From Adlercreutzia hattorii (lineage in GTDB: Bacteria > Actinomycetota > Coriobacteriia > Coriobacteriales > Eggerthellaceae), in contig NZ_AP022829.1 in NCBI RefSeq assembly GCF_011405655.1, positions 1,411,001 through 1,475,000 of the forward strand: 64,000 bases of DNA, written 5' to 3'. The notes beneath the pieces were generated by a model. That model made no database searches and was not told the DNA's origin. It saw only the letters and a program-made list of their open reading frames with translations. The position numbers and the translations under genes are program-made. Every line of letters starts with the position of its first letter. The stretch's first letter is position 1. This document shows positions 1 to 64,000 of this stretch, piece by piece.

Positions 1-2
1 CC

Positions 3-998
3 TATGACCTCAGCTTTGCCGGCCGCAGCCAGCGCGAAGGCCGGTCTGCCTACCGCATCAAGACGGAGTTCTCGCCCGAGACGCCCGCCGGTGCCCATGG
101 GAGCGCCGCGGACGTTCGCGCAGTGCTTGCTTCGGAGCCTGAGGTAGCCGTAGCAGTGGGGCGCGCCGCGGCAGAGTTGGATGGCGCGCCGGCGCCGCAT
201 CGCGTTCGAGCGGCCTTGTCTGCGGTGGACGACCAGCTCGCAGAAGTGCTCGTGGCCTGCCTCGTTCCTGAGCAGAGTCGGCGCCCCCGGGCGAGGGAGG
301 TGCGGGAGGCGCTCGCCCTGTTCTGCTCCCAGTACGCCGACAATGTGGCCCGCTCTCTGCGCGGCGAGCCCTTGGCAGCGTGCCCCTTGGGCGAGGCGGC
401 GGCAACGGCGGTCCGGCGTCGTCGGCGTTTGCGTCGGGCAGCCCGCGTGGCCGCCGACGCACTCTCAGCGGCCGTTGCCGTCGGCGGAGCCGTGGCCGTA
501 GGGCTTCTCACTCAGGACATGGCGGTGTCTTTTCCAGCGGGCCATGCAGTGTGGTCGGGGTTGATGCCGGGATCTGCGGTCTCTGCAGCGCTTCTGCTGC
601 CCCTTGCGGGCGCCCTTATCGCCCGCGGCCGCGAGAGAGACACCGGCTTCGGTTTCGCGCGAGGGCTTCTCGGGTCGCTTCTGGGCGGCACGGTGGCGGG
701 TCTTCTGGCCTCGCTCACGGCATGGCCGAGCGAGTCGGTCTCGGACGCTCTCTATGCGGTGCTGTTCCTCGCCGTCGTCGCTCCTTTACCGGGATTGGTC
801 GCCGATTGGGCCTTGGCGCTGCCTCCGTTGTCGTCTGCGTCCTCCACCGCCCCGTTGGCGCGGCCCGTCTTGCCCTGGGGTGCGGTGCCTTCCGAGGATC
901 GTGCCATCTCGACTGCGAGCCGCGAGGCCTTGGCGTTAGAGACAACGTCCGAGGCAATTTACGAATTGGCTGATGAGACCAATGAGGAGGGCGTATGA
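3..998 (+). CDS. Membrane Ser/Thr protein kinase, 3' part (5' end outside window)
   Basis: The reading frame is open from the window edge, so the N-terminus and most of the kinase domain are missing. The visible part has a C-lobe-like stretch (a Leu-rich helix, Cys-Leu, then Arg-Arg-Pro and an Arg-Glu-Val helix, roughly encoded at 230-330). This is the usual end of Hanks-type kinases, where a conserved Arg stabilises the fold. After a basic linker there are about four hydrophobic segments (encoded about 450-830), so the C-terminus is membrane-embedded. The stop codon overlaps the ATG of the next gene (ATGA at 995-998), which has an FHA domain. FHA domains bind phosphothreonine, so kinase and reader are probably co-translated partners. 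The kinase call rests on the C-lobe pattern and the FHA neighbour; catalytic motifs cannot be seen. Confidence 0.6.
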   Translation, partial: YDLSFAGRSQREGRSAYRIKTEFSPETPAGAHGSAADVRAVLASEPEVAVAVGRAAAELDGAPAPHRVRAALSAVDDQLAEVLVACLVPEQSRRPRAREVREALALFCSQYADNVARSLRGEPLAACPLGEAAATAVRRRRRLRRAARVAADALSAAVAVGGAVAVGLLTQDMAVSFPAGHAVWSGLMPGSAVSAALLLPLAGALIARGRERDTGFGFARGLLGSLLGGTVAGLLASLTAWPSESVSDALYAVLFLAVVAPLPGLVADWALALPPLSSASSTAPLARPVLPWGAVPSEDRAISTASREALALETTSEAIYELADETNEEGV

Positions 999-1975
999 CC
1001 CCCATCGATGCCACACCCACTTCCGTGCTGTTCGATTTGGCGAAGCGCCATTGCGGCGTGAGCCACAAGGAGCTGGCGGGCTTGCTGCTGTCGGGCCGCC
1101 CGCTCTCCGACGGGCGCAGCCCCCAGAGCCGCCTGGGCGATCGTACCTGGGTGTCGCGGTTCATCGTGCACGCGCCGGCTGGAACGCTCTCAGATAGCTA
1201 CTTCTGCGACTACGCCGTCGGCGCGCTCCGGTTCGCGGCGCGCATGAAATCGCTCAGCAAGCGCGCGCTCACGGGTGAGGCCATTCTCGATATCGTCTGC
1301 GGAGAGGCCGGCCGGGCCATGGACGACGCCCTGAAGGCATGCGGCCAGAGTCCCACGCTGTACCGCAACATGATGGAACGCATCGCCTGCGAGGGATCGC
1401 TGACGGCCGACGAGCGCGCCGAGGTGGCCCTGGTGCTGTTGGTGACCGCCGCTTGCACGGCCGATGTGCGACGCGCCGTGGCCGAGGCGCGCACTTTCTC
1501 CGAGAAGATGCACGGAGGCGGTCTTGCTACACCGCCCTTGGCGCCGATGCCTCAGGGCGCTGGGCGCACGGCGGCCCTAACCGGCGCCGACGATCGCCCG
1601 CGCTGGTTGGGGCTTCTGCGCATCGTCGACGGCGTCGTTGCCGGCGCGCCCCAGTGGGTGGAACCCACAGCGACGGGTGCCGAGGTGGGGGCGCTCGCGC
1701 TAACGGAAGGGGCCGTAAGCGAAGTCGGCCCCGATGTGTCCGCCCGCCATGCGCGCCTCTGGCGCGACGATGCGGGCGCGTGGTGGGTAGAAGGATGCGA
1801 TTCCCGTCACGGCACGATGCTCGTGAACGGTCTTACCGGCGAGGAGACGGTGGTGGAGCCGCCCCGCGGCCAGCGCGATGGCTGGCAAGCCTCTCCCGTG
1901 CCCGTGGCACCGGGAGACCAGCTCTGCCTCGCCGCCTCCACCACCTTCCTCCTCATAGAAGGCTACCCGGGGTAA
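995..1975 (+). CDS. FHA-domain protein
   Basis: 326 residues. The first 180 residues are helical and unrecognised. The C-terminal third (about residues 215-325) reads as a forkhead-associated domain: a Ser-Ala-Arg-His-Ala strand corresponds to the conserved SRxHA, and a later Asp-Ser-Arg-His-Gly-Thr followed by Val-Asn-Gly corresponds to the S-N-G-T...N-G loop. FHA domains bind phosphothreonine peptides. The start overlaps the stop of the membrane kinase gene and has a good ribosome site (GAGGAGG just upstream). The pair is therefore probably one signalling unit, with this protein a substrate or adaptor of the kinase. GC content is high, unlike the block that follows. Confidence 0.75.
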   Translation: MTPIDATPTSVLFDLAKRHCGVSHKELAGLLLSGRPLSDGRSPQSRLGDRTWVSRFIVHAPAGTLSDSYFCDYAVGALRFAARMKSLSKRALTGEAILDIVCGEAGRAMDDALKACGQSPTLYRNMMERIACEGSLTADERAEVALVLLVTAACTADVRRAVAEARTFSEKMHGGGLATPPLAPMPQGAGRTAALTGADDRPRWLGLLRIVDGVVAGAPQWVEPTATGAEVGALALTEGAVSEVGPDVSARHARLWRDDAGAWWVEGCDSRHGTMLVNGLTGEETVVEPPRGQRDGWQASPVPVAPGDQLCLAASTTFLLIEGYPG

Positions 1976-2003
1976 GTAACGAGTGCGATCGCACCGTATT
2001 GAT

Positions 2004-3227
2004 TCACTCCGCTATATCAGGATATTCACTCTTCCATCTTTCGATATAGCTATTTCTCAAGTCTCTGGAGTCCTCGTAATTATTCTGAGCTAACTGTCCG
2101 AGGAACTTGACCACAAATTCGTTGTAATCGCCGTCGTAGTTGTTCTTGACGTACTGGTAGAGTGTTTGGTTCTCGGCTTCCTCATCGCCTATGATCTGAT
2201 AAAGCCCCGCAGCTGAGCCAAGCTTGTTTTCTGAGCTGAGCTGGCTGGCTTTTTCACGGATGGAGCCATCGATCTCATTCTTGCAGTTTATTCTAGAATA
2301 CCAGCGTTCCAGTGTTGCGAACTCTTCAGAGTCAAGAGCGCTTTGCGCTGCCTGCGACGCACATTCTTGTGCTGCCTGGTCGGAGTCTCGATAAGTTCCG
2401 AGTTTGAGGAAGGCGGAATACGCGCTGTCGTAGTTTTTCTCGCTCAAGAGACGGGCTGCGGCATTATAAGAGGCGTTTGGAACGATGATATCCGTTGTGA
2501 AGAACAAAATGGCTAAAGCAGCAACTACGGCAATGATGAAAGAGGCGCTCGCGATCAATGTCTTTCTCTTTCGTTTGGCAGTACGGATCCTGCGTTCTTC
2601 GCATCGCGCGATAAGGGACTGTTCGTCCTCGAGGGCGACAAGATAATCTTTGGAGAGATCGCATCTGCAGCACCGATCCCGATCGACATTGGGCATGCCG
2701 CAGGAACATACCCACCATGTATTGCCAAGTGTTACCGCATGGCGGTATTTGGAAGAGTCTTTGTAAAGTTCTCCCAGTGATTTAGTGCGTTCTGTGGCTG
2801 CTTTTTTGTCAAGCACAAGCTCAGTTCCCACAGGAATGGGCCCGGGCTCGGATCCAGCCTCAGCGTGCCACTCTATTTCGGGTTGAGAGACAGAGAGAAC
2901 GCGGACGATAACGTTGGTGATTTGCGATCCAGTAAGTAAAACTGGCTCGGGGCGATACGTCTTGGCTGGCTGGATGTCGGCGTCGAGGGGGTTGAGCTCC
3001 ACGGTTTCGGAAGCGCCGTCGACATAGCTCACATCGGCTTGCAGCTTGAAACTGTCTACTGTAGCTCCGGAGATGTTCGACAGCTTCAGCTGCAGATAGC
3101 ACTGGCCCGTATCGGTGTTGCGCGATACTTGTACCGCATTTACAAGCAGCGGACAGCCTGGCTCCCAGCCTGGAGAGGCGTCTGCGCCCTGATTGTCGCT
3201 GCGAAATACGACCTTGAAGTTTGCCAC
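2004..3227 (-). CDS. Zinc-ribbon, single-TM, helical-repeat protein of unknown function
   Basis: 407 residues, not recognised as a named family. The N-terminal 130 residues are beta-rich and resemble an adhesin- or FxLYD-like domain. A four-Cys zinc ribbon follows (CSCG then CCRC, about residues 174-190), then a basic stretch and one transmembrane helix (about 222-245). The C-terminal 150 residues have helical TPR-like repeats with an alternation of Ala/Tyr and Leu/Asp. A zinc ribbon before a TM helix and repeats is common in small gut-actinomycete and Firmicutes membrane proteins of unknown role. The DNA is clearly AT-richer than the flanking housekeeping genes. It runs towards the kinase/FHA pair (convergent). 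A small membrane protein gene lies 19 bp upstream on the same strand and is probably cotranscribed. Confidence 0.6.
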   Translation of the reverse strand: MANFKVVFRSDNQGADASPGWEPGCPLLVNAVQVSRNTDTGQCYLQLKLSNISGATVDSFKLQADVSYVDGASETVELNPLDADIQPAKTYRPEPVLLTGSQITNVIVRVLSVSQPEIEWHAEAGSEPGPIPVGTELVLDKKAATERTKSLGELYKDSSKYRHAVTLGNTWWVCSCGMPNVDRDRCCRCDLSKDYLVALEDEQSLIARCEERRIRTAKRKRKTLIASASFIIAVVAALAILFFTTDIIVPNASYNAAARLLSEKNYDSAYSAFLKLGTYRDSDQAAQECASQAAQSALDSEEFATLERWYSRINCKNEIDGSIREKASQLSSENKLGSAAGLYQIIGDEEAENQTLYQYVKNNYDGDYNEFVVKFLGQLAQNNYEDSRDLRNSYIERWKSEYPDIAE

Positions 3228-3246
3228 ATCCGTCTCCTCGTACTAC

Positions 3247-3507
3247 TTAAATGGCCGGCAGATCATCAGTTAGGTTTTGTTTAGGGGCTTCGGGAAGTAT
3301 TCTGCGATCAGGCAGTCCGGCGACATATAACCCCACAGTAAAAGGAGTGAAAAAGGCAGCAATGACGTATAAGTACGCAGTGCTCTTGTTTTGGTAGTAT
3401 CCCTTCTCGCGGGCGGCTTCGACATAGAGGCTTGTGGGTGCTATGAGCAGAATGAAGTAAATCAGGAGTACAACTAAGATAAGCGGCAGTGTGTTTGGTG
3501 TAAACAT
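3247..3507 (-). CDS. Small two-TM membrane protein
   Basis: 86 residues. Two hydrophobic helices (about 7-29 and 46-66) are separated by a short charged loop, and the tail is polar. No family is recognised. The ATG at 3507 is preceded (on the minus strand) by a purine-rich GAGAGGA ribosome site. It lies 19 bp upstream of the zinc-ribbon/repeat gene, so the two probably form an operon. The protein may assist or anchor its larger neighbour; that is inference only. Confidence 0.55.
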   Translation of the reverse strand: MFTPNTLPLILVVLLIYFILLIAPTSLYVEAAREKGYYQNKSTAYLYVIAAFFTPFTVGLYVAGLPDRRILPEAPKQNLTDDLPAI

Positions 3508-3579
3508 GGTAAATCCTCTCGTTCCAAAATGTTCTGAATTGATGGGGTGTGGATATAGTATTCGACAGTAATCGAAATA

Positions 3580-3591
3580 TGTTGCGCAACA
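3580..3591. promoter_or_regulatory. Palindrome TGTTGCGCAACA, copy 1
   Basis: A perfect 12-bp palindrome lies 73 bp upstream of the small membrane protein gene (minus strand, start at 3507). The same 12 bases recur inside the longer palindrome at 4133-4154, upstream of the divergent gene. Two copies in front of two divergent genes fit a shared operator for a dimeric repressor or activator. No cognate regulator is identified. Confidence 0.45.
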
Positions 3592-3800
3592 AATTGCATA
3601 AATGACCTGCGATAATGATAGATGCTATGGGGGTAATCGCCTGGGTTTCTCATGGAAGGGGGGGGCGACGCAGAACATGGCCCCCTCGACAATGGTCATC
3701 CGATCTAAAATTGTTGCGGGAATGCGGCGTTCCGGCGAGGCAAGGGCGCGTCCTTCCGACGACGGTTGCGTGCAACCGCGGCGACGGCCCCATACAGAGG

Positions 3801-3885
3801 TAAGGAGGGTATCCACCGCAGTTACCACACTGTGTCGGGGCGCTCGTAACACGGCGAACCACCAGACAGGCAGATACCCTCCTTA
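3801..3885. repeat. 13-bp inverted repeat with 59-bp spacer
   Basis: TAAGGAGGGTATC at 3801-3813 is matched by its exact reverse complement at 3873-3885. Each arm contains a GGAGG-like core. It lies in the middle of the gene-poor gap. It could form a long-loop hairpin in RNA, be paired protein sites, or mark the ends of a small lost element. No T-run follows either arm, so it is not an intrinsic terminator. Confidence 0.5.
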
Positions 3886-4132
3886 TCAATGGTTCAACCG
3901 CAAAGAGCAAGACGCGCATACCGACAGCGAGCGCTAAAGCTCGCCTGCCGCATATTCTGTTGTAAGCGCCTTGCCCTCAAGGACAACGACACAGTGTGGT
4001 ACCCGGCATTGTACCATCAACGTCCTAACTCTCGAAGAGGACGAAGGCGGCTGGGCGACATCCATGGCCACGAAGCGAAGTCGTATCTGGTGATTGGACA
4101 TTTGCGCGGGGAGGGATCTAGCCGATGCCGTT

Positions 4133-4154
4133 AGGTTTGTTGCGCAACAAACCT
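4133..4154. promoter_or_regulatory. 22-bp perfect palindrome, copy 2 of the TGTTGCGCAACA site
   Basis: The two 11-bp halves (AGGTTTGTTGC and its complement) are perfect over 4133-4154. The centre is the same TGTTGCGCAACA found at 3580-3591. It ends 121 bp before the ATG at 4276, a suitable place for an operator controlling the leucine-rich-repeat gene. Confidence 0.5.
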
Positions 4155-4275
4155 TCCGAATAACACGTTACCCTTTGATACGTCAGCATCAGCGAAAGAG
4201 AGACGTCACGAAGCGAGCGACGGCTTTCGTCTCTGCAGTTAAAAGAGCGTCTACGGGAAAGGTTGGTTTGAGGCG

Positions 4276-4599
4276 ATGACTTTGTACAAACCGTCCTTCG
4301 GTGCCGAGAGGCCTAAGGTTATTACAATTCCGCGAGAATTCACGGGTATTGCCGATAGAGCGTTTGAGGGATGGACCTCTCTTCAGAAAGTTATCTTACC
4401 CAAAGGTATTGAGTACATCGGACATAATGCCTTCAATGGTTGCTCGTCGCTTCAATCTGTTGACATTCCGAAGAGTGTAAAGGAAATAGGGGATTGGGCG
4501 TTTAAAGAATGCTGCTCTCTAAGGTCAGTGGTTATTCCTGAAGGCGTTAAAAAATATCCTGGTTTACGTTCAAGGGGTGCATCAACCTTCGATCGGTAA
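4276..4599 (+). CDS. BspA-type leucine-rich-repeat protein, N-terminal fragment before frameshift
   Basis: 107 residues in this frame. Four 23-residue repeats of the LRR_5/BspA type are visible (Ile-Pro, Ile-Gly...Ala-Phe-x-x-Cys-x-Ser-Leu). Such repeats make solenoid binding surfaces, often in cell-surface or secreted proteins. At 4549-4554 there is a run of six A. Just after it the repeat pattern leaves this frame and continues perfectly in the -1 frame, reading Ile-Ser-Trp-Phe-Thr-Phe-Lys-Gly-Cys. The last 15 or so residues of this fragment are therefore out of frame. Without the shift the protein would run to 6626 (783 residues). The cause may be a real mutation, a phase-variable tract, productive -1 slippage on AAA-AAA, or a sequencing error. 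No signal peptide is visible at the ATG. Confidence 0.7.
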   Translation: MTLYKPSFGAERPKVITIPREFTGIADRAFEGWTSLQKVILPKGIEYIGHNAFNGCSSLQSVDIPKSVKEIGDWAFKECCSLRSVVIPEGVKKYPGLRSRGASTFDR

Positions 4600-4664
4600 G
4601 GATTCCCAGCAGTGTTGTCTCCATTGGCCGCGAAGCGTTTAAGGGATGTAAGGCTCTCGAATCT

Positions 4665-6626
4665 GTGATCGTCCCCAAAGGTGTTGAAGAGATACAGCAA
4701 GGCGCTTTTCAAGGCTGTTCGGCGTTGCGGTCTCTCACCCTCACCGAGGGACTCAAATATATAAGCGACAGCGCATTTGAGGGGTGCTCTTCGCTCGAAT
4801 CGCTGGTAGTGCCCGAAAGCGTGAGTGGTATTGATGGCAATGCCTTTGCGTATTGTTCATCGTTGGAGGCAATTCTTTTCCTCGGTAAAGGTAAAGCGTC
4901 ATCAACCCTCTGGCTCAGTGACGACCCTTTCCATTCATGTGGCGCACTTCGCACCGTCACTTTTTTGAAAGATGCGTGTACGCGCGATTCGCGTGTATTT
5001 CGTGGTTGCGCCAATCTCGAATCCATATTGGCTTTTGCGGAGGTGGTTCGAGTGGGGGGCTGCGGCCGTTTTAAGGCGCTTCGCGAAGGAAAGTTGGGGG
5101 GAGTGGGCCAGGGCACATTATTCGGAGCTGTGGAAAAGCGCGATATTGTGATTAACGCTTCGCTTGAATCGGTTCGGACAGCGCTCAGCAAGGGGGAGAC
5201 GCCCGAATTGCTGTACGAGATACTGCCCTTTGCGGATTCGTCTCCAGATTCAACCCCTCCCGTCTTCGACTCCTCTATTCCCGGCTGGCGAGCTAACGGA
5301 ACGACAGTGTGGCTCGTTCCCTTCGAGTCGGAGAGCGCCAGTGAGCTGGCGAGCATCTTCCCTCTATCAGATCTGCCGAATCCCGACGTCGAAATAGAGA
5401 AATTTGAGCCAGAGACGCGAGATAGTTCCCCGCAAGTTGATGCGGATCGTACAACCTCGCTGGTGAATTATTTGCGAACGGTGCTTGATTGCGAGACGCA
5501 AGTTTACTTGGCTGCAAGGGTAGTATGCCAGTTTGAAGAAGCGCGATTAAGATACAGCCAAGTGGCAAGATCGGTGACGCCTCAATCTCAATCGGTTCGC
5601 CAGATGGTCGAAACGCCCTTCTTGGAAATGGCAATGGCCCTTCAGGGCAGAGTTGACGCCCTCAAGGCGGGGGCGAAACCTGTTATCACCTTGGAGCATG
5701 CGGCCGAGGTGCCCCCGGTTCCGGATAAGCCAGAGGCGTTTTCCATGAAAGCCTTTGCGGATAGCCTCCCTCCAATCGAGCAACCTAACTATTTTAAGGT
5801 GGGTTTTTTCAACAAGAAAAAAGCTGAGCAAGCTAATGGGATATTGCGCGCGAAATATGAGCAAGAGGTTGAAGAGCGAGCGAAGGAAATAGCCTTAGCA
5901 AAAAAGAAGTCGGAAAAAGCTTTCGATGAATACGAACGTGCGTGCAAGCTTCGCGAGGCCGCTCTCGACAAACTCAGAAACTTGGAGATTAATAAGCTCA
6001 ACGAAAAGATAGAACGGCTCATTGCAGATGATAATCCGCTTCAAAGGACAAGAGAAGAAGCTGAGGAGCTGGAAAAGGTTTATGCGGAAGAGGAGCGAAT
6101 AGCTCGAAAAGAGCTGGAACGGGCTCTTCAGATACGCAGCGATTTGTACTCTTGCAATGTCATCTTCTCAAAATATAGGACGTTGCCCGCGATTGCATCT
6201 ATTCTCGAGTATCTTGAATCAGGACGCTGCGAAGCTCTTTCGGGGCCTGATGGGGCATACAATCTCTACGAATCGGAGCGCCGCGCCGATTTGATTATCA
6301 CTAAACTTGATGATGTTTTGGGGTCTCTCGAGAAAATCAAAGAGGGACAGCATCTTCTCTACAGCGAACTTAAGAAGGCGAACGCTACCCTCGAGAAAGT
6401 ATCCGAGCAGATAAAGTTGCTGGAAACTAATGCGCTGAACGCAATGTGGGGCATTGCGAAAAACACGGCATCTATTGCTGAGAGGGTCGAGGAGATTGCG
6501 ATAGACTCCGCAGCAACCGCCGAAGCGACTCAATCGACGGCTGAAGCATCGAGGGCCTCTGTTGCTCTTGCGGCTAAAAATAACGAACTGCTTAACTCCC
6601 TCGGGTACTTGATAGCGTTCTCGTAG
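4665..6626 (+). CDS. Leucine-rich-repeat/coiled-coil protein, main part after frameshift
   Basis: This is the continuation of the LRR protein that begins at 4276. Real coding sense in this frame begins just after the A6 run near 4556, and the GTG at 4665 has no ribosome site close by, so independent translation is doubtful. From this GTG there are further LRR_5 repeats (about residues 1-70), then about 150 residues of degenerate repeats and linker. An unrecognised region follows (about 150-350). A long coiled coil rich in Lys/Glu/Ala occupies about 370-500, and a second heptad-like Ala/Glu helix covers about 555-640. The end is mildly hydrophobic. The layout suggests a ligand-binding solenoid joined to an oligomerising stalk. 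Base composition is AT-richer than the flanks. The next gene begins 96 bp downstream on the same strand. Confidence 0.65.
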   Translation: MIVPKGVEEIQQGAFQGCSALRSLTLTEGLKYISDSAFEGCSSLESLVVPESVSGIDGNAFAYCSSLEAILFLGKGKASSTLWLSDDPFHSCGALRTVTFLKDACTRDSRVFRGCANLESILAFAEVVRVGGCGRFKALREGKLGGVGQGTLFGAVEKRDIVINASLESVRTALSKGETPELLYEILPFADSSPDSTPPVFDSSIPGWRANGTTVWLVPFESESASELASIFPLSDLPNPDVEIEKFEPETRDSSPQVDADRTTSLVNYLRTVLDCETQVYLAARVVCQFEEARLRYSQVARSVTPQSQSVRQMVETPFLEMAMALQGRVDALKAGAKPVITLEHAAEVPPVPDKPEAFSMKAFADSLPPIEQPNYFKVGFFNKKKAEQANGILRAKYEQEVEERAKEIALAKKKSEKAFDEYERACKLREAALDKLRNLEINKLNEKIERLIADDNPLQRTREEAEELEKVYAEEERIARKELERALQIRSDLYSCNVIFSKYRTLPAIASILEYLESGRCEALSGPDGAYNLYESERRADLIITKLDDVLGSLEKIKEGQHLLYSELKKANATLEKVSEQIKLLETNALNAMWGIAKNTASIAERVEEIAIDSAATAEATQSTAEASRASVALAAKNNELLNSLGYLIAFS

Positions 6627-6722
6627 GTTTGCTGTCGGGTACCTCCTGGGAAGGATCGGTGGAGGCGAGATGGGTGAGAAAAGCGCCGAGCAGGATGTTC
6701 AGCGCTATAGGAGACTGAAGTT

Positions 6723-7457
6723 TTGGGCTTGAGTAGCACGAATAGAAAACGAACCATTGCTTGTACGGCAATCATTACATCTGTCGTTGTAGTTGTGGCG
6801 ACGATCCTCGCTTTTATCGCCTTTAATTGCGCGTTCAAACAGGAGGCTCCTTCAGAATGGATGAGGGCAAATTGCGACTTCGGTGAATTTCTCGGCTATC
6901 TCGGATCATGCGTTGCTGCCGTTGCTACCGTCGCATTGGCAACGGTGTCCTACGTTCAGACGAAATGGGCTTACGAAGATCAAGAAAGGCGCGAACAGGA
7001 GAATACTAAACGTCCATTTTTTGTTATTGCGTCTGTTAAATGTGGAGACGAAAAAGCAGAAGCGTTCAATGCAAACGGTGCTTTCGAGTGCTCCGCTTCG
7101 AAAGCCGTCCATAGTATTGAGATAGTATTGCAAAATGTCGGCGATGGCCCCGCAAATAATTACCATTGGGAGTTGGATGGTTTTGGCGTATCTCCCGATG
7201 CCGAGTTGGAACTTAGTTGCGTTCCGTCAGCCTGCTCGAAGTCCCAGATGGTCCGTGTGCCTCAGGGCAACGATGTTGTAGTGAATGTAGTGAAAAGTCT
7301 GGAATACGAGAACATACTGGGATGCAAGTACCGGCAACAATTCAGAATGACCTGCCGACTTAGTGTGGTTAGGGATATGGTCGATTCACACGCTCTCGGG
7401 GCCGAGCGACAAATATTCGTTCAACCGCTTGGGCCTCAGAAGGTGCTGAAAGACTAA
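6723..7457 (+). CDS. Two-TM membrane protein of unknown function
   Basis: 244 residues from a TTG at 6723, chosen because an in-frame stop lies at 6708-6710 and AGGAG at 6709-6713 is well spaced. The N-terminus has a basic stretch and a TM helix (about 12-36). A second TM helix (about 53-75) is followed by a charged cytoplasmic helix and a beta-rich soluble domain (about 95-240) with several Cys. The family is not recognised; the layout (two TM helices, a charged linker, then a soluble domain) is common in phage-defence or accessory islands, but no catalytic motif is seen. A 20-codon ORF beginning with ATG at 6670 (after GGTGGAGG) ends at 6732 and overlaps this start. It could be a coupling leader, or the true N-terminus separated by a frameshift. 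Confidence 0.55.
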   Translation: MGLSSTNRKRTIACTAIITSVVVVVATILAFIAFNCAFKQEAPSEWMRANCDFGEFLGYLGSCVAAVATVALATVSYVQTKWAYEDQERREQENTKRPFFVIASVKCGDEKAEAFNANGAFECSASKAVHSIEIVLQNVGDGPANNYHWELDGFGVSPDAELELSCVPSACSKSQMVRVPQGNDVVVNVVKSLEYENILGCKYRQQFRMTCRLSVVRDMVDSHALGAERQIFVQPLGPQKVLKD

Positions 7458-7515
7458 CCGTTCCTTTGTATGGTTGGCGGTATAATGGCCTCGACCAAAG
7501 AAAGGAGCGCGGGCT

Positions 7516-7989
7516 ATGGCACTTATGACGGTGTACCACGGTAGCGGAGACGTCGTTGCCGCGCCCGAGATTCGAGTCGGGCGCTACACGAAAGACTTCG
7601 GACCGGGGTTTTACTGCACCGTCATCCGTGAGCAGGCCGAGCGCTGGGCGCAGCGCATGCCGGTGCCGCGCGTGAACACCTACGTGGTCCGCTTCGCCCA
7701 AGGCCTCGACATCCTGGAGTTTCCGGAGATGAGTGAGGAGTGGCTCGACTTCATCGTCGCGTGCCGCCACGGCGAGTCCCATTCCCACGACGTGGTCATA
7801 GGCGCCATGGCGGACGACCAGATATACAACTACGTTTCCGAGTACATCGAGGGTGCCATCACGCGCGAGCAGTTCTGGGCTTTGGCGAAGTTCAAGTATC
7901 CAACGCACCAGATCGCCTTCTGCACCGACAGGGCACTTGAATCACTGGAGTTCGTCAATTGCGAGGAGGTCGGAGATGGAAGGGCGTGA
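7516..7989 (+). CDS. DUF3990-like protein (putative ADP-ribosyltransferase-fold toxin)
   Basis: 157 residues. The N-terminus has Val-Tyr-His-Gly-Ser, then Gly-Arg-Tyr-x-Lys-Asp-Phe-Gly-x-Gly-Phe-Tyr-Cys-Thr and Gln-Ala-x-x-Trp-Ala. This is the signature I associate with DUF3990. That family is related in outline to ADP-ribosyltransferase/PARP-like folds, where the HG and the Gly-Phe-Tyr region line the NAD pocket. The enzymatic role is inference from fold resemblance. The ATG at 7516 follows a good AAAGGAGC site. The next gene overlaps by 14 bp and is DUF3791-like, the usual companion. The tight overlap suggests a stoichiometric pair, possibly toxin-antitoxin. Confidence 0.7.
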   Translation: MALMTVYHGSGDVVAAPEIRVGRYTKDFGPGFYCTVIREQAERWAQRMPVPRVNTYVVRFAQGLDILEFPEMSEEWLDFIVACRHGESHSHDVVIGAMADDQIYNYVSEYIEGAITREQFWALAKFKYPTHQIAFCTDRALESLEFVNCEEVGDGRA

Positions 7990-8431
7990 GAGCCGCCGTG
8001 CGAACGATATATTCTTCGTTTGCAGCCTGGTCGATTATATCGCGCGCAAGACGAAGAACCGCCGGTCGGATGTTGTGGAAGCGCTCGGGCCGCAGCGCCT
8101 GGGGCGCATCGTGGAGTTGGCCGATGTGTACCATTGCGACAACATCGATGCGGTGAGCGATCACTTCATCGAAGAGGCCGATATCGGCGAAGGCGTTTTC
8201 GACAACGTCGCTGCCGCTCGCTACGCCGTTCCCTCCCACTGGGACATAGGCAAGGTGTACAAGCGACTCGTCCTTGCCATCGCCGACCGTGAGGGGACGA
8301 CCGATGTCGAAGCAATTCTGCGCGCCTACTGCTCTCCGGTCAGCGCTCTCATCGACGACTACAACGGCAGCTTCTACTACGATTCCCCCGAGGCCATCTA
8401 CGACGCTTACGCCACGGGGGAGTTGGAGTAG
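7976..8431 (+). CDS. DUF3791-like partner protein with C-terminal extension
   Basis: 151 residues from the ATG at 7976, preceded by GAGGAGG and lying inside the end of the previous gene. The N-terminal 65 residues (Asp-Ile-Phe-Phe-Val-Cys..., a long helix, then Leu-Ala-Asp-Val-Tyr-His-Cys) fit DUF3791, a small helical family found next to DUF3990. The C-terminal 80 residues are a separate acidic domain with Trp-Asp-Ile-Gly-Lys-Val-Tyr-Lys-Arg-Leu and Asp-Asp-Tyr-Asn-x-x-Phe-Tyr-Tyr. DUF3791 could be the antitoxin or chaperone of its neighbour. This is inferred from gene order and overlap; no biochemical role is visible. Confidence 0.6.
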   Translation: MEGRESRRANDIFFVCSLVDYIARKTKNRRSDVVEALGPQRLGRIVELADVYHCDNIDAVSDHFIEEADIGEGVFDNVAAARYAVPSHWDIGKVYKRLVLAIADREGTTDVEAILRAYCSPVSALIDDYNGSFYYDSPEAIYDAYATGELE

Positions 8432-8598
8432 CGATTTTTGTGACTCTGACCTGGGATGCAATAATTCGATAAGAAATCCCTAAGGAAAAATGAACCAAAT
8501 ACCCATGGAGGTTCCATGCTCGTGCGCGTAGACTTACTTTCCGAGGGAGGGCCCGGCTTCCATTTCGGGCCCCGAACAAGAAGAGGAAAGGGGAGTCT
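8432..8598. promoter_or_regulatory. Leader/promoter region of the DmsA-like operon
   Basis: The 167-bp gap has a plausible promoter: TTGTGA at 8438-8443 and an AATAAT-like -10 around 8460-8465. Downstream are a 6+6-bp inverted repeat (CATGGA/TCCATG at 8504-8518) and a GC hairpin (GGGCCCG/CGGGCCC, 8549-8572). AAGAGGAAAGGGGAG supplies the ribosome site for 8599. The inverted repeat is a candidate binding site for the regulator of the oxidoreductase. Confidence 0.35.
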
Positions 8599-11226
8599 AT
8601 GGGAAAGACTGCGCAAACCTTCGGCAAGATCAGCCGCCGGTCGTTCCTCGGCCTGGCCGGGGCGACGGGGGTCGGCGTGGCGCTGACCGGCTGCGCGCCG
8701 GCCTCCAAGCAGGAGGAGCCGGCCGCAGACAGCCTGCCCGTTACCGGCGGGGATCCGCTTGACTACGACACCGTTAGCTGGTCGTCGTGCCACGTGAACT
8801 GCGGTAGCCGCTGCCCGCTGAAGGCCTATGTGAAGGACGGCCAGGTCGTGCGCATCGACATCGATTCCGACGGCGATGACGAGTTCGGCCCTGGCAAGAT
8901 CTACCAGATGCGCTCCTGCGTGCGCGGCCGCACCAACCGCCAGCGCATCTACAGCCCCGACCGCATTCAGAAGCCGCTCAAGCGCGTCGAGGGCACTAAG
9001 CGCGGCGAGGGCAAGTACGAGGAGATCACCTGGGACGAGGCCATCGATCTCATCGCCACCACCATGAAGGAGATCAAGGAGGAGTACGGCAACGACGCCT
9101 TCTATATCCAGTACGGCACCGGCGTGCTGGGCGGCACGGTGTCGAAGTCGTGGCATCCCGATCAGACCATGTTCGCACGCCTCATGAATTTGTGGGGCGG
9201 CTACCTGCGCCAGTACGCCGACTACTCCACCGGACAGATCACCTGGGAGATGCCGCTCTTTAACGGCGACGCCTGGTCGAACAACGAGGTGACCGACCTC
9301 GTGAACTCCAAGAACATCGTGCTGTTCGGCAACAACCCGGCCAACACCCGCATGTCCGGCTCGGCCATGCAGTACCTGCTTACCCAGGTGCGCCTGCAGA
9401 ACCCCGAGGCCACCATCGTGGTGGTGGATCCGCACCTGTCGGATACCGCCGTGGGCGTGGCCAACCGCTGGATCCCCATCCGCCCCGGTACCGACATGGC
9501 GCTCGTGGCCGGCATGATCCAGTACCTGTTCAGCGCCGGCAAGCTGGACGAGCAGCTCATCCGCGACAAGTTCGTCGGCTTCTTCTCCGACAGCTTCGCC
9601 GACGACGTGAAAGCCGCCGAGCCCACGAGCACCGCCTTCATGGGGCTCGACAAGTCCGGCAAGCTCACCATCAAGGAGGACATGTCCTACGAGGCCTACC
9701 TCGCCGGCACCGGCGCCTACAAGGGCACCGGCGAGAAGACCCCCGAGTGGGCCGCCGGCATTACCGGAATCCCGGCCGACACTATCCGCGAGTTGGCCGA
9801 CCTGTACATGGACGGTCCGACGGCCACCATTCAGGGCTGGGGCCCGCAACGTCACTCCAACGGCGGCAACAACTCCCGCGCCATCGCGATGATCGCCGCC
9901 ATCACCGGCAACGTGGGTATTTCCGGCGGCGGCACCGGCGCCCGTGAGGGCGTGGGCGGCGTTCCGTTCGCTACCCCCACGGCCATCCCGTGCTTCCCCG
10001 AGAAGAACACGGTGGACGTGTGCGTGTCGTTCTTCGACTGGTACCAGGCCATCGAGGACTACACGGTCATGAACGACGCCACCTGGGGCATCCGCGCCAT
10101 CGACGAGACCGGTGTCACCAGCTACGCCGAGGAGCCCGGCACCCTGAAGCTGAAGGCCCCCATCAAGTTCATCTGGAACTACGGCTCCAACGTCATGATG
10201 GGCCAGCACGCCGACATCAACGACTCGTTGCGCATCTACAATCTTCCAGACGAGAAAGATTCCGGCGTGCGCATGATCGTCACGGTTGATCCGTGGATGA
10301 CGCCGACGGCCATGGCCTCCGACATCATCCTGCCCGGCACCACGCCCTTCGAGGAGGACGACCTCACCACCGGCGGCACCGCCTGGACCGGCTTCATCTG
10401 CTGCGAGTCGAAGGCCATCGAGCCTCTGTTCGAGGCCAAGCCCGTCTACGAGATCTGCACCCTTCTGGCCGATGCGCTCGGCATCAAGGACGAGTTCACC
10501 GAGGGCAAGACCCAGCTCGACTGGATCGAGTGGTGCTACAACGAGGGGAAGGCGGCCGGCGACGACTTGCCCGACACCTTCGAGGAGTTCCGCGCCGCAG
10601 GCCTCATCAAGCAGACCGACGACCATGAGCCGGCCATCGCCGCGCCGGAAGGCCCGCTCGCCACGCCCTCGGGCAAGTACGAGGTGTTCTCGAAGCAGGC
10701 TTACAACCTGTCGCGCCAGTGGGACCTCACCGGCGGCGGGTACGTGCCCGACGACGGCCGCGACCAGATCACGGGCCTGCCCATCTGGTACGAGAACTTC
10801 GAGGGCTACGGCGACCCGCTGCGCGAGGAGTACCCCTTCCAGCTCATCGGCCACCACACTAAGACGCGCACCCACTCCTCCTACGGCAACGTGCCGTGGA
10901 TGAGCTCGGTGGCCCCGCAGCAGTGCTGGATCAACGAGGGCGATGCCGCCACGCTCGGCATCAAGCAGGACGACACCGTCATCGTGTCCACCGAGCGCGG
11001 CCGCTCCCGGATGACCGCGAAGGTGACGAACCGCATCATGCCTGGCGTGGTCAGCGTGCCCCAGGGCGCGTGGTACGACCCGGTGACCCGCGACGGCGCC
11101 ACCATCGGCGATCCCAGCGTGCTCGATTTGGGCGGCTGCATCTCGGTGCTGACGTCCTCGCGCCCGACGCCCATCTCCAAGGGCAACGGCGTCCACTCCA
11201 ACCTGTGCAAGATCGAGAAGGCCTAG
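8599..11226 (+). CDS. Tat-exported DMSO-reductase-family molybdenum catalytic subunit (DmsA-like)
   Basis: 875 residues. The twin-arginine signal (Ser-Arg-Arg-Ser-Phe-Leu, residues 12-17) is followed by a hydrophobic core and a lipobox-like Leu-Thr-Gly-Cys ending at Cys32. Export by Tat and possible lipid anchoring outside the membrane are expected. Cys64, Cys68, Cys72 and Cys107 form the [4Fe-4S] site of the molybdopterin oxidoreductase fold. Ser210, in the Ala-Asp-Tyr-Ser motif, lies where DmsA has its Mo-ligating serine, placing the protein in the DMSO-reductase branch rather than with Cys- or Asp-ligated enzymes. The C-terminal molybdopterin-dinucleotide-binding domain ends around residue 870. 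The substrate cannot be read from sequence; paralogues in gut Coriobacteriia act on very diverse acceptors. The iron-sulfur subunit follows 11 bp downstream. Confidence 0.9.
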   Translation: MGKTAQTFGKISRRSFLGLAGATGVGVALTGCAPASKQEEPAADSLPVTGGDPLDYDTVSWSSCHVNCGSRCPLKAYVKDGQVVRIDIDSDGDDEFGPGKIYQMRSCVRGRTNRQRIYSPDRIQKPLKRVEGTKRGEGKYEEITWDEAIDLIATTMKEIKEEYGNDAFYIQYGTGVLGGTVSKSWHPDQTMFARLMNLWGGYLRQYADYSTGQITWEMPLFNGDAWSNNEVTDLVNSKNIVLFGNNPANTRMSGSAMQYLLTQVRLQNPEATIVVVDPHLSDTAVGVANRWIPIRPGTDMALVAGMIQYLFSAGKLDEQLIRDKFVGFFSDSFADDVKAAEPTSTAFMGLDKSGKLTIKEDMSYEAYLAGTGAYKGTGEKTPEWAAGITGIPADTIRELADLYMDGPTATIQGWGPQRHSNGGNNSRAIAMIAAITGNVGISGGGTGAREGVGGVPFATPTAIPCFPEKNTVDVCVSFFDWYQAIEDYTVMNDATWGIRAIDETGVTSYAEEPGTLKLKAPIKFIWNYGSNVMMGQHADINDSLRIYNLPDEKDSGVRMIVTVDPWMTPTAMASDIILPGTTPFEEDDLTTGGTAWTGFICCESKAIEPLFEAKPVYEICTLLADALGIKDEFTEGKTQLDWIEWCYNEGKAAGDDLPDTFEEFRAAGLIKQTDDHEPAIAAPEGPLATPSGKYEVFSKQAYNLSRQWDLTGGGYVPDDGRDQITGLPIWYENFEGYGDPLREEYPFQLIGHHTKTRTHSSYGNVPWMSSVAPQQCWINEGDAATLGIKQDDTVIVSTERGRSRMTAKVTNRIMPGVVSVPQGAWYDPVTRDGATIGDPSVLDLGGCISVLTSSRPTPISKGNGVHSNLCKIEKA

Positions 11227-11237
11227 GGGGATAGACC

Positions 11238-11855
11238 ATGGAACAGTACGGATTTTTCGTCAACACCGACATCTGCACCGGCTGCAAGGCCTGCATGACC
11301 TCGTGCTTCGACCGCAACGACCTGGAAGTGCCGCAGAAGTTTCGCAAGGTGTTCGAGTTCGGCGGCGGCGAGTGGAAGGCCGACGGGGCCGGCGCTTATA
11401 CGGCCACGGCGTTCACCTACTATGTCTCGATGACCTGCGGCCACTGCGAGAGCCCGGCCTGCGTGGCCAACTGCCCCACCGGCGCCATGCAGAAGGACCC
11501 GGAGACGGGCATCGTCAACAACGACAAGGAGAAGTGCATCGGCTGCATGACCTGCGAGAAGAGCTGCCCCTACGGGCACCCCGTGCAGCTAGACGACGGC
11601 CTGTCTCACAAGTGCGTGCTCTGCTCCGACGAGAACCCGGAGGGCACACCGGATCCCACCTGCGCCAAGGCCTGCCCGGTGCGCGCGCTCGAGTTCGGCA
11701 CCCTTTCTGAGCTGCGCGAGCGCCATCCCGAGGGCGTATCAGCTATCGGCGAGCTGACCGATGAGACCGGTCCGGCCGTAGTGTTCGCGCCCCATCGCGA
11801 CGCGGCCAAGGGCGGTGTGCTGCGCAACCCGCAAGAAGTGAGCCACGAGGCCTAA
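11238..11855 (+). CDS. DmsB-like four-cluster iron-sulfur electron-transfer subunit
   Basis: 205 residues with four Cys groups: CxGCxxCxxxC near residue 14, CxxCxxPxCxxxC near 75, CxGCxxCxxxC near 98, and CxxC...CxxxC near 130-150. This is the pattern of ferredoxin subunits of DMSO-reductase-family enzymes. It passes electrons to the molybdenum subunit encoded just upstream, and shares its operon. It has no signal peptide, so it is probably carried through Tat with its partner. No DmsC- or NrfD-type membrane anchor gene follows; the next gene is a sensor kinase. The electron donor must therefore be encoded elsewhere or be different in kind. GGGGGATAG is a modest ribosome site for the ATG at 11238. 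Confidence 0.92.
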   Translation: MEQYGFFVNTDICTGCKACMTSCFDRNDLEVPQKFRKVFEFGGGEWKADGAGAYTATAFTYYVSMTCGHCESPACVANCPTGAMQKDPETGIVNNDKEKCIGCMTCEKSCPYGHPVQLDDGLSHKCVLCSDENPEGTPDPTCAKACPVRALEFGTLSELRERHPEGVSAIGELTDETGPAVVFAPHRDAAKGGVLRNPQEVSHEA

Positions 11856-11891
11856 GCGCCGACGGCTTAAGAACGGGACACTAGCTTTACG

Positions 11892-11923
11892 GCGGCTGGT
11901 AGGGTATAACTCCTACCAGCCGC
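11892..11923. terminator. 12-bp perfect hairpin between the DmsAB-like pair and the kinase gene
   Basis: GCGGCTGGTAGG (11892-11903) pairs with its exact complement at 11912-11923 across an 8-nt loop. There is no T-run after it, so it is either an incomplete terminator or attenuator of the oxidoreductase transcript, or a palindromic operator for the adjacent two-component system. Confidence 0.5.
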
Positions 11924-11944
11924 ATCGGGGGTTAGGGAGGGTGC

Positions 11945-11995
11945 ATGGATAAGAAGACGAGCCGGCCGCGCACTGCCTGGAAGTGGGTGCGGTAG
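11945..11995 (+). CDS. 16-residue leader ORF upstream of the sensor kinase
   Basis: The ATG at 11945 has a strong ribosome site (AGGGAGG just upstream) and encodes Met-Asp-Lys-Lys-Thr-Ser-Arg-Pro-Arg-Thr-Ala-Trp-Lys-Trp-Val-Arg before a TAG. The kinase GTG at 12000 begins four bases later and has no good ribosome site of its own. The ORF therefore probably feeds ribosomes to the kinase by reinitiation. Alternatively it is the true kinase N-terminus cut off by a frameshift; its basic character would suit a cytoplasmic N-terminus before TM1. Confidence 0.4.
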   Translation: MDKKTSRPRTAWKWVR

Positions 11996-11999
11996 AGCT

Positions 12000-13808
12000 G
12001 TGGCGAGAGTCGGGCGACAGAGGAAGATCGGACTGCGGACGAAGCTCATCGGGCTTCTCGCGGTTGTTCTCGTGCTGATATCAGCGGTGTTCCTTGCGTT
12101 CACCTACGACGATCAGTCGCGCCGTGCCGAGACCGACCTTCTGGAAAAGTCACGGGTGCTCGTTACCGAGATGGATGCCATGTGGGATTTCATCTCCCTG
12201 AATCAGAACGTCATCAACTACACCTCCGATGGGGAGTACGACTACAAGGGACTGCACTGCGCCATCGCGGGCAAGTCGGTGGCGGCTCTGTTCTCCGAGA
12301 AGACGGACTACTCCATCCGCTTCACGAATTTGAACCCGCGCAACATCTACAATATCCCGGACGCCTACGAGGCCGCCGCCATCGAGGCATTTTTGACGGA
12401 TGAGGACACCGATGAGGTATGGGGCTACCAGACCGAGGGAGGTGATCAGGTCTTCCGCTATGTGCGGGCCATGGACGTCTCCGACGACTGCATCGAGTGC
12501 CACGGCCAGCCCGCCGGCGAGCTGGATGCGACTGGTTACCCGAAAGAAGGCTGGAGTGTGGGAGATGTGGCCGGAGCAGTATCGGTGGTGGTTCCCGCCA
12601 ATGGCGCCATGGCCAACATGCGTGATGCCATCGTCGGCAACATGATGTTCTTTCTGGCCGTGGTGGCTGCCATGGCGCTTCTCATCTATGTCGTCATCAG
12701 CCGACTCATTACTGAGCCTTTGACGGAGCTGCGTGCTTCGTTCTCTCGTGTGGCCGAGCCCGGCGCGCGGACGGCCGAGGGGGAGATGGGTACTCCAGGA
12801 GTCTTTGGCCCAGCGGGCGTCATTGGACATGGGCCCGCGTCCGCTTCCGGTTGCCTGCGCGGCCTCCCGCCACGAGGCTCCCTGGACATGGCCGAGCGCG
12901 GCGTGCTGTACTCGTCCCGCGAGATAGACGGCCTCATCGAGCAGTACCATTCTATGGCCCAGCGCCTGGAGGAGCTTTACGGAAGTTTGGAATCTCAGGT
13001 AGCCGAGCGCACAGAACAGCTCTCCAGTGCAAACGCCGAGCTGGAGTGTCAGCGACGCCGAGTAGAGGAGATCAACGCCCAGCTCGCCCGGGACAACCAA
13101 TACAAGTCCGATTTCCTTGCCATTGTCAGCCACGAGTTGCGCACGCCGCTAACCTCCATCTTGGCTTTTGCCGAGCTTTTGGGTGAGTCCATCGGCCCCG
13201 ATCGGCCCGAGGCGCGCCGCCAATTGGAGGAGATTGACAAAAACGGCGCCATCTTGCTGGAAATGGTGGACAATGTGCTGGAGTGCGCCCGCATCCAGGC
13301 GGGCTCCGAGACGCTGAACCTGGAGCTGGTTGATTTGAACGACCTCGTGGGAATGGTGGAGTCGGCCATGGCGCCCGTGGCTGCCAAGAAAGGCGTGGCC
13401 TTCACCACTCGTGTCGATTTCGACGTGCCTCTCATTATGGGAGATTGGGAGAAGCTGCGCCGGGTGCTCGCAAATCTTACGAGTAATGCCGTGAAGTTCA
13501 CCGACGCCGGCGGCGAGGTGGCTGTGCGCGTCTGTTGCGAGGCGAAAGAGGATGGTGCTCGCAACGTGGTGATGCGCGTGAGGGACACCGGCATAGGTAT
13601 TCCGAAAGAGGCCCAGGAGCTCATCTTCGAGCGGTTCCGACAGGAGAACATGTCCACCGTGCGTCGTTACGGCGGTAGCGGGCTGGGGCTTTCGTTGGTA
13701 AAGGACCTAGTGGCCATGATGGGTGGCACCGTGGCCGTGTCAAGTGAGCCGGGATGCGGCTCGACGTTCGCGGTTGAACTGCCCGCAGAGGAGGAAGACC
13801 ATGACTAA
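12000..13808 (+). CDS. Sensor histidine kinase with haem-c-type DUF3365 (Tll0287-like) sensor domain
   Basis: 602 residues from a GTG. TM1 is at about 14-34, an extracytoplasmic domain at 35-212, and TM2 at 213-234. A HAMP-like linker and coiled coil follow, then HisKA with the phosphorylated His378 (Ser-His-Glu-Leu-Arg-Thr-Pro), then HATPase with its N box and Asp-Thr-Gly-Ile-Gly. The outer domain resembles DUF3365/Tll0287 and holds Cys164-x-x-Cys167-His168, the attachment motif for a covalent haem c. That suggests redox, NO or small-ligand sensing at the membrane. A low-complexity Gly/Pro stretch (about 254-297) interrupts the region after TM2. The response-regulator gene overlaps the 3' end. 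It sits directly after the DmsAB-like genes, so it may control them in response to electron-acceptor availability (inference). Confidence 0.85.
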   Translation: MARVGRQRKIGLRTKLIGLLAVVLVLISAVFLAFTYDDQSRRAETDLLEKSRVLVTEMDAMWDFISLNQNVINYTSDGEYDYKGLHCAIAGKSVAALFSEKTDYSIRFTNLNPRNIYNIPDAYEAAAIEAFLTDEDTDEVWGYQTEGGDQVFRYVRAMDVSDDCIECHGQPAGELDATGYPKEGWSVGDVAGAVSVVVPANGAMANMRDAIVGNMMFFLAVVAAMALLIYVVISRLITEPLTELRASFSRVAEPGARTAEGEMGTPGVFGPAGVIGHGPASASGCLRGLPPRGSLDMAERGVLYSSREIDGLIEQYHSMAQRLEELYGSLESQVAERTEQLSSANAELECQRRRVEEINAQLARDNQYKSDFLAIVSHELRTPLTSILAFAELLGESIGPDRPEARRQLEEIDKNGAILLEMVDNVLECARIQAGSETLNLELVDLNDLVGMVESAMAPVAAKKGVAFTTRVDFDVPLIMGDWEKLRRVLANLTSNAVKFTDAGGEVAVRVCCEAKEDGARNVVMRVRDTGIGIPKEAQELIFERFRQENMSTVRRYGGSGLGLSLVKDLVAMMGGTVAVSSEPGCGSTFAVELPAEEEDHD

Positions 13809-14511
13809 GGTGATGCTCGTCGATGACGACGCGTCCATGCAGGTGCTCATCGAGCAGATCGTGCGTCGCGGCGGCTACGACTTCTGCTGCGCGGGCAATG
13901 GAACCGACGGCCTGGAAATGCTGAGAGCCGAGCGTCCCGATTTCCTTATTCTGGACGTAATGCTGCCTGATATCAATGGCTTCGAGATCTGCGAGATCGT
14001 ACGAGGCGAGGGTCGCAATGTGCCGATCATGTTTCTCACTGCCAAGGGCGACATCGTGGATAAGTCCATCGGCTTTAAAGCCGGCGCTGACGACTACCTC
14101 GTGAAGCCCTTCCAGTCCGAAGAGCTGCTTCTGCGTCTGAACGCGCATTTACGCCGCCGCGAGCGTGACCGCGAGCGCCAGCGCGAAGGGCGCGACCACC
14201 GTTCCGAGGCCTTTTCGGTGGGGGATTTGGAGATCCGTTTCGGAAAGTACGAGGTGCGGTTGCGTGGCGAGGTCGTGGCGCTTTCTTCTCGTGAGATCGA
14301 GCTAATAGAGCTGCTCGCCTCCGACCCGGGCGCCGTGTTCACCCGCGATCAGATCCTCGAGACGCTCTGGGGCAGCAAGGAGGCGACTGACCCTAATTCC
14401 ATCACCGTCATGGTGCGCAAGATTCGCGAGAAGATAGAGGATGATCCCTCCAAGCCGCGCTACCTTGTTACCGTCTGGCGGGTGGGCTACAAGCTGGCCG
14501 AGTCGCTGTAG
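13801..14511 (+). CDS. OmpR-family response regulator
   Basis: 236 residues from the ATG at 13801, which lies 8 bp inside the kinase gene and follows AGAGGAGG. The receiver domain (1-118) has the acidic pocket Asp8/Asp9, the phosphoacceptor Asp52 in Leu-Asp-Val-Met-Leu-Pro, and Lys in the Leu-Val-Lys-Pro-Phe motif. A very basic linker rich in Arg/Glu follows, then a winged-helix DNA-binding domain (about 140-233) with the usual Val-Trp-Arg-Val-Gly-Tyr-Lys ending. It is phosphorylated by the upstream kinase and regulates transcription. The palindrome-like hairpin at 11892-11923 is a candidate site, unproven. Confidence 0.93.
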   Translation: MTKVMLVDDDASMQVLIEQIVRRGGYDFCCAGNGTDGLEMLRAERPDFLILDVMLPDINGFEICEIVRGEGRNVPIMFLTAKGDIVDKSIGFKAGADDYLVKPFQSEELLLRLNAHLRRRERDRERQREGRDHRSEAFSVGDLEIRFGKYEVRLRGEVVALSSREIELIELLASDPGAVFTRDQILETLWGSKEATDPNSITVMVRKIREKIEDDPSKPRYLVTVWRVGYKLAESL

Positions 14512-14726
14512 CCGTACGGGTTTCGGCACTGTGGCGGTTAAGTGCTCGAGTGCCTCTTTTGTAGAGGTTGTGCGAAGATCGCCCTTTGTTGTTGCGGGTA
14601 AACTTCTGGCCGGTTTTCTCTTGAAGGGGTCTTCTCTTTGTAGTATTCTTCTCTGCTGTATCTCTGCGCCAGAATTGCATTTTCATGCCCAAAATCAGGC
14701 GCGGACGCCAGAGAAAGGACTATCGC

Positions 14727-15977
<1,251 letters not shown>

Positions 15978-15983
15978 CGATCA

Positions 15984-16017
15984 AGCGCCCGCGACTTTTG
16001 GCCGCGGGCGCTTTTTC
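15984..16017 (+). terminator. Intrinsic terminator of rpoD
   Basis: AGCGCCCGCG (15984-15993) pairs perfectly with 16003-16012 across a 9-nt loop and is followed by a T5 run. It begins just after the rpoD stop codon. Confidence 0.9.
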
Positions 16018-16038
16018 TGGCAACCCAGAGTTTGCCGC

Positions 16039-16220
16039 GAGCACTTTTTTCTTTTGTGGACAAAATGGGCCCGAGTGAGCTCACGATGCATGATTTGGCC
16101 GCTGCCTATGAGTTTCTTATCGATGAATTACTCGTATTGCGATAATTGATCGGGTAAAAAGCAGATGATGACTCCCCAGCAGTTCGGTGGGAGCTCATTC
16201 GGGGCCCATTTTGTCCAAAC
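16039..16220. repeat. Intergenic repeat family 1, copy 1 (about 180 bp, inverted ends)
   Basis: The left arm (16057-16082) and right arm (16191-16217) are imperfect inverted repeats that start TGGACAAAATGGGC and end in GAGCTC at the inner side. Between them is a more AT-rich 108-bp core with a CGGGTAAA motif. A second element with the same outer GCACTTTT, TTTTGGACAAA and CTCCGARTGAGCTC blocks, and the same CGGGTAAA in its core, lies at 47049-47245. The element encodes no protein and sits between the rpoD terminator and rlmKL. It looks like a miniature non-autonomous element or a conserved structured RNA/DNA unit. Confidence 0.7.
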
Positions 16221-16250
16221 TCTTCAATTCTGCCCTCATAGGAGTGAATA

Positions 16251-18422
16251 ATGACCAACCAAGTGCAGAGTTTCGAGTTCTTCGCCACGTGCCTGCCCGG
16301 TGCCGAGAAGCTTTTGGCGGACGAGCTGCACGGACTCGGCGTGAGGAAGGTGCGTCCGCTGTCCGGCGGCGCATCGTTTTTCGGCGCGCCCGAAGACGCC
16401 CTGCGGGTGTGCCTGTGGTCGCGGCTCGCGGGGCGCGTTAATCTCACGGTAGGTCGCGTGGCGGCGCGGGACGCCGATGCCCTGTACGCCGGCGTGCGCG
16501 AACTTCCCTGGGAAACGGTGATCGCCGATGGCGCGAGTATCGCCGTGCGGGCGAGCGGTACCAACGTGGAGCTGCGCAACACCCAGTTCGTCGCCTTGAA
16601 GGTGAAGGACGCCATCTGCGATCGCTTGGCCGAAGCTCGTGGCGCGCGACCCGATGTGAACCCCCAGCAACCCGACGCCCTCGTTGAGGTGCGCCTTAGA
16701 GAGGAGAAGGCCACGCTCTCGCTCGATCTGTCGGGCCGCTCCCTCACACGTCGGGCGTACCTCGGCGATGAGGCTGGGGAGGAGGCGCCCTCGGTGGTGT
16801 CGCAGGCGGCGACGCTGCTCGCGGCAGTTGGTGCGGCCGAGCTGTTTGCGGAGGGGACGACGTTTCTCGACCCTGTCGATGGCGGCAGCATCCTCGCCCG
16901 CGAGGCGGCGGAAGTGCGCGAGGATCGGGCGCCGGGCCTTTTGCGCGAACGATGGGGGTTCACGGGATGGACGGCGTTTCCCGATAAAGCCTGGGGCGAC
17001 CTGTTGGACGAGGCGGACGAACGCTGCGAGGCGCGCATGGCGCTGCTTGCCACCGCGCCGGCGTGTCCCGATGCCCCCCGGCTTGTGGCCAGCGTCGCCT
17101 CGGTCTTTCGGGCCGACGACGATGCCGAGGCAGTGGCTGCCCGAGCCGCGTGCGTGGCCGCTTCCCGCGAGGCGCCGGCCGGCTCCCGTTTCGCCTTCGC
17201 AGGTTTCGAGGGCATGGCTGCGAAGTTCAAGGAGGAACCGACGGTGCGCCTCAAGCTGGGCCGCGGCCGTTCAGAGACGACAGTCGAGGTGTTCGATAGG
17301 CCGCCCCGGCGCCCCTCGGTTATTTCTGTGGCCAACCCCGCCGGTGGCGCCGACATTCCCGTCGAGGTGAACGACCCGGCGGCGGCCCAGTTCGCGAGTC
17401 GTTTGCGCAAGGTGGCCCGCGAGCGGCGCAAATGGGCGGCGCGCGAGGGGGTGGCCTGCTATCGTCTCTACGATGCCGATGTGCCTGAGTACGCCTGCGC
17501 CATCGACCTGTACGAGGGGGCGGCCGAGGCCGAGGGCGAGCTGTACGCCCATGTGGCCGAATACGCGCCGCCTAAGTCCGTCGACCCCGACCAGGCCCGC
17601 GCCCGCTTCGAGGACGTGCTCTCCCTGGTGCCGCCGGTGCTGGGCATTCCGCCGGAGCACGTGTTTTCCAAGTCCCGCCTGCGCGCGAAGGGCGGCGGGC
17701 AGTACCGCGACGCCGGCGGTCGCCGTTTTGTGACCCACACGAGCGAGGACGGCTTGATCTGCGAGATGGATTTGGGCGGCTATCTTGATACGGGCATCTT
17801 CCTCGATCACCGCGTAACCCGCGAGATGGTAGGGAAGATGGCCGCCGGCAAACGCTTCCTGAACCTGTTCGCCTATACGGGCGTGGCGACGCTGCATGCT
17901 GCGGCCGGCGGTGCGAAGGAGACGACGACGGTGGACTTGTCTCAGACGTACCTGGACTGGGCGGCCCGCAATCTTGCGGCCAACGGGTTCGCCTTCGAAG
18001 TTGTTGACAAGCCGAATCGAAGGGATCGAACGGACGGAGGTTCGGCGAGGGGTCGGCGGGGAGGGGCGGCCAACAAGCTCGTTCGCGCCGACGTCACTCG
18101 CTGGATCGCCGAAGCGCGCCGCCGCCATGAGCGCTACGACCTTATCTTCGTGGATCCCCCGACCTTCTCCAATTCGAAGGCCATGGGCCGACGCACCTGG
18201 GACGTGCAGCGCGACCATGTGGAGCTGCTCGTCGGCGTCTCGCGCCTTCTGTCCAACGGGGGCGCGGCGGTCTTCTCCTGCAACCTGCGAACCTTCAAGC
18301 CCGATCTCGAGGAGCTGGCGCGCTGCGGCGTGGAATTGGAGGACATTACCGCCCAGACCATTCCGCACGATTTCGAGCGAAACCTCCGCATCCACAAATG
18401 CTATCTGGTGCGCCGAAAATAA
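16251..18422 (+). CDS. rlmL: 23S rRNA methyltransferase RlmKL with a degenerate RlmL half
   Basis: 723 residues. In enterobacteria this fusion makes m2G2445 (RlmL half) and m7G2069 (RlmK half) in 23S rRNA. Here the N-terminal THUMP region (about 10-165) is present. The RlmL SAM motif, normally Asp-Pro-x-Cys-Gly-Ser-Gly-Thr, reads Asp-Pro-Val-Asp-Gly-Gly-Ser-Ile (207-214), and I cannot find the Asn-Pro-Pro-Tyr catalytic motif afterwards. The RlmK half is intact: Lys-Trp-Ala...Tyr-Arg-x-Tyr-Asp-Ala-Asp-x-Pro-Glu-Tyr near 415-440, a SAM motif with Phe-Ala-Tyr-Thr-Gly near 545, and Val-Asp-Pro-Pro-Thr-Phe-Ser-Asn-Ser-Lys near 635. A short Gly/Arg-rich insert lies before that motif. The protein probably acts only as RlmK. 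GGAGTG precedes the ATG. Confidence 0.85.
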   Translation: MTNQVQSFEFFATCLPGAEKLLADELHGLGVRKVRPLSGGASFFGAPEDALRVCLWSRLAGRVNLTVGRVAARDADALYAGVRELPWETVIADGASIAVRASGTNVELRNTQFVALKVKDAICDRLAEARGARPDVNPQQPDALVEVRLREEKATLSLDLSGRSLTRRAYLGDEAGEEAPSVVSQAATLLAAVGAAELFAEGTTFLDPVDGGSILAREAAEVREDRAPGLLRERWGFTGWTAFPDKAWGDLLDEADERCEARMALLATAPACPDAPRLVASVASVFRADDDAEAVAARAACVAASREAPAGSRFAFAGFEGMAAKFKEEPTVRLKLGRGRSETTVEVFDRPPRRPSVISVANPAGGADIPVEVNDPAAAQFASRLRKVARERRKWAAREGVACYRLYDADVPEYACAIDLYEGAAEAEGELYAHVAEYAPPKSVDPDQARARFEDVLSLVPPVLGIPPEHVFSKSRLRAKGGGQYRDAGGRRFVTHTSEDGLICEMDLGGYLDTGIFLDHRVTREMVGKMAAGKRFLNLFAYTGVATLHAAAGGAKETTTVDLSQTYLDWAARNLAANGFAFEVVDKPNRRDRTDGGSARGRRGGAANKLVRADVTRWIAEARRRHERYDLIFVDPPTFSNSKAMGRRTWDVQRDHVELLVGVSRLLSNGGAAVFSCNLRTFKPDLEELARCGVELEDITAQTIPHDFERNLRIHKCYLVRRK

Positions 18423-18448
18423 TTTTCGCCTTCGAGGAAAATAGGGTC

Positions 18449-18476
18449 TTGCAAAGAGAAGCCCCTCCGTTATAAT
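18449..18476 (+). promoter_or_regulatory. Promoter of tRNA-Asn
   Basis: TTGCAA (18449-18454) and a perfect TATAAT (18471-18476) are separated by 16 bp. The tRNA begins about 40 bp downstream. Confidence 0.7.
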
Positions 18477-18516
18477 ACTATCTTGCGCGTCAGGGCAAAG
18501 GTTCTGAAAGCGACAT

Positions 18517-18591
18517 TCCTCGGTAGCTCAACGGCAGAGCATCCGGCTGTTAACCGGAGGGTTGTAGGTTCGAATCCTACCCGGGGAGCCA
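18517..18591 (+). tRNA. tRNA-Asn (GTT)
   Basis: The acceptor arms TCCTCGG (18517-18523) and CCGGGGA (18581-18587) pair with one G-T. The anticodon loop CTGTTAA gives anticodon GTT. The T arm contains GGTTCGAATCC. The gene-encoded CCA ends at 18591. Confidence 0.95.
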
Positions 18592-18754
18592 GAATTTTCG
18601 CGAGTCCGCTTCGGCGGGCTCGTTTCTTTTTCGGCAGCATTTGCGGGTTAGGGGCGCGGCACCGTCATCTCATCCGAATTGTGACCTCGCATTCTGGGTT
18701 TCTTTGCTATTATTAACCAATCCGACAAGCTGTTTTGTCGGCAACCGCAGAAGT

Positions 18755-18840
18755 GCGGGCGTGGCGGAATTGGCAGACGCGCCAGATTTAGGTTCTGGTG
18801 GGCAACCCCCGTGAAGGTTCAAGTCCTTTCGCCCGCACCA
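18755..18840 (+). tRNA. tRNA-Leu (TAG)
   Basis: The acceptor arms GCGGGCG (18755-18761) and CGCCCGC (18830-18836) pair fully. The anticodon arm CCAGA/TCTGG holds a loop with anticodon TAG. A long variable arm marks it as a class II tRNA, and CCA is encoded (18838-18840). The sstT gene starts 80 bp downstream. Confidence 0.95.
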
Positions 18841-18920
18841 TTCCCGTTCGAGTCCTGCCGGGACCGTGCGGCTGGGATGCGCGCCGAAGTATGGGCGCGC
18901 GCGAGAAAAGGAGAATCACC

Positions 18921-20192
18921 TTGGCAGTCCCCGCAGTATTCAGGAAGTACAACGAGATCAGCTTTATCAAGCGCATTCTCGTCGGCCTTGCCATCGGCAT
19001 CGTCTTGGCGCTGCTCATTCCGAATGTGCAGCCTTGGACCGACATCATTACGCTTCTGGGCTCGCTGTTCGTGGGCGCGTTGAAGGCCGTCGCCCCCGTG
19101 CTCGTGTTCTTCCTGGTCATCAGCGCCCTTTGCAATGCCCAGGGTGCCGGTACCATGAAAACCGTCGTCGTGCTCTACGTCGTCAGCACGCTTGTGGCGG
19201 CTATCGTGGCTCTCATCGGTAGCGAGATCTTCCCGACCACCCTCACGCTGGACACCTCTTCCATGGTTGAGCAGGCGGCCCCCGAGGGCATTGGGGAGGT
19301 GCTCACCACGCTGCTCATGAACATCGTGGCCAATCCGGTGGACGCGCTCATGAACGCCAACTACGTAGGCATCCTCGCCTGGGCCGTGGTGCTCGGCGTC
19401 GCCCTGCGCGCTGCCGGCGAGCGCACCAAGGAAGTGTTCACCGCCATCTCCGACGCCGTTTCCAAGGCGGTGCGCTGGGTCATCAATCTGGCTCCCTTCG
19501 GCATCCTCGGCCTGGTGTACGCCTCGGTCAGCACCTCGGGCCTGGAGATCTTCACCGAGTACGGCCATCTCATCTTGGTGCTCGTGGCCTGCATGCTCAT
19601 CATCGCGCTGGTCACCAACCCTCTCATCGTGTGGATCTGCACCCGCAAGAACCCCTATCCGCTCGTCCTGCGCTGCCTGAAGGATTCCGGCCTCACCGCC
19701 TTCTTCACCCGCAGCTCTGCCGCCAACATACCGGTGAACATGGAGCTGTGCCGCAAGCTCGGCCTGAACAAGGACAACTACTCGGTGTCCATCCCGCTGG
19801 GCGCCACTATCAACATGGCCGGCGCGGCGGTCACCATCACGGTCATGACCATGGCCGCCTGCCAGGCCATCGATCTGGCGGTCGACCCGGTCACGGCCGT
19901 CATCCTGTGCGTGCTGGCCGCCGTGTCCGCCTGCGGCGCGTCGGGCGTGGCCGGCGGGTCACTTCTGCTCATCCCCATGTGCTGCGCGCTGTTCGGCATC
20001 AGCAACGATGTTGCCATGCAGGTTGTCGGCATCGGCTTCATCATCGGCGTTATCCAGGATTCCTGCGAGACGGGCCTGAACTCCTCTTCCGACGTGGTGT
20101 TCACGGCCACCGCCGAGTATCGGCAGCTCATCAAGGAGGGCAAGGAAGTGCACCTGGGCAAGGACTCCTTCGCCTACCACGAGCTCTCCTAA
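18921..20192 (+). CDS. sstT: Sodium:serine/threonine symporter SstT
   Basis: 423 residues from a TTG at 18921, chosen because AAAAGGAGA (18905-18914) is well placed; upstream ATG-initiated readings would run into the tRNA-Leu gene. The sequence matches SstT of the dicarboxylate/amino-acid:cation symporter family closely throughout. There are eight TM helices and the two re-entrant hairpins typical of the fold. It carries Phe-Phe-Thr-Arg-Ser-Ser-Ala-Ala-Asn-Ile-Pro-Val-Asn in HP1, and Gly-Ala-Thr-Ile-Asn-Met-Ala-Gly-Ala-Ala in TM7. The Cys-Gly-Ala-Ser-Gly-Val-Ala-Gly-Gly-Ser motif is in HP2. It imports serine and threonine with Na+. The length is as in E. coli (414). An intrinsic terminator follows. 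Confidence 0.93.
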   Translation: MAVPAVFRKYNEISFIKRILVGLAIGIVLALLIPNVQPWTDIITLLGSLFVGALKAVAPVLVFFLVISALCNAQGAGTMKTVVVLYVVSTLVAAIVALIGSEIFPTTLTLDTSSMVEQAAPEGIGEVLTTLLMNIVANPVDALMNANYVGILAWAVVLGVALRAAGERTKEVFTAISDAVSKAVRWVINLAPFGILGLVYASVSTSGLEIFTEYGHLILVLVACMLIIALVTNPLIVWICTRKNPYPLVLRCLKDSGLTAFFTRSSAANIPVNMELCRKLGLNKDNYSVSIPLGATINMAGAAVTITVMTMAACQAIDLAVDPVTAVILCVLAAVSACGASGVAGGSLLLIPMCCALFGISNDVAMQVVGIGFIIGVIQDSCETGLNSSSDVVFTATAEYRQLIKEGKEVHLGKDSFAYHELS

Positions 20193-20230
20193 CAAGCTGC
20201 GCGCACTGCGCATTCTGAATCACATTGCGG

Positions 20231-20258
20231 AAGGGAGCCTTCGGGCTCCCTTCTCGTT
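20231..20258 (+). terminator. Intrinsic terminator of sstT
   Basis: AAGGGAGCC (20231-20239) pairs with GGCTCCCTT (20244-20252) around a TTCG tetraloop. A broken T-tract (TTCTCGTTT) follows. Confidence 0.8.
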
Positions 20259-20362
20259 TGCCTTGCTTGTCTCCCACGGCCCGAGGCAGTGTCGACTTGC
20301 CGGAACGAGCATACCAGCAGGTCGGATTCGGCTGCGTTCGATGGCCCCGGCCAAGAGGGGTC

Positions 20363-22018
20363 TCAGTGGGATTGTCTCGCCTTCGCCTTGTCTTGCTCGG
20401 CGCGCGGCGCGGCGGTTTCCACGAGGTGGCGGGTGGTGAGAAGGCCGGCTGCCATAAGGAGGCCGAGAGCGCCAAAGGAAAGGCGCATGGCGTCGGCCTG
20501 CGCGGAGGCCTTCACGTCCACGAGCTTGTCGACCTGCGCGGCGTCGGCCCCCCAGGTTCTCGCCTCGTCGGAAAAGGCGCTGTCGCTCATGAGCGTCGAG
20601 GCGGTCTCCGCAGCGGGAGCCATATAGCTCTGGTCGATGCCCGCCGAGGCGGCCTGGGCCGCGAAGCCGCCCGCCATGGTGAGGAGAAGGAAGGTTCCGG
20701 CGAGCGCCGTGCCGAGGGCGAGCCCGATGCTGCGAGCGGCTCCCTGGATGCCGCCGGATTGCTCGGCCTCTTTGCGGGTCACAGCGCAGGCTACGGCATT
20801 GTTCGATTGGGAGTTGACGGCGCCCACGCCGAAGCCGCCGAGGGCCATTCCGGCGAACAGCGTTCCCGTCACGCCGTGCGCATGGACGCCGAAGGCCATG
20901 AGCGCGCAGGCGCAGGCGATGGCGATGAACCCCGTCCGGATGATGAGGCGCGAGGAAAGGTGCGGGGCGAGCTTGGGTAAAAAGGTTGCCAGAAGGAACA
21001 TCGGGATGCCCGACAGGAGGGAGAGCATGCCGGTTTGCAGCGCCGTGAACCCGGTGACGAGCTGGAGGTACGGCGTGGCCAAGATGCCGACGGCGCCCAT
21101 GTAGAAAAACGGAAGCGCGACGGCGGAAAGCCCCGCGCGAACCTTAGGCGAGGTGACGAACGCGGCGGGAATGAGGGGGTTGCCTCGACGTTGGGCGCGT
21201 CGCTCGGTGGGTACGAGCAGGCCGAGCAGCACGAGCCCGATGAGGATGGCGGGCAGGGTGGGGGGCAGTCCGCACAAGGTGAAGGGGCAGAGCTTCTGCG
21301 GATTGACGATGCCCCAGTCCGAGAGGTGCGCCACTCCGAACAGCGCGAGCCCCATGCCGAGGGCGGCCACGATGGTGCCGGCCACATCGAAGCGGCTGTG
21401 ATTGCCGGAGAGGGGGGTGCGGGGAACGAGCCGCGTGCAGCACAGCACGAGCACGAAATAGATGGCCATGATGGCGAAGGTGAGGCGGAATCCCGAAGAG
21501 TCCATGACGATGCCCAAGATCAGCGGGGAGAGCGTCGAGAGCGCGGCCGCCCCGGCAATGGTGCCGAACGCGATGGCCCGCTGCCGCCCTTGGTAGAGCG
21601 CCGCGACCAGCCCGAGCACCGAGGGCGTGATAAGGCAGGCGCCAAGTCCCATGATGACGCGTCCTCCCCAGGTGAAGGCGAAGATGTTGGGGGAGAGCGC
21701 CGCCACCATCTCGCCCGCAACGGCCAGGGACAGCCCGATGGCCAGTGCGCGGCGCAGGCCGATGGTCACGCCGACGAGCCCTCCGGCTATCATGAACGCG
21801 CCGGCGATGAGCGAGAACAGCGTGGTGGCCATCTGGATATCGTCGAGGGTGGCGCCCAGCGTGCCCACGAGGCTTGCCGTCGCAAGGTTCATGGCCGCGC
21901 TGTCGCTTGAGGTGCCGATCTGCGCGAGGGCGAGAACGGCCAAGGGCGCATAGCTCGCCTTCGTGATTTCTGCCGGCCGCCGGGTGGTGGCGTTGGCGGT
22001 AATGGTCGTAGTTGCCAT
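20363..22018 (-). CDS. MFS transporter, 14-TM drug/solute exporter type (DHA2-like)
   Basis: 551 residues from the ATG at 22018 (an earlier in-frame ATG at 22171 would add 51 residues without TM character). About 14 hydrophobic helices, a Gly-Gly-Arg-x-x-x-Gly-Leu-Gly-Ala motif after TM4, and the DHA2-like motif C region place it among 14-TM major-facilitator exporters. A soluble hairpin with a Met-Ser-Asp-Ser-Ala pattern lies before the last helix. It is a paralogue of the carrier at 25943-27628, with the same Ala-Gln-x-Gly-Thr-Ser start and Gly-Ala-Phe-Met-x-Ala-Gly-Gly-Leu-Val-Gly block. The substrate is unknown. It is divergent from a PRD-like regulator at 22240, which probably controls it. 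Confidence 0.8.
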   Translation of the reverse strand: MATTTITANATTRRPAEITKASYAPLAVLALAQIGTSSDSAAMNLATASLVGTLGATLDDIQMATTLFSLIAGAFMIAGGLVGVTIGLRRALAIGLSLAVAGEMVAALSPNIFAFTWGGRVIMGLGACLITPSVLGLVAALYQGRQRAIAFGTIAGAAALSTLSPLILGIVMDSSGFRLTFAIMAIYFVLVLCCTRLVPRTPLSGNHSRFDVAGTIVAALGMGLALFGVAHLSDWGIVNPQKLCPFTLCGLPPTLPAILIGLVLLGLLVPTERRAQRRGNPLIPAAFVTSPKVRAGLSAVALPFFYMGAVGILATPYLQLVTGFTALQTGMLSLLSGIPMFLLATFLPKLAPHLSSRLIIRTGFIAIACACALMAFGVHAHGVTGTLFAGMALGGFGVGAVNSQSNNAVACAVTRKEAEQSGGIQGAARSIGLALGTALAGTFLLLTMAGGFAAQAASAGIDQSYMAPAAETASTLMSDSAFSDEARTWGADAAQVDKLVDVKASAQADAMRLSFGALGLLMAAGLLTTRHLVETAAPRAEQDKAKARQSH

Positions 22019-22239
22019 GATGCGCCTCTCAACTGTTTGCGGCGCCCCATGGCGCCGCCCCACTATCTTGTTGTCCCAGGGAAATTCTCTCCTAAATGCA
22101 CGTCCATGCTGTCGTATTGCGCAGAATCTCGTACAATCGTTGCCATCTTGCCACGGTATTGTCGCCCTCAAAGGCTAGGCTCGCTCTACACTGGGAGCAG
22201 GGTCGTTCGCCCCGAGGGACCAAGCGGTGAGGAGGAGCT
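22019..22239. promoter_or_regulatory. Divergent promoter region between MFS carrier and regulator
   Basis: The 221-bp gap separates two divergent genes. Half-sites ACAAT and ATTGT occur as an inverted pair with a 19-bp spacer around 22132-22160, a possible regulator site. GAGGAGGAGC before 22240 is the regulator's ribosome site. Confidence 0.3.
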
Positions 22240-24120
22240 ATGAACAGCAGGCAAGGAGCGCTCCTGCGGGCGCTGCTCGAAGCCAGCGACTACCGGACAT
22301 CTGCCGATTACGCTCGCCGATTCGGCTGCTCGGATCGCACGATTCGCACCGACGTCAAGGCCCTCAACTCGTTTTTCGAGCACGAGGGACTCGCCACGCG
22401 GGTGGGCCGCCAGCGGGGGGCCGGGCTGCGCCTTGCGCTGGCTCCCGGCGAGGAGAACCGCCTCGTGCGCCTGCTCGAGGAGAGCGAAACGGAGATGCAC
22501 CCGCGCTACGAGCGCCTGTGCCAGGAAATGATCGCGCTGACATGCTATCCCGGGCCCCATACCGCCGACAGCCTCGCGCGCCGCATGTTCCGCAACAAGC
22601 AGCAGATTCAGTCCGATTTGCGCTGGTGGCAGGGGATATTGAAAGTGAGCGGGCTCACGCTGTCCGTCGGCCGCCAGATCACCGTCGAGGGCCCCGAGTG
22701 GACCGTGCGGGGTTTCGTCATGTCCATGCTGTTCTCGTTCTCCTCGGCTGCGGTGCGCCGTCGCATCCTGCCCTCGCTGTTCGGATCGATCGAGCCCTAC
22801 GACCGCCAGTTTCTGGAGCGCTGCATCGCCGAGATGCAGCGCGACCTCGGCTTCGAGTTCTCCAGCAACGCGCAATGGCAGTTCGGCGTGTACCTCTGCA
22901 TTATGGTGACCCGCCTTCGCCTCGGCCATGGCCTGATGACGTGGCGCGGTGCCGACGGGTCCACGCCGTTCTTCGCCTACCTCAAGAAGCGGCTCGAGCG
23001 CCATTTCTCCCTGACGGTGAGCGATGCCGAGATGGGACTACTCAGCGACATGGCCCACTGCTGCACCTGGCAATGGAGTCTGGCCGCTATGAGCGCCTAC
23101 GAGCCGAGCGAGCGCGCCCGCGCGTTCACCGACGACGTCGAAGAGGCCCTCAAGAAAGCGTTCGGCGCGCCCTTGCCCGAGGATGTACGCAAGCCCTTGG
23201 CCATTCTGTTCGAGAGCGGCCTGGCGCGACGCACCTGCGGGTTGGTGGCGGCGAATCCCAACGAGGAGTCGGTGAAGTACGAGGCCATGGACGGCGCCTG
23301 TCTTCTGTCCTCGGTGCTCTGCGAGGTGCCTTCGCTTGTCGAGGCCGACCTGTTCAGCCCGGACTACGCTCGCATTGTGCTCGTGCTGCTCGATTACCTC
23401 GACCAGGTCGGCGCGCTGCGCTGCTATCGGGTGGGTCTGGTGGTGAACTGCGGAATCGATCTGGCCCTTTGGGGCGCGCATCGCATCGAGAAGCTGACGA
23501 GCCGCCTTGAGGTGACCGATGTCCTGACGGAGAACGAGGTGCTCGCCGCCGCGAGCCGTCCCAACTCGACGCTGCTCGAGCGCTTCGACTTCCTCGTGTC
23601 CTTCGAGCCGATGGACGTCGATTTCCCCTGCGTGACGATCTCGCCGGGCGTCAGCCGCGCCGATATCGATCACATCATCGCCTCCGTGCCGCTTTGGCGA
23701 CGGGGCCAGGAGGTTCACACGGCGTGGGAGCGGGGCGTACTGCCCGCCGGCCCCTCGCCCGAGAGCATGTTCGCCTCGCTGCACGCGCGCCTTACGGCCG
23801 ACGGCCTTATCGACATGTCCCTCGAGCGCTTCGAATGGCTCGTCTGGACTCTGTCGGTGGTGAAGGATCGCACGCTCGTGTTCGCCTGGTGCGGGTCGGG
23901 CGTCTGCAAGACGGGCATCCGCATCTTCCGCCTGGAGGAGGGCGATCAGGCCGAGTGCGGCCAATGCACGATGGCCGCCGTTCTTGTGGGGGCGCCCGCC
24001 GAGCGGGGCGATCTCACGCCGCTCACGCAGGGTTTCAAGCGGCTGGTGGAAGACTATGCCGATACCTCGGATCTCGTCAGCGACGACGGATTTTTCGTCT
24101 GCTTCCCGGAGCCCGAATAG
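22240..24120 (+). CDS. PRD/BglG-like multidomain transcriptional regulator
   Basis: 626 residues. The N-terminal 65 residues form a winged HTH_11-type domain (Ser-Ala-Asp-Tyr-Ala-Arg-Arg-Phe-Gly-Cys-Ser-Asp-Arg-Thr-Ile-Arg-Thr-Asp-Val). A second HTH (about 75-145) follows, as in Mga- and MtlR-type proteins. The middle (about 170-385) is helical like PRD domains, but clear phosphorylatable His pairs are not evident. The segment about 385-480 resembles an EIIB-like fold, and the end (about 480-620) an EIIA-like domain. This suggests a regulator of carbon or solute use that has lost much of the PTS phosphorylation machinery. It is divergent from an MFS carrier, its likely target. A bidirectional terminator follows. 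Confidence 0.65.
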   Translation: MNSRQGALLRALLEASDYRTSADYARRFGCSDRTIRTDVKALNSFFEHEGLATRVGRQRGAGLRLALAPGEENRLVRLLEESETEMHPRYERLCQEMIALTCYPGPHTADSLARRMFRNKQQIQSDLRWWQGILKVSGLTLSVGRQITVEGPEWTVRGFVMSMLFSFSSAAVRRRILPSLFGSIEPYDRQFLERCIAEMQRDLGFEFSSNAQWQFGVYLCIMVTRLRLGHGLMTWRGADGSTPFFAYLKKRLERHFSLTVSDAEMGLLSDMAHCCTWQWSLAAMSAYEPSERARAFTDDVEEALKKAFGAPLPEDVRKPLAILFESGLARRTCGLVAANPNEESVKYEAMDGACLLSSVLCEVPSLVEADLFSPDYARIVLVLLDYLDQVGALRCYRVGLVVNCGIDLALWGAHRIEKLTSRLEVTDVLTENEVLAAASRPNSTLLERFDFLVSFEPMDVDFPCVTISPGVSRADIDHIIASVPLWRRGQEVHTAWERGVLPAGPSPESMFASLHARLTADGLIDMSLERFEWLVWTLSVVKDRTLVFAWCGSGVCKTGIRIFRLEEGDQAECGQCTMAAVLVGAPAERGDLTPLTQGFKRLVEDYADTSDLVSDDGFFVCFPEPE

Positions 24121-24232
24121 GGGACGAAAGGTCGGGGAAGCGAAGCTCGGGCAGGACGCGCGCGGCGCTAGGGGAGCAAAGCTCGACCAGCGTGCGAAGC
24201 CCGGACACAGCGCGAACAGCGCCGAGAATGCG

Positions 24233-24270
24233 AAAAAAGAAGGGAAGCCCGCGGGCCTCCCTTCTTTTTT
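24233..24270. terminator. Bidirectional intrinsic terminator
   Basis: AAAAAAGAAGGGA (24233-24245) pairs with its exact complement at 24258-24270 around a GC-rich inner stem. There is an A-run on one side and a T-run on the other. It serves both the regulator gene (plus strand) and the amidohydrolase gene (minus strand), which converge here. Confidence 0.88.
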
Positions 24271-24288
24271 CAGGCGACTGAGCCGTCG

Positions 24289-25917
24289 CTACTTCTCGTC
24301 GCGCTCGTAGAGGGTGTCGCCCTCCTTGATGGTGGCGAGCACGCAAATGTCGCGGATCTCGCGCGGATCGACGGCCAAGGGATTGCGGTCGAGCACCACG
24401 AGATCGGCCAGCTTTCCCGCCTCCAGGGTACCCTTGTCGGCCTCCTCGCCGTACTGGTAGGCGCCGTTGTAGGTGATGGCGCGCATGGCCTCGTACGGCG
24501 TCACCTTCTGGTCCTCGTCCAGCTGGACGCCGGCCTTGGTGATGCGGTTCACGGCGCACCAGGCGGCCTCCAGCAGGTTCGGGCGCAGCACCGGGGTGTC
24601 GGTGTGCAGGGTGAAGGGCAGCCCGGCCCGCTCGGCATCGCCGCAGGCGCTCACGCGGCCGCCGCGCACGGGACCCAAGTTCCGCAGGTGCGCGTCGCCC
24701 CAGTACCACACGTGCGAGGAGAAGATCGAGGGGATCATGCCGATTGCCGCCATCTTCTCATACTGGTCGGTGCGTGCCGTCTGGGCGTGGATCATCACCG
24801 GGCGCAGGGCCATCTTCTCGGGGTTGTCCGATGCGTCCCGCGCCGCCTCGTACACGCGCAGAAGCTGGTCGGCCGCCGCGTCGCCGTTGCAGTGGCACAG
24901 AAGCTGGTGGTTGGAGTCGATGGCCATCTTCGCGAAGGCGATGGCGTCCTCGTCGGTCATGGTGCTGTAGGCCACCCAGTCCTTTTCTCCGTCGGGGCCT
25001 TCCACGTAGGGCTCGGTCATCCAGGCGGTCAGCCCCTGGGGCGAGCCGTCGAGGAACATCTTCAGGCCGCCGAAGCGGAAGTGCCCGGTGTAGCTCTGGC
25101 TGTCGAACTCGGCGTTGTCCGCGAGCGTGGCCATCACGTCGCTGCCCCACATGGGATAGCTCACGATGTCCATCTTCAGCAGGCCGGCGCGGGCGAGGCC
25201 CACCAGCACCTTGGCCATGTCGGGCGCGGTGGCGCCGTCCTGGCAGGTGGTCACGCCGTGCTCCAGGTAGATGCGCTGCATGTCGGGAACCATGGCCGCG
25301 AAGTCCAGGCCCAAGCGGGGAGTGGTCACGGCGTAGAAGGGGTTCATGGCCGCCGGCTCCTCGGCGTAGCCGTCCAAGTCGCCGGTGCCGTTCATACGTC
25401 CGTAGCGGCCGCCCTCGGGGTCGGGGGTGGTGGGCGTGATGCCGGCCAGCTTCAACAGGCAGTCGTTGGCCACGCCCATGTGGTTGGACACGTGCGTGAT
25501 GAGCACGGGGACGTCCTCGGACACGGCGTTCAGGATGGACTTGTCGGGGTGGCGCTGCTCGATGAGGTTGTTCTGGTCGTAGCCGTTGCCCATGATGACG
25601 CCGTCCGGGCCGATGTTGCGCTCGGCGGCGAACTTCTTCAGCGTCTCGGTGATCTCGGCGAAGGAGGTGCACTCGGACAGGTCGGCGTACAGGAGGTACT
25701 GCAGCGCGCCGGTGAAGTGGCTGTGCGGGTCGATGAGCCCGGGCAGCACGGCCGCGCCTCCCAGGTCGACCTCCTCGGCGCCCTCGGCGAGGCGGCGCGC
25801 CTCTTCCAAGGTGCCGACGTAGGCGATGCGGCCGTCGTCATCGACGAGGAGCGCGTCGGCGGTGTCGACGTCGTCAACCATGGTGACGAAGGTGGCATTG
25901 GAGAAAAGTCGTTTCAT
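24289..25917 (-). CDS. Amidohydrolase family 3 (YtcJ-like) metal-dependent hydrolase
   Basis: 542 residues from the ATG at 25917, which follows GAAAGGA; an upstream in-frame ATG at 25935 is less well placed. The N-terminal beta-sandwich leads to Leu-Ile-Asp-Pro-His-Ser-His, the first two metal ligands of the amidohydrolase TIM barrel. Later His residues (His-Cys-Asn-Gly-Asp-Ala, Ile-His-Ala-Gln-Thr) and an Asp in His-Thr-Asp-Thr-Pro-Val fit the family. It ends with the usual Gly-Thr-Leu-Glu-Ala-Gly-Lys-Leu-Ala-Asp-Leu-Val-Val-Leu-Asp repeat. The family cleaves amide or cyclic C-N bonds; the substrate is not predictable. It lies 25 bp behind an MFS carrier on the same strand, so the carrier probably imports or exports its substrate or product. 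Confidence 0.85.
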   Translation of the reverse strand: MKRLFSNATFVTMVDDVDTADALLVDDDGRIAYVGTLEEARRLAEGAEEVDLGGAAVLPGLIDPHSHFTGALQYLLYADLSECTSFAEITETLKKFAAERNIGPDGVIMGNGYDQNNLIEQRHPDKSILNAVSEDVPVLITHVSNHMGVANDCLLKLAGITPTTPDPEGGRYGRMNGTGDLDGYAEEPAAMNPFYAVTTPRLGLDFAAMVPDMQRIYLEHGVTTCQDGATAPDMAKVLVGLARAGLLKMDIVSYPMWGSDVMATLADNAEFDSQSYTGHFRFGGLKMFLDGSPQGLTAWMTEPYVEGPDGEKDWVAYSTMTDEDAIAFAKMAIDSNHQLLCHCNGDAAADQLLRVYEAARDASDNPEKMALRPVMIHAQTARTDQYEKMAAIGMIPSIFSSHVWYWGDAHLRNLGPVRGGRVSACGDAERAGLPFTLHTDTPVLRPNLLEAAWCAVNRITKAGVQLDEDQKVTPYEAMRAITYNGAYQYGEEADKGTLEAGKLADLVVLDRNPLAVDPREIRDICVLATIKEGDTLYERDEK

Positions 25918-25942
25918 GAATTTCCTTTCAAACACGCGCGAG

Positions 25943-27628
25943 TTACATCTCGCGGTCGACGACCGGCTCGAAGGGCATCTCGTCGGCCGTCTCGGCCACG
26001 ATGGTCTCCTCCTTGCCGTCCTCTTCCTTCTTGAAGATGGTGATCCAGCGGGTCGTGAACAGGCCGAGCAGGATCAGCACGCCGGACACCACGTACGAGG
26101 TGATGGTGGACTCGATGCGGGCGTCGGAGTTCAACTGCACGAGCTCGGTGCGCTGCTCGTCGGTCATGGGGATGTCGGCGATGGTCTGCTCGAACTGCTC
26201 GTCGCCCATGAGCGAGATGTTGCGCTCGGCCACGGCGGTGCGAACCTCGGGGGTGATGACGGGGCTGTCGGCCATGGCGTTGTCGATGTTGGCGGTGATG
26301 CCGAACAGCAGGACCGCGCCGATGGCGGCCACGCCGATGGCCTGGCCCACGTTGCGCATGGTGGTCTGGATGCCGCCGGACTGCGACGCGTCGCGCTCGT
26401 TTACGGCCAGGGCCACGATGTTGTTGGCCTGGGCGGAAACGATACCGGCGCCGGCGCCTGCCACGGCCAGGCCCACCCACATGAGCCCGTTGACCTCAGA
26501 GCCGTGCAGCGAGAAAGCCATGGGGATGAACGCGCTGGCCATCACGATGTAGCCGACCTGGATGACGCGGCGCGGGTTGGCGTTGGGCATAAACTTCGGG
26601 ATGCCCAGCGAGAAGATGAAGGTGGGGATGCCCACGGCCAGCGCCATGACGCCCATGAGCACCGGCGACCAGCCGGCCACGAGCTGCAGGTAGGGGGACA
26701 AAAGAATCGCCTGGACGCCCATGAAGAAGAAGGTGATGGCGCTTGCCACGAGGCCGGCGCGCACCTGCGGGGTCTTCAGGAACGACTGGGGCAGAAGGGC
26801 GATGCCGTTCTTCTGCTCGACGCGCTTCTCGACCGGCACCAAGATCACGAGCAGGATCAGGCCGAGGACGGCCATGGGCAGGGCCGGGGAGATGCCGAAG
26901 ATGGTGAAGGGGCACTCGGCGAAGGGCTCGATGAGGCCCCAGGCGGAGATGCGGGAGAGGCCCACGAGGAACAGGAACAGGCCCGTGGCGGCGATGCCGG
27001 TGCCCAGCCCGTCGAACTTCAGCTTCTCAGCGGGCTTCTCGATGGCCGGCAGCTTGAAGGACAGAAGCAGCACCAGGGCGAAGTACACGGCCAGGGCGCC
27101 GAAGGTGATGCGGAATCCGCCGAACTGCATAACGATGCCCAAGAACAGCGGCAAAAATGCCGACAGGCCCGAGGCCGCGCCGATGCAGCCGAAGGCCAGC
27201 ACGCGGTTCTTGCCATGGTAGATGAACGGAATGAGGCCGAGCACCGAGGGGATCATGAAGCTGGCGCCGAAGCCGACAAGGATGCGGCCGCCCCAGATGA
27301 AGATCGTCATGTTCGGCGACAGCGCCATGACCAGCTCGCCGGCGGCGCACAGAGCCGCGCCGAGGCGGAAGTTGGTGCGCCAGCCGATGATGGTGCCCAC
27401 GAGTCCTCCGGCCACCATGAAGGCGCCGGCCATGAGCGAGTACACCATGTTCGCCAGCTGAATGTCGGGAGTCGTCGCGCCGAGCACGTCGACCAGCTGC
27501 TGGTTGGCGAGGCCGAGCGCGCCATTGTCGCCCGACGTTCCCATCTGCGCCAGAATCAGCACGATAATGGGCAGCACGAGGAACTTCTCAACACCCCCCT
27601 CGGGATGCGTCGTTTTGCTCTTCGCCAT
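25943..27628 (-). CDS. MFS transporter, 14-TM type, in operon with amidohydrolase
   Basis: 561 residues; the ATG at 27628 follows a perfect AAAGGAGG. About 14 TM helices with Gly-Gly-Arg-Ile-Leu-Val-Gly-Phe-Gly-Ala after TM4 and a DHA2-like layout. A soluble segment of about 80 residues precedes the last helix, and a very acidic C-terminal tail follows it. It is clearly paralogous to the carrier at 20363-22018. The amidohydrolase gene begins 25 bp downstream, so uptake or export of an amide compound and its hydrolysis are probably coupled. The divergent gene at 27916 shares a 287-bp intergenic region holding an 18-bp palindrome. Confidence 0.82.
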   Translation of the reverse strand: MAKSKTTHPEGGVEKFLVLPIIVLILAQMGTSGDNGALGLANQQLVDVLGATTPDIQLANMVYSLMAGAFMVAGGLVGTIIGWRTNFRLGAALCAAGELVMALSPNMTIFIWGGRILVGFGASFMIPSVLGLIPFIYHGKNRVLAFGCIGAASGLSAFLPLFLGIVMQFGGFRITFGALAVYFALVLLLSFKLPAIEKPAEKLKFDGLGTGIAATGLFLFLVGLSRISAWGLIEPFAECPFTIFGISPALPMAVLGLILLVILVPVEKRVEQKNGIALLPQSFLKTPQVRAGLVASAITFFFMGVQAILLSPYLQLVAGWSPVLMGVMALAVGIPTFIFSLGIPKFMPNANPRRVIQVGYIVMASAFIPMAFSLHGSEVNGLMWVGLAVAGAGAGIVSAQANNIVALAVNERDASQSGGIQTTMRNVGQAIGVAAIGAVLLFGITANIDNAMADSPVITPEVRTAVAERNISLMGDEQFEQTIADIPMTDEQRTELVQLNSDARIESTITSYVVSGVLILLGLFTTRWITIFKKEEDGKEETIVAETADEMPFEPVVDREM

Positions 27629-27748
27629 TATGTCCTCCTTTAATCTTGGATGGAATGCCTATGCCGAAAAGGGTAGTCTCGCAAGCTCCCTCCGTAATTC
27701 GGCGGCGCTCATTGTAGGAAGACTGCTTCCTTTTCGATCGGGAAACGT

Positions 27749-27766
27749 TTTCCGTTGCAACGGAAA
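27749..27766. promoter_or_regulatory. 18-bp perfect palindromic operator candidate
   Basis: TTTCCGTTGCAACGGAAA reads identically on both strands. It lies between the divergent MFS/amidohydrolase operon and the 4-TM gene at 27916, at a distance from each that would suit control of both. A flanking GGAAAC...TGTTCC gives it further partial symmetry. Confidence 0.6.
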
Positions 27767-27915
27767 TGTTCCATTTGGGAAAAGGGAACACGGGTTCCTA
27801 TACTGCTTGTCGGTCAATTTCCGTGCGGCCCGCTGTCGCGGCAGCTCAAACCAGTGAAACGTTGCGAGCGGGCGCGCGGTCGCGAGTGAGCGCAACAAGA
27901 AGAAAGGAATGCTTC

Positions 27916-28476
27916 ATGGCAAAGACCTCCAAGATCGCAAAGGCTCCCAAGTCCTTCAAGTCCTACGCGCTGAACAAGTGCCTCATCGGCTACGGCGTGG
28001 TGAACGGCATCATCAACGCGGCCATCTTCGCCGGCATCAACGCCGGCGCTCCCGATGCGATGTTCGGCATGCACGACATCGTGCACGACCTCGCCTTCAC
28101 CGGCCTTCTCCTCGGTATGCTGCTGTTCGCCTGCGTCGTGCCGCTCACCCGCATGGATCTGCGCAAGGGCGTTTTCTCCCTGCCCGGTGCGGCGGGCGGT
28201 GCCTTTCCGCTCGTCTCCTCGTCCTACGCGGTCTCCATTCTCGGCGTGGGCGCGCTCGCCGCGGTGGTCATGACCGGTGCCGGCGCCCTTCTTTCCTTGG
28301 CATTGCCGGCCGCCGGCGCTACCGTGACCGGCATGATGTTCCTCAAGGGCCTGGTGTGCGCTTTGGGCGGCGCGGTCGCCGGCTGGTTCACCATCAGCTT
28401 CGTGGTGCGCGGCCAGCAGAAGGCCGACGAGGTGGCGGCCGCCATGGCCTCCAAGACTGCCGGGGCTGCGCTCTAG
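27916..28476 (+). CDS. Unknown 4-TM membrane protein, paralogue 1
   Basis: 186 residues from the ATG at 27916, which follows AGAAAGGAA. The N-terminus is basic, then there are four hydrophobic helices (about 30-50, 67-88, 108-140 and 145-165) and an Ala-rich tail. A charged loop, Val-Pro-Leu-Thr-Arg-Met-Asp-Leu-Arg-Lys-Gly-Val-Phe, is identical in the next gene. An Asn-Lys-Cys-x-x-Gly-Tyr-Gly-x-x-Asn-Gly-Ile-Ile-Asn-Ala block is shared too. I do not recognise the family. Tandem duplication next to a carrier/hydrolase operon suggests a transport-related or small-molecule role, but nothing in the sequence proves it. Confidence 0.6.
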   Translation: MAKTSKIAKAPKSFKSYALNKCLIGYGVVNGIINAAIFAGINAGAPDAMFGMHDIVHDLAFTGLLLGMLLFACVVPLTRMDLRKGVFSLPGAAGGAFPLVSSSYAVSILGVGALAAVVMTGAGALLSLALPAAGATVTGMMFLKGLVCALGGAVAGWFTISFVVRGQQKADEVAAAMASKTAGAAL

Positions 28477-28770
28477 GATAGCTTGCTCGGTCCTGCGCTT
28501 GCGCCCGTCGAGATCGGTCTTGCGAAAGGCCGTTCCCGGCGGGCGCGCTTTGTTTCGAGCGAGGCGCGGGGCTGCTTGTCGAAACAGGTCGGGAACGAAT
28601 CGGTGGCCCGCCGATGGCAAGGTTGCCCCTAAGGTTCCTCCGTGCCCACCCTTCCGTAACGGCACTCCGGGTTTTCGCCGATGGCATCAGGGCGACGCCC
28701 ATACTGAGAGGCGCCGGGCGACTTCGGCAAGTTGTGCCGGCAGACGAAGATCCCGATGAAAGGAATGCTC
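28477..28770. other. 294-bp gap between the tandem 4-TM genes
   Basis: No gene, strong terminator or clear promoter was recognised here. Composition is GC-rich. The downstream gene has its own GAAAGGA ribosome site, so it may also have its own promoter. Confidence 0.3.
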
Positions 28771-29307
28771 ATGGCAAAGTCAATGGCTGGCTCGGCGCCC
28801 GCGGCGCCGACGCGGTCCGCCAAGCCGTTCAATTCATACTTACTGAATAAGTGCATCGTCGGTTACGGCATCATCAACGGCATCATCAATGCGGTCATTT
28901 TCTATCTTATGCACCTGTCTGAGCCCGAGCTCCTCTTCAGCGAGGCCGACATCTTCCATGACTTCGCGCTTACGGGGGTTCTGCTCGGCATTCTGCTGTT
29001 CGTCATCGTGGTGCCGCTCACCCGCATGGATCTGCGCAAGGGCGTTTTCTCCGGGCCGAATGTCGCCAATCTCGGCGGCGCGGCGTCTCTCGTGCCAGCA
29101 AGCTACGCTCCGGCGCTGCTCGTGGCAACGGTTGCCGCCACTGTCTCGCTGATGGGCGTCGGTGCTTTCGCCTGCGTGCTTCTGCCGCTGCCGCTTACCG
29201 TGACGGGTCTTATGCTGCTCAAGGGCCTTGTGTGCGCTTGCGCCGGTGCCGTCGCCGGGTACATCACGATCTGCTACGTCGTGCGCTCTGGCAAAAGCGA
29301 GGCCTAG
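28771..29307 (+). CDS. Unknown 4-TM membrane protein, paralogue 2
   Basis: 178 residues from the ATG at 28771, preceded by GAAAGGA. The layout is as in the gene at 27916, with about half the residues the same by eye, including the shared charged loop after TM2 and the Asn-Lys-Cys block at the N-terminus. A histidine/acid pair in the TM1-TM2 loop (Asp-Ile-x-His-Asp) is conserved in both. Family and function are unknown. The two genes arose by tandem duplication and have diverged. A strong terminator follows. Confidence 0.6.
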   Translation: MAKSMAGSAPAAPTRSAKPFNSYLLNKCIVGYGIINGIINAVIFYLMHLSEPELLFSEADIFHDFALTGVLLGILLFVIVVPLTRMDLRKGVFSGPNVANLGGAASLVPASYAPALLVATVAATVSLMGVGAFACVLLPLPLTVTGLMLLKGLVCACAGAVAGYITICYVVRSGKSEA

Positions 29308-29384
29308 GGGGCCGGTCTGCAGAGCCGCGGTGCCCTGCTTGGGACGGGCGGGGTCGGCAGAGTGCGGCGAATCGACGCCATAGG

Positions 29385-29414
29385 GAGACGCAGGATGCCC
29401 TGCGTCTCTTTTTT
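29385..29414 (+). terminator. Intrinsic terminator after the tandem 4-TM genes
   Basis: GAGACGCAGG (29385-29394) pairs with CCTGCGTCTC (29399-29408) around a 4-nt loop and is followed by T6. Confidence 0.9.
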
Positions 29415-29571
29415 GTGTCATGGTCTCGGTGACGTGTAGCCACTGTGGGAGGGTTGTGGCATAATAGCGAACCGTGCGCTTCCGCGGCGGATTCCCGTGG
29501 CGGATCGCCGAGGAAGTGTTCGCGCGGGCGATAAGCCCGTACCGTGTCAGGAAACGATGGAGGAACTATTC

Positions 29572-30972
29572 GTGGAAACTAAGGTTGAGTCCCTGGAGGG
29601 CAACAAGGTCAAGGTCACCGTCACGGTGGACGCCGCCGATATCGACGGCCGCATCAAGAAAACCTACAAGGACTTCGCTCGCAAGTACAACTTCCCGGGA
29701 TTCCGCAAGGGCAAGGCCCCGCGCCCGGTTATCGACAACGCGCTGGGCGCCGAGGCGGTCGTCGGCACCGTCACCGAGGAGCTGCTGAACGGCACGTGGA
29801 CGGCCGCGATCGACGAGGCCAAGCTCGCCCCGGTGGGCGGCCCGGTCATGGAGACCAACGAGATCGTGAAGGCCGGCGAGCCCTACGAGTACTCCTTCAC
29901 CATCGAGCTGCGCCCCGAGGTGGAGCTTACCAGCTACGAGCCCGTGGCCATCGAGATGCCCTTCGCCGAGGCCACCGATGCCGAGATCGACGAGCAGGTC
30001 GAGGCCATGGCCGAGCACTACACCGACTACGAGGACGCTTCCGCCGCTACCAAGATGAAGCCGGAGAACTACGCCGACCTCACCATGAAGGCCACCGACG
30101 CCGACGGCAACGAGATCGCCGCGCTCGCGAGCGAGTCCCGTCTGTACGGCCCGGGCACCGGCATGTTCTCCGAGGCCTTCGACGAGGAGATCCTCGGCAT
30201 GAAGAAGGGCCAGACCAAAGAGTTCACGCTCGAGATTCCCGAGGACGAGACGGCCGTGCTTCTGGCCGGGCAGGCAGGCAAGCCTGTCACCTTCGAGGTC
30301 ACCTGCAACGTGGTGAAGAAGAAGGTCACGCCCGAGGTCACCGACGAGTGGGCCAAGGAGAAGATGGGCTTCGAGTCCGTCGAGGACATGCGCGAGCGCA
30401 TCAAGGAGTCGCTGAATGCGCAGAAGGGCTCGCTGATGCCGCGCATCAAGGAGAACAACATCATGGTCGAGCTGCGCGACCGCGTCGAGGGCGATGTGCC
30501 CGAGTCGCTCGTCGAGCAGGCCGAGACATCGCTGCTCCAGGACTTCTTCGGCCAGCTGCAGCAGGCCGGCATGACCTTCGACGCCTACCTGGCCAGCCGG
30601 AACATCACGCCCGACCAGTTCAAGGCCGACCTGAAGGCCCAGTCCGCCGACCAGGTGAAGGAAGAGCTGGCGCTCGAGGCGTGGGCGCGCCACAACAACA
30701 TGGAGATCACCGACGAGGACGTCACTGCCGAGTTCGCCAAGACCGGCGTTGAGGATCCCGCGGCGCTGGAGCAGGAGTGGCGCGACGCCGGCCGTCTGCA
30801 CCTCATCCGCACCGGTCTTTTGCGCCAGAAGGCCATCGAGGATCTCATGGAGAACGCGAATGTGACCGAGGTGGACTTCGCCGCCAAGGCCGCCGAGGAG
30901 AAGAAGGCCGCCAAGAAGCCGGCGAAGAAGAAGGCTGCCAAGAAGGACGAGGCTGAAGAGGCCGCCGAGTAG
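29572..30972 (+). CDS. tig: Trigger factor (ribosome-associated chaperone/prolyl isomerase)
   Basis: 466 residues from the GTG at 29572, chosen because GGAGGA (29559-29564) is ideally spaced and the family begins this close to the Glu-x-Lys-Val-Glu strand; an in-frame ATG lies at 29557. The N-terminal ribosome-binding domain holds the Gly-Phe-Arg-Lys-Gly-Lys-Ala-Pro loop (about residues 42-50). The FKBP-like PPIase domain is about 150-245 and the helical substrate-cradle about 250-430. The end is a Lys/Ala/Glu-rich tail typical of actinobacterial versions. It meets nascent chains at the ribosome exit. The order tig-clpP-clpX is the widely conserved one. Confidence 0.95.
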   Translation: METKVESLEGNKVKVTVTVDAADIDGRIKKTYKDFARKYNFPGFRKGKAPRPVIDNALGAEAVVGTVTEELLNGTWTAAIDEAKLAPVGGPVMETNEIVKAGEPYEYSFTIELRPEVELTSYEPVAIEMPFAEATDAEIDEQVEAMAEHYTDYEDASAATKMKPENYADLTMKATDADGNEIAALASESRLYGPGTGMFSEAFDEEILGMKKGQTKEFTLEIPEDETAVLLAGQAGKPVTFEVTCNVVKKKVTPEVTDEWAKEKMGFESVEDMRERIKESLNAQKGSLMPRIKENNIMVELRDRVEGDVPESLVEQAETSLLQDFFGQLQQAGMTFDAYLASRNITPDQFKADLKAQSADQVKEELALEAWARHNNMEITDEDVTAEFAKTGVEDPAALEQEWRDAGRLHLIRTGLLRQKAIEDLMENANVTEVDFAAKAAEEKKAAKKPAKKKAAKKDEAEEAAE

Positions 30973-30994
30973 CCTCGAACAAGATGCGCTTTCG

Positions 30995-31022
30995 GAAGGG
31001 CGGGCTTATCCCGCCCTTCTTG
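30995..31022 (+). terminator. Intrinsic terminator of tig
   Basis: GAAGGGCGGG (30995-31004) pairs with CCCGCCCTTC (31010-31019) across a 5-nt loop; a weak T-tract follows. Confidence 0.75.
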
Positions 31023-31062
31023 TTGGGGGTCTCCCAAAAGCGGGCTACGGGGTACAGCTCAG

Positions 31063-31153
31063 TCGCTCAGACAGTCCTCGCTCGGCAGAACAGGACATTT
31101 AGTCCTGTTCTGTTCGCTGCGGAACTCGCTTGGTGAGCAGCACCCCGTATCCC
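31063..31153. repeat. Intergenic repeat family 2, copy A
   Basis: This 90-bp segment shares most of its sequence with 41855-41945: TCGCTCAGACAGTCCTCGCTC, AACAGGACATTTAGTCCTGTT, TTCGCTGCGGAACTCGCT and ACCCCGT blocks. The core is an 11-bp hairpin (31086-31096 with 31102-31112, loop ATTTA). Compared with copy B, two base pairs in the stem differ on both sides while pairing is kept. A shorter echo (GAACACCCCGTGT) lies at about 31190-31202. The element sits between tig and clpP and is non-coding. Confidence 0.75.
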
Positions 31154-31336
31154 TTTAAGCTCTTACATTCTTCGAAGTGTTCCTAACCTGAACACCCCGT
31201 GTCTTCATCCTGTCTTCCATGCTCCCGTATGGGCGTTTTGCATTCGGGCTTGCATTGCGAACGGATGTATAGCAATATGATCTTGAACTATGTGAAGGCC
31301 GCTGCGAGCGGCCCTATTTACGAAAGCGAGGTATCT

Positions 31337-31990
31337 ATGGGCATCGAACGTATGCAGAGCGGCCTGGTCCGCCCGAGCAACGCCCTCATCCCCTACGTCA
31401 TCGAGCAGTCGCCGCGTGGCGAGCGCAGCTACGACATCTACAGCCGCCTGCTCAACGACCGCATCATCTTCCTCGGCGAGCAGATCGACGACCACGTGGC
31501 CAACTCGGTCGTGGCCCAGCTTCTGCACCTGGAGGCCACCGATCCGGACAAGGACATCTCCCTGTACATCAACTCGCCCGGCGGCTCGGTCACGGCCGGC
31601 CTCGGCATCTTGGACACCATGAACTTCATCAAGTGCGACGTGTCCACCATCTGCATCGGCGAGTGCGCCTCCATGGCCGCGGTGCTCCTCTCCTCGGGCA
31701 CCAAGGGCAAGCGCTTCGTGCTGCCGAACTCCATGGTGCTCATCCACCAGCCCTTGGGCGGCGCCCAGGGCCAGCAGACGGAAATCGCCATCGTGGCCGA
31801 CTTCATGCTGAAGACGCGCAAGCGCCTGAACAAGATCCTGGCCGAGAACACCGGCCAGTCCATCGAGAAGATCCAGCTCGATACCGAGCGTGACAACTAC
31901 ATGACCGCGGAGGAGGCCAAGGAATACGGCCTCGTCGACGAGATCATCTACCATCACGGCGCCATGCCCGGAGAGAAGAAGAGCGAATAA
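31337..31990 (+). CDS. clpP: ATP-dependent Clp protease proteolytic subunit
   Basis: 217 residues from the ATG at 31337, which follows AGCGAGG; upstream in-frame starts would add non-homologous residues. The Ser-His-Asp triad is visible: Ser112 (Cys-Ala-Ser-Met-Ala), His137 (Ile-His-Gln-Pro) and Asp186 (Glu-Arg-Asp-Asn-Tyr-Met). The oxyanion loop (Ser-Pro-Gly-Gly-Ser) is at 80-84. It forms a tetradecameric barrel that degrades proteins fed by ClpX, encoded 6 bp downstream. Only one clpP is present in the window. Confidence 0.96.
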
Positions 31991-31996
31991 ATTCTC

Positions 31997-33394
31997 ATGA
32001 ACCACCGTCACGACAATTACGGCCCCACTGACACCAATTACTTCTGCGCCTTCTGCGGCAAGACCGGAGACCAGGTCAACGCCATGATCTCCGGCCCTAA
32101 CGGCATCTATATCTGCGACGAGTGCATCTCGGTGTGCGCCGACGCCATGATGCGGGACATGGGCTACGCCATGGCCCAGGAGGTGGAGATGCTGGAGGAC
32201 GACCCGCGCCGCATGGGCTGGATGAACCCGCCGGCTGCCCAGGTCGAGCGCCAGGCCAGTCCCGTGGTCGACAACGCTCCGTCGCCGGCCGAGGTGCTGG
32301 GGGACCTCCCAACGCCTCACGAGCTGTACGCGCGCCTCTCGGAGCACGTCGTCGGCCAGGAGGAGGCCAAGCGCGCCCTTTCCGTGGCCGTCTACAACCA
32401 CTACAAGCGCATCTCCATGGGCGCCGCCGCCCAGGAGGGCGACGTGGAGCTGGCCAAGAGCAACATCATGCTCATCGGCCCCACGGGCTCGGGCAAGACG
32501 CTTCTGGCCCAAACGCTCGCCCGCACGTTGAAGGTGCCCTTCGCCATCGCGGACGCCACCACGCTCACCGAGGCGGGATACGTGGGCGAGGATGTGGAGA
32601 ACATCCTGCTCAAGCTCATCACCGCGGCCGATTTCGAGGTGCCCCGGGCCGAGATCGGCATCATCTATATCGACGAGATCGACAAGATCGCCCGCAAGGC
32701 CGAGAACCTTTCCATCACCCGCGACGTGTCTGGCGAGGGCGTCCAGCAGGCGCTCCTCAAAATCGTCGAGGGCTGCGAGGCCTCCGTTCCGCCCCAGGGC
32801 GGCCGCAAGCACCCCCAGCAGGAGCTCATCCCCATCGACACGACGAACATCCTGTTCATCTTGGGCGGCGCCTTCGTGGGCCTGGCCGACATCGTGGCCC
32901 AGCGCGTGGGCACCACGTCCCTCGGCTTCGCCAGCGAGCTGCCCGCCTCCAAGAAGGAGTCCGAGGCCGAGCTTCTGAAGAAGGTGCTGCCGGAGGACTT
33001 GAACAAGTACGGCATGATCCCCGAGTTCGTGGGCCGCATTCCGGTTATCACCTCCTTGAACGAGCTGTCGGAGGAGGATCTCGTCCGCATCCTCGTGGAG
33101 CCGAAGAACGCGCTCGTCAAGCAGTACACCCGCATGTTCGAGTTCGAGGACTCGCGCCTCACCTTCGAGCCTGCAGCCCTTACCGCCATCGCTCACGAGG
33201 CGGTGGAGCACGGCACCGGCGCCCGCGGCCTGCGCTCCATCTGCGAGCGCGTGCTCATGGACGTCATGTACGATTTGCCGGAGCACAACGGAGCCACCAC
33301 GGTCACGGTGCGCGCGAGCGACATCGCTGGCGAGACGCGACCGGAGATCGTCGAGGTCGCCGACGCCACCGCTCAGGTGGCCCTTTCTGCCTAG
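31997..33394 (+). CDS. clpX: ATP-dependent Clp protease ATP-binding subunit ClpX
   Basis: 465 residues. An N-terminal zinc-binding domain has Cys17, Cys20, Cys40 and Cys43. A linker follows, then the AAA+ module with Walker A Gly-Pro-Thr-Gly-Ser-Gly-Lys-Thr near residue 158 and Walker B Ile-Tyr-Ile-Asp-Glu-Ile-Asp-Lys. The Gly-Arg-Ile-Pro sensor region and a C-terminal small domain complete it. It unfolds substrates and threads them into ClpP. It is cotranscribed with clpP (6-bp gap). The N-terminus carries a short His/Asn-rich extension. Confidence 0.96.
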
Positions 33395-33434
33395 GGCAGC
33401 GGGCCTTCTGTGCGATAATCGCCCAAGGCAATCT

Positions 33435-33470
33435 GGCGGGCGGCCGCGTGCGTGCCGCCCGCCTTGTTTT
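33435..33470 (+). terminator. Intrinsic terminator of clpX
   Basis: GGCGGGCGGC (33435-33444) pairs with GCCGCCCGCC (33454-33463) and is followed by TTGTTTT. The valS start lies 36 bp downstream, so valS may depend on readthrough or a promoter within this segment. Confidence 0.75.
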
Positions 33471-33505
33471 ATACCGAGTATCCAGGGAAAGCGAGGGTCA
33501 AGGCA

Positions 33506-36181
33506 ATGTCCGAGGACAAGAGGAAGTCCACCGACTACGCCGCCATGGAGCGGCCCATCTTCGAGGCGTGGAAGGACGCCGGCTACTTCCAGCGCACGCC
33601 GGGCTTCGGCGAGCACGCGGGGGAGTCCTACACCATCGTCATCCCGCCTCCGAACATCACCGGCGTGCTGCACATGGGGCACGCGCTGAACGACACCATC
33701 CAGGACGCCTGCATCCGCCGCGCCCGCATGCGCGGTTTCCAAACCCGCTGGATCATCGGCACCGACCACGCCGGCATCTCCACCCAGACCAAGGTGGACA
33801 AGCGCCTGGCCGAGCAGGGCATCTCCCGTTTGGAAATCGGCCGCGAGGCGTTCATCGAGGAATGCTACAAGTGGCGCGAGGAGTACGGCACCACCATCGT
33901 GAACCAGATCAAGGGTATGGGCTGCTCCTGCGACTACTCCGACGAGCACTTCACGCTCGAGCCGGCCTACGTGCGCGCCGTGCGGAAGCTGTTCACCGAC
34001 TGGTACCACGAGGACATCATCTACCGCGGCAAGCGCATCGTGAACTGGTGCCCGCACTGCACCACGGCCATCGCCGACGACGAGGCCGAGTACGTGGACG
34101 AGGCGGGGCATCTGTGGTATCTGCGCTACCCGCTCACCGAGCCGGTGTGTGGCCTGGAGTACCTGGTCGTCGCCACCACGCGCCCCGAGACGATGCTCGG
34201 CGACACCGGCGTGGCTGTCAATCCCAAGGACGAGCGCTTCGGCCACCTTGTGGGCAAGACGGTGAAGCTGCCGCTCGTGGACCGCGAGATCCCCATCTTC
34301 GCCGACTGGCACGTGGATACCGAGTTCGGCACGGGCTGCGTGAAGGTGACGCCGTCGCATGACCCCAACGACTGGGCCATGGGGGAGCGCGCCGGCCTTG
34401 AGCGCATCAACATCTTCGACGAGACGGCCCATGTCGTGGAAGGCTACGGGAAGTTCTCCGGCATGGACCGCGACGAGGCCCGCGAGGCCATCGTGGCCGC
34501 CTTCGAGGAGCTGGGCTTGCTCGATCACGTGGAGGACCACGATCACTCCGTCATGACCTGCTACCGCTGCCATACCAAGCTGGAGCCCTGGGAGTCTGAG
34601 CAGTGGTTCGTGGCCGTGGACGCCCTGAAGGAGCCGGCGGCCCGCGTGGTGGAGGACGGCTCCATCCAGTTCCATCCCGCGCGCTGGAAACAGGTGTACC
34701 TGGACTGGCTCGCGAACCTGAAGGACTGGTGCATCTCCCGCCAGCTGTGGTGGGGCCACCGCATCCCCATGTTCTACTGCGATACCTGCGGCTGGGAGGA
34801 CGCCTCGGTGGAGGAGATTGAGGTCTGCCCAGTCTGCGGCGCGCCAGTGCGCCAGGACGAGGACGTGCTGGACACCTGGTTCTCCAGCCAGCTGTGGCCC
34901 TTTGCCACCATGGGCTGGACGGAGGAGGGCATGGACGCCCCGCAGATGCGCGACGCCTACCCGACCCAGGTGCTCTCCACGGCCCGCGACATCATGGGCC
35001 TGTGGGTGGCGCGCATGGTCATGGCCTCCATGTACTGCTGCGACGAGACCATTCCCTTCGACGACGTCATCATCCACCCGACGGTCATGGCCGCCGACGG
35101 CAAGCCCATGTCGAAGAGCCGCGGCAACGGCGTGGACCCTCTGCGCCTCATGGAGGACTACGGCGCCGACGGCATGCGCTTCGGCCTGCTCATGCAGGTG
35201 ACCGGCGCCCAGGATCTGAAGTTCAACGAGGCGAAGCTGGAGAGCTCCCGCAACTTCGCGAACAAGGTGAAGAACGCGAGCCGCTTCGTGCTCATGAACC
35301 TTGAGGGGTATGAGCCCGGCTCTCCCGAGCCCACCACGCCGGCCGACCGCTGGATCTTCTCGCGGCTGGCCAAGATCGTCGCTGCGGTGGACGCGGCCTA
35401 CGACAATTTCGAGTTCGGTGAGATCACCCGCGAGCTGTACAGCTTCGTGTGGAACGAGTTCTGCGACTGGTACATCGAGTTCTCGAAGGCGCGCTTGGGG
35501 GCCGATGCCGATCCGGCCGACCGCGCCGTGTGCCAGCGCAACCTCGTGTTCGTGCTGGGGCAGATCCTGCGCCTTCTGCACCCCATCATGCCGTTCGTGA
35601 CCGAGCAGGTCTACGGCGAGATGCCCAAGGAGGATGATGCGGCGCCGATGCTCATCGTGGCCGCCTGGCCCGATGCGGGCGAGCTCGCCGCCTACGTGGA
35701 CGAGGATGCCGAGCGGGCCATTGCCATGGTGTGCGAGGTGGTCGGTGCCGTGCGTTCCACCCGGGCGCGCTACGGCATCTCCCCGAAGACGGCGCTGCCC
35801 GTGGCCGTGAAGGTGGCCGACACCGCCGATGCCGCGCTGCTCATCGCCCAGGAGCACCTGGTGCGCCAGCTCGCCAACGTGGAGGAGTTCGACGTGGCCG
35901 TGGAGGCTTCCAAGCCCGCCGAGTCCGCCGTGGTGCTGGGTACGGGTCTCGAGGTGTACATCGTGCTGGCGGGGCATGTGGACTTCGCCGCCGAGCGCGC
36001 GCGCCTCGTGAAGGAGCGCGACGGCGTGGCCAAGGACGCTGCCAAGTTCGAGAAGAAGCTCGCGAACCCCGGCTTCTTGGCAAAGGCGGCCCCCGAGATC
36101 GTCGAGAAGGACCGCGCCAAGCTGGCCGACCTCACCGACAAGCTCGCGCGCTTAGATGCACAAATCGCGGAGCTGGGGTAA
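33506..36181 (+). CDS. valS: Valyl-tRNA synthetase
   Basis: 891 residues from the ATG at 33506. The class I signatures are His56-Met-Gly-His59 (Pro-Pro-Pro-Asn-Ile-Thr-Gly context) and Lys-Pro-Met-Ser-Lys-Ser near residue 535. The CP1 editing domain is at about 210-400 and has Thr-Thr-Arg-Pro-Glu-Thr. A Zn-like Cys cluster (Cys-Asp-Thr-Cys...Cys-Pro-Val-Cys) lies near 430-450, the anticodon-binding helices at about 620-770, and a C-terminal coiled coil at the end. It charges tRNA-Val. It follows clpX closely, an order common in this group. No T-box leader is apparent in the 111-bp gap. Confidence 0.96.
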   Translation: MSEDKRKSTDYAAMERPIFEAWKDAGYFQRTPGFGEHAGESYTIVIPPPNITGVLHMGHALNDTIQDACIRRARMRGFQTRWIIGTDHAGISTQTKVDKRLAEQGISRLEIGREAFIEECYKWREEYGTTIVNQIKGMGCSCDYSDEHFTLEPAYVRAVRKLFTDWYHEDIIYRGKRIVNWCPHCTTAIADDEAEYVDEAGHLWYLRYPLTEPVCGLEYLVVATTRPETMLGDTGVAVNPKDERFGHLVGKTVKLPLVDREIPIFADWHVDTEFGTGCVKVTPSHDPNDWAMGERAGLERINIFDETAHVVEGYGKFSGMDRDEAREAIVAAFEELGLLDHVEDHDHSVMTCYRCHTKLEPWESEQWFVAVDALKEPAARVVEDGSIQFHPARWKQVYLDWLANLKDWCISRQLWWGHRIPMFYCDTCGWEDASVEEIEVCPVCGAPVRQDEDVLDTWFSSQLWPFATMGWTEEGMDAPQMRDAYPTQVLSTARDIMGLWVARMVMASMYCCDETIPFDDVIIHPTVMAADGKPMSKSRGNGVDPLRLMEDYGADGMRFGLLMQVTGAQDLKFNEAKLESSRNFANKVKNASRFVLMNLEGYEPGSPEPTTPADRWIFSRLAKIVAAVDAAYDNFEFGEITRELYSFVWNEFCDWYIEFSKARLGADADPADRAVCQRNLVFVLGQILRLLHPIMPFVTEQVYGEMPKEDDAAPMLIVAAWPDAGELAAYVDEDAERAIAMVCEVVGAVRSTRARYGISPKTALPVAVKVADTADAALLIAQEHLVRQLANVEEFDVAVEASKPAESAVVLGTGLEVYIVLAGHVDFAAERARLVKERDGVAKDAAKFEKKLANPGFLAKAAPEIVEKDRAKLADLTDKLARLDAQIAELG

Positions 36182-36248
36182 CGCACGAGAGAGTTTGCTA
36201 TAATGGGCCGACACGTCATCAATTGCACTCGAATCAGAAGAGGTTGAT

Positions 36249-36752
36249 ATGAGCGAGCTTCTTGCCCAGCTGTGGACGCCGGAGATGCAGGCGGCTTTCA
36301 CCGTCGTTTTGGTCCTGCTGGTCATTTTGTACGTGCTTTCCATCGTATGGGTCGTGCGCGACGCCTATCTGCGTGGCACCGCCTGGTACATCTGGGCCGT
36401 GGTGGCGCTCGTGCCGGTGCTGGGGCTTGTGGCCTACTGCCTGCTTCGCCCGCCGCTGCTGCAGCTCGATCGCGACGAGCAGGAGCTGGAGATCGCGCTC
36501 AAGCAGCGCCAGCTCATGAAGTACGGCGAGTGCGCCAACTGCGGCTATCCCGTGGAGGCGGACTTCGTGCTGTGTCCGAACTGCCACACGCAGCTGAAGA
36601 ACCTCTGCATGCGCTGCAACCACGCGCTGGAGCCCTCCTGGACGGTCTGCCCCTACTGCGCCACTCCCGTGGGCGCCCCGGCGCCGCATGGCACCCGCCA
36701 GCGCCGCCCCTCCGGCCAGGCGCGTCAGAGCCGCCCGGCCAGCCAGGGCTAG
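36249..36752 (+). CDS. Membrane protein with C-terminal double zinc ribbon
   Basis: 167 residues. Two TM helices (about 15-37 and 45-65) are followed by an amphipathic helix. Then come two CxxC...CxxC zinc-ribbon modules (Cys-Ala-Asn-Cys-Gly-Tyr-Pro...Cys-Pro-Asn-Cys near 95-117, and Cys-Met-Arg-Cys...Cys-Pro-Tyr-Cys near 122-141). The tail is basic and rich in Arg/Gln/Ser/Pro. DZR-type ribbons are common in small membrane proteins of unknown role. The ATG follows AGAAGAGG. It stands alone between valS and thrS and has its own terminator. Confidence 0.7.
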   Translation: MSELLAQLWTPEMQAAFTVVLVLLVILYVLSIVWVVRDAYLRGTAWYIWAVVALVPVLGLVAYCLLRPPLLQLDRDEQELEIALKQRQLMKYGECANCGYPVEADFVLCPNCHTQLKNLCMRCNHALEPSWTVCPYCATPVGAPAPHGTRQRRPSGQARQSRPASQG

Positions 36753-36778
36753 GCTTTTTCAACAAGTTAGCCTAAAGG

Positions 36779-36807
36779 CAGAGCCGCCCCCGTGCGGCTC
36801 TGTTTTA
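36779..36807 (+). terminator. Intrinsic terminator of the double-zinc-ribbon gene
   Basis: CAGAGCCGC (36779-36787) pairs with GCGGCTCTG (36794-36802) across CCCCGT and is followed by TTTT. Confidence 0.85.
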
Positions 36808-36814
36808 ATAGGGG

Positions 36815-36834
36815 AGCACCGGAATCCCGGTGCT
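36815..36834 (+). promoter_or_regulatory. Small hairpin in the thrS leader
   Basis: AGCACCGG (36815-36822) pairs with CCGGTGCT (36827-36834) around AATC. It lies about 84 bp before the thrS ATG. It may be a leader hairpin for translational control. No T-box motifs accompany it. Confidence 0.35.
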
Positions 36835-36917
36835 TCGAAACGGAGTCGGGGTAGTCAACGCCCCGGCGGAAACCGCGCAGGCGCTCTGTGCGCGCCCGGC
36901 GCGAGGAAAGGAGTTCC

Positions 36918-38837
36918 ATGAACATCGTACTGCCCGACGGATCCGTCAAGGAGCTGGAAGAGGGCGCCACCGTCGCCGACGTGGCCGCCTCCATCGGCGC
37001 GGGGCTCGCCCGCGCGGCGCTGGCCGGCATCGTCAACGACACCCCCGTCGATTTGGACGCCGTCGTCTCCGACGGCGATTCCGTGGCCATCGTCACCGCC
37101 AAGAGCGACGAGGGCCTCGAGCTCATGCGCCATTCCACGGCCCATCTCCTGGCCGCCGCCCTCACCGATTTGTATCCCGGCGTGAAGTTCGGCGTCGGCC
37201 CGGCCATCGAGAACGGCTTCTACTACGACATCGAGCTGCCCGAGGGCGCGACTGTCTCGCCGGACGACTTCGCCGCCATCGAGGCGCGCATGGCCGAGAT
37301 CGCCAAGTCTGCCGCCGCCATCACCCGTCGCGAGGTCACCCGCGACGAGGCGCGGGAGATCTTCGCCGATCAGCCGCTCAAGCTCGAGCTCATAGACGAG
37401 CTGCCCGAGGACGAGGCCATCTCCGTCTACCAGCTCGGCGACTTCACCGATTTGTGCCGCGGGCCGCACGTGCCCGACACCGGCAAGCTCGGCGCCTACA
37501 AGCTCACCAAGGTGGCCGGCGCCTACTGGAAGGGCGACTCGGACAACGAGATGCTCACCCGCATCTACGGCACGGCGTTCTTCAACAAGAAGGAGCTGGA
37601 GGAGTACCTGCACAACCTGGAGGAGGCCGAGAAGCGCGACCATCGCAAGCTTGGCCGCGAGCTGGGCATCTACATGATGGAGCCCATGGCCGGCGTGGGC
37701 CTGCCGCTGTACCTTCCCAAGGGCGCGCGCGTCATCCGCACCCTGCAGGAGTGGCTGCGCCGCGATCTGTACGAGCGCGGCTACGAGGAGGTCATCACCC
37801 CGCACATCTACAACGCGGACGTGTGGAAGACCTCGGGCCATTACGGCTTCTACCACGAGAACATGTACTTCTTCCAGATCAACGAGGGCACCGACGAGGA
37901 GCCGCGCTACTCCGAGTACGGCGTGAAGCCCATGAACTGCCCGGGGCACGTGATCATCTACAAGAACGAGCTGCACTCCTACCGCGACCTGCCGCTGCGC
38001 TACTTCGAGTTCGGCACCGTGTACCGCCACGAGATGTCCGGCGTGGTCCACGGCCTGCTGCGCGCCCGCGGCTTCACCCAGGACGACGCCCACATCTTCT
38101 GCACCAAGGACCAGGTGGTTGACGAGGTGGTCGCCATCCTGGAGCTGGTGGACTACATCATGGGCACCTTCGGCTTCACCTACGAGGCCGAGATCTCCAC
38201 GCGCCCGGACAAGTCCATCGGCACCGACGACATGTGGGAGCACGCCACCGAATCGCTGAAGGAGGCCTGTGCGCGCCGGGGCCTCGCCTACGACATCAAC
38301 GAGGGCGACGGCGCCTTCTACGGCCCGAAGATCGACATCAAGGTGAAGGACGCCATTGGGCGCACCTGGCAGTGCTCCACGGTGCAGATCGACTTCAACA
38401 TGCCCATGCGCTTCGGGCTGACCTACCGCACCGAGGACAACACCGAGGAGACCCCCTGGATGCTGCACCGCGCCATCTTCGGCTCCATCGAGCGCTTCCT
38501 CGGCATCCTCATCGAGCACTACGCCGGCGCCCTGCCGCTGTGGCTGGCCCCGGTGCAGGTGGCCGTCATCCCCATCGCCGACCGCCACAAGGAGGCGGCG
38601 GCCGAGTTTGCCGGCGAGCTGAAGAGCGTCGGCGGCCGCGTGGAGGTCATGGATCAGAACGAGCCCATGAAAGTGAAGATCGCGAAGGCCCAGAGCCAGA
38701 AGATCCCCTACATGATCGTCATGGGCGACAAGGAGGTCGAGGAGAAGCTCGTCAGCGTGCGCGAGCGCTCGGAGGGCGATTTGGGTCAGTGGGATCGCCA
38801 GAAGTTCATCGACGTGATCAGGGACGCTGCCATCTAG
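36918..38837 (+). CDS. thrS: Threonyl-tRNA synthetase
   Basis: 639 residues from the ATG at 36918, just after AAAGGAG. The N-terminal TGS domain (1-60) is followed by the editing domain with His-Ser-Thr-Ala-His. The class II catalytic core has motif 2 (Tyr-Arg-His-Glu-x-Ser) and motif 3 (Gly-Ser-Ile-Glu-Arg-Phe-Leu-Gly-Ile-Leu-Ile-Glu-His). Zn ligands include Cys in Pro-Met-Asn-Cys-Pro-Gly-His. The anticodon-binding domain occupies the last 100 residues. Length matches the family. It charges tRNA-Thr and clears mischarged Ser-tRNA. Confidence 0.96.
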   Translation: MNIVLPDGSVKELEEGATVADVAASIGAGLARAALAGIVNDTPVDLDAVVSDGDSVAIVTAKSDEGLELMRHSTAHLLAAALTDLYPGVKFGVGPAIENGFYYDIELPEGATVSPDDFAAIEARMAEIAKSAAAITRREVTRDEAREIFADQPLKLELIDELPEDEAISVYQLGDFTDLCRGPHVPDTGKLGAYKLTKVAGAYWKGDSDNEMLTRIYGTAFFNKKELEEYLHNLEEAEKRDHRKLGRELGIYMMEPMAGVGLPLYLPKGARVIRTLQEWLRRDLYERGYEEVITPHIYNADVWKTSGHYGFYHENMYFFQINEGTDEEPRYSEYGVKPMNCPGHVIIYKNELHSYRDLPLRYFEFGTVYRHEMSGVVHGLLRARGFTQDDAHIFCTKDQVVDEVVAILELVDYIMGTFGFTYEAEISTRPDKSIGTDDMWEHATESLKEACARRGLAYDINEGDGAFYGPKIDIKVKDAIGRTWQCSTVQIDFNMPMRFGLTYRTEDNTEETPWMLHRAIFGSIERFLGILIEHYAGALPLWLAPVQVAVIPIADRHKEAAAEFAGELKSVGGRVEVMDQNEPMKVKIAKAQSQKIPYMIVMGDKEVEEKLVSVRERSEGDLGQWDRQKFIDVIRDAAI

Positions 38838-38912
38838 ACCTATAGCCAGAAACTATAGGTAACACCGCGTCAAACGGAAGGCTCCGAGGGTACACTGCCC
38901 TCGGAGCCTTTT
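38838..38912 (+). terminator. thrS terminator with preceding small inverted repeat
   Basis: ACCTATAG/CTATAGGT (38838-38845 and 38853-38860) is followed by a 13-bp perfect stem (38878-38890 with 38898-38910) and TTTT. The second hairpin is a strong intrinsic terminator. Confidence 0.88.
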
Positions 38913-38991
38913 GCGTTCCGAGGGAACGAATGCGGGATCGAGGGGGCCGGATGCCGAAGGGGCGGAAGGCCGGTGACGAGAGGAGAGGAGC

Positions 38992-39318
38992 ATGAGAAGG
39001 ACGTTTTCCACCTATGGCGCCAAGATGCGCCAGGCCAATCGGGAGGCGGTGGCGACCGTCGTCGCGCTGGCGGTCATCGTGGCCGTGTGGCTTGTGGGCG
39101 GTATCGGGCTTGCCGGCTGTGGCATAGAAGTGTTCTCGACGCCCATCTGGATCATCGGAGGCACAATCGGCCCGTGGGTCGCAGCCGTTGTCTGCGCCGT
39201 GGTGCTCGCGCGCTGCGTCTTCGCGGATTTCAGCCTCGACGATGACGCCGAGGCCGTCTCCGATGCGGCCTCTGCCGGCGCAACAGGTGCCGAAGGGGAG
39301 GAGGCCCGCCGTGGCTAG
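38992..39318 (+). CDS. yhdT: YhdT family (DUF997) small membrane protein
   Basis: 108 residues with two TM helices (about 21-42 and 55-80) and an acidic, Ala/Gly-rich tail. In enterobacteria YhdT is encoded next to PanF, and here the same order holds. The stop codon overlaps the GTG of the panF-like gene (39311-39318). It is probably an accessory component of the sodium:pantothenate symporter or its assembly. The assignment relies mainly on size, topology and this gene order. Confidence 0.7.
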   Translation: MRRTFSTYGAKMRQANREAVATVVALAVIVAVWLVGGIGLAGCGIEVFSTPIWIIGGTIGPWVAAVVCAVVLARCVFADFSLDDDAEAVSDAASAGATGAEGEEARRG

Positions 39319-40795
39319 CCTCGCATCGCTCATCCCGCTCGTCCTGTTCTTGCTCGTGGCCCTGGCGGCGAGCATCGTCGTGCGTCGCCGCGCCGATGCG
39401 GCCGGGGGCGGCTTCGTCAACCGCTACTTCATCGGCAACCGCGCCCTCGGCGGCTTCGTGCTGGCCATGACCACCATCGCCACCTACGGCTCGGTGAGCT
39501 CCTTTGTGGGCGGGCCCGGCCAGGCATGGCAGATCGGCTTCGGCTGGGTGTACATGGCCGTGGTGCAGGTGACGGCGCTCGTTCTGCTCTACGGTATCTT
39601 TGGGAAGAAGATGGCGCTCATCTCCCGCAAGCTGGACGCGGTCACGGTAGTGGACGTCGTCCGCGCCCGCTACGGTTCCAATGCGCTCGCGAACGTGTCG
39701 GCGCTCGTCATCGTGCTGTTCTTCGCCGCCACCATGGTGGCCCAGTTCGTCGGAGGCGCGAAGCTCTTCGAGGCGGTGACCGGGTACTCCTACCTGGTGG
39801 GTCTGGCGCTGTTCGGGGTGGCGGTCGTCCTGTTCACCACCATCGGCGGCTTTCGCGGCGTGGCCGTGACCGATGCCCTCTGCGGCATCATGATGCTCGT
39901 GGGAATCGTGGTGCTCGCCGGGGGCATTCTGTCCGCCGGGAGCGGCTACGAGGCCATCATGACCTCCATTAAGGAGACCTCGCCTCAGATGCTTGAGCCC
40001 TTCGCCGGGGGCGCCATGCCGCCGTCTCTGTACTTCACCCAGTGGCTGCTCGTGGGCGTGTTCACCTTCGTGCTGCCTCAATCGGTGGTGCGCACCATGG
40101 GCTACAAGGACGTGAAGTCGCTGCACCGCGCCATGATCTGGGGCACGGTTATCATCGGCGCCATGATGATCGGCGTCACGTCGCTCGGCGTGCTCTCCGC
40201 CGGCGTTCTCATGGAGGATCTCGGCGCCTACGGGGGCAGCGTGGACAACATCATTCCGACGGTCATCACGGCATCGCTGCCGCCGGTGCTGGCGGGCATC
40301 GCCATCATAGGTCCAGTGGCCGCGTCCATCTCCACGGTGTCGTCGCTGCTCATCTCGTCGTCCTCGGCCATCATCAAGGACGTTTACCTGCACTGGTGCG
40401 ATGACCGCGGACGCGCGCCCTCCCAGCGCTCCGTCGCCCTTTCCAGCCAGGCGGTGACGCTGGCGGTGGGCCTGCTCGTGTTCGTGCTCTCCATCGTGCC
40501 GCCGGACGTCATTTGGAAGATCAACATGTTCGCCTTCGGCGGCCTGGAGACGGCGTTTCTGTTCGTGCTCGTCTGCGGGTTGTTCTGGAAGCGGGCCAAC
40601 GCCACGGGCGCTCTGCTCTCGCTCGCTGGCGGCACATTGGCCTATTGCGCCGCCATGGCCGCGGGCTTCAAAGTGGCCGATCTGCACCAGATCGTCATCG
40701 GCGTGACGGTGGCCGGCGTCCTCATGGTGGTGGGCACGCTCGCTGGCAAGCAGAAAGAAGCCGCCCGTATGGACGTCTTCTTCCCGACAGATTAA
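39311..40795 (+). CDS. panF: Sodium:pantothenate symporter PanF
   Basis: 494 residues from the GTG at 39311, which follows GGGGAGGAGG and overlaps the upstream stop by 8 bp. About 13 TM helices of the SSS (LeuT-like) fold are present. The Gly-Asn-Arg-x-Leu-Gly-Gly-Phe-Val-Leu-Ala motif after TM1, Ser-Ser-Phe-Val-Gly-Gly-Pro-Gly-x-Ala in TM2, and Phe-Thr-Thr-Ile-Gly-Gly-Phe-Arg-Gly-Val-Ala-Val-Thr-Asp in TM5-6 match PanF. It imports pantothenate with Na+ for coenzyme A synthesis. It converges with trxB, whose stop lies 6 bp away. Confidence 0.88.
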   Translation: MASLASLIPLVLFLLVALAASIVVRRRADAAGGGFVNRYFIGNRALGGFVLAMTTIATYGSVSSFVGGPGQAWQIGFGWVYMAVVQVTALVLLYGIFGKKMALISRKLDAVTVVDVVRARYGSNALANVSALVIVLFFAATMVAQFVGGAKLFEAVTGYSYLVGLALFGVAVVLFTTIGGFRGVAVTDALCGIMMLVGIVVLAGGILSAGSGYEAIMTSIKETSPQMLEPFAGGAMPPSLYFTQWLLVGVFTFVLPQSVVRTMGYKDVKSLHRAMIWGTVIIGAMMIGVTSLGVLSAGVLMEDLGAYGGSVDNIIPTVITASLPPVLAGIAIIGPVAASISTVSSLLISSSSAIIKDVYLHWCDDRGRAPSQRSVALSSQAVTLAVGLLVFVLSIVPPDVIWKINMFAFGGLETAFLFVLVCGLFWKRANATGALLSLAGGTLAYCAAMAAGFKVADLHQIVIGVTVAGVLMVVGTLAGKQKEAARMDVFFPTD

Positions 40796-40801
40796 GTTCC
40801 T

Positions 40802-41812
40802 TTACAGCGCCGAGGGCGCCTCCTCGATGGCCTCCTTGGCCTCCAGAAACTCGGAGGCGGATTGGGCGCAGTTGGCGCCGTCGGCCACGGCAGTGACCAC
40901 CTGGCGCAGCTCCTTGGTGCGCACGTCGCCGGCGGCGAACACGCCAGGCATCGTGGTTCTGCCCATGGCGTCGGCGACGATATAGCCTCCGCCATCGGTT
41001 TCCAGGTCGCCCTCCAAAAAAGCGGTGTAGGGCCTCATGCCGATGGCGATGAACACGGCCGAGGCGGCAAGCACTCGCTCGTCGTCAGTCTTCACGTTGC
41101 GCAGCTTGAGTCCCGTCACGCGCCCGCTCTCGCCCGTGATGAACTCCTCGGCAACGCTGTCCCAGCAGAACTCGACGTTGCCGAGCTCGCGTAGGCGTTC
41201 ATGGTAGATGGCCGTGGCTCGCAGCTTGTCGCGCCGGTGCACCAGGTACACCTTGCGGCAGATGCGGGACAGGTAGATGACGTCGGCCGCCGCCGTGTTG
41301 CCGCCGCCGACCACCACCACGTCCTTGTCGCGATAGAAGTTGCCGTCGCAGGTGGCGCAATAGGATACGCCGCGGCCGCGCAGCTCATCCTCGTGGGGCA
41401 GCCCGAGCTGGCTGGCCACCGCGCCCGTGGCCACGATGACCGTGCGGGCGAAGTAGGTGTTAAAGGGTGTGACGAGCTTGTTGGGCTCGGCGGAGAAGTC
41501 CACGGAGGTGACGTCTTCCATGATGGCCTTCGCCCCGAAGGAGAGGGCCTGATCGTACATGTCCATGGATAGCTCGAAGCCGCTGGTGGATCGGGTGTAG
41601 CCGGGGTAGTTCTCCAAGTGCTCGGTTTGGGCGCACTGGCCGCCGGGGGAGAGGCGCTCGAATAGCGCGGTGGAGAGTCCGGCGCGGGCCGCGTACAGCG
41701 CCGCCGTGAGACCGGCTGGGCCCGCGCCGATGATGGCGAGGTCGTACACCTCCTGGCCCTCATCGGGCCCCACCGGCGCGCCCATGCGGTTGTCGGTAAC
41801 TTGGTCAGTCAT
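40802..41812 (-). CDS. trxB: Thioredoxin-disulfide reductase
   Basis: 336 residues from the ATG at 41812, with GGGAG upstream. The FAD-binding Gly-x-Gly-Pro-Ala-Gly is at 29-34, the redox-active Cys152-Ala-Thr-Cys155, and the NADPH-binding Gly-Gly-Gly-Asn-Thr-Ala motif follows it. It ends with Gly-Val-Phe-Ala-Ala-Gly-Asp. It transfers electrons from NADPH to thioredoxin. The trxA gene lies upstream on the same strand, but 156 bp away and separated by repeat-family-2 copy B. Confidence 0.95.
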   Translation of the reverse strand: MTDQVTDNRMGAPVGPDEGQEVYDLAIIGAGPAGLTAALYAARAGLSTALFERLSPGGQCAQTEHLENYPGYTRSTSGFELSMDMYDQALSFGAKAIMEDVTSVDFSAEPNKLVTPFNTYFARTVIVATGAVASQLGLPHEDELRGRGVSYCATCDGNFYRDKDVVVVGGGNTAAADVIYLSRICRKVYLVHRRDKLRATAIYHERLRELGNVEFCWDSVAEEFITGESGRVTGLKLRNVKTDDERVLAASAVFIAIGMRPYTAFLEGDLETDGGGYIVADAMGRTTMPGVFAAGDVRTKELRQVVTAVADGANCAQSASEFLEAKEAIEEAPSAL

Positions 41813-41854
41813 AGTCGTGAGTCTCCCTCGGGCGGGACCACGCGGTATTCTGAT

Positions 41855-41945
41855 TCGCTCAGACAGTCCTCGCTCTGCGAAACAGGACATTTAGTCCTGT
41901 TTCGTTCGCTGCGGAACTCGCTCGGTCAGAACACCCCGTGTTCCC
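41855..41945. repeat. Intergenic repeat family 2, copy B
   Basis: This is the same element as 31063-31153 in the same orientation. The hairpin CGAAACAGGAC (41878-41888) pairs with 41894-41904 around ATTTA. Relative to copy A the stem has swapped two base pairs with pairing kept. It lies between trxA and trxB. The blocks before and after the hairpin (TCGCTCAGACAGTCCTCGCTC and TTCGCTGCGGAACTCGCT) are nearly identical in both copies. Confidence 0.75.
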
Positions 41946-41968
41946 GCTAAACATTGCCACGGTTGAAG

Positions 41969-42277
41969 CTAGAGCATCGCCAAGATGTTCTGCTTGGGCT
42001 GGGCGCCGAGGCGCTCATTTTTGATCTGGCCGTTCTCGAAGACGATGAGGGTCGGCACGCTGGAGACCTGGTACTTGAAGGCCAAGTCCGGACTCTGATC
42101 GATGTCCACCTTGTAGACGGCCACCTGCCCCGCCTTCTCGGTCGCGATCTCGTCGATGACCGGCGCCACCATACGGCACGGGCCGCACCAGGTGGCGAAG
42201 AAGTCGACGAGCACCGGGGTCTTCGCCTCGAGCACCTTCGTCCGGAACTCGTCAGCCGTTTTGATTACCTCAGCCAT
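41969..42277 (-). CDS. trxA: Thioredoxin
   Basis: 102 residues with the active site Trp-Cys31-Gly-Pro-Cys34 and the cis-Pro in Val-Pro-Thr. AGGAGGATATC before the ATG at 42277 is a strong ribosome site. It is a general disulfide reductant in the cytoplasm, reduced by the trxB product encoded nearby. Length and motif are typical. Confidence 0.95.
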   Translation of the reverse strand: MAEVIKTADEFRTKVLEAKTPVLVDFFATWCGPCRMVAPVIDEIATEKAGQVAVYKVDIDQSPDLAFKYQVSSVPTLIVFENGQIKNERLGAQPKQNILAML

Positions 42278-42570
42278 GATATCCTCCTAAATGGATGTTC
42301 GTATAGCGCGGAATGGGCCGAACTCGCCTTGGCGCGCATCGGCTGGGATCCGCTTCCGCCTGGTATTCTAGCCAAAGGAGCTGCCGACGCGACGCCGCGT
42401 CAAGGGGCTGACACGAAACCGTGGCACAGACGGCAGATAATCTGCGGCTGAATCGCTCACGTCTTCAACAGTCTGTCATCGCCGCTCCCTGCATGCTGCC
42501 CACATTCGCTAAAATGCCTATAGTGGACTTGAATACCGCGCGTTCGCGCAGGGGAGAGAAAGGAAGCGTC

Positions 42571-43959
42571 ATGGCGGTCGATCTGGTCTCGCTGGCCCTC
42601 ATATCGCTGGTGTCCGTTGCGTGTCCCATCATCGCCGGGCTCATTCCGGGCAAGCCGATTCCCGAGACGGTGCTCCTTCTTCTGGCTGGGGCGCTGCTCG
42701 GCCCTCACGGGCTCGGTGCCATTCAGTCTACCGATGCCATCAACCTGCTGTCCGATTTGGGCCTCGCCTTTTTGTTCCTTCTCGCCGGCTACGAGATATC
42801 GCCGAAGAGCCTCACCGGCACGGAGGGGAAGCGCGGCGCCGTCACCTGGGCGGTCACCTTCGCCATCGCGTTCGTCGTCGTGGCCATTTGGCCGACGCTG
42901 TCGGCCTTCGAGCTGGACGGCCTGGCCGTGGTCATTGCGCTCACCACCACGGCCATGGGCACGCTTCTGCCCATTCTGCAGGAGCGCGGCATTCTGGGCA
43001 CGCGGATGGGGAACGAGATCATCGCCTACGGCACCTGGGGCGAGCTGCTTCCCATCATCGCCATGGCGCTTCTGCTCTCGACCCGGGCCACCTGGCAGAC
43101 GGTGGTCATCCTCCTCGCCTTCCTCGCCATCGCCGTGGCGGCCGCCGCTGTGCCGAAGATCGCCGAGCGCATCGGCGGCTACGTGCACCGGTTCATCGTC
43201 GCCAATGCCAACACCAACACGCAGATGGTCATCCGTTCGGTGAATCTGCTGCTCATCGGCCTGACGGCTGTTTCTGCCGTCTTCGATTTGGATATCGTGC
43301 TCGGTGCCTTCGCCGCCGGCTTCATCCTGCGCTATCTCATTCCTGAGGGCGACCAGACCATGGAGATGAAGCACAACGCCATCGCCTACGGTTTCCTCGT
43401 GCCGCTGTTCTTCGTGGTGTCCGGGGCGAAGGTGGACGTGCGGGCCATCGGAGACGAGCCGGAGCTTTTGGGGCTGTTCATCCTCCTTCTGCTGTTCGTG
43501 CGCGCGCTGCCCATCTTCGTGGGCCTCTCCACGGGACGCGAGTCGCGCACCATGGACGTGCGCGAGCGGCTCACCATCGCCTTCTACTGCACGACGGCGC
43601 TTCCCATCATCGTGGCCGTCACCAGTGTGGCTGTCTCCGCCGAGGCCATGAGCCAGCAGACCGCCTCCGTGCTCGTGGCCGCCGGCGGCGTCACGGTGTT
43701 CCTCATGCCGCTGCTCGCCTCCGTCATGGCCCATTCGGTCAATGCCGATCTGGGCGAGGCGCTGCATGAGATCCGCGAGCAGCCCCGGGCCGTGGCCCAT
43801 ATTCTGGCCGAGCACCGCCGTCGCGAGCGCGAGCTGCACCGCCAGCTGAAGGCGCGCCTGGCCGCAGCGGGCGCGCGCCATGCCGACACCTTTGACCTCA
43901 CCGAGCGCTGCCCCGGGGGCGTCTGCAACGTTCCAGATTCCGAAGACGACGGCCATTAG
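42571..43959 (+). CDS. CPA2-family cation/proton antiporter
   Basis: 462 residues from the ATG at 42571, preceded by GAGAAAGGA; the longer open frame from 42421 adds residues without TM character. Twelve or so TM helices occupy residues 8-410. Pro-Glu-Thr-Val-Leu-Leu in TM2, Asp-Leu-Gly-Leu-Ala-Phe-Leu-Phe-Leu-Leu-Ala-Gly-Tyr-Glu in TM3 and Ala-Phe-Ala-Ala-Gly-Phe near TM9 fit monovalent cation:proton antiporter-2 proteins (KefB/GerN/NapA group). No RCK/TrkA-N domain is attached. The tail is charged (Glu/Arg-rich helix) and includes Cys-Pro-Gly-Gly-Val-Cys. It exchanges Na+ or K+ for H+; ion preference is unknown. Confidence 0.82.
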   Translation: MAVDLVSLALISLVSVACPIIAGLIPGKPIPETVLLLLAGALLGPHGLGAIQSTDAINLLSDLGLAFLFLLAGYEISPKSLTGTEGKRGAVTWAVTFAIAFVVVAIWPTLSAFELDGLAVVIALTTTAMGTLLPILQERGILGTRMGNEIIAYGTWGELLPIIAMALLLSTRATWQTVVILLAFLAIAVAAAAVPKIAERIGGYVHRFIVANANTNTQMVIRSVNLLLIGLTAVSAVFDLDIVLGAFAAGFILRYLIPEGDQTMEMKHNAIAYGFLVPLFFVVSGAKVDVRAIGDEPELLGLFILLLLFVRALPIFVGLSTGRESRTMDVRERLTIAFYCTTALPIIVAVTSVAVSAEAMSQQTASVLVAAGGVTVFLMPLLASVMAHSVNADLGEALHEIREQPRAVAHILAEHRRRERELHRQLKARLAAAGARHADTFDLTERCPGGVCNVPDSEDDGH

Positions 43960-44058
43960 GTAGATGGCACCCTCGGCACTTGCCCCTTCTGCTACAATGC
44001 AAAGTTGCGCCTTGAGGGCGCTTACTAACCCACACCGTTTCACGCAAAGGAAGCACCC

Positions 44059-45132
44059 ATGCAGGAAACTGATATGAAAGAGAAGCTCCAGAAGATCATG
44101 GAAGCCTATGACGAGCTACAGGCCAAGATGGGCGATCCGGCAGTGCTCGCCGATCAGAAGGAGTACAACCGCTTGGCCAAGGAGTACGCCTCCCAAGGTC
44201 CGCTCGCCAAGAAGGCGGCCGAGTACGTGAGCGCCATGGACGACTTGGAGGCGGCTAAGGAGATGCTCTCCGACGCCGACATGAAGGAGTTCGCCCAGGA
44301 GGAGATCGCCTCCATCGAGGCCAAGCTGCCCCAGCTGGAGGAGGACATCAAGTTCATGCTCATCCCGGCCGACCCGGCCGACGAGAAGGACATCATCGTG
44401 GAGATCCGCGCGGCGGCCGGCGGCGACGAGGCCGCCATTTTCGCCGGCGACCTCTACAAGATGTACGAGCGCTTCGCCGCGGCCCAGGGTTGGAAGACCG
44501 AGACCATGGACGCCTCGCCCTCCGAGGCCGGCGGTTTCAAGGAGATCCAGTTCAAGGTGAAGGGCGATCATGTGTACTCGGTCATGAAGTTCGAGTCCGG
44601 CGTGCACCGCGTCCAGCGCGTGCCCAAGACCGAGTCCCAGGGGCGCATCCACACCTCCACGGCCACCGTGGCCGTGCTTCCCGAGGCCGACGAGGTGGAA
44701 GTGGAGATCAACGAGGGCGACCTGCGCATCGACGTATACCGCGCTGGCGGCCCGGGTGGCCAGTGCGTGAACACGACCGACTCCGCCGTGCGCATCACGC
44801 ACCTGCCCACGGGTCTCGTGGTGCAGTCCCAGGACCAGAAGTCGCAGCTGCAGAACAAGATCGCGGCCATGGCCGTGCTGCGCGCCCGCCTCTACGAGAA
44901 GATGCTCGCCGAGCAGCAGGCCGCCGAGGGCGCCGAGCGCCTGGCCCAGATCGGCTCCGGCGATCGTTCCGAGAAGATCCGCACTTACAACGGGCCCCAG
45001 GACCGCGTGACCGACCACCGCATCGGGTTCAACTCCACCTACAACGGGGTGCTTCTGGGCGACAACCTGGGAGATGTGATCACGGCTCTGCAGGCGGCCG
45101 ACCGCGCGCAGAAACTCGAGGCTGCCGTCTAA
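44059..45132 (+). CDS. prfA: Peptide chain release factor 1
   Basis: 357 residues; AAAGGAAG precedes the ATG at 44059. The N-terminal helical domain is followed by the codon-recognition region and the Gly-Gly-Gln motif ([13 protein letters not shown], near residue 233). The C-terminal arginine-rich region ends as in the family. It releases peptides at UAA and UAG. Its stop overlaps the ATG of prmC (TAATG), whose product methylates the GGQ glutamine. Confidence 0.95.
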
Positions 45133-46190
45133 TGAGCGAATGGACTGTCAAATCTGCCCTCGATTGGACAACTGAATACCTCGAAGGAAAAGGGGATGAG
45201 AATCCCCTTCTTTCTTCGCAGTGGCTTCTGGGGGAGGCAACGGGTCTATCTCGGGTTCAGCTTTATATGAACTACGATCGGCCGCTCTCGGAGGACGAGC
45301 GTGGGGTGCTGCGCGACTATGTGCGGCGGCGCGGGTCCGGGGAGCCGTTGCAGTACATCACCGGGGAGGTGGCCTTCCGACACATCACGGTGAAGGTGCG
45401 GCCCGGCGTGCTCATTCCGCGGCCCGAGACCGAGGTGCTTGTGAGCGAAGTGCTGGCGGCTCTACCGGCGCCCTGCCCCCGTGACGTGGCGTGGAATCCC
45501 GAGGCCGCCGAGCAGGAGCGCGAGGCCGTCGCCGCCGTGAAGAAGGCCCTGGTAGAGGCGGGGGAATCCGTTTCCCCTTCGGAAAATACCGAATCGAACG
45601 AGACCGAGGAAGATGTCGCCGTAGGGGGCGACTTTGGTCGCTCCTCGTCTGCAGGCATGGATGAGACTCGCAAAAGCCTTCTTGTGGCCGACCTGTGCAC
45701 GGGATCCGGCTGCATCGCCTGCTCGCTGGCCTACGAGCACCCGAATGTGCGGGTCATCGCCACGGACATCGCCTCAGAGGCGGTGGCGCTCGCCAAGGAA
45801 AACGCCGAGGCTCTGGGGCTCGCCGATCGTGTGGCCGTGCTGCAGTGCTCGCTCGGATCCGGCATCGGCGAGAAGCGCATGGGCACCTTCGACGCCGTGG
45901 TTTCCAACCCGCCCTACGTGCCCACCGCCGTCATGGCCGTCATTCCTCGCGAGGTGGCCGACTTCGAGCCGACGCTCGCTCTGGACGGGGGCGCCGATGG
46001 GCTCGATCTGTTCAGGCCTCTGGCCGCCTGGGCCGCCCGGGCCCTGAAGCCCGGCGGCGTGCTCGCCTGCGAGTTGCACGAGGGCCATATGGATGCGGCC
46101 CGCGCCGTGGCCGAGGCCGCCGGATTTTCCGACTGCCGCATCGTGGACGACCTCGCCGGTCGCCCCCGCGTGCTTGTGGCGAGACGCTAG
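45132..46190 (+). CDS. prmC: Release-factor glutamine methyltransferase PrmC with internal insert
   Basis: 352 residues from the ATG at 45132, which overlaps the prfA stop. The N-terminal helical domain ends with Pro-Arg-Pro-Glu-Thr-Glu (97-102). The SAM motif Asp-Leu-Cys-Thr-Gly-Ser-Gly (187-193) and the catalytic Asn-Pro-Pro-Tyr are intact. E. coli PrmC is 277 residues. The excess is an insert of about 70 residues (about 112-181) between these blocks. It is acidic and low in complexity, rich in Glu/Ala/Ser and apparently disordered. The enzyme methylates the GGQ glutamine of release factors. The prfA-prmC order is widely conserved. Confidence 0.93.
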   Translation: MSEWTVKSALDWTTEYLEGKGDENPLLSSQWLLGEATGLSRVQLYMNYDRPLSEDERGVLRDYVRRRGSGEPLQYITGEVAFRHITVKVRPGVLIPRPETEVLVSEVLAALPAPCPRDVAWNPEAAEQEREAVAAVKKALVEAGESVSPSENTESNETEEDVAVGGDFGRSSSAGMDETRKSLLVADLCTGSGCIACSLAYEHPNVRVIATDIASEAVALAKENAEALGLADRVAVLQCSLGSGIGEKRMGTFDAVVSNPPYVPTAVMAVIPREVADFEPTLALDGGADGLDLFRPLAAWAARALKPGGVLACELHEGHMDAARAVAEAAGFSDCRIVDDLAGRPRVLVARR

Positions 46191-46204
46191 GAAGGACAAC
46201 GCTC

Positions 46205-47035
46205 ATGGCCCTGGAAAACCTGAGAGAGACGTTGGATGCAGCCCAGGCGATGATGGGAGAGCGTCTCGGCGCATTCCGGCCGGAAGTCGGTCTCATTTTG
46301 GGATCGGGGCTCGGCCCTCTAGCCGAGCGCATCGCCGACCCTATCTTCATCCCCTTCGGCGAGGTGCCCGGCATGGGCGTGTCCACGGCCAACGGGCACG
46401 TGGGGCGCTTCGTGGCCGGCGAGCTGGGCGGCAAGCGCGTGCTCGCCATGCAGGGGCGCCTTCACGGCTACGAGGGCTATACCGCTCAAGAGGTCGCCTT
46501 CCCCGTGTGGCTCATGGCCCGGCTCGGGGCGGCAACGCTTGTCACCACCAACGCCGCCGGCGCCATCAACGAGTCCTTTCGTGTCGGCGACTTCTGCATC
46601 ATGACCGACCAGCTGAACTTCACGGGCCGCAACCCCGTCACGGGCACCGAGCCCGACGCCATGGCCCCGCGCTTCTTCAGCATGCTGGACGCTTACGATC
46701 CGTCTCTGCGCCAGCTGGCCCGACAGACCGCCGAGGCGTTGGCCATCCCCGTGCAGGAGGGCGTCTACCTGGGCCTGCTCGGCCCGTCCTTCGAGACGCC
46801 CGCGGAAATCCGGATGTTCCGCGCGTGGGGCGCCGATACCGTGGCCATGTCCGTGTGCGAGGAGGTCATCGCCGCGCGGCATGTGGGGCTGCGCGTGCTC
46901 GGCATCTCGCTCGTGAGCAACATGGCCTGCGGCGTTGAGGGCGCGAGCCCCTCCGACGAGGAGGTTCACGAGGTGGCCCAAACAAGAGAAGCCGACTTCT
47001 GCCGGCTCCTCGAAGGAATTCTGCAAGCGATGTAG
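46205..47035 (+). CDS. Purine nucleoside phosphorylase
   Basis: 276 residues from the ATG at 46205, after AGGAAGGA. It is of the trimeric, high-molecular-weight PNP/MTAP type. Visible features are Gly-Ser-Gly-Leu-Gly for phosphate, Gly-Arg-x-His-x-Tyr-Glu-Gly-Tyr, Thr-Asn-Ala-Ala-Gly-Ala-Ile-Asn, Gly-Pro-Ser-Phe-Glu-Thr-Pro-Ala-Glu-Ile, and Ser-Asn-Met-Ala. It cleaves purine nucleosides with phosphate for salvage. The gene follows prmC by 14 bp, so the three genes prfA-prmC-PNP may be one operon. Confidence 0.9.
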   Translation: MALENLRETLDAAQAMMGERLGAFRPEVGLILGSGLGPLAERIADPIFIPFGEVPGMGVSTANGHVGRFVAGELGGKRVLAMQGRLHGYEGYTAQEVAFPVWLMARLGAATLVTTNAAGAINESFRVGDFCIMTDQLNFTGRNPVTGTEPDAMAPRFFSMLDAYDPSLRQLARQTAEALAIPVQEGVYLGLLGPSFETPAEIRMFRAWGADTVAMSVCEEVIAARHVGLRVLGISLVSNMACGVEGASPSDEEVHEVAQTREADFCRLLEGILQAM

Positions 47036-47048
47036 TTGGTCGCTCGAA

Positions 47049-47245
47049 AGCACTTTTGCTCGTTTTGGACAAATGATGCTCCGAATGAGCTCCCGTCAGC
47101 GGAAGGACATTCGCAGGGTGGCCATAATTTATGAATTAGGTTAACGACTCTTTGAAAACGAGGCTTGTGAAAGCATAGAAACCGGGTAAAGTTCGATGCT
47201 GCGGTTCACTCGGAGCGTATTTTGTCCAAAATGAGAAAAGTGCTC
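47049..47245. repeat. Intergenic repeat family 1, copy 2 (about 197 bp, inverted ends)
   Basis: The left arm (47049-47092: GCACTTTTGCTCG, TTTTGGACAAA, then GCTCCGAATGAGCTC) is mirrored by the right arm (47204-47245), giving near-perfect inverted ends over about 35 bp. The core includes CCGGGTAAAG, like copy 1 at 16039-16220. It occupies almost the whole gap between the converging purine phosphorylase and carbonic-anhydrase-like genes. No coding potential is evident. Confidence 0.75.
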
Positions 47246-47292
47246 TTCCTTGGAAACAGTTCTGGGCTGATGCGGCTCGGAGGATCTGCCCG

Positions 47293-47853
47293 CTAGTCCT
47301 GCGCGAGCGCGATGGTGCGCGCGTCGGCGGGAATGTCGGCGCCCCAGTAGAGGATGCCCTGTTCGGCCAAGTCGCGTCCAATGGCGGCATAGCCCCGGGC
47401 CGCCTCGCGGTTGCCCTCGATCTCCTCCAGGGTGAGCTGGCGGCGCACCTTCGCCGGCACGCCCACCACGAGCGACCCCTCCGGCACCTGCGTACCCTCG
47501 GTCACCAGAGCGCTGGCGGCCACCAGCGAGTTCGCGCCGATGACGGCCCCGTTCATGACGACGGCCCCCATACCCACGAGCACGTTGTCTCCGAGCGTGC
47601 AGCCGTGCACCACGGCCCCGTGTCCGATGGTCACGCCGCGGCCCACGATGCAGTCCTGGTTGAAATCGAGGTGCAGGCAGCTGTTCTCCTGCACGTTGGA
47701 GCCCTCGCCCACGACGATGCGGCTGCCGTAGTCGCCGCGCAGGGTGGCGTTGAACAGGATCGTGGCGTCCTTGGCCACTTCCACCTGGCCTACCAGCGTG
47801 GCGTTGGGGGCGATGCGCGACTCGGGATGTACGGTGACTTGGCGGTAGTTCAT
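47293..47853 (-). CDS. Gamma-class carbonic-anhydrase-like hexapeptide-repeat protein
   Basis: 186 residues. Left-handed beta-helix repeats (Ile/Val-Gly-x-x) fill residues 10-125. His61, His78 and His83 are at the positions of the three zinc/iron ligands of the gamma-carbonic anhydrase/PaaY/YrdA group. The C-terminal helix is typical. It would hydrate CO2 or act as a related thioesterase or hydrolase; activity in this group is not assured. It converges on the PNP gene. Nothing in the sequence links it to a pathway. Confidence 0.82.
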   Translation of the reverse strand: MNYRQVTVHPESRIAPNATLVGQVEVAKDATILFNATLRGDYGSRIVVGEGSNVQENSCLHLDFNQDCIVGRGVTIGHGAVVHGCTLGDNVLVGMGAVVMNGAVIGANSLVAASALVTEGTQVPEGSLVVGVPAKVRRQLTLEEIEGNREAARGYAAIGRDLAEQGILYWGADIPADARTIALAQD

Positions 47854-47970
47854 GGGGTCTCCTCGCGACGAATTCCAAAGGTCAGCCCCACATATTACTG
47901 TTCTTCTGAAGCGGCGAAAACACCCAAACGGTTGGAATCGTTGCGAAGATCTGCGGTGCGCCCGTCTTTT

Positions 47971-48990
47971 TTAGGCCTCATGCACCGTGAAGGCGAGGGC
48001 GGCGGCGCCGGTGATGTCGCCGAAGGCCCATCCCTTGGCAGAACGGCTTGCGCTTGTCGGGTCGTGCAGCACGATGCGGGAGTCCTTGTCGATGTCGTCG
48101 AGCACCACCACCGAGGCAGCGGGCGCGAAGGTGCCGGGCTGTGTGACGACGAGCACGGGCACGTTCGAGACGATGGCGTGGCGCAGCGTCCGGTCGTCGA
48201 CGGCCATGGGCTCGACGGCGAGCCCGAAGGCGGAGCCCGCTTGCTGCAGGAAGGCGCCGATGGTGTCGACGCCGGCGGCCGTGAGATCATGGTCGGTGGC
48301 CCATTGCGCGAACTCGACGGGAGTGTAGGTGGTGTCGCCGGTCGCCGCCACATAAGCCATGGCCAGGGACACCGGCGCCGCGCCGGTGGAGGCGAGCGTG
48401 GCCTGGCCGTAGGGCACATCGGCCCAAGAGGTGTCGCTTTGGTATAGCGAGGGCACTACGCCCTGCTCCCACCGGTCCACGGCCGTGCTCTGGGCGGTGC
48501 CCGCATCAGCGGTGGCGTAGGGCGAGTCGGCCGCCGCAGGCGCCGGCAGCAGCCACCAATAGGCCAAAAGCGCCACAAGGAGCAGCACCAAGGCCGCGGC
48601 CACCGCGAAAATCGCCAGACGCAGCCCTTGGTGGGCCCGCATCATGGGAACGAGCCCCTGGGCCTTCAGCTCGGAAAGCTGCGGATGGTTCGAGGCATAG
48701 GCGCGGAAGGCGTGCCATGACGGCGTGAGCATCGGATGCTCGGCGCGGTCGGTCAGCTCGAGGGTGACGGGGTCGGGAACGAAGTTGCTCGCGGCGACGG
48801 CGCGCGGGTGCAGCGAGGCGGCGCGGACGGGGCGCCTCGCTTGCCCGGTGTCCTGCGGCCGCGCGGCGCCCTGGGGGCTGGCTGCAAGGGGAGGGCGCGG
48901 AGAGCGGGGTTTCGGCTTCGCTGTGGAACCGCTCGGAGGGACGGTACCGGTAGCCGACAGCTTGCGACGATGGACGGTGGCGGTACTCAT
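47971..48990 (-). CDS. Membrane-anchored C39-like peptidase homologue lacking catalytic residues
   Basis: 339 residues from the ATG at 48990, which follows AGGAGAGG on its strand. A basic, Pro/Ala-rich cytoplasmic region (1-120) precedes one TM helix (about 125-148). The outer domain (about 170-339) aligns by eye with C39-type peptidase domains: Val-Pro-Ser-Leu-Tyr-Gln-x-Asp-x-x-Trp-Ala-Asp-Val-Pro-Tyr-Gly. Where the family has Gly-Cys-Gly-Pro-Thr-Ser, this protein has Gly-Ala-Ala-Pro-Val-Ser (Ala204). The expected His before the Val-Val-Val strand is also missing. Only the Asp in Asp-Pro (310-311) remains. It is therefore probably a non-catalytic binding or scaffold domain facing the cell exterior. 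Confidence 0.68.
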   Translation of the reverse strand: MSTATVHRRKLSATGTVPPSGSTAKPKPRSPRPPLAASPQGAARPQDTGQARRPVRAASLHPRAVAASNFVPDPVTLELTDRAEHPMLTPSWHAFRAYASNHPQLSELKAQGLVPMMRAHQGLRLAIFAVAAALVLLLVALLAYWWLLPAPAAADSPYATADAGTAQSTAVDRWEQGVVPSLYQSDTSWADVPYGQATLASTGAAPVSLAMAYVAATGDTTYTPVEFAQWATDHDLTAAGVDTIGAFLQQAGSAFGLAVEPMAVDDRTLRHAIVSNVPVLVVTQPGTFAPAASVVVLDDIDKDSRIVLHDPTSASRSAKGWAFGDITGAAALAFTVHEA

Positions 48991-49204
48991 GGCCGTATCC
49001 TCTCCTGAATAGACGTTTCCCTTTCCCGACCAGTTTACGGAAGGGGCGATCGGCGGGGATGACGGCTCGTCAAGCGTCACGGCGGCGCGGCCCATTTGTC
49101 ACCGCTCGTGCCCGTTTCGTCAGATTCCCGAAAAAATATGAGCGAAAAGCCTTGCGAATGTCCACGAGAGTGCTAAACTCCCGAGCCAAGTTAATACCGA
49201 TGAA

Positions 49205-49464
49205 ATGCGTTGACGAGGAAAAGTAGGGGCGAACCCATCTGAAGAGAGCCTGCGGTTGGTGCGAGCAGGCGGTGGGCGACCCGAACAGCCACCTCTGTGC
49301 AGTTCGGTGCGAACGACCTTTCGGTTGACAGGCTTACCGCCGGGCCGAAGGGGGCAAGTAGCGTCGGACCGGCGACACCGTTATCTGTCGTAGAGCCTCC
49401 CTGCGCGTCGTCGCGCGGGCGTCTCGTTTTCCGGCCCGGTGCATCTTGCAGCGGGTTTTTGTGT
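49205..49464 (+). promoter_or_regulatory. T-box-like leader of the ilv operon
   Basis: The 400-bp leader of ilvD has Stem-I-like T-box signatures in order: GACGAGGAAAAGTA (49212 onward), AGAGAGCCTGCGG, GGTTGGTGCGAGCAGG, and GAACAGCCACCTCTGTG as the 3' side of the specifier loop. A later AAGTAGCGTCGGACCGGCG (about 49356) sits where the antiterminator T-box should be, but departs from the usual GGTGGNACC. A terminator closes the leader (49435-49460). Uncharged tRNA would favour readthrough into ilvDBNC. The specifier triplet is not certain: the loop reads ACAGCC, which is not an obvious branched-chain codon. Confidence 0.65.
49435..49460 (+). terminator. Leader terminator (attenuator) before ilvD
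   Basis: CCCG-G-TGCA (49435-49443) pairs with TGCA-G-CGGG (49447-49455) around TCT with one G-G mismatch, followed by T5 (49456-49460). It lies 39 bp before the ilvD ATG and fits transcription attenuation. Confidence 0.75.
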
Positions 49465-49498
49465 TTTCGGCGTTGGAACGCGAGAGGAAGCGAGGCCT

Positions 49499-51169
49499 AT
49501 GGAGTTGAGAAGCGACCAGATCAAGCGAGGGGTGGCGCGCGCGCCGCACCGCAGCCTGCTCAAGGCGGACGGCATCACCGACGAGGAGATGGATCGCCCC
49601 TTCATCGCGGTGCTGGGCTCGCGCAACGACATCATCCCCGGGCACACCAACCTCGACAAGATCGCCGAGGCCGTGAAGGCCGGCATCTACATGGCCGGCG
49701 GCGTCCCCTTCGAAATCAGCACCATCGGCGTGTGCGACGGCATCGCCATGAACCATGAGGGCATGCACTACTCGCTCGTCTCGCGCGAGGTCATTGCCGA
49801 TTCCGTTGAATGCGCCGTCATGGGGCACGCCTTTGACGGCTTGGTGTGCATCCCGAACTGCGACAAGATCGTTCCCGGCATGATCCTGGGGGCCTTGCGG
49901 GCGAACGTGCCCACGGTCTTCGTCTCCGGCGGCCCCATGCTCCCCGGCACGGGCCCCGACGGGGAGGGCTCCACCGATCTGAACACGCTCTTCGACGGGG
50001 CGGGGAAGGTGGCGGCCGGCACCATGACCGAAGAGGAGCTCGCCTACTTCGAGGACACGGCTTGTCCCACCTGCGGCAGCTGCTCGGGCATGTTCACGGC
50101 GAACTCGATGAACTGCCTGTGCGAGGCCTTGGGGATCGCCCTTCCGGGCAACGGCACCGTGCCGGCCGTCTACTCCGAGCGCATCCGTCTGGCCAAGCGC
50201 GCCGGCATGAAGGTGATAGAACTGCTCCGCGACAACGTGCGCATCAAGGACATTTTGAACGCCGCTGCCGTGCACAACGCTATGGAATGCGACATGGCCT
50301 TCGGCGGCTCCACGAACACGGTGCTGCACCTGACGGCCATCGCGGCGGCGGCCGGCTGCCCTATCACCATGGCCGACTGGGACGCGGCCAGCGCGCGCAC
50401 GCCGCATCTGGTGAAGCTCGCCCCCTCCGGCCCGCGGCCGCTCATCGACCTGTACCGCGTGGGCGGAGTGCCGGCGGTCATGGGGGAGCTGGGACGGATG
50501 GGCCTGCTCGACGAGAGCGCGCTCACCTGCATGGGGCCTTTGCCCGAGTACCTGGCGGCCTGCTGCCCGCCGGCCGACGGCGAGGTGTGCCGCACGGGCG
50601 AGAACCCCTATTCCGGGGTGGGCGCCCTCAAGGTGCTCTACGGCAACCTGGCGCCTGACGGCTCGGTGGTGAAGAAAGCGGCGGTGGATCCGTCCATGCT
50701 GCGGCACACCGGCCCGGCCCGCGTGTTCGATTCGGAGGAGGCGGCCTGTGCGGCCATCGGCGCCGGCGCGATCGTCCCGGGAGACGTGGTGGTCATCCGC
50801 TACGAGGGACCGGCGGGAGGCCCGGGCATGCGCGAGATGCTCTCGCCCACCTCGGCCATCTGCGGCATGGGGCTTTCCACCTCGGTGGCCCTCATCACCG
50901 ACGGGCGCTTCTCCGGCGCCACCAAAGGGCCGGCCGTGGGCCACGTGAGCCCCGAGGCGGCGGCCGGCGGCCCCATCGCTCTTATCTGCGAGGGCGATTC
51001 CATCACGGTGGACATCGAGGGCGGCGCGCTGACGCTGAACGTGAGCGACGAGGAGCTCGCACGCCGGCGCGCGGCGTGGGAGCCCCCGGCGCCCAAGCAC
51101 GATGCGGGCGTGCTGGCCAAGTACGCGAAACTGGTAACTTCCGCCGACAAGGGGGCGATCATCCTGTGA
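49499..51169 (+). CDS. ilvD: Dihydroxy-acid dehydratase
   Basis: 556 residues from the ATG at 49499, after GAGGAAGCGAGG. The iron-sulfur ligands are visible as Cys in Ile-Pro-Asn-Cys-Asp-Lys and in Cys-Pro-Thr-Cys-Gly-Ser-Cys-Ser-Gly-Met-Phe. The Thr-Asp-Gly-Arg-Phe-Ser-Gly motif near residue 470 is diagnostic. It dehydrates 2,3-dihydroxy acids in valine, isoleucine and leucine synthesis. It is the first gene of a four-gene operon; its TGA overlaps the GTG of ilvB. Confidence 0.96.
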   Translation: MELRSDQIKRGVARAPHRSLLKADGITDEEMDRPFIAVLGSRNDIIPGHTNLDKIAEAVKAGIYMAGGVPFEISTIGVCDGIAMNHEGMHYSLVSREVIADSVECAVMGHAFDGLVCIPNCDKIVPGMILGALRANVPTVFVSGGPMLPGTGPDGEGSTDLNTLFDGAGKVAAGTMTEEELAYFEDTACPTCGSCSGMFTANSMNCLCEALGIALPGNGTVPAVYSERIRLAKRAGMKVIELLRDNVRIKDILNAAAVHNAMECDMAFGGSTNTVLHLTAIAAAAGCPITMADWDAASARTPHLVKLAPSGPRPLIDLYRVGGVPAVMGELGRMGLLDESALTCMGPLPEYLAACCPPADGEVCRTGENPYSGVGALKVLYGNLAPDGSVVKKAAVDPSMLRHTGPARVFDSEEAACAAIGAGAIVPGDVVVIRYEGPAGGPGMREMLSPTSAICGMGLSTSVALITDGRFSGATKGPAVGHVSPEAAAGGPIALICEGDSITVDIEGGALTLNVSDEELARRRAAWEPPAPKHDAGVLAKYAKLVTSADKGAIIL

Positions 51170-53280
51170 GCGACATCAACGACACGAAGGCAGCGGCCGG
51201 CGCGACGGCGGCCGAGGGCAAGTCCGCGCCCCAGGCCCGGCGCAACGCCGCCACCCAGGGGGCGCCCCGGGGCGCGGGATCCCGCACGGCCAAGCAGGGC
51301 CGCGCCATGCTCGGCGCCGAGGCCGTCATCGCGAGCCTCGAGGCCGAGGGGGTCACGACGGTGTTCGGCTACCCGGGCGGCCAGGCCATCAAGCTCTACG
51401 ACGCGCTGTACGATTCCGACCAGATCACCCACGTGCTCGCCCGCCACGAGCAGGGGGCCGTCCACATGGCCGACGGCTACGCCCGCTCCACCGGGCGCGC
51501 CGGCGTGGCCATCGTCACCTCGGGGCCCGGCGCCACGAACACCGTGACCGGCATCGCCACGGCCTACATGGACTCCGTGCCCCTCGTCATCATCACCGGC
51601 CAGGTGGGGCGGGGGGTCATCGGCACCGACTCCTTCCAGGAATCCGACATTGTGGGCATCACGATGCCGGTGGTCAAGCACTCCTACCTGCTGCAATCCA
51701 CCGAAGAGCTCACCCGCACCATCCGCGAGGCCTTCCATATCGCCGTCACGGGGCGCCCCGGCCCGGTGCTCATCGACATCCCGAGCGACGTGGCCGGCGA
51801 GACCATGGTCTTCGAATACCCCGATACGGTGAACTTGCCCTCCTACAAGCCCACCTACCGCGGCAACGCCAAGCAGATCCGCGCCGCCTGCCGCCTTCTG
51901 GAGGAGGCCGAGCAGCCCCTGCTCTACGTCGGGGGCGGCGTCATCGCGTCGGAGGCCACCGAGGAAATCGTGGCCCTCATGGACAAGATGCACATCCCCG
52001 CCGTCGCCACCCTCATGGGCAAGGGCGGCGTGCCGGCAAGCCATCCTCTGAACCTGGGGCCAGTGGGCATGCACGGGGCGAAGTACTCGAACATGGCCAT
52101 GACCGAGGCCGACCTCATCATCGCTGCCGGCGCGCGCTTCTCCGACCGCGTCACCGGGCGTGTGTCCGAGTTCGCCCCCAACGCGAAGATCGTGCACATC
52201 GACATCGACCCGGCGGAAATCGGCAAGATTCGCGACGCCGACGTGCCCATCGTGGGCGATTTGAAGGGCGTGCTTTCCGGCATGCTGGAGACGCTCGATA
52301 AAGACGGCGCCGTCCCGTGCGACGATCAGTGGATCGCCGACATCAACGCCTGGCGCGCTCGTTACCCGTTCTACCATCCGAACATGGCGGAGAACGAGCA
52401 GACCGGCGAGATCGTCCCCGAGCTCGTCATCGCGGAGCTTGGGCGCCAGCTGGATCCGGCGACCTCCATCGTCACCACGGAGGTGGGCCAGCACCAGATG
52501 TGGGCCCACCAGTTTTTGCCCCGGGAGTTCCCGCGCACCTTCCTCTCGTCAGGGGGGTTGGGCACCATGGGCTTCGGCTTCCCGGCCGCCATCGGGGCCG
52601 CCGTGGCGAACCCCGGAGCCACGGTGGTCTGCATCGCCGGCGACGGGTCGTTCCAGATGAACTCCCAGGAAATGGCCACGGCCGCCATCAACGGCGTGCC
52701 CGTGAAGGTCATGATCCTGGACAACCGCTGCCTCGGCATGGTGCACCAGTGGCAGAAGCTGTTCTACGACAAGCGCTATTCCCAGACGCTGCTCGAGCCG
52801 GTGCCCGACTTCGTGAAGCTGGCCGAGGCCTACGGCTGGGAGGGCGAGCGCGTGGAGGCGCCCGGTGAGGTCGCCGCCGCTATCGAGCGCATGCTGGCGG
52901 CGGAAGGCCCCTATCTCTTGGATGTGGCCATCTCTCCCGAGCAGAACGTGTACCCCATGGTTGCGCCGGGGGCGGCCCTCGACAACGTCATGGGGGCCAT
53001 CGACGTGGCCGTGGGCGCTGTGCGCACCGACGTGCCCGCCGCCCCGGGCTCCCCCCGGGCCCAGGCGGCCGCGAGCGCCGCGCCGGTCGCCGCCTCTCCC
53101 TGCGCCAAGCTGGACGCCCAATTCGGCGGCCGCTGGGAGATAGATCCCGAGGACACCGGCGCCCGCCTGGGCCAGGACGGCTCCACGGTGGACGTGCGCC
53201 CCGAAGACTGGAAGACCCTCTTCCGCGAGGCCGATGCCGAGATGCCGGCATTTTCCGACGAGAAGGGAGGCGCGCGATGA
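51166..53280 (+). CDS. ilvB: Acetolactate synthase large subunit with terminal extensions
   Basis: 704 residues from the GTG at 51166 (GTGA overlap with ilvD). The core matches acetohydroxyacid synthase: Gly-Tyr-Pro-Gly-Gly near the N-terminus, the catalytic Glu in His-Glu-Gln-Gly-Ala, and the thiamine-diphosphate motif Gly-Asp-Gly-Ser-Phe-Gln-Met-Asn. Usual length is 550-600 residues. Here there is an Ala/Gly/Arg-rich N-terminal extension of about 45 residues. There is also a C-terminal extension of about 90, with an Ala/Pro linker then a small acidic module containing Trp-Glu-Ile-Asp-Pro-Glu-Asp. It makes acetolactate and acetohydroxybutyrate. The ATG of ilvN overlaps its stop. Confidence 0.94.
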   Translation: MSDINDTKAAAGATAAEGKSAPQARRNAATQGAPRGAGSRTAKQGRAMLGAEAVIASLEAEGVTTVFGYPGGQAIKLYDALYDSDQITHVLARHEQGAVHMADGYARSTGRAGVAIVTSGPGATNTVTGIATAYMDSVPLVIITGQVGRGVIGTDSFQESDIVGITMPVVKHSYLLQSTEELTRTIREAFHIAVTGRPGPVLIDIPSDVAGETMVFEYPDTVNLPSYKPTYRGNAKQIRAACRLLEEAEQPLLYVGGGVIASEATEEIVALMDKMHIPAVATLMGKGGVPASHPLNLGPVGMHGAKYSNMAMTEADLIIAAGARFSDRVTGRVSEFAPNAKIVHIDIDPAEIGKIRDADVPIVGDLKGVLSGMLETLDKDGAVPCDDQWIADINAWRARYPFYHPNMAENEQTGEIVPELVIAELGRQLDPATSIVTTEVGQHQMWAHQFLPREFPRTFLSSGGLGTMGFGFPAAIGAAVANPGATVVCIAGDGSFQMNSQEMATAAINGVPVKVMILDNRCLGMVHQWQKLFYDKRYSQTLLEPVPDFVKLAEAYGWEGERVEAPGEVAAAIERMLAAEGPYLLDVAISPEQNVYPMVAPGAALDNVMGAIDVAVGAVRTDVPAAPGSPRAQAAASAAPVAASPCAKLDAQFGGRWEIDPEDTGARLGQDGSTVDVRPEDWKTLFREADAEMPAFSDEKGGAR

Positions 53281-53759
53281 AGCACGTTCTGTCTGTCCTG
53301 GTGGAGAACCGTCCCGGCGTGCTGTCCCGCGTGACGGGCCTCATCTCCCGGCGCGGCTTCAACATCGAGTCGCTGTCCGTGGGCCCCACCGAAAACCCCA
53401 CCATGTCGCGGGTCACCGCCATCGTGCTCGCCGACGACGTGGCCTACGAGCAGATCACCAAGCAGTTGCACAAGCTCATCAGCGTGCACAAGATCACCGA
53501 TCTCACCGACGAGGGCGCCATCGAGCGCGAACTAGTGCTGTTCAAGGTGAACGCCGCGCCCGAGCGCCGCAGCGAGATCATCGAGATCGCCAACATCTTC
53601 CGCGCGAAGATCGTCGACGTGGGCAAAAGCTCGCTCACCATCGAGGCCACCGGCGACGACGCGAAGCTTCGTGGCCTGGAAGACCTGCTGCGCGCCTACG
53701 GCATCAAGGAAACCGTCCGCACCGGCAAAGTAGCCCTCTCCCGCAGCTCGCGAGATTAG
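53277..53759 (+). CDS. ilvN: Acetolactate synthase small regulatory subunit
   Basis: 160 residues; ATGA overlap with ilvB. The N-terminal ACT domain (Leu-Val-Glu-Asn-Arg-Pro-Gly-Val-Leu-Ser-Arg-Val-x-Gly-Leu-Ile-Ser-Arg-Arg-Gly-Phe-Asn) binds valine for feedback control. The C-terminal ALS_ss domain ends at about 155. It activates and regulates the IlvB subunit. Length fits the IlvH/IlvN family. Confidence 0.95.
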   Translation: MKHVLSVLVENRPGVLSRVTGLISRRGFNIESLSVGPTENPTMSRVTAIVLADDVAYEQITKQLHKLISVHKITDLTDEGAIERELVLFKVNAAPERRSEIIEIANIFRAKIVDVGKSSLTIEATGDDAKLRGLEDLLRAYGIKETVRTGKVALSRSSRD

Positions 53760-53796
53760 GAAATAGAAAAGGCAACAAGAGAAAGGAATCTCATTC

Positions 53797-54792
53797 ATGG
53801 CCGTCACCATCTACTACGAGCAGGACTGCAACCCCGATATCATCAAGGACAAGAAGATCGCCATCATCGGCTACGGCTCCCAGGGCCATGCGCATGCGCT
53901 GAACCTCAAGGATTCCGGCTGCGACGTGCGCGTGGGCCTGCGCGAGGGCTCGCACTCCATCGAGGCCGCCGAGGAGGCCGGCCTGCGCGTCACCGACATG
54001 GCCACGGCCGCCGAGGAGGCCGACCTCATCATGGTGCTCGTGCCCGACGAGCTGCAGCCCGAGGTGTACGAGACCTCTATCGCCCCGCACTTGAAGGCCG
54101 GCGACACCCTCGCCTTCGCCCACGGCTTCAACATCCATTACGGCTACATCACCCCGCCTGAGGACGTGAACGTCATCATGTGCGCGCCGAAGGGCCCCGG
54201 CCACATCGTGCGCCGCCAGTACACCGAGGGCTCCGGCGTGCCCGACCTCATCTGCGTGGCCCAGGACGCCACGGGAGACGCCTGGGATATCGCGCTGTCC
54301 TATGCCTGGGGCGTGGGCGGGGCGCGCGCCGGCGTCATCAAGGCCACCTTCGCCCAGGAGACAGAAGAGGACCTCTTCGGCGAGCAGGCCGTGCTCTGCG
54401 GCGGTCTGGTGGAGCTCGTGAAGGCCGGCTTCGAAACGCTGGTCGAGGCGGGCTATCCGCCGGAGCTCGCCTACTTCGAGTGCTACCACGAGATGAAGAT
54501 GATCGTCGACCTCATGTACGAGAGCGGCATCCACTTCATGAACTACTCCATCTCCAACACCGCCGAGTACGGCGAGTACTACGCGGGACCGAAGGTCATC
54601 AACGAGCAGAGCCGCGAGGCCATGCGCGAGATTTTGGCCCGCATCCAGGACGGCACCTTCGCCGAGGAGTTCGTCGCCGACTGCAAGAACGGGCACGCGT
54701 GGCTCCTCGAGCAGCGCGAGGCCATCAACAACCACGAGATCGAGAAGACCGGCGAGCGCATCCGCGGCATGTTCAGCTGGATTCACGAGTAG
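53797..54792 (+). CDS. ilvC: Ketol-acid reductoisomerase (class I)
   Basis: 331 residues with GAAAGGAA before the ATG. The N-terminal Rossmann domain has Gly-Tyr-Gly-Ser-Gln-Gly-His-Ala. The C-terminal knotted helical domain has the Mg-binding Asp and Glu residues, visible in [10 protein letters not shown] and Tyr-Phe-Glu-Cys-Tyr-His-Glu. It converts acetolactate to dihydroxyisovalerate with NAD(P)H and Mg2+. It is the last gene of the ilv operon and is followed by a terminator. Confidence 0.96.
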
Positions 54793-54819
54793 GAAAAATC
54801 TCCCATAGTTGTTCCGTAG

Positions 54820-54846
54820 GGGCTGACCCTTGGTCAGCCCTTTTTT
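54820..54846 (+). terminator. Intrinsic terminator of the ilv operon
   Basis: GGGCTGACC (54820-54828) pairs with GGTCAGCCC (54832-54840) across CTT, followed by T6. Confidence 0.92.
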
Positions 54847-55053
54847 GCGTAAGCTTCTGACCAGCGAAAACGAGCTTTGTCACGCAAAGGTGTGATAGGA
54901 AAATTTCTTCGCCGCGTGACAAAATCATGGGTCTGCGTGATAGGCAGGAGGCTTGGAAGGAGGCATAGTGGGCGGCGTCAAAACACAAGAAACCGTGAAG
55001 CGCGGCGCAAGGTTGGAACCAGCCGGCTTCGAAGCAAAGAAGGAGACCATCTC

Positions 55054-55326
55054 ATGAAGATTCTCGGACTGGGCGTGCCTGAGCTCGTTATCATCCTCGT
55101 CGTCGTGCTGCTCATCTTCGGACCGAAGAACCTCCCCAAACTCGGCGCCTCTCTTGGCAAGACCGTGAAGAGCCTGCGCGAGGGCATGGCCTTCGACAAG
55201 GACAAGGATGAGGAAGTCGAGGAGATCGTCGAGATCGTTGAAGACGAGCCCGAGGTCGCCTACGCCACCGCCGGCGAGTCCGAGACCAAGGTGGTCAAGA
55301 AGGTCGTTCGCAAGAAGGCCGAATAA
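55054..55326 (+). CDS. tatA: Twin-arginine translocase subunit TatA
   Basis: 90 residues from the ATG at 55054 (AAGGAGA upstream). A short N-terminal TM helix (about 5-22) is followed by the Phe-Gly-Pro-Lys-Asn-Leu-Pro hinge, an amphipathic helix, and an acidic tail ending in Lys-rich residues. This is the TatA/TatE layout. It forms the pore of Tat export, which the DmsA-like enzyme at 8599 needs. No tatB or tatC lies beside it. A hairpin terminator-like structure follows. Confidence 0.9.
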   Translation: MKILGLGVPELVIILVVVLLIFGPKNLPKLGASLGKTVKSLREGMAFDKDKDEEVEEIVEIVEDEPEVAYATAGESETKVVKKVVRKKAE

Positions 55327-55333
55327 CATTCGT

Positions 55334-55370
55334 GAACCGTCCCTGCGCCTTCGGGTGCGGGGTTCGTTTC
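55334..55370 (+). terminator. Probable terminator of tatA
   Basis: CCCTGCGCC (55341-55349) pairs with GGTGCGGGG (55354-55362) around a TTCG loop, with outer GAAC/GTTC pairing and a short T-tract. Confidence 0.6.
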
Positions 55371-55536
55371 AACCCTCCCTCCCAAGAGAAGCGGCAGCTG
55401 CCCGATATGGTCAGCGCCGCTTCTCTTCATGTTGCCATAGGCGGTTCATTTCGTCGGATGTTTCCGTCGGCGGGAGCCGATTCGCTTCGTTGCGATAGAA
55501 TACCTCATTGTTAATGCGAGCAAGAAAGGGGAGGCC

Positions 55537-57000
55537 ATGGCGACGATGACGCTTTCGCGTTTGCGCCAAGCGCGCTATGCCATCCTCGGTTTCGGCTGCA
55601 ACCAGGCCTTTCTCTTCGCCATGCTGTATTTGGGCTCCTATAACGAGAGCAGCCAGCACGGGTTCCTCATCGATCGGGCCGACCTGCTCTGCGTGCTCCT
55701 CGTCATGGCCGCCACCTTCGCGTTCATGACCTGCGAGCGCCCGCGTCGGCATCTGATGGCCGCGGCCGAGGGCCTCGCGCGCTGCTACGCGCTGCCGTTG
55801 GTGGGAGCGCTGTACCTCATCGTTGCGCTGCATAGCCTTGTGCCCGGCATTCCGTGGCTCGCGCTTGCCGCCGTGGAGGGGCTGGCCGCCGGCGTTCCGC
55901 TCGCGCTCCTTCTATGCCGGTGGGGCCGGGTGCTGGGGGAGACTTCCATCGACCAGTCCGTGCCCGAGGTGTTCATTGGGAGCGCCCTTGGGGCGGCGGT
56001 GTGCTTCTTCGTCGTCGCCATTCCCGTGGAGGGCGCCTATATCCTACTGTACGTGCTGCCCGTGGGAAGTGCTTGGGCCCTGCGTGCGCTCGGCGAGCCT
56101 GATGGCCGCGACGCCGAGTCCGCGGCTGCCGACGATCCAACCGAGGAGGCCGCCAAGCTCTCCGGGCGCATTATCGCCGGCACGGTGGTCTACGGCTTGG
56201 CCACCGGCGCCGTGGAGGCCCTTGCCACCAGCGCCGATGGGGGAGCTGCGTCATCGCTTTCCGTCACCTTTGTGCTCTTCGTGCTGTACTGCGCCGCCGC
56301 ACTGCAGCTCTACGGGGGCCGTCCGCTCTCGGTGGGCGTGCGCGCCGTGCTGCCCACGGGGCCCGATCAGGAAGTGGGGCCGCTCGGGGGCGCCTACCGG
56401 CTCGCCATCCTGCTCATGGTGGGCGGCTTTGTCGCCGTGCCGCTGCTTGAGAGCGTGGGCGTCTCTGGCGTGGCCGTGGTGCTCGCCGGCTACCTCGGGG
56501 TGTTCTCGGTGCTCGTCTCGCTGTTCCTCATCATGGGCCGCATCGGCGGCGGGGACGCGGCGCGCTCCTTCGCCCGGGGCTTCGCCGCGCTGTTCGCGGG
56601 CGAGATCACCGGCGTGCTCGTCGGCGGCGTGCTCGGGGCGCTCCCCGGCGCCTTCGACGTGTCGGCGGCGCTCGTGGCCCTGGCCGGCGTGGCGGTGCTG
56701 TACACGTACCTGTTCCTGTTCACCGATCGCGACATGGCAGCGCTCTCGGTGGTCATCGCCCAGAGCGACCGTTTCGAGGAGGCCTGCGATCTCATCGCGC
56801 GCACGGCCAAGCTCTCGAAGCGCGAGGCCGAGATCTTGCCGCTCGCCCTGCGCGGCCGCACCGCCGAGCGCATCGCTGGCGAGTTCTTCATCTCGAAGAA
56901 CACCGTGGACACCCACCTGCGCCGCATCTACGCCAAGTGCGGTGTGCACACGCGCCAGGAGCTCATCGACCTGGGCGAGCGCACGGAAGCGGAGCTGTAG
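55537..57000 (+). CDS. LuxR-family regulator with N-terminal multi-TM domain
   Basis: 487 residues. About twelve hydrophobic helices (residues 12-395) precede a C-terminal LuxR/GerE helix-turn-helix (about 418-480). The latter has Leu-Ser-Lys-Arg-Glu-Ala-Glu-Ile, then Thr-Ala-Glu-Arg-Ile-Ala...[14 protein letters not shown]. Membrane-bound LuxR proteins of this shape are abundant in Eggerthellaceae and often control nearby respiratory or transport genes. The signal and target here are unknown; rnhA downstream is an unlikely target. GAAAGGGGAGG precedes the start. Confidence 0.8.
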
Positions 57001-57088
57001 CCCCATGACCGCGCAATCTGGCTTCTCCTTCAACGACTTTGCCGCCGCGAGACATGTGGCGGCCTCACCCGAGCACCAAGGAGCTCCC

Positions 57089-57568
57089 ATGGAAGTGACC
57101 CTGTACTCCGACGGCTCGTCCCGGGGCAATCCCGGGCCGGGCGGCTACGGCACCATTCTGCGCTACACGGCGCCCTCGGGCGCGGTGCACGAGAAGGAGC
57201 TCTCGGCCGGCTTTTCCTGTACCACCAACAACCGCATGGAGCTGCTCGGCTGCATCGTGGGCCTGGAGGCCTTAAAGCGCCCCTGCACGGTGACGGTGTA
57301 CTCGGATTCGCAGTACCTCGTGAACGCCTTCAACCAAAACTGGGTGGCCGGCTGGCTCAAGCGAGGCTGGAAGAACTCGCAAAAGCAGCCCGTGAAGAAC
57401 GTCGATCTGTGGAAGCGGCTGCTCGCTGCCAAAGAGCCCCACACCGTGAAGTTCGTTTGGGTGAAGGGCCACGCGGGGCATCCCGAGAACGAGCGCTGCG
57501 ACGAGCTCGCCACCATCGCCGCCGACAACCCCGCCTGCCACCAGAAAGACAAAGGATTCAAAGAATAA
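57089..57568 (+). CDS. rnhA: Ribonuclease HI
   Basis: 159 residues from the ATG at 57089, which follows AAGGAG; an in-frame ATG at 57005 is possible. The catalytic acids are visible: Asp in [15 protein letters not shown], Glu in Asn-Arg-Met-Glu-Leu, Asp in Tyr-Ser-Asp-Ser-Gln-Tyr, and the late Asp in Asn-Glu-Arg-Cys-Asp-Glu-Leu. It degrades RNA in RNA-DNA hybrids. The last 20 codons are A-rich, unlike the rest of the gene. A GC-rich second version of this 3' end lies at 57887-57950. Confidence 0.94.
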
Positions 57569-57599
57569 CGTACAAATGTACGACAACTTATGATATAAT
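57569..57599 (+). promoter_or_regulatory. Promoter and operator of the small hydrophobic peptide
   Basis: A perfect extended -10 (TGATATAAT, 57591-57599) is preceded by the 14-bp palindrome CGTACAAATGTACG (57569-57582), which covers the -35 area. This would let a repressor block the promoter. The palindrome begins immediately after the rnhA stop codon. Confidence 0.6.
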
Positions 57600-57649
57600 C
57601 GACATGGGGTTAGGCGGTGGGCTGCTTCTCTTCTGAAGGGGGGTGGCTT

Positions 57650-57730
57650 ATGGTTACTTGGACTGAACTGCTAGCGTTTGTCCTCGTGCTGTTCGCGGCC
57701 ATCAAGCTCGGGAAATCGCTTCGGAAGTAG
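57650..57730 (+). CDS. 26-residue hydrophobic peptide (type I toxin/holin-like)
   Basis: The ATG at 57650 follows AAGGGGGG and encodes one hydrophobic helix (Leu-Leu-Ala-Phe-Val-Leu-Val-Leu-Phe-Ala-Ala-Ile) capped by Lys-Leu-Gly-Lys-Ser-Leu-Arg-Lys. Size and layout resemble the short membrane peptides annotated as holin-like toxins, which are often controlled by antisense RNA. It has its own promoter and operator upstream. The CCGCCC...GCGGCT stretch downstream (57753-57780) could form a terminator or part of an antisense RNA. It lies inside a segment bounded by two rnhA 3' ends, so it probably came in with a mobile element. Confidence 0.5.
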   Translation: MVTWTELLAFVLVLFAAIKLGKSLRK

Positions 57731-57886
57731 CTGGGGCGATGGAAAGAGAAAGGCCGCCCCCTTGCGTTACGAGAGCGGCTCTTCAATCACATAACCCGAG
57801 CTTATGTGAAGCAGCCGCCCGTAGCCGCGGGTGACCGGACGGCGTAAAGTTGATGGGGCGGAGGCTCCTACATCCTAGAAGGCCAT

Positions 57887-57950
57887 GCTCGCCACCACCG
57901 CCGCCGACAACCCGGCGTGCCATCAGGTGGACGCGGGCTTCAAGGGGTAG
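57887..57950 (+). pseudogene. Second rnhA 3' end (displaced remnant)
   Basis: These 64 bases match the last 64 of rnhA (57505-57568) at 49 positions by hand count, in the same frame and ending at the equivalent stop codon. The encoded end is [20 protein letters not shown]. Its codons are GC-rich like the genome, whereas the active rnhA end is A-rich. It therefore looks like the original host end, displaced 382 bp downstream by an insertion. Confidence 0.75.
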
Positions 57951-57959
57951 GGCCCTCGG

Positions 57960-58517
57960 AAGCTCACTGCCCCGTGCAGACTCAAGGCGAGGACGGCACG
58001 GGCACCATGATGACTCGCGTGCCTCGCCCAGCGGCAGCTGGGAGGTGGCCTCGATAGCGTTGTCGGCGGCGTTGCCGATAAGTGTGCACAAATCGAAATC
58101 GTTGATGAAGCCCAGTCGACTCCCGTCCACGAAGAATGTCGGGCGTATGCCCGCGCTCAGGCATTGGCGGCGCTTCTCCGTAAGCAGCACGTCGACGGCG
58201 ACGATCTTCCCGATTTCCGTGCAGAGGAGGAACACGCAGGCAAGGTAGAGGGCCTGACCGCGGCGAGTGCGCCCGACCAGTGCGATGAACCCGGTAACAA
58301 GCGCGATGTTGACGAGGAAGTCGAAGGCGAAATCGAAGTGCAGCAGGTGGTTGCCGTGCCACAGCACCGCCAGGACCGCCAGCAGCGCGAACGATCTCGT
58401 AAGATTGTCACGCCGCCGCTCGAGGGGGCGCAGGAACAGCACGAGCAGTCCCAGTTCCAAGGCCGTGGAGAGCAGCCACAGGGGGCTCGTATAGTGGATC
58501 ATGAGGTCGGTTATCAT
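57960..58517 (-). pseudogene. Remnant of a GHKL-type (AgrC-like) sensor kinase
   Basis: From the ATG at 58517 there are four TM helices (about 110 residues). The sequence then jumps directly to an ATPase N-box region (Ile-Asn-Asp-Phe-Asp-Leu-Cys-Thr-Leu-Ile-Gly-Asn-Ala-Ala-Asp-Asn-Ala-Ile-Glu-Ala). The rest of the membrane domain and the dimerisation/His region are missing. After about 58010 the frame shifts: the expected Arg-Val-Ile-Met-Val strand continues in another frame and then stops. The gene is thus internally deleted and frameshifted. An open frame does continue to 57783, but its end is not kinase-like. Confidence 0.65.
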
Positions 58518-58519
58518 CG

Positions 58520-58825
58520 GGCGCTCCCCATGTCTTCGGCGTGGCTGATGCCAACTGGAAGGAGTACGTGCAGAAGAACGCCCCCGAGCACGTTTATCCG
58601 GGCACGGGCGGCTTCCACGACGGCGGCTTCCTCCAGTCGCTGGAGGAGGAGCTGCCCCAAGTCATCGCCGCGGGGGCCGAGGGCCACAAGATTCGCGGCT
58701 GCGTCACCTATGCGGGCAACACACTGGAGGAGCTTGCCGACAACATGGGGCTTGCTGCCGAGGTGAAGGAGAACTTCCTCGCCTCCATGGGCAAGATCGT
58801 CGGCGAGACCGTGGCGGCGTTGTAA
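58520..58825 (+). pseudogene. C-terminal remnant of an FAD-dependent fumarate-reductase-like flavoprotein
   Basis: The frame reads Val-Phe-Gly-Val-Ala-Asp-Ala-Asn-Trp-Lys-Glu-Tyr, then Gly-Gly-Phe...Glu-Leu-Pro-Gln-Val-Ile-Ala-Ala-Gly, Thr-Leu-Glu-Glu-Leu-Ala, and Gly-Lys-Ile-Val-Gly-Glu-Thr at the end. This resembles the last third of the FAD-binding reductases common in Eggerthellaceae. The 5' two thirds are missing, and a further internal deletion joins Asn-Phe-Leu-Ala-Ser directly to the final Gly-Lys-Ile-Val-Gly-Glu helix. It abuts the start of the kinase remnant, so deletions fused the two. A GTG at 58541 could start a 94-residue ORF, but function is unlikely. Confidence 0.6.
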
Positions 58826-58838
58826 TTCGTTCACTCAG

Positions 58839-58890
58839 CCTTCCCCACAAAGGCCCCCGCGCATCAGTGCGGGGGCCTTTGTGGGGAAGG
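58839..58890. terminator. 22-bp perfect hairpin, bidirectional terminator
   Basis: The arm at 58839-58860 is the exact complement of 58869-58890 around an 8-nt loop, and CCTTTT follows. It lies between the flavoprotein remnant and the dgt stop at 58902, ending transcription from both sides. Confidence 0.85.
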
Positions 58891-58901
58891 CCTTTTCAGC
58901 C

Positions 58902-60125
58902 CTAAAGGTCGGCGCAGTAACCGCGGGTTTGGATGCGGCGGTCGCTTTCCGGGAACAGGTGGCGGTAGATGGCCATGAAGTAGCTGTCAGTCATGGATGC
59001 CATGTAGTCCACCACGATCTGGTCCGGCTCGCCGGCCAGATATTCCGCAGGCACGATGGACCGCGACGCCGCGGCGAGGCGCCGCACATGGTGCTGGAAA
59101 ATGGGACTTTCCCGGCGCTCTTCCAAAAGGTCGGCCAGAAGCCGCGCGTACATCTCCTCGAACATCTCCTCCACGAGGTTCTCGGTGTCGTCCACCATGC
59201 CCTCTTTCAAGTAGATGACCTCGTAGTTCTGCTTCTTCGCCAGCTTCAGGTCGCGGAAGACCTCCTCGCTCATGGCAATCTCCGGCTTGCCGTAGGAGTT
59301 GTTCACGATGTCCACGGTGAGGTTGTTGATGATCTTCGCGTTGGTCACGCCGATCGCCTCGGAATCGAAGGGGGAAAGCGAATCGATGACCCCCATGGCC
59401 AGCGCGTCCTGGCGATCCTTGCCGATGTAGGCGATCATGTCGGCCACGCGCACCACGCAGCCCTCCAGCGTGGAAGGGCGCAGGGTCTTGATGGTGGACT
59501 CGTCGGCCGTGCAGGCCTCCACCAAGTTGTCCAGCTGCTCGAACGTGGCCGTCTCTCCCAGGCGCAGCACCTGCTGGGCGAACTCGCCGTTGTGGCAGAG
59601 CACACCGTCGAGCGTCTGCAGCGAGATGTTGCGGCGGTACAGGTTGTCGAGCACCCGCACCGAGTGCACGTTGTGGTTGAAGGTGCGCCCGGTGCGCGCG
59701 TGGTAGCAGGCCGACAGAAAGCGCTCGCCGGCGTGGCCGAAGGGCGTGTGGCCCGTGTCGTGGCCCAGCGCGATGGCCTCGATGAGGTCGCAGTTCAGCC
59801 CGAGCAGGCTCCCGATGCCCCGGGCCACGCGGCTCACCAGCTGCACGTGCAGGCCGCGCCGCGAGATCTCGTCGTTCTCGGCGAAGGAGAACACCTGGGT
59901 CTTGTCGGCATAGCGGTTGTAGGCGGGCAGGTTCAAGATCTTCTCGATGTCGCGCACGAAGGCCGGGCGCGTGAGCGTGGCCCGGTCGTGGGCGAAGTCC
60001 TCGCGGCGCACCACGGCGTTGTCGTCGGTGCGGTAGGGGCTCGTTCGCCCGGCGGCCCGATCAGCCCGGATGGCCTCTTCCACGTCGGGATCGAGGGTAA
60101 GGTAGGGGACGTTGTTCTCTGCCAT
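58902..60125 (-). CDS. dgt: dGTPase-like HD-domain triphosphohydrolase
   Basis: 407 residues from the ATG at 60125; the longer open frame reaching 61865 is antisense to dnaG and not real. HD-domain features: Arg-Thr-Pro-like Ser-Pro-Tyr-Arg-Thr-Asp-Asp near residue 30, then Lys-Thr-Gln-Val, and His-Asp-Thr-Gly-His-Thr-Pro-Phe-Gly-His-Ala-Gly-Glu (about 120-132). A later Asp in Val-Ala-Asp-Met-Ile-Ala-Tyr completes the metal site. It hydrolyses dNTPs to nucleoside and triphosphate, helping control the dNTP pool. It is divergent from dnaG, a frequent arrangement. Confidence 0.92.
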   Translation of the reverse strand: MAENNVPYLTLDPDVEEAIRADRAAGRTSPYRTDDNAVVRREDFAHDRATLTRPAFVRDIEKILNLPAYNRYADKTQVFSFAENDEISRRGLHVQLVSRVARGIGSLLGLNCDLIEAIALGHDTGHTPFGHAGERFLSACYHARTGRTFNHNVHSVRVLDNLYRRNISLQTLDGVLCHNGEFAQQVLRLGETATFEQLDNLVEACTADESTIKTLRPSTLEGCVVRVADMIAYIGKDRQDALAMGVIDSLSPFDSEAIGVTNAKIINNLTVDIVNNSYGKPEIAMSEEVFRDLKLAKKQNYEVIYLKEGMVDDTENLVEEMFEEMYARLLADLLEERRESPIFQHHVRRLAAASRSIVPAEYLAGEPDQIVVDYMASMTDSYFMAIYRHLFPESDRRIQTRGYCADL

Positions 60126-60239
60126 GGCTCGCTCGCTTTCGCTGGTCGTTAGTTTTGCCGCTATTGTAGCTTGAGGAACATCTGTTTGCGAACGAGGTGC
60201 TATACTTTCCAGAAAACGACGAAGAGAAAGCGGGGGCGC

Positions 60240-62105
60240 GTGGCCGGCATCAGCGACGAGGATATCCAGAAAGTTCGCGACGCGAGCGATCTCGTGGCGG
60301 TCATCGGCGAGCGCACCCCCGTCAAGCAGAAGGGCCGCGACTTCTGGTGCTGCTGCCCGCTGCATCAGGAGAAGACCCCCTCGTTCAAGATCGACCCCGC
60401 CACCCAGCTGTGGCACTGCTTCGGCTGCGGGGAAGGGGGCGACGTCTTCTCGTTCATCATGAAGACCGAGGACTTCAACTTTCCCGAGGCCGTGCGCTAT
60501 CTGGCCGACCGCGCCCACATCGACATCGCGGAGGACGCGCGGGGCGGGGGCGTGTCGCGCTCGGTGAAGAGCCGCATGAAGGAGATCTGCGCGCGCACGG
60601 CCGAGTTCTACCACACCCAGCTCATGCGCGGCCGCGGCGAGGGGCCCGACGCGGCGCGGAAGTATTTGGCCTCCCGCGGCTTCGGCGGCGAGGTGCCGAA
60701 GAAGTGGATGCTCGGCTACGCCCCGGGACGCGGCGCGCTCGTGCGGCACCTGTCGGCCTTGGGCTTCAAACCCGATGAGATGATCCGCGCCAACGTGGCC
60801 CTCGATGGGCGCGGGGGCCCGGTGCGCGACCGCTTCTACGAGCGCGTGATGTTCCCCATCTTCGACGCCCAGGGCGACTGCGTGGCCTTCGGGGGCCGCG
60901 TCATCGGCACCGGCGAGCCGAAGTACCTGAACTCCCAGGAAACGCCGCTGTTCCACAAGTCCCAGGTGCTCTACGGGCTTAATCAGGCGAAGGCTCGCAT
61001 GGCCTCCACCGGCTGCGCCATCGTGGTGGAGGGCTACACCGACGTCATCGCGCTGCACGAGGCCGGGGTCACCAACGTGGTGGCCACCCTGGGCACGGCG
61101 CTCACCATGCGGCACATCCGGGTGCTCGCCAAGCACGCGCCCAAGAAGATCGTCTACCTGTTCGACGGCGACGCGGCGGGCCAGAAGGCGGCCGATCGCG
61201 CCCTGGCCTTCATCGGCGAGAGCATCTCCGACAAGAACCGCAACTCCGTGGAGCTTCTGGCCGTCACCCTGCCGAACAACCAGGATCCGGCCGAGTTCGT
61301 GCAAGCGGAAGGCGCGGAAGCCCTGGAGAAGGTGGTGGAAGGGGCGCTGCCGCTCATCGAGTTCGGCCTCGAGCGGCGCCTCGACAGCTTCAACTTGGAC
61401 ACGGCGCCCGGCCGCGATCGCGCGCTGGACGCGTGCCTGGCGGTGCTCGCCCCCATCAAGGACACGCTGGTGGCGAAGGACTACGCCGTGCGCACCTGGT
61501 CGCGCCTGCGGGCCCATGGCCGTCTCGGCATCGAGGAGGCCGACGTGCTGGAGCGCCTGGCGGCCCTGGAGGTGCCCCGCAGCGCCGGCGAGGAGGAGGC
61601 CGCCCCCGAAGCTTCCATGTCCCAGCCCGCGCGCCGCGCGCTTTCCCAGGCCGAGCGCAACCGCCTGCGCTTCGAGCGAGAGTTTCTGGCCCTGGCCTGC
61701 CAGCACCCGCTCGTGGGGCTCGCCCATGCCGACGCGCTCGCCCAGGTGCAGTGGCACGAGGAGGTGCACCGGCTTCTCGCCGAGAGCGTGCTGGCGACCC
61801 TCTCCGAGAACCCGGGCGCCACACCGGCCGACATCGTCACGAAGGCGACGCTCGCCACGCCCCATGCTGCCCGCGTGCTCACCGCCGGGTCGTCCTATCC
61901 GTCGAGCACCCCGGAGGCCATCGGCGCCTACTTGGCCGAGGAGCTGGCCTTAGGCGATGCCGAGGAGGCCATAGGCGCGCTGACGGCCCAGATGAACGCC
62001 GGGGCCGACGCCGAGGAGGCCGAGCTTCTGCACGCCGCCGTCACCACCCTTCAGATGGACGTGGCCGCCCGCCGCGTCGCCCACCGAGCGCTGCCCGCCA
62101 GCTAG
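60240..62105 (+). CDS. dnaG: DNA primase
   Basis: 621 residues from the GTG at 60240, chosen because the family begins with this Ile-x-x-Glu-Asp-Ile helix; AAAGCGGGGG lies upstream. The CHC2 zinc finger has Cys39, His42, Cys60 and Cys63. The TOPRIM core has Val-Val-Glu-Gly-Tyr-Thr-Asp-Val and Leu-Phe-Asp-Gly-Asp-Ala-Ala-Gly near residues 260-330. The C-terminal helicase-binding domain (about 470-621) is Ala-rich and divergent. It makes RNA primers for replication. Confidence 0.95.
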   Translation: MAGISDEDIQKVRDASDLVAVIGERTPVKQKGRDFWCCCPLHQEKTPSFKIDPATQLWHCFGCGEGGDVFSFIMKTEDFNFPEAVRYLADRAHIDIAEDARGGGVSRSVKSRMKEICARTAEFYHTQLMRGRGEGPDAARKYLASRGFGGEVPKKWMLGYAPGRGALVRHLSALGFKPDEMIRANVALDGRGGPVRDRFYERVMFPIFDAQGDCVAFGGRVIGTGEPKYLNSQETPLFHKSQVLYGLNQAKARMASTGCAIVVEGYTDVIALHEAGVTNVVATLGTALTMRHIRVLAKHAPKKIVYLFDGDAAGQKAADRALAFIGESISDKNRNSVELLAVTLPNNQDPAEFVQAEGAEALEKVVEGALPLIEFGLERRLDSFNLDTAPGRDRALDACLAVLAPIKDTLVAKDYAVRTWSRLRAHGRLGIEEADVLERLAALEVPRSAGEEEAAPEASMSQPARRALSQAERNRLRFEREFLALACQHPLVGLAHADALAQVQWHEEVHRLLAESVLATLSENPGATPADIVTKATLATPHAARVLTAGSSYPSSTPEAIGAYLAEELALGDAEEAIGALTAQMNAGADAEEAELLHAAVTTLQMDVAARRVAHRALPAS

Positions 62106-62267
62106 GGCACCCGCCGCCGTCCGTCCGTAGATTTCGCGGGTCATCTGGACAGGAGGGGCCTCGCGCTTCACAATGTCCCAAGCAACTGATACGATCCCAG
62201 GCCCCCTCAGAGCTGCCCGGGGTTGCCGCAGCGCATTGACACTTCACTATACAGAGTAAGGAATACC

Positions 62268-62810
62268 GTGCTTCCCATTGTTATTTCCCCCGACCCCATT
62301 CTCGCCACGGTCTGCGAGCCGTGCGAGCCCGGCGACAAGTCGCTTAAGCGCCTCTCCAAGCAGATGGCCCACGCCATGTACAAGAACTACGGTTGCGGCA
62401 TCGCTGCCCCTCAGGTGGGCGTCACCAAGCGCCTCGTCGTCATCGACGTCGACTGGGACGGCGAGAAGGGCGAGAAGAACCCCATCGTGCTCGTGAACCC
62501 CGAGATCGTGGAGCTGGCCGGCGAGCCGGAGGAGGGCGGCGAGGGCTGCCTTTCGTGCCCCGGCGTCACGGTGCCGGTGAAGCGCCAGCCCTGGGCGCGC
62601 GTGCAGTACTACGACCTGGACGGCGAGTTGTGGGAGATCGAGGGCGACGGCCTGCTCGGCCGCTGCCTGCAGCACGAGATCGACCACTTGAACGGCAAAA
62701 CGCTCTTCGAGAGCTGCGATCCGGTGACCCGCATCGAGGCCCTGCGCGCCTACGAGGAGGCCAAGGCCAACGGGGCGCGTCCCGGCGACACCGATATCGA
62801 GGTGAAGTAG
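62268..62810 (+). CDS. def: Peptide deformylase
   Basis: 180 residues from the GTG at 62268, which follows GTAAGGA. All three motifs are visible: Gly-Cys-Gly-Ile-Ala-Ala-Pro-Gln (42-49), Glu-Gly-Cys94-Leu-Ser, and Gln-His136-Glu137-Ile-Asp-His140. These bind the metal and catalyse removal of the N-formyl group from new proteins. The fmt gene begins one base after its stop, as usual. Confidence 0.95.
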   Translation: MLPIVISPDPILATVCEPCEPGDKSLKRLSKQMAHAMYKNYGCGIAAPQVGVTKRLVVIDVDWDGEKGEKNPIVLVNPEIVELAGEPEEGGEGCLSCPGVTVPVKRQPWARVQYYDLDGELWEIEGDGLLGRCLQHEIDHLNGKTLFESCDPVTRIEALRAYEEAKANGARPGDTDIEVK

Positions 62811-62811
62811 C

Positions 62812-63750
62812 GTGCGCGTCGTCTTCATGGGAACGCCTCGCTTCGCGGCGGAAATTCTGGACGAGTTGGCGGAGTTCCACGAGATCGCGGCTGTCTACAC
62901 GCGTCCCGATGCGGTGCGCGGCCGGGGGAAGGCGCTCGCGCCCTCCCCGGTGAAGGAGGTGGCCGAGCGGCGAGGATTTCCCGTGCGCACGCCGCGCACG
63001 CTGCGCGACGCCGAGGTGCTCTCGGAACTCGCCGCGTTCGCGCCCGATGTCATCTGCGTGGCGGCCTATGGGGCGATTCTCCCTAAGGACGTGCTCGACC
63101 TGCCGCCCTTCGGCTGCCTGAACGTGCACGGGTCCCTGCTTCCGCGCTGGCGCGGGGCGGCCCCCATCGAGCGGGCCATCCTCGCCGGCGACGAGGAGAT
63201 CGGCGTGTGCATCATGGCCATGGAGGAGGGGCTCGACACCGGCGACTACTGCGTGTGCCGCTCGCTGCCCGCAGGTTCGCGCACAGCCGCCGAGCTCACC
63301 GAGGAGCTGGCAGCTCTGGGCGCCAGCGCGCTGCTCACGGCGCTGGCCCAGGCCGAGGGCGGCAATCTACGCTGGGTGGCCCAGGACGAGGCGCTGGTCA
63401 CCTACGCCGAGAAGATCGCCAAAGGCGAACTGAACCTCGATCCTGCCGAGAGCGCCGTTGCGAACGATCGCCGCGTGCGCGCCTCGGGCGGCGCCCATCC
63501 CGCCCGAACCGTCATTGCTGGCCGGCCGCTGACGGTGCTGGCGGCCCGCGTGGCCGGCGATGCTCCCGCCGACCGCCTGGGCTCTGGAGCGGCGGCCCTT
63601 ATCGCGAACCGACTGCTTCTCGGCTGCGCCGAGGGGGTCTTGGAAGTAACCGAAGTAAAACCGGACGGCAAGCGCGCCATGGACGCGAGCTCGTTTGCCG
63701 CCGGCGTCCCCGCGCTGCGGGGCGAGGAAGGAACATGGTCCCGTGCATAA
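62812..63750 (+). CDS. fmt: Methionyl-tRNA formyltransferase
   Basis: 312 residues from a GTG just after def. The N-terminal Met-Gly-Thr-Pro-Arg-Phe-Ala, Asn-Val-His-Gly-Ser-Leu-Leu-Pro-x-Trp-Arg-Gly-Ala-Ala-Pro (about 103-117) and Gly-Leu-Asp-Thr-Gly-Asp motifs contain the catalytic Asn, His and Asp. The C-terminal tRNA-binding barrel is shorter than average. The family's Thr-Gly-Val-Thr loop reads Ile-Gly-Val-Cys here. It formylates initiator Met-tRNA. The next gene overlaps by 8 bp. Confidence 0.94.
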   Translation: MRVVFMGTPRFAAEILDELAEFHEIAAVYTRPDAVRGRGKALAPSPVKEVAERRGFPVRTPRTLRDAEVLSELAAFAPDVICVAAYGAILPKDVLDLPPFGCLNVHGSLLPRWRGAAPIERAILAGDEEIGVCIMAMEEGLDTGDYCVCRSLPAGSRTAAELTEELAALGASALLTALAQAEGGNLRWVAQDEALVTYAEKIAKGELNLDPAESAVANDRRVRASGGAHPARTVIAGRPLTVLAARVAGDAPADRLGSGAAALIANRLLLGCAEGVLEVTEVKPDGKRAMDASSFAAGVPALRGEEGTWSRA

Positions 63751-64000
63751 CGATCATCGATCCCACAACCAGAGACGATCCTACGACCGAGCGAGCCAGG
63801 GCGATCGCAACGCCCAGGGCGGCGCGCGGCAGAACCGCGGGCCGCGCCCCGGCGGCAAGTCCGGCGACTTCCGCAAGGGAGGCAAGCCCGGCGGGTTCCG
63901 CAAGGACAGCAAGCCGGGTGGCTACCGCAAGGATGACCGGGGGCCTCGTGACGGGAAGCCGAGCGACTTCCGCAAAGGGGGCAAGCCCGGCGGGTTCCGC
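63743..64000 (+). CDS. rsmB: Probable RsmB (16S rRNA m5C methyltransferase), N-terminal repetitive extension, cut by window end
   Basis: A GTG at 63743 follows GGAAGGA and overlaps the fmt stop. The 86 codons present encode only a basic, Gly/Lys/Arg-rich tail with repeats of Lys-Pro-Gly-Gly-Phe-Arg-Lys and Asp-Phe-Arg-Lys-Gly-Gly. Such RGG-like regions bind RNA. In this group fmt is usually followed by rsmB/sun, so the rest is probably the methyltransferase domain; this is inferred from position only. A second frame, from the ATG at 63735, is also open but gives an Ala/Thr/Arg-rich sequence with no family character. Confidence 0.5.
   Translation, partial: MHNDHRSHNQRRSYDRASQGDRNAQGGARQNRGPRPGGKSGDFRKGGKPGGFRKDSKPGGYRKDDRGPRDGKPSDFRKGGKPGGFR

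Follow-up and report, generated by a model that had tools for sequence, protein, structure and literature searches.

An interspersed, gene-less palindromic repeat family with two covarying helices in Adlercreutzia and other Coriobacteriia

What kind of element are copies A and B, two near-identical stretches standing between genes of Adlercreutzia hattorii, and is the hairpin that they share kept in RNA or in DNA? The window, by which we mean the whole stretch of 64,000 nt analysed here, covers positions 1,411,001-1,475,000 of a genome assembled as one contig (2,908,404 bases). An earlier note, made from the sequence alone, had placed copies of a 90-bp repeat at 31063 and 41855 and had pointed to two compensated base pairs in an 11-bp hairpin. 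The likeness was confirmed, 31063-31148 aligning with 41855-41939 at 89.5% identity (E 3e-27). The inner helix arms of copy A, CAGAACAGGAC at 31086-31096 and GTCCTGTTCTG at 31102-31112, are 100% complementary, as are those of copy B, CGAAACAGGAC at 41878-41888 and GTCCTGTTTCG at 41894-41904, so two adjacent pairs do differ on both strands.

The size of 90 bp proved too small: the element comes to ~155 bp and has an additional outer helix that the note had missed. Inverted-repeat pairing places this helix at 31042-31061 with 31134-31153 in copy A (20 nt, 85% pairing) and at 41832-41853 with 41926-41947 in copy B (22 nt, 86% pairing). Between the outer and inner helices lie two conserved blocks, the left one (CGCTCAGACAGTCCTCGCT in copy A) at 31064-31082 from a pattern search and information content and at 41856-41874 from the pattern search, the right one (CTGCGGAACTCGCT in copy A) at 31117-31130 from information content and at 41909-41922 from sequence comparison. 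Judged from the family profile over 146 copies and the model matches, the whole of copy A would span ~158 bp (31018-31175) and the whole of copy B 41813-41967, all features being given on the plus strand. Copy A is in the spacer between tig (ending at 30972) and clpP; copy B occupies nearly all of the trxB-trxA spacer and is antisense to both genes (gene names by NCBIfam). Also borne out was a shorter echo after copy A, the 13 nt GAACACCCCGTGT at 31190-31202, which recurs unchanged within copy B's right outer arm at 41929-41941 and is probably the remnant of another copy. No intrinsic terminator (a G+C hairpin followed by a T run) was found at copy A or B, two matches at 31216-31236 falling outside.

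The covariance model that the earlier note had proposed was built, and in the window it recovers copy A at 110 bits (31036-31158) and copy B at 119 bits (41828-41950). The next-best window match, at 58836-58892, scores 24.9 bits (E ~0.03 at genome scale, above the 0.001 threshold) and is a plain hairpin without the blocks, long, perfectly paired and rich in G+C (CCTTCCCCACAAAGGCCCCCGC...GCGGGGGCCTTTGTGGGGAAGG, at 58832-58890).

Copies A and B belong to a dispersed family of palindromes that carry no genes, lie mostly outside genes and number in the tens per genome. The A. hattorii genome (2.9 Mb) contains 44 DNA matches at E<=0.001. A genome-wide search for the flanking blocks, likewise suggested earlier, gave 38 matches to the left-block pattern with up to 3 mismatches and 0 to the reversed control. 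We read 36 of the 38 as copies; two 3-mismatch matches fall outside that set, as do at least two copies that diverge further (L014, L017). A right block follows within 140 nt in 32 of the 36, and in the other four it is cut, changed or missing, two of these having a shortened right block. Inner hairpins fall into two classes, one of 32-34 nt (19 copies) and a different one of 55-56 nt (13 copies). The second, GGTATCGAAGGC...GCCTTCGATACC, stands between the same two blocks (L028 1501-1619; L024/L027; L029), as if inner modules were interchangeable between copies. There is also a short array of right halves near 506,139-506,297, where (G000:C1:506027-506297; L110, L022, L023) the halves stand in tandem at a spacing of ~60-66 nt next to one full copy. 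Among 146 distinct copies, mostly from Adlercreutzia with some from other Eggerthellaceae, information content extends from ~46 nt before the left block to ~58 nt past the start of the right block, which gives the element its ~155 bp. An outer helix of 22 bp encloses the two conserved blocks, which flank a variable inner hairpin, and there are no genes. The covariation, orientation and ortholog sets used below come from this same material.

To the claim that compensatory change means that structure matters, the family gives strong support. Mutual information was calculated without a given structure from 94 equal-length copies, of which 86 remained after removing those at least 92% alike; the ten best column pairs all belong to the outer 22-bp or the inner 11-bp helix, and the eleventh joins inner-module columns that do not base-pair. 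In these 86 copies 935 of 946 inner helix cells are Watson-Crick (with 3 G-T, 7 A-C and 1 other) and so are 1505 of 1892 outer cells, while redistributing the right arms among copies leaves 72% pairing in the inner and 44% in the outer helix. There are 85 distinct left outer arms among the 86. Some outer mismatches are fixed, one column pair being A-C in 66 of the 86 copies and two others C-T in 39 and 35; outside the fixed columns A-C numbers 69 and G-T 54, 35 of the latter in the two outermost pairs.

A shuffle test used 60 copies selected for diversity from 129 alignable ones (1980 cells). Pairing was found in 85.3% of cells versus 58.0% in shuffles, and changes on both sides in 557 cells versus 175; none of 500 shuffles equalled the observed value on any of five measures. 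Shifting the partner by one column drops pairing from 85.3% to 42-48.5%. One-sided changes that still pair account for 32 of the 1980 cells, the two outermost pairs contributing 18, and 31 of the 33 helix pairs have changes on both sides. The covariation is overwhelming, and the many non-covarying copies that the earlier note had named as a sign of chance were clearly not found across the family.

Whether the pairing is kept in RNA or as a cruciform had been left as alternatives, and the evidence favours pairing in DNA. Gene calls for orientation and context came from a simple codon-usage caller, not annotation. By these, 135 copies of the Eggerthellaceae set lie 50 along and 51 against co-directional neighbouring genes, 7 between divergent and 11 between convergent genes, and 16 inside called ORFs; the nearest facing gene 3′ end is at a median of 17 nt (a raw distance, with no genome-wide baseline). 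RNA tolerates G-T but not A-C mismatches. In 87 copies, with columns L-9, L-18 and all beyond L-22 excluded, we counted 42 A-C versus 7 G-T in copies along the transcript and 21 A-C versus 9 G-T in copies against it; a small control of 8 tRNAs from the same loci had 9 G-T and 0 A-C in 176 pairs. Since G-T does not exceed A-C and the mismatches do not follow the mRNA strand, the pairing looks to be maintained in DNA. Pair changes in the inner helix are nearly free of one-sided intermediates. An excess of A-C on the strand shown means G-T wobbles on the opposite strand, and in copies A and B it is the minus strand whose DNA fold is more stable, by ~6 kcal/mol; the complementary strand is most likely the one recognised. 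RNA is thus disfavoured as the seat of the structure, and the hairpin may still have a role in RNA.

More distant genomes were examined with 101 copies, with codon models retrained per genome. These were chosen by a script requiring at least 15 of 22 pairs after trying offsets, so their pairing rate (2000 of 2222 outer arm cells) is inflated. Of the 95 copies outside ORFs, 35 are sense and 6 antisense no farther than 60 nt from the 3′ end of a gene, and 54 are neither; overall, 32 copies lie along versus 26 against the genes, and 18 of the 101 are between divergent genes. A sense-only 3′ UTR element had looked strong in the first distant loci, four of which were oriented by eye, and the case weakened at 32:26 overall. 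The sense copies near stops in other families leave room for an mRNA role.

At orthologous sites, some Adlercreutzia species carry a copy where others have none. The tig-clpP spacer, home of copy A, is empty in genomes G007, G002 and G005, has one copy in G000 (the A. hattorii genome), G001, G003 and G004, and has two opposite copies in G008. G002 and G005 have a minimal trxB-trxA spacer; the spacer has one copy in G000 and G006, an inverted copy in G004 and two copies in opposite orientation in G001. A third spacer, whose flanks we take to be gpsA and plsY, has the element in three loci and lacks it in two. By eye, the alignments of empty and filled sites gave no sign of a target-site duplication; flank divergence of ~5-25% blurs the borders there. 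In G003 and G008 (L313, L319) the trxB-trxA spacer contains an unrelated palindrome, in G008 of the form GGTTCCGACAGGTGCCTGG...CCAGGTGCCTGTCGGAACC, which suggests a hot spot or another repeat family.

We also compared 86 same-orientation pairs of copies at matching sites, which are non-independent and include one pair drawn from a single locus. In the inner helix, both-sided changes kept the pairing in 133 cases and did not in 4, and 7 changes were one-sided. For outer pairs there were 422 both-sided changes with pairing, 114 both-sided changes unpaired in at least one copy, and 155 one-sided changes. Between L186 and L222, whose flanks are 99% and 88% identical, both outer arms are rewritten while the blocks are kept and the inner arms are identical. 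Such rewriting of both arms would be explicable by template-switch repair or by copies exchanging modules. A template switch from arm to arm would be expected to flip the core too; among 146 copies the tail motif is right of the core in 68 and left of it in 2, both chance-like, so that core inversion by template switch was not seen, which counts against template switching.

The family extends well beyond the genus. Of 138 family genomes, 25 have the exact two-block pattern (from 9 of 48 genera), all nine genomes of the genus among them; the control gave 0. Matches to the covariance model at E<=0.001 occur in 222 of 396 Coriobacteriia genomes (71 of 153 genera), a count that includes weak matches not read individually, and at E<=1e-6 in 204; this class-wide search used rough E-values, at most nine candidates per genome and no decoy genomes. 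On 105 kb of RAYT and IS loci the model gave one match below 0.001, a truncated piece at the end of a locus. We read 30 loci from 14 genomes, all of them strong matches, and the core is recognisable in the 29 displayable ones, at least three with several changes; in the three G308 loci among those read the inner hairpin is missing. Left outer arms are largely unrelated between copies within distant genomes (mean identity 32-46%). Outside the class, the core pattern was found in 3 of 358 phylum genomes (G428, G442, G644; controls 0), and the core also in one Chloroflexi MAG (L170). The phylum-wide total for the pattern, 18 of 396, is a lower bound because the pattern misses inner hairpins longer than ~31 nt, including the window's own (G000 scored 0). 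Carriage by phages was considered and dropped: 2.9 million viral contigs gave 0 exact matches, including those to patterns with gaps of 28-58 and 25-55, the initial patterns having been too short for the hairpin form of the window.

The family appears undescribed, judging by literature searches and Rfam alone. No Rfam family reached its cut-off in the window or in the loci of 20 relatives, in which the element drew only microRNA hairpins below cut-off (best 41.5 bits, cut-off 90), and in the library searched four 12-mers from the conserved blocks matched no paper that is, by its title, about bacterial repeats. We also dismissed the idea that the arms are guides to neighbouring genes, since over 233 copies an arm matches its own flanks (1.2 kb) over about the same maximum length as the arms of other copies do; two exceptions (L176, L432) are taken to hold a second copy.

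The closest comparison is with the REPINs of Bertels and Rainey (2011), in which, as far as the available text of PMC3116915 goes, two conserved blocks surround a variable hairpin with compensatory changes in the stem. Within the same limits of that text (PMC3116915), our element resembles REPINs and the REP-RAYT system in having conserved blocks around a variable stem with compensatory changes, in its tens of copies per genome, mostly intergenic and in both orientations, in some inverted pairs, and in its presence or absence between relatives. It differs in its second, outer variable helix outside the blocks, in blocks that are not simple inverted copies of each other, in one core common to the whole class, and in the transposase by which REPINs are defined. 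At E<=0.001 no Y1 transposase matched in seven of the nine genus genomes or in 6 of 20 further element-rich genomes of the class, including G270 (23 matches to the element) and G192 (12); the other 14 of the 20 have Y1 transposases. RAYT-like open frames (L480-L499) of ~258-329 codons with a helix-turn-helix-like C-terminal end are frequent in Coriobacteriia, and five of five tested proteins match the NCBIfam model REP_Tyr_transpos at 56-74 bits (cut-off 80). The element was credibly found beside none of these genes in 20 neighbourhoods of ~4.3 kb (~2 kb each side), taken from 20 of 22 weak-scoring hits, the best score being 15.4 bits (E 0.23), and RAYT was rejected as the mobiliser. With Y1 absent from seven of nine genomes and no element beside the 20 RAYT-like loci, the element is REPIN-like but not classifiable as a REPIN.

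A resident IS200 transposase fared no better as mobiliser. There are six Y1 matches in the A. hattorii genome, 99.7-100% identical in the pairs compared, and the one scanned is IS200-type; none of the IS200 ends read in this genome resembles the element by eye, and Y1 matches occur in only two of the nine genus genomes. The six IS200-type elements (L061-L066) are near-identical, two of them in tandem, and in front of four of the five insertion sites we saw by eye a hairpin that runs out into a T tract.

We favour, with a probability of about 0.55, a ~155-bp gene-less palindromic DNA element that is built and behaves like a REPIN and is without the REPIN transposase in most genomes of the genus. 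One strand would fold into a long hairpin made up of the variable outer helix, the conserved two-sided core and the variable inner hairpin. The invariant core would be read as folded single-stranded DNA, most likely of the complementary strand, by a putative trans-acting protein, which would also spread the element; the arms would be needed solely as paired arms. Their match would be kept in DNA, by template-switch repair of the hairpin or replacement of whole modules, and not by stepwise G-U changes in mRNA. Copies would settle mostly between co-directional genes near stop codons, presumably at low harm. Against this reading, one-sided changes of outer pairs are not rare in orthologs (155 versus 422), A-C outside the fixed columns is only a little commoner than G-T (69 versus 54), none of the mobiliser candidates examined fits the element, and the empty and filled sites give no evident target-site duplication.

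Among the alternatives, a structured RNA of mRNA 3′ ends (a stabiliser, processing or termination signal), read in sense by a Coriobacteriia RNA-binding protein and merely amplified in Adlercreutzia, seems improbable to us, if well short of far-fetched. It would account for the sense excess within 60 nt of gene 3′ ends in distant genomes (35 versus 6), for hairpins that are strong by RNA energies too, and for four single-match genomes that carry the element within ~10 nt of a stop codon, of what we take to be rho, yebC and glutamate-synthase genes. It sits badly with the balanced orientation (50:51, and 32 versus 26 overall in the distant genomes), with the A-C excess of copies along the transcript and its lack in the tRNA control, with the Rfam result, and with the lack of a T-run hairpin terminator at copy A or B. 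We incline still further against an ordinary REP/REPIN family whose mobilising RAYT Adlercreutzia has recently lost or keeps in a form too divergent for detection. The block and hairpin architecture as given in the available text of PMC3116915, the Y1 genes of 14 of the 20 element-rich genomes and the REP_Tyr_transpos scores are in its favour; set against these are the genomes without Y1 (7 of 9 and 6 of 20), the RAYT-like loci without the element, and the IS200-type character and unrelated ends of the resident enzyme.

A MITE derived from a DDE insertion sequence that is bounded by terminal inverted repeats would likewise be short and gene-less, with inverted-repeat ends and presence or absence between species, but is very unlikely: no part varies more in sequence than the arms (85 different left outer arms among 86 copies, and the low identities of distant genomes), no duplicated target is evident at the blurred borders, and in 32 of 36 cases a right block stands no more than 140 nt from the left one. 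Copies A and B alone would be compatible with chance, or with a common binding site that does not depend on pairing; the shuffle and one-column-shift results refute this rival, and we regard it as negligible.

Within the favoured reading of a REPIN-like DNA element, other systems offer partial parallels. Integron attC sites are recognised as a folded strand with mismatches and have a terminal hairpin of variable length. Our element is like them in that one strand folds better and one mismatch column is conserved, and unlike them in its long invariant sequence blocks. Template switching, in the available text of PMC8794818, maintains hairpins in RNA genes; both that account and ours have stems that pair perfectly and compensatory changes of several bases with no G-U intermediates, while the account concerns RNA genes and here we have a dispersed repeat family. 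A spacer inversion, as in the available text of another template-switch report (PMC8604942), was not seen in copies of the element. Palindromic candidate RNAs of human microbiomes are, in the available text of PMC8040213, intergenic with structures on both strands, as is our element; the four palindromic examples there are from Bacteroidetes and that main text, so far as available, is without Eggerthella and Adlercreutzia, so overlap is possible.

More tentatively, and in our view doubtful, the class-wide family may consist of DNA hairpins whose invariant core is read, in folded single-stranded form, by a putative Coriobacteriia protein other than RAYT that spreads the element and renews both arms together. 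If true, each copy would get a nearly unique pair of matched arms, and the family would be mobilised by a new mechanism and would keep a natural record of DNA repair templated by hairpins. The REPIN-like element raises the question of what copies such a hairpin in genomes without a detected RAYT. About half of the genomes sampled from a class of common gut bacteria carry this repeat family, and its dozens of insertions could be used as markers. Searches for new RNAs should also take heed: the near-perfect covariation of this family seems to have arisen in DNA, and covariation alone is therefore no proof of RNA.

Two smaller observations concern the window. The left end of copy B (41813-41834) reads on the minus strand as the purine-rich GAGGGAGA immediately upstream of the trxB start codon, and the left end of the family is C/T-rich at -33 to -27 in the information profile, so antisense copies may supply ribosome-binding sites. 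At 27947-29057 the window has two adjacent stretches, offset by 873 bp and ~80% identical, which are probably tandemly duplicated genes.
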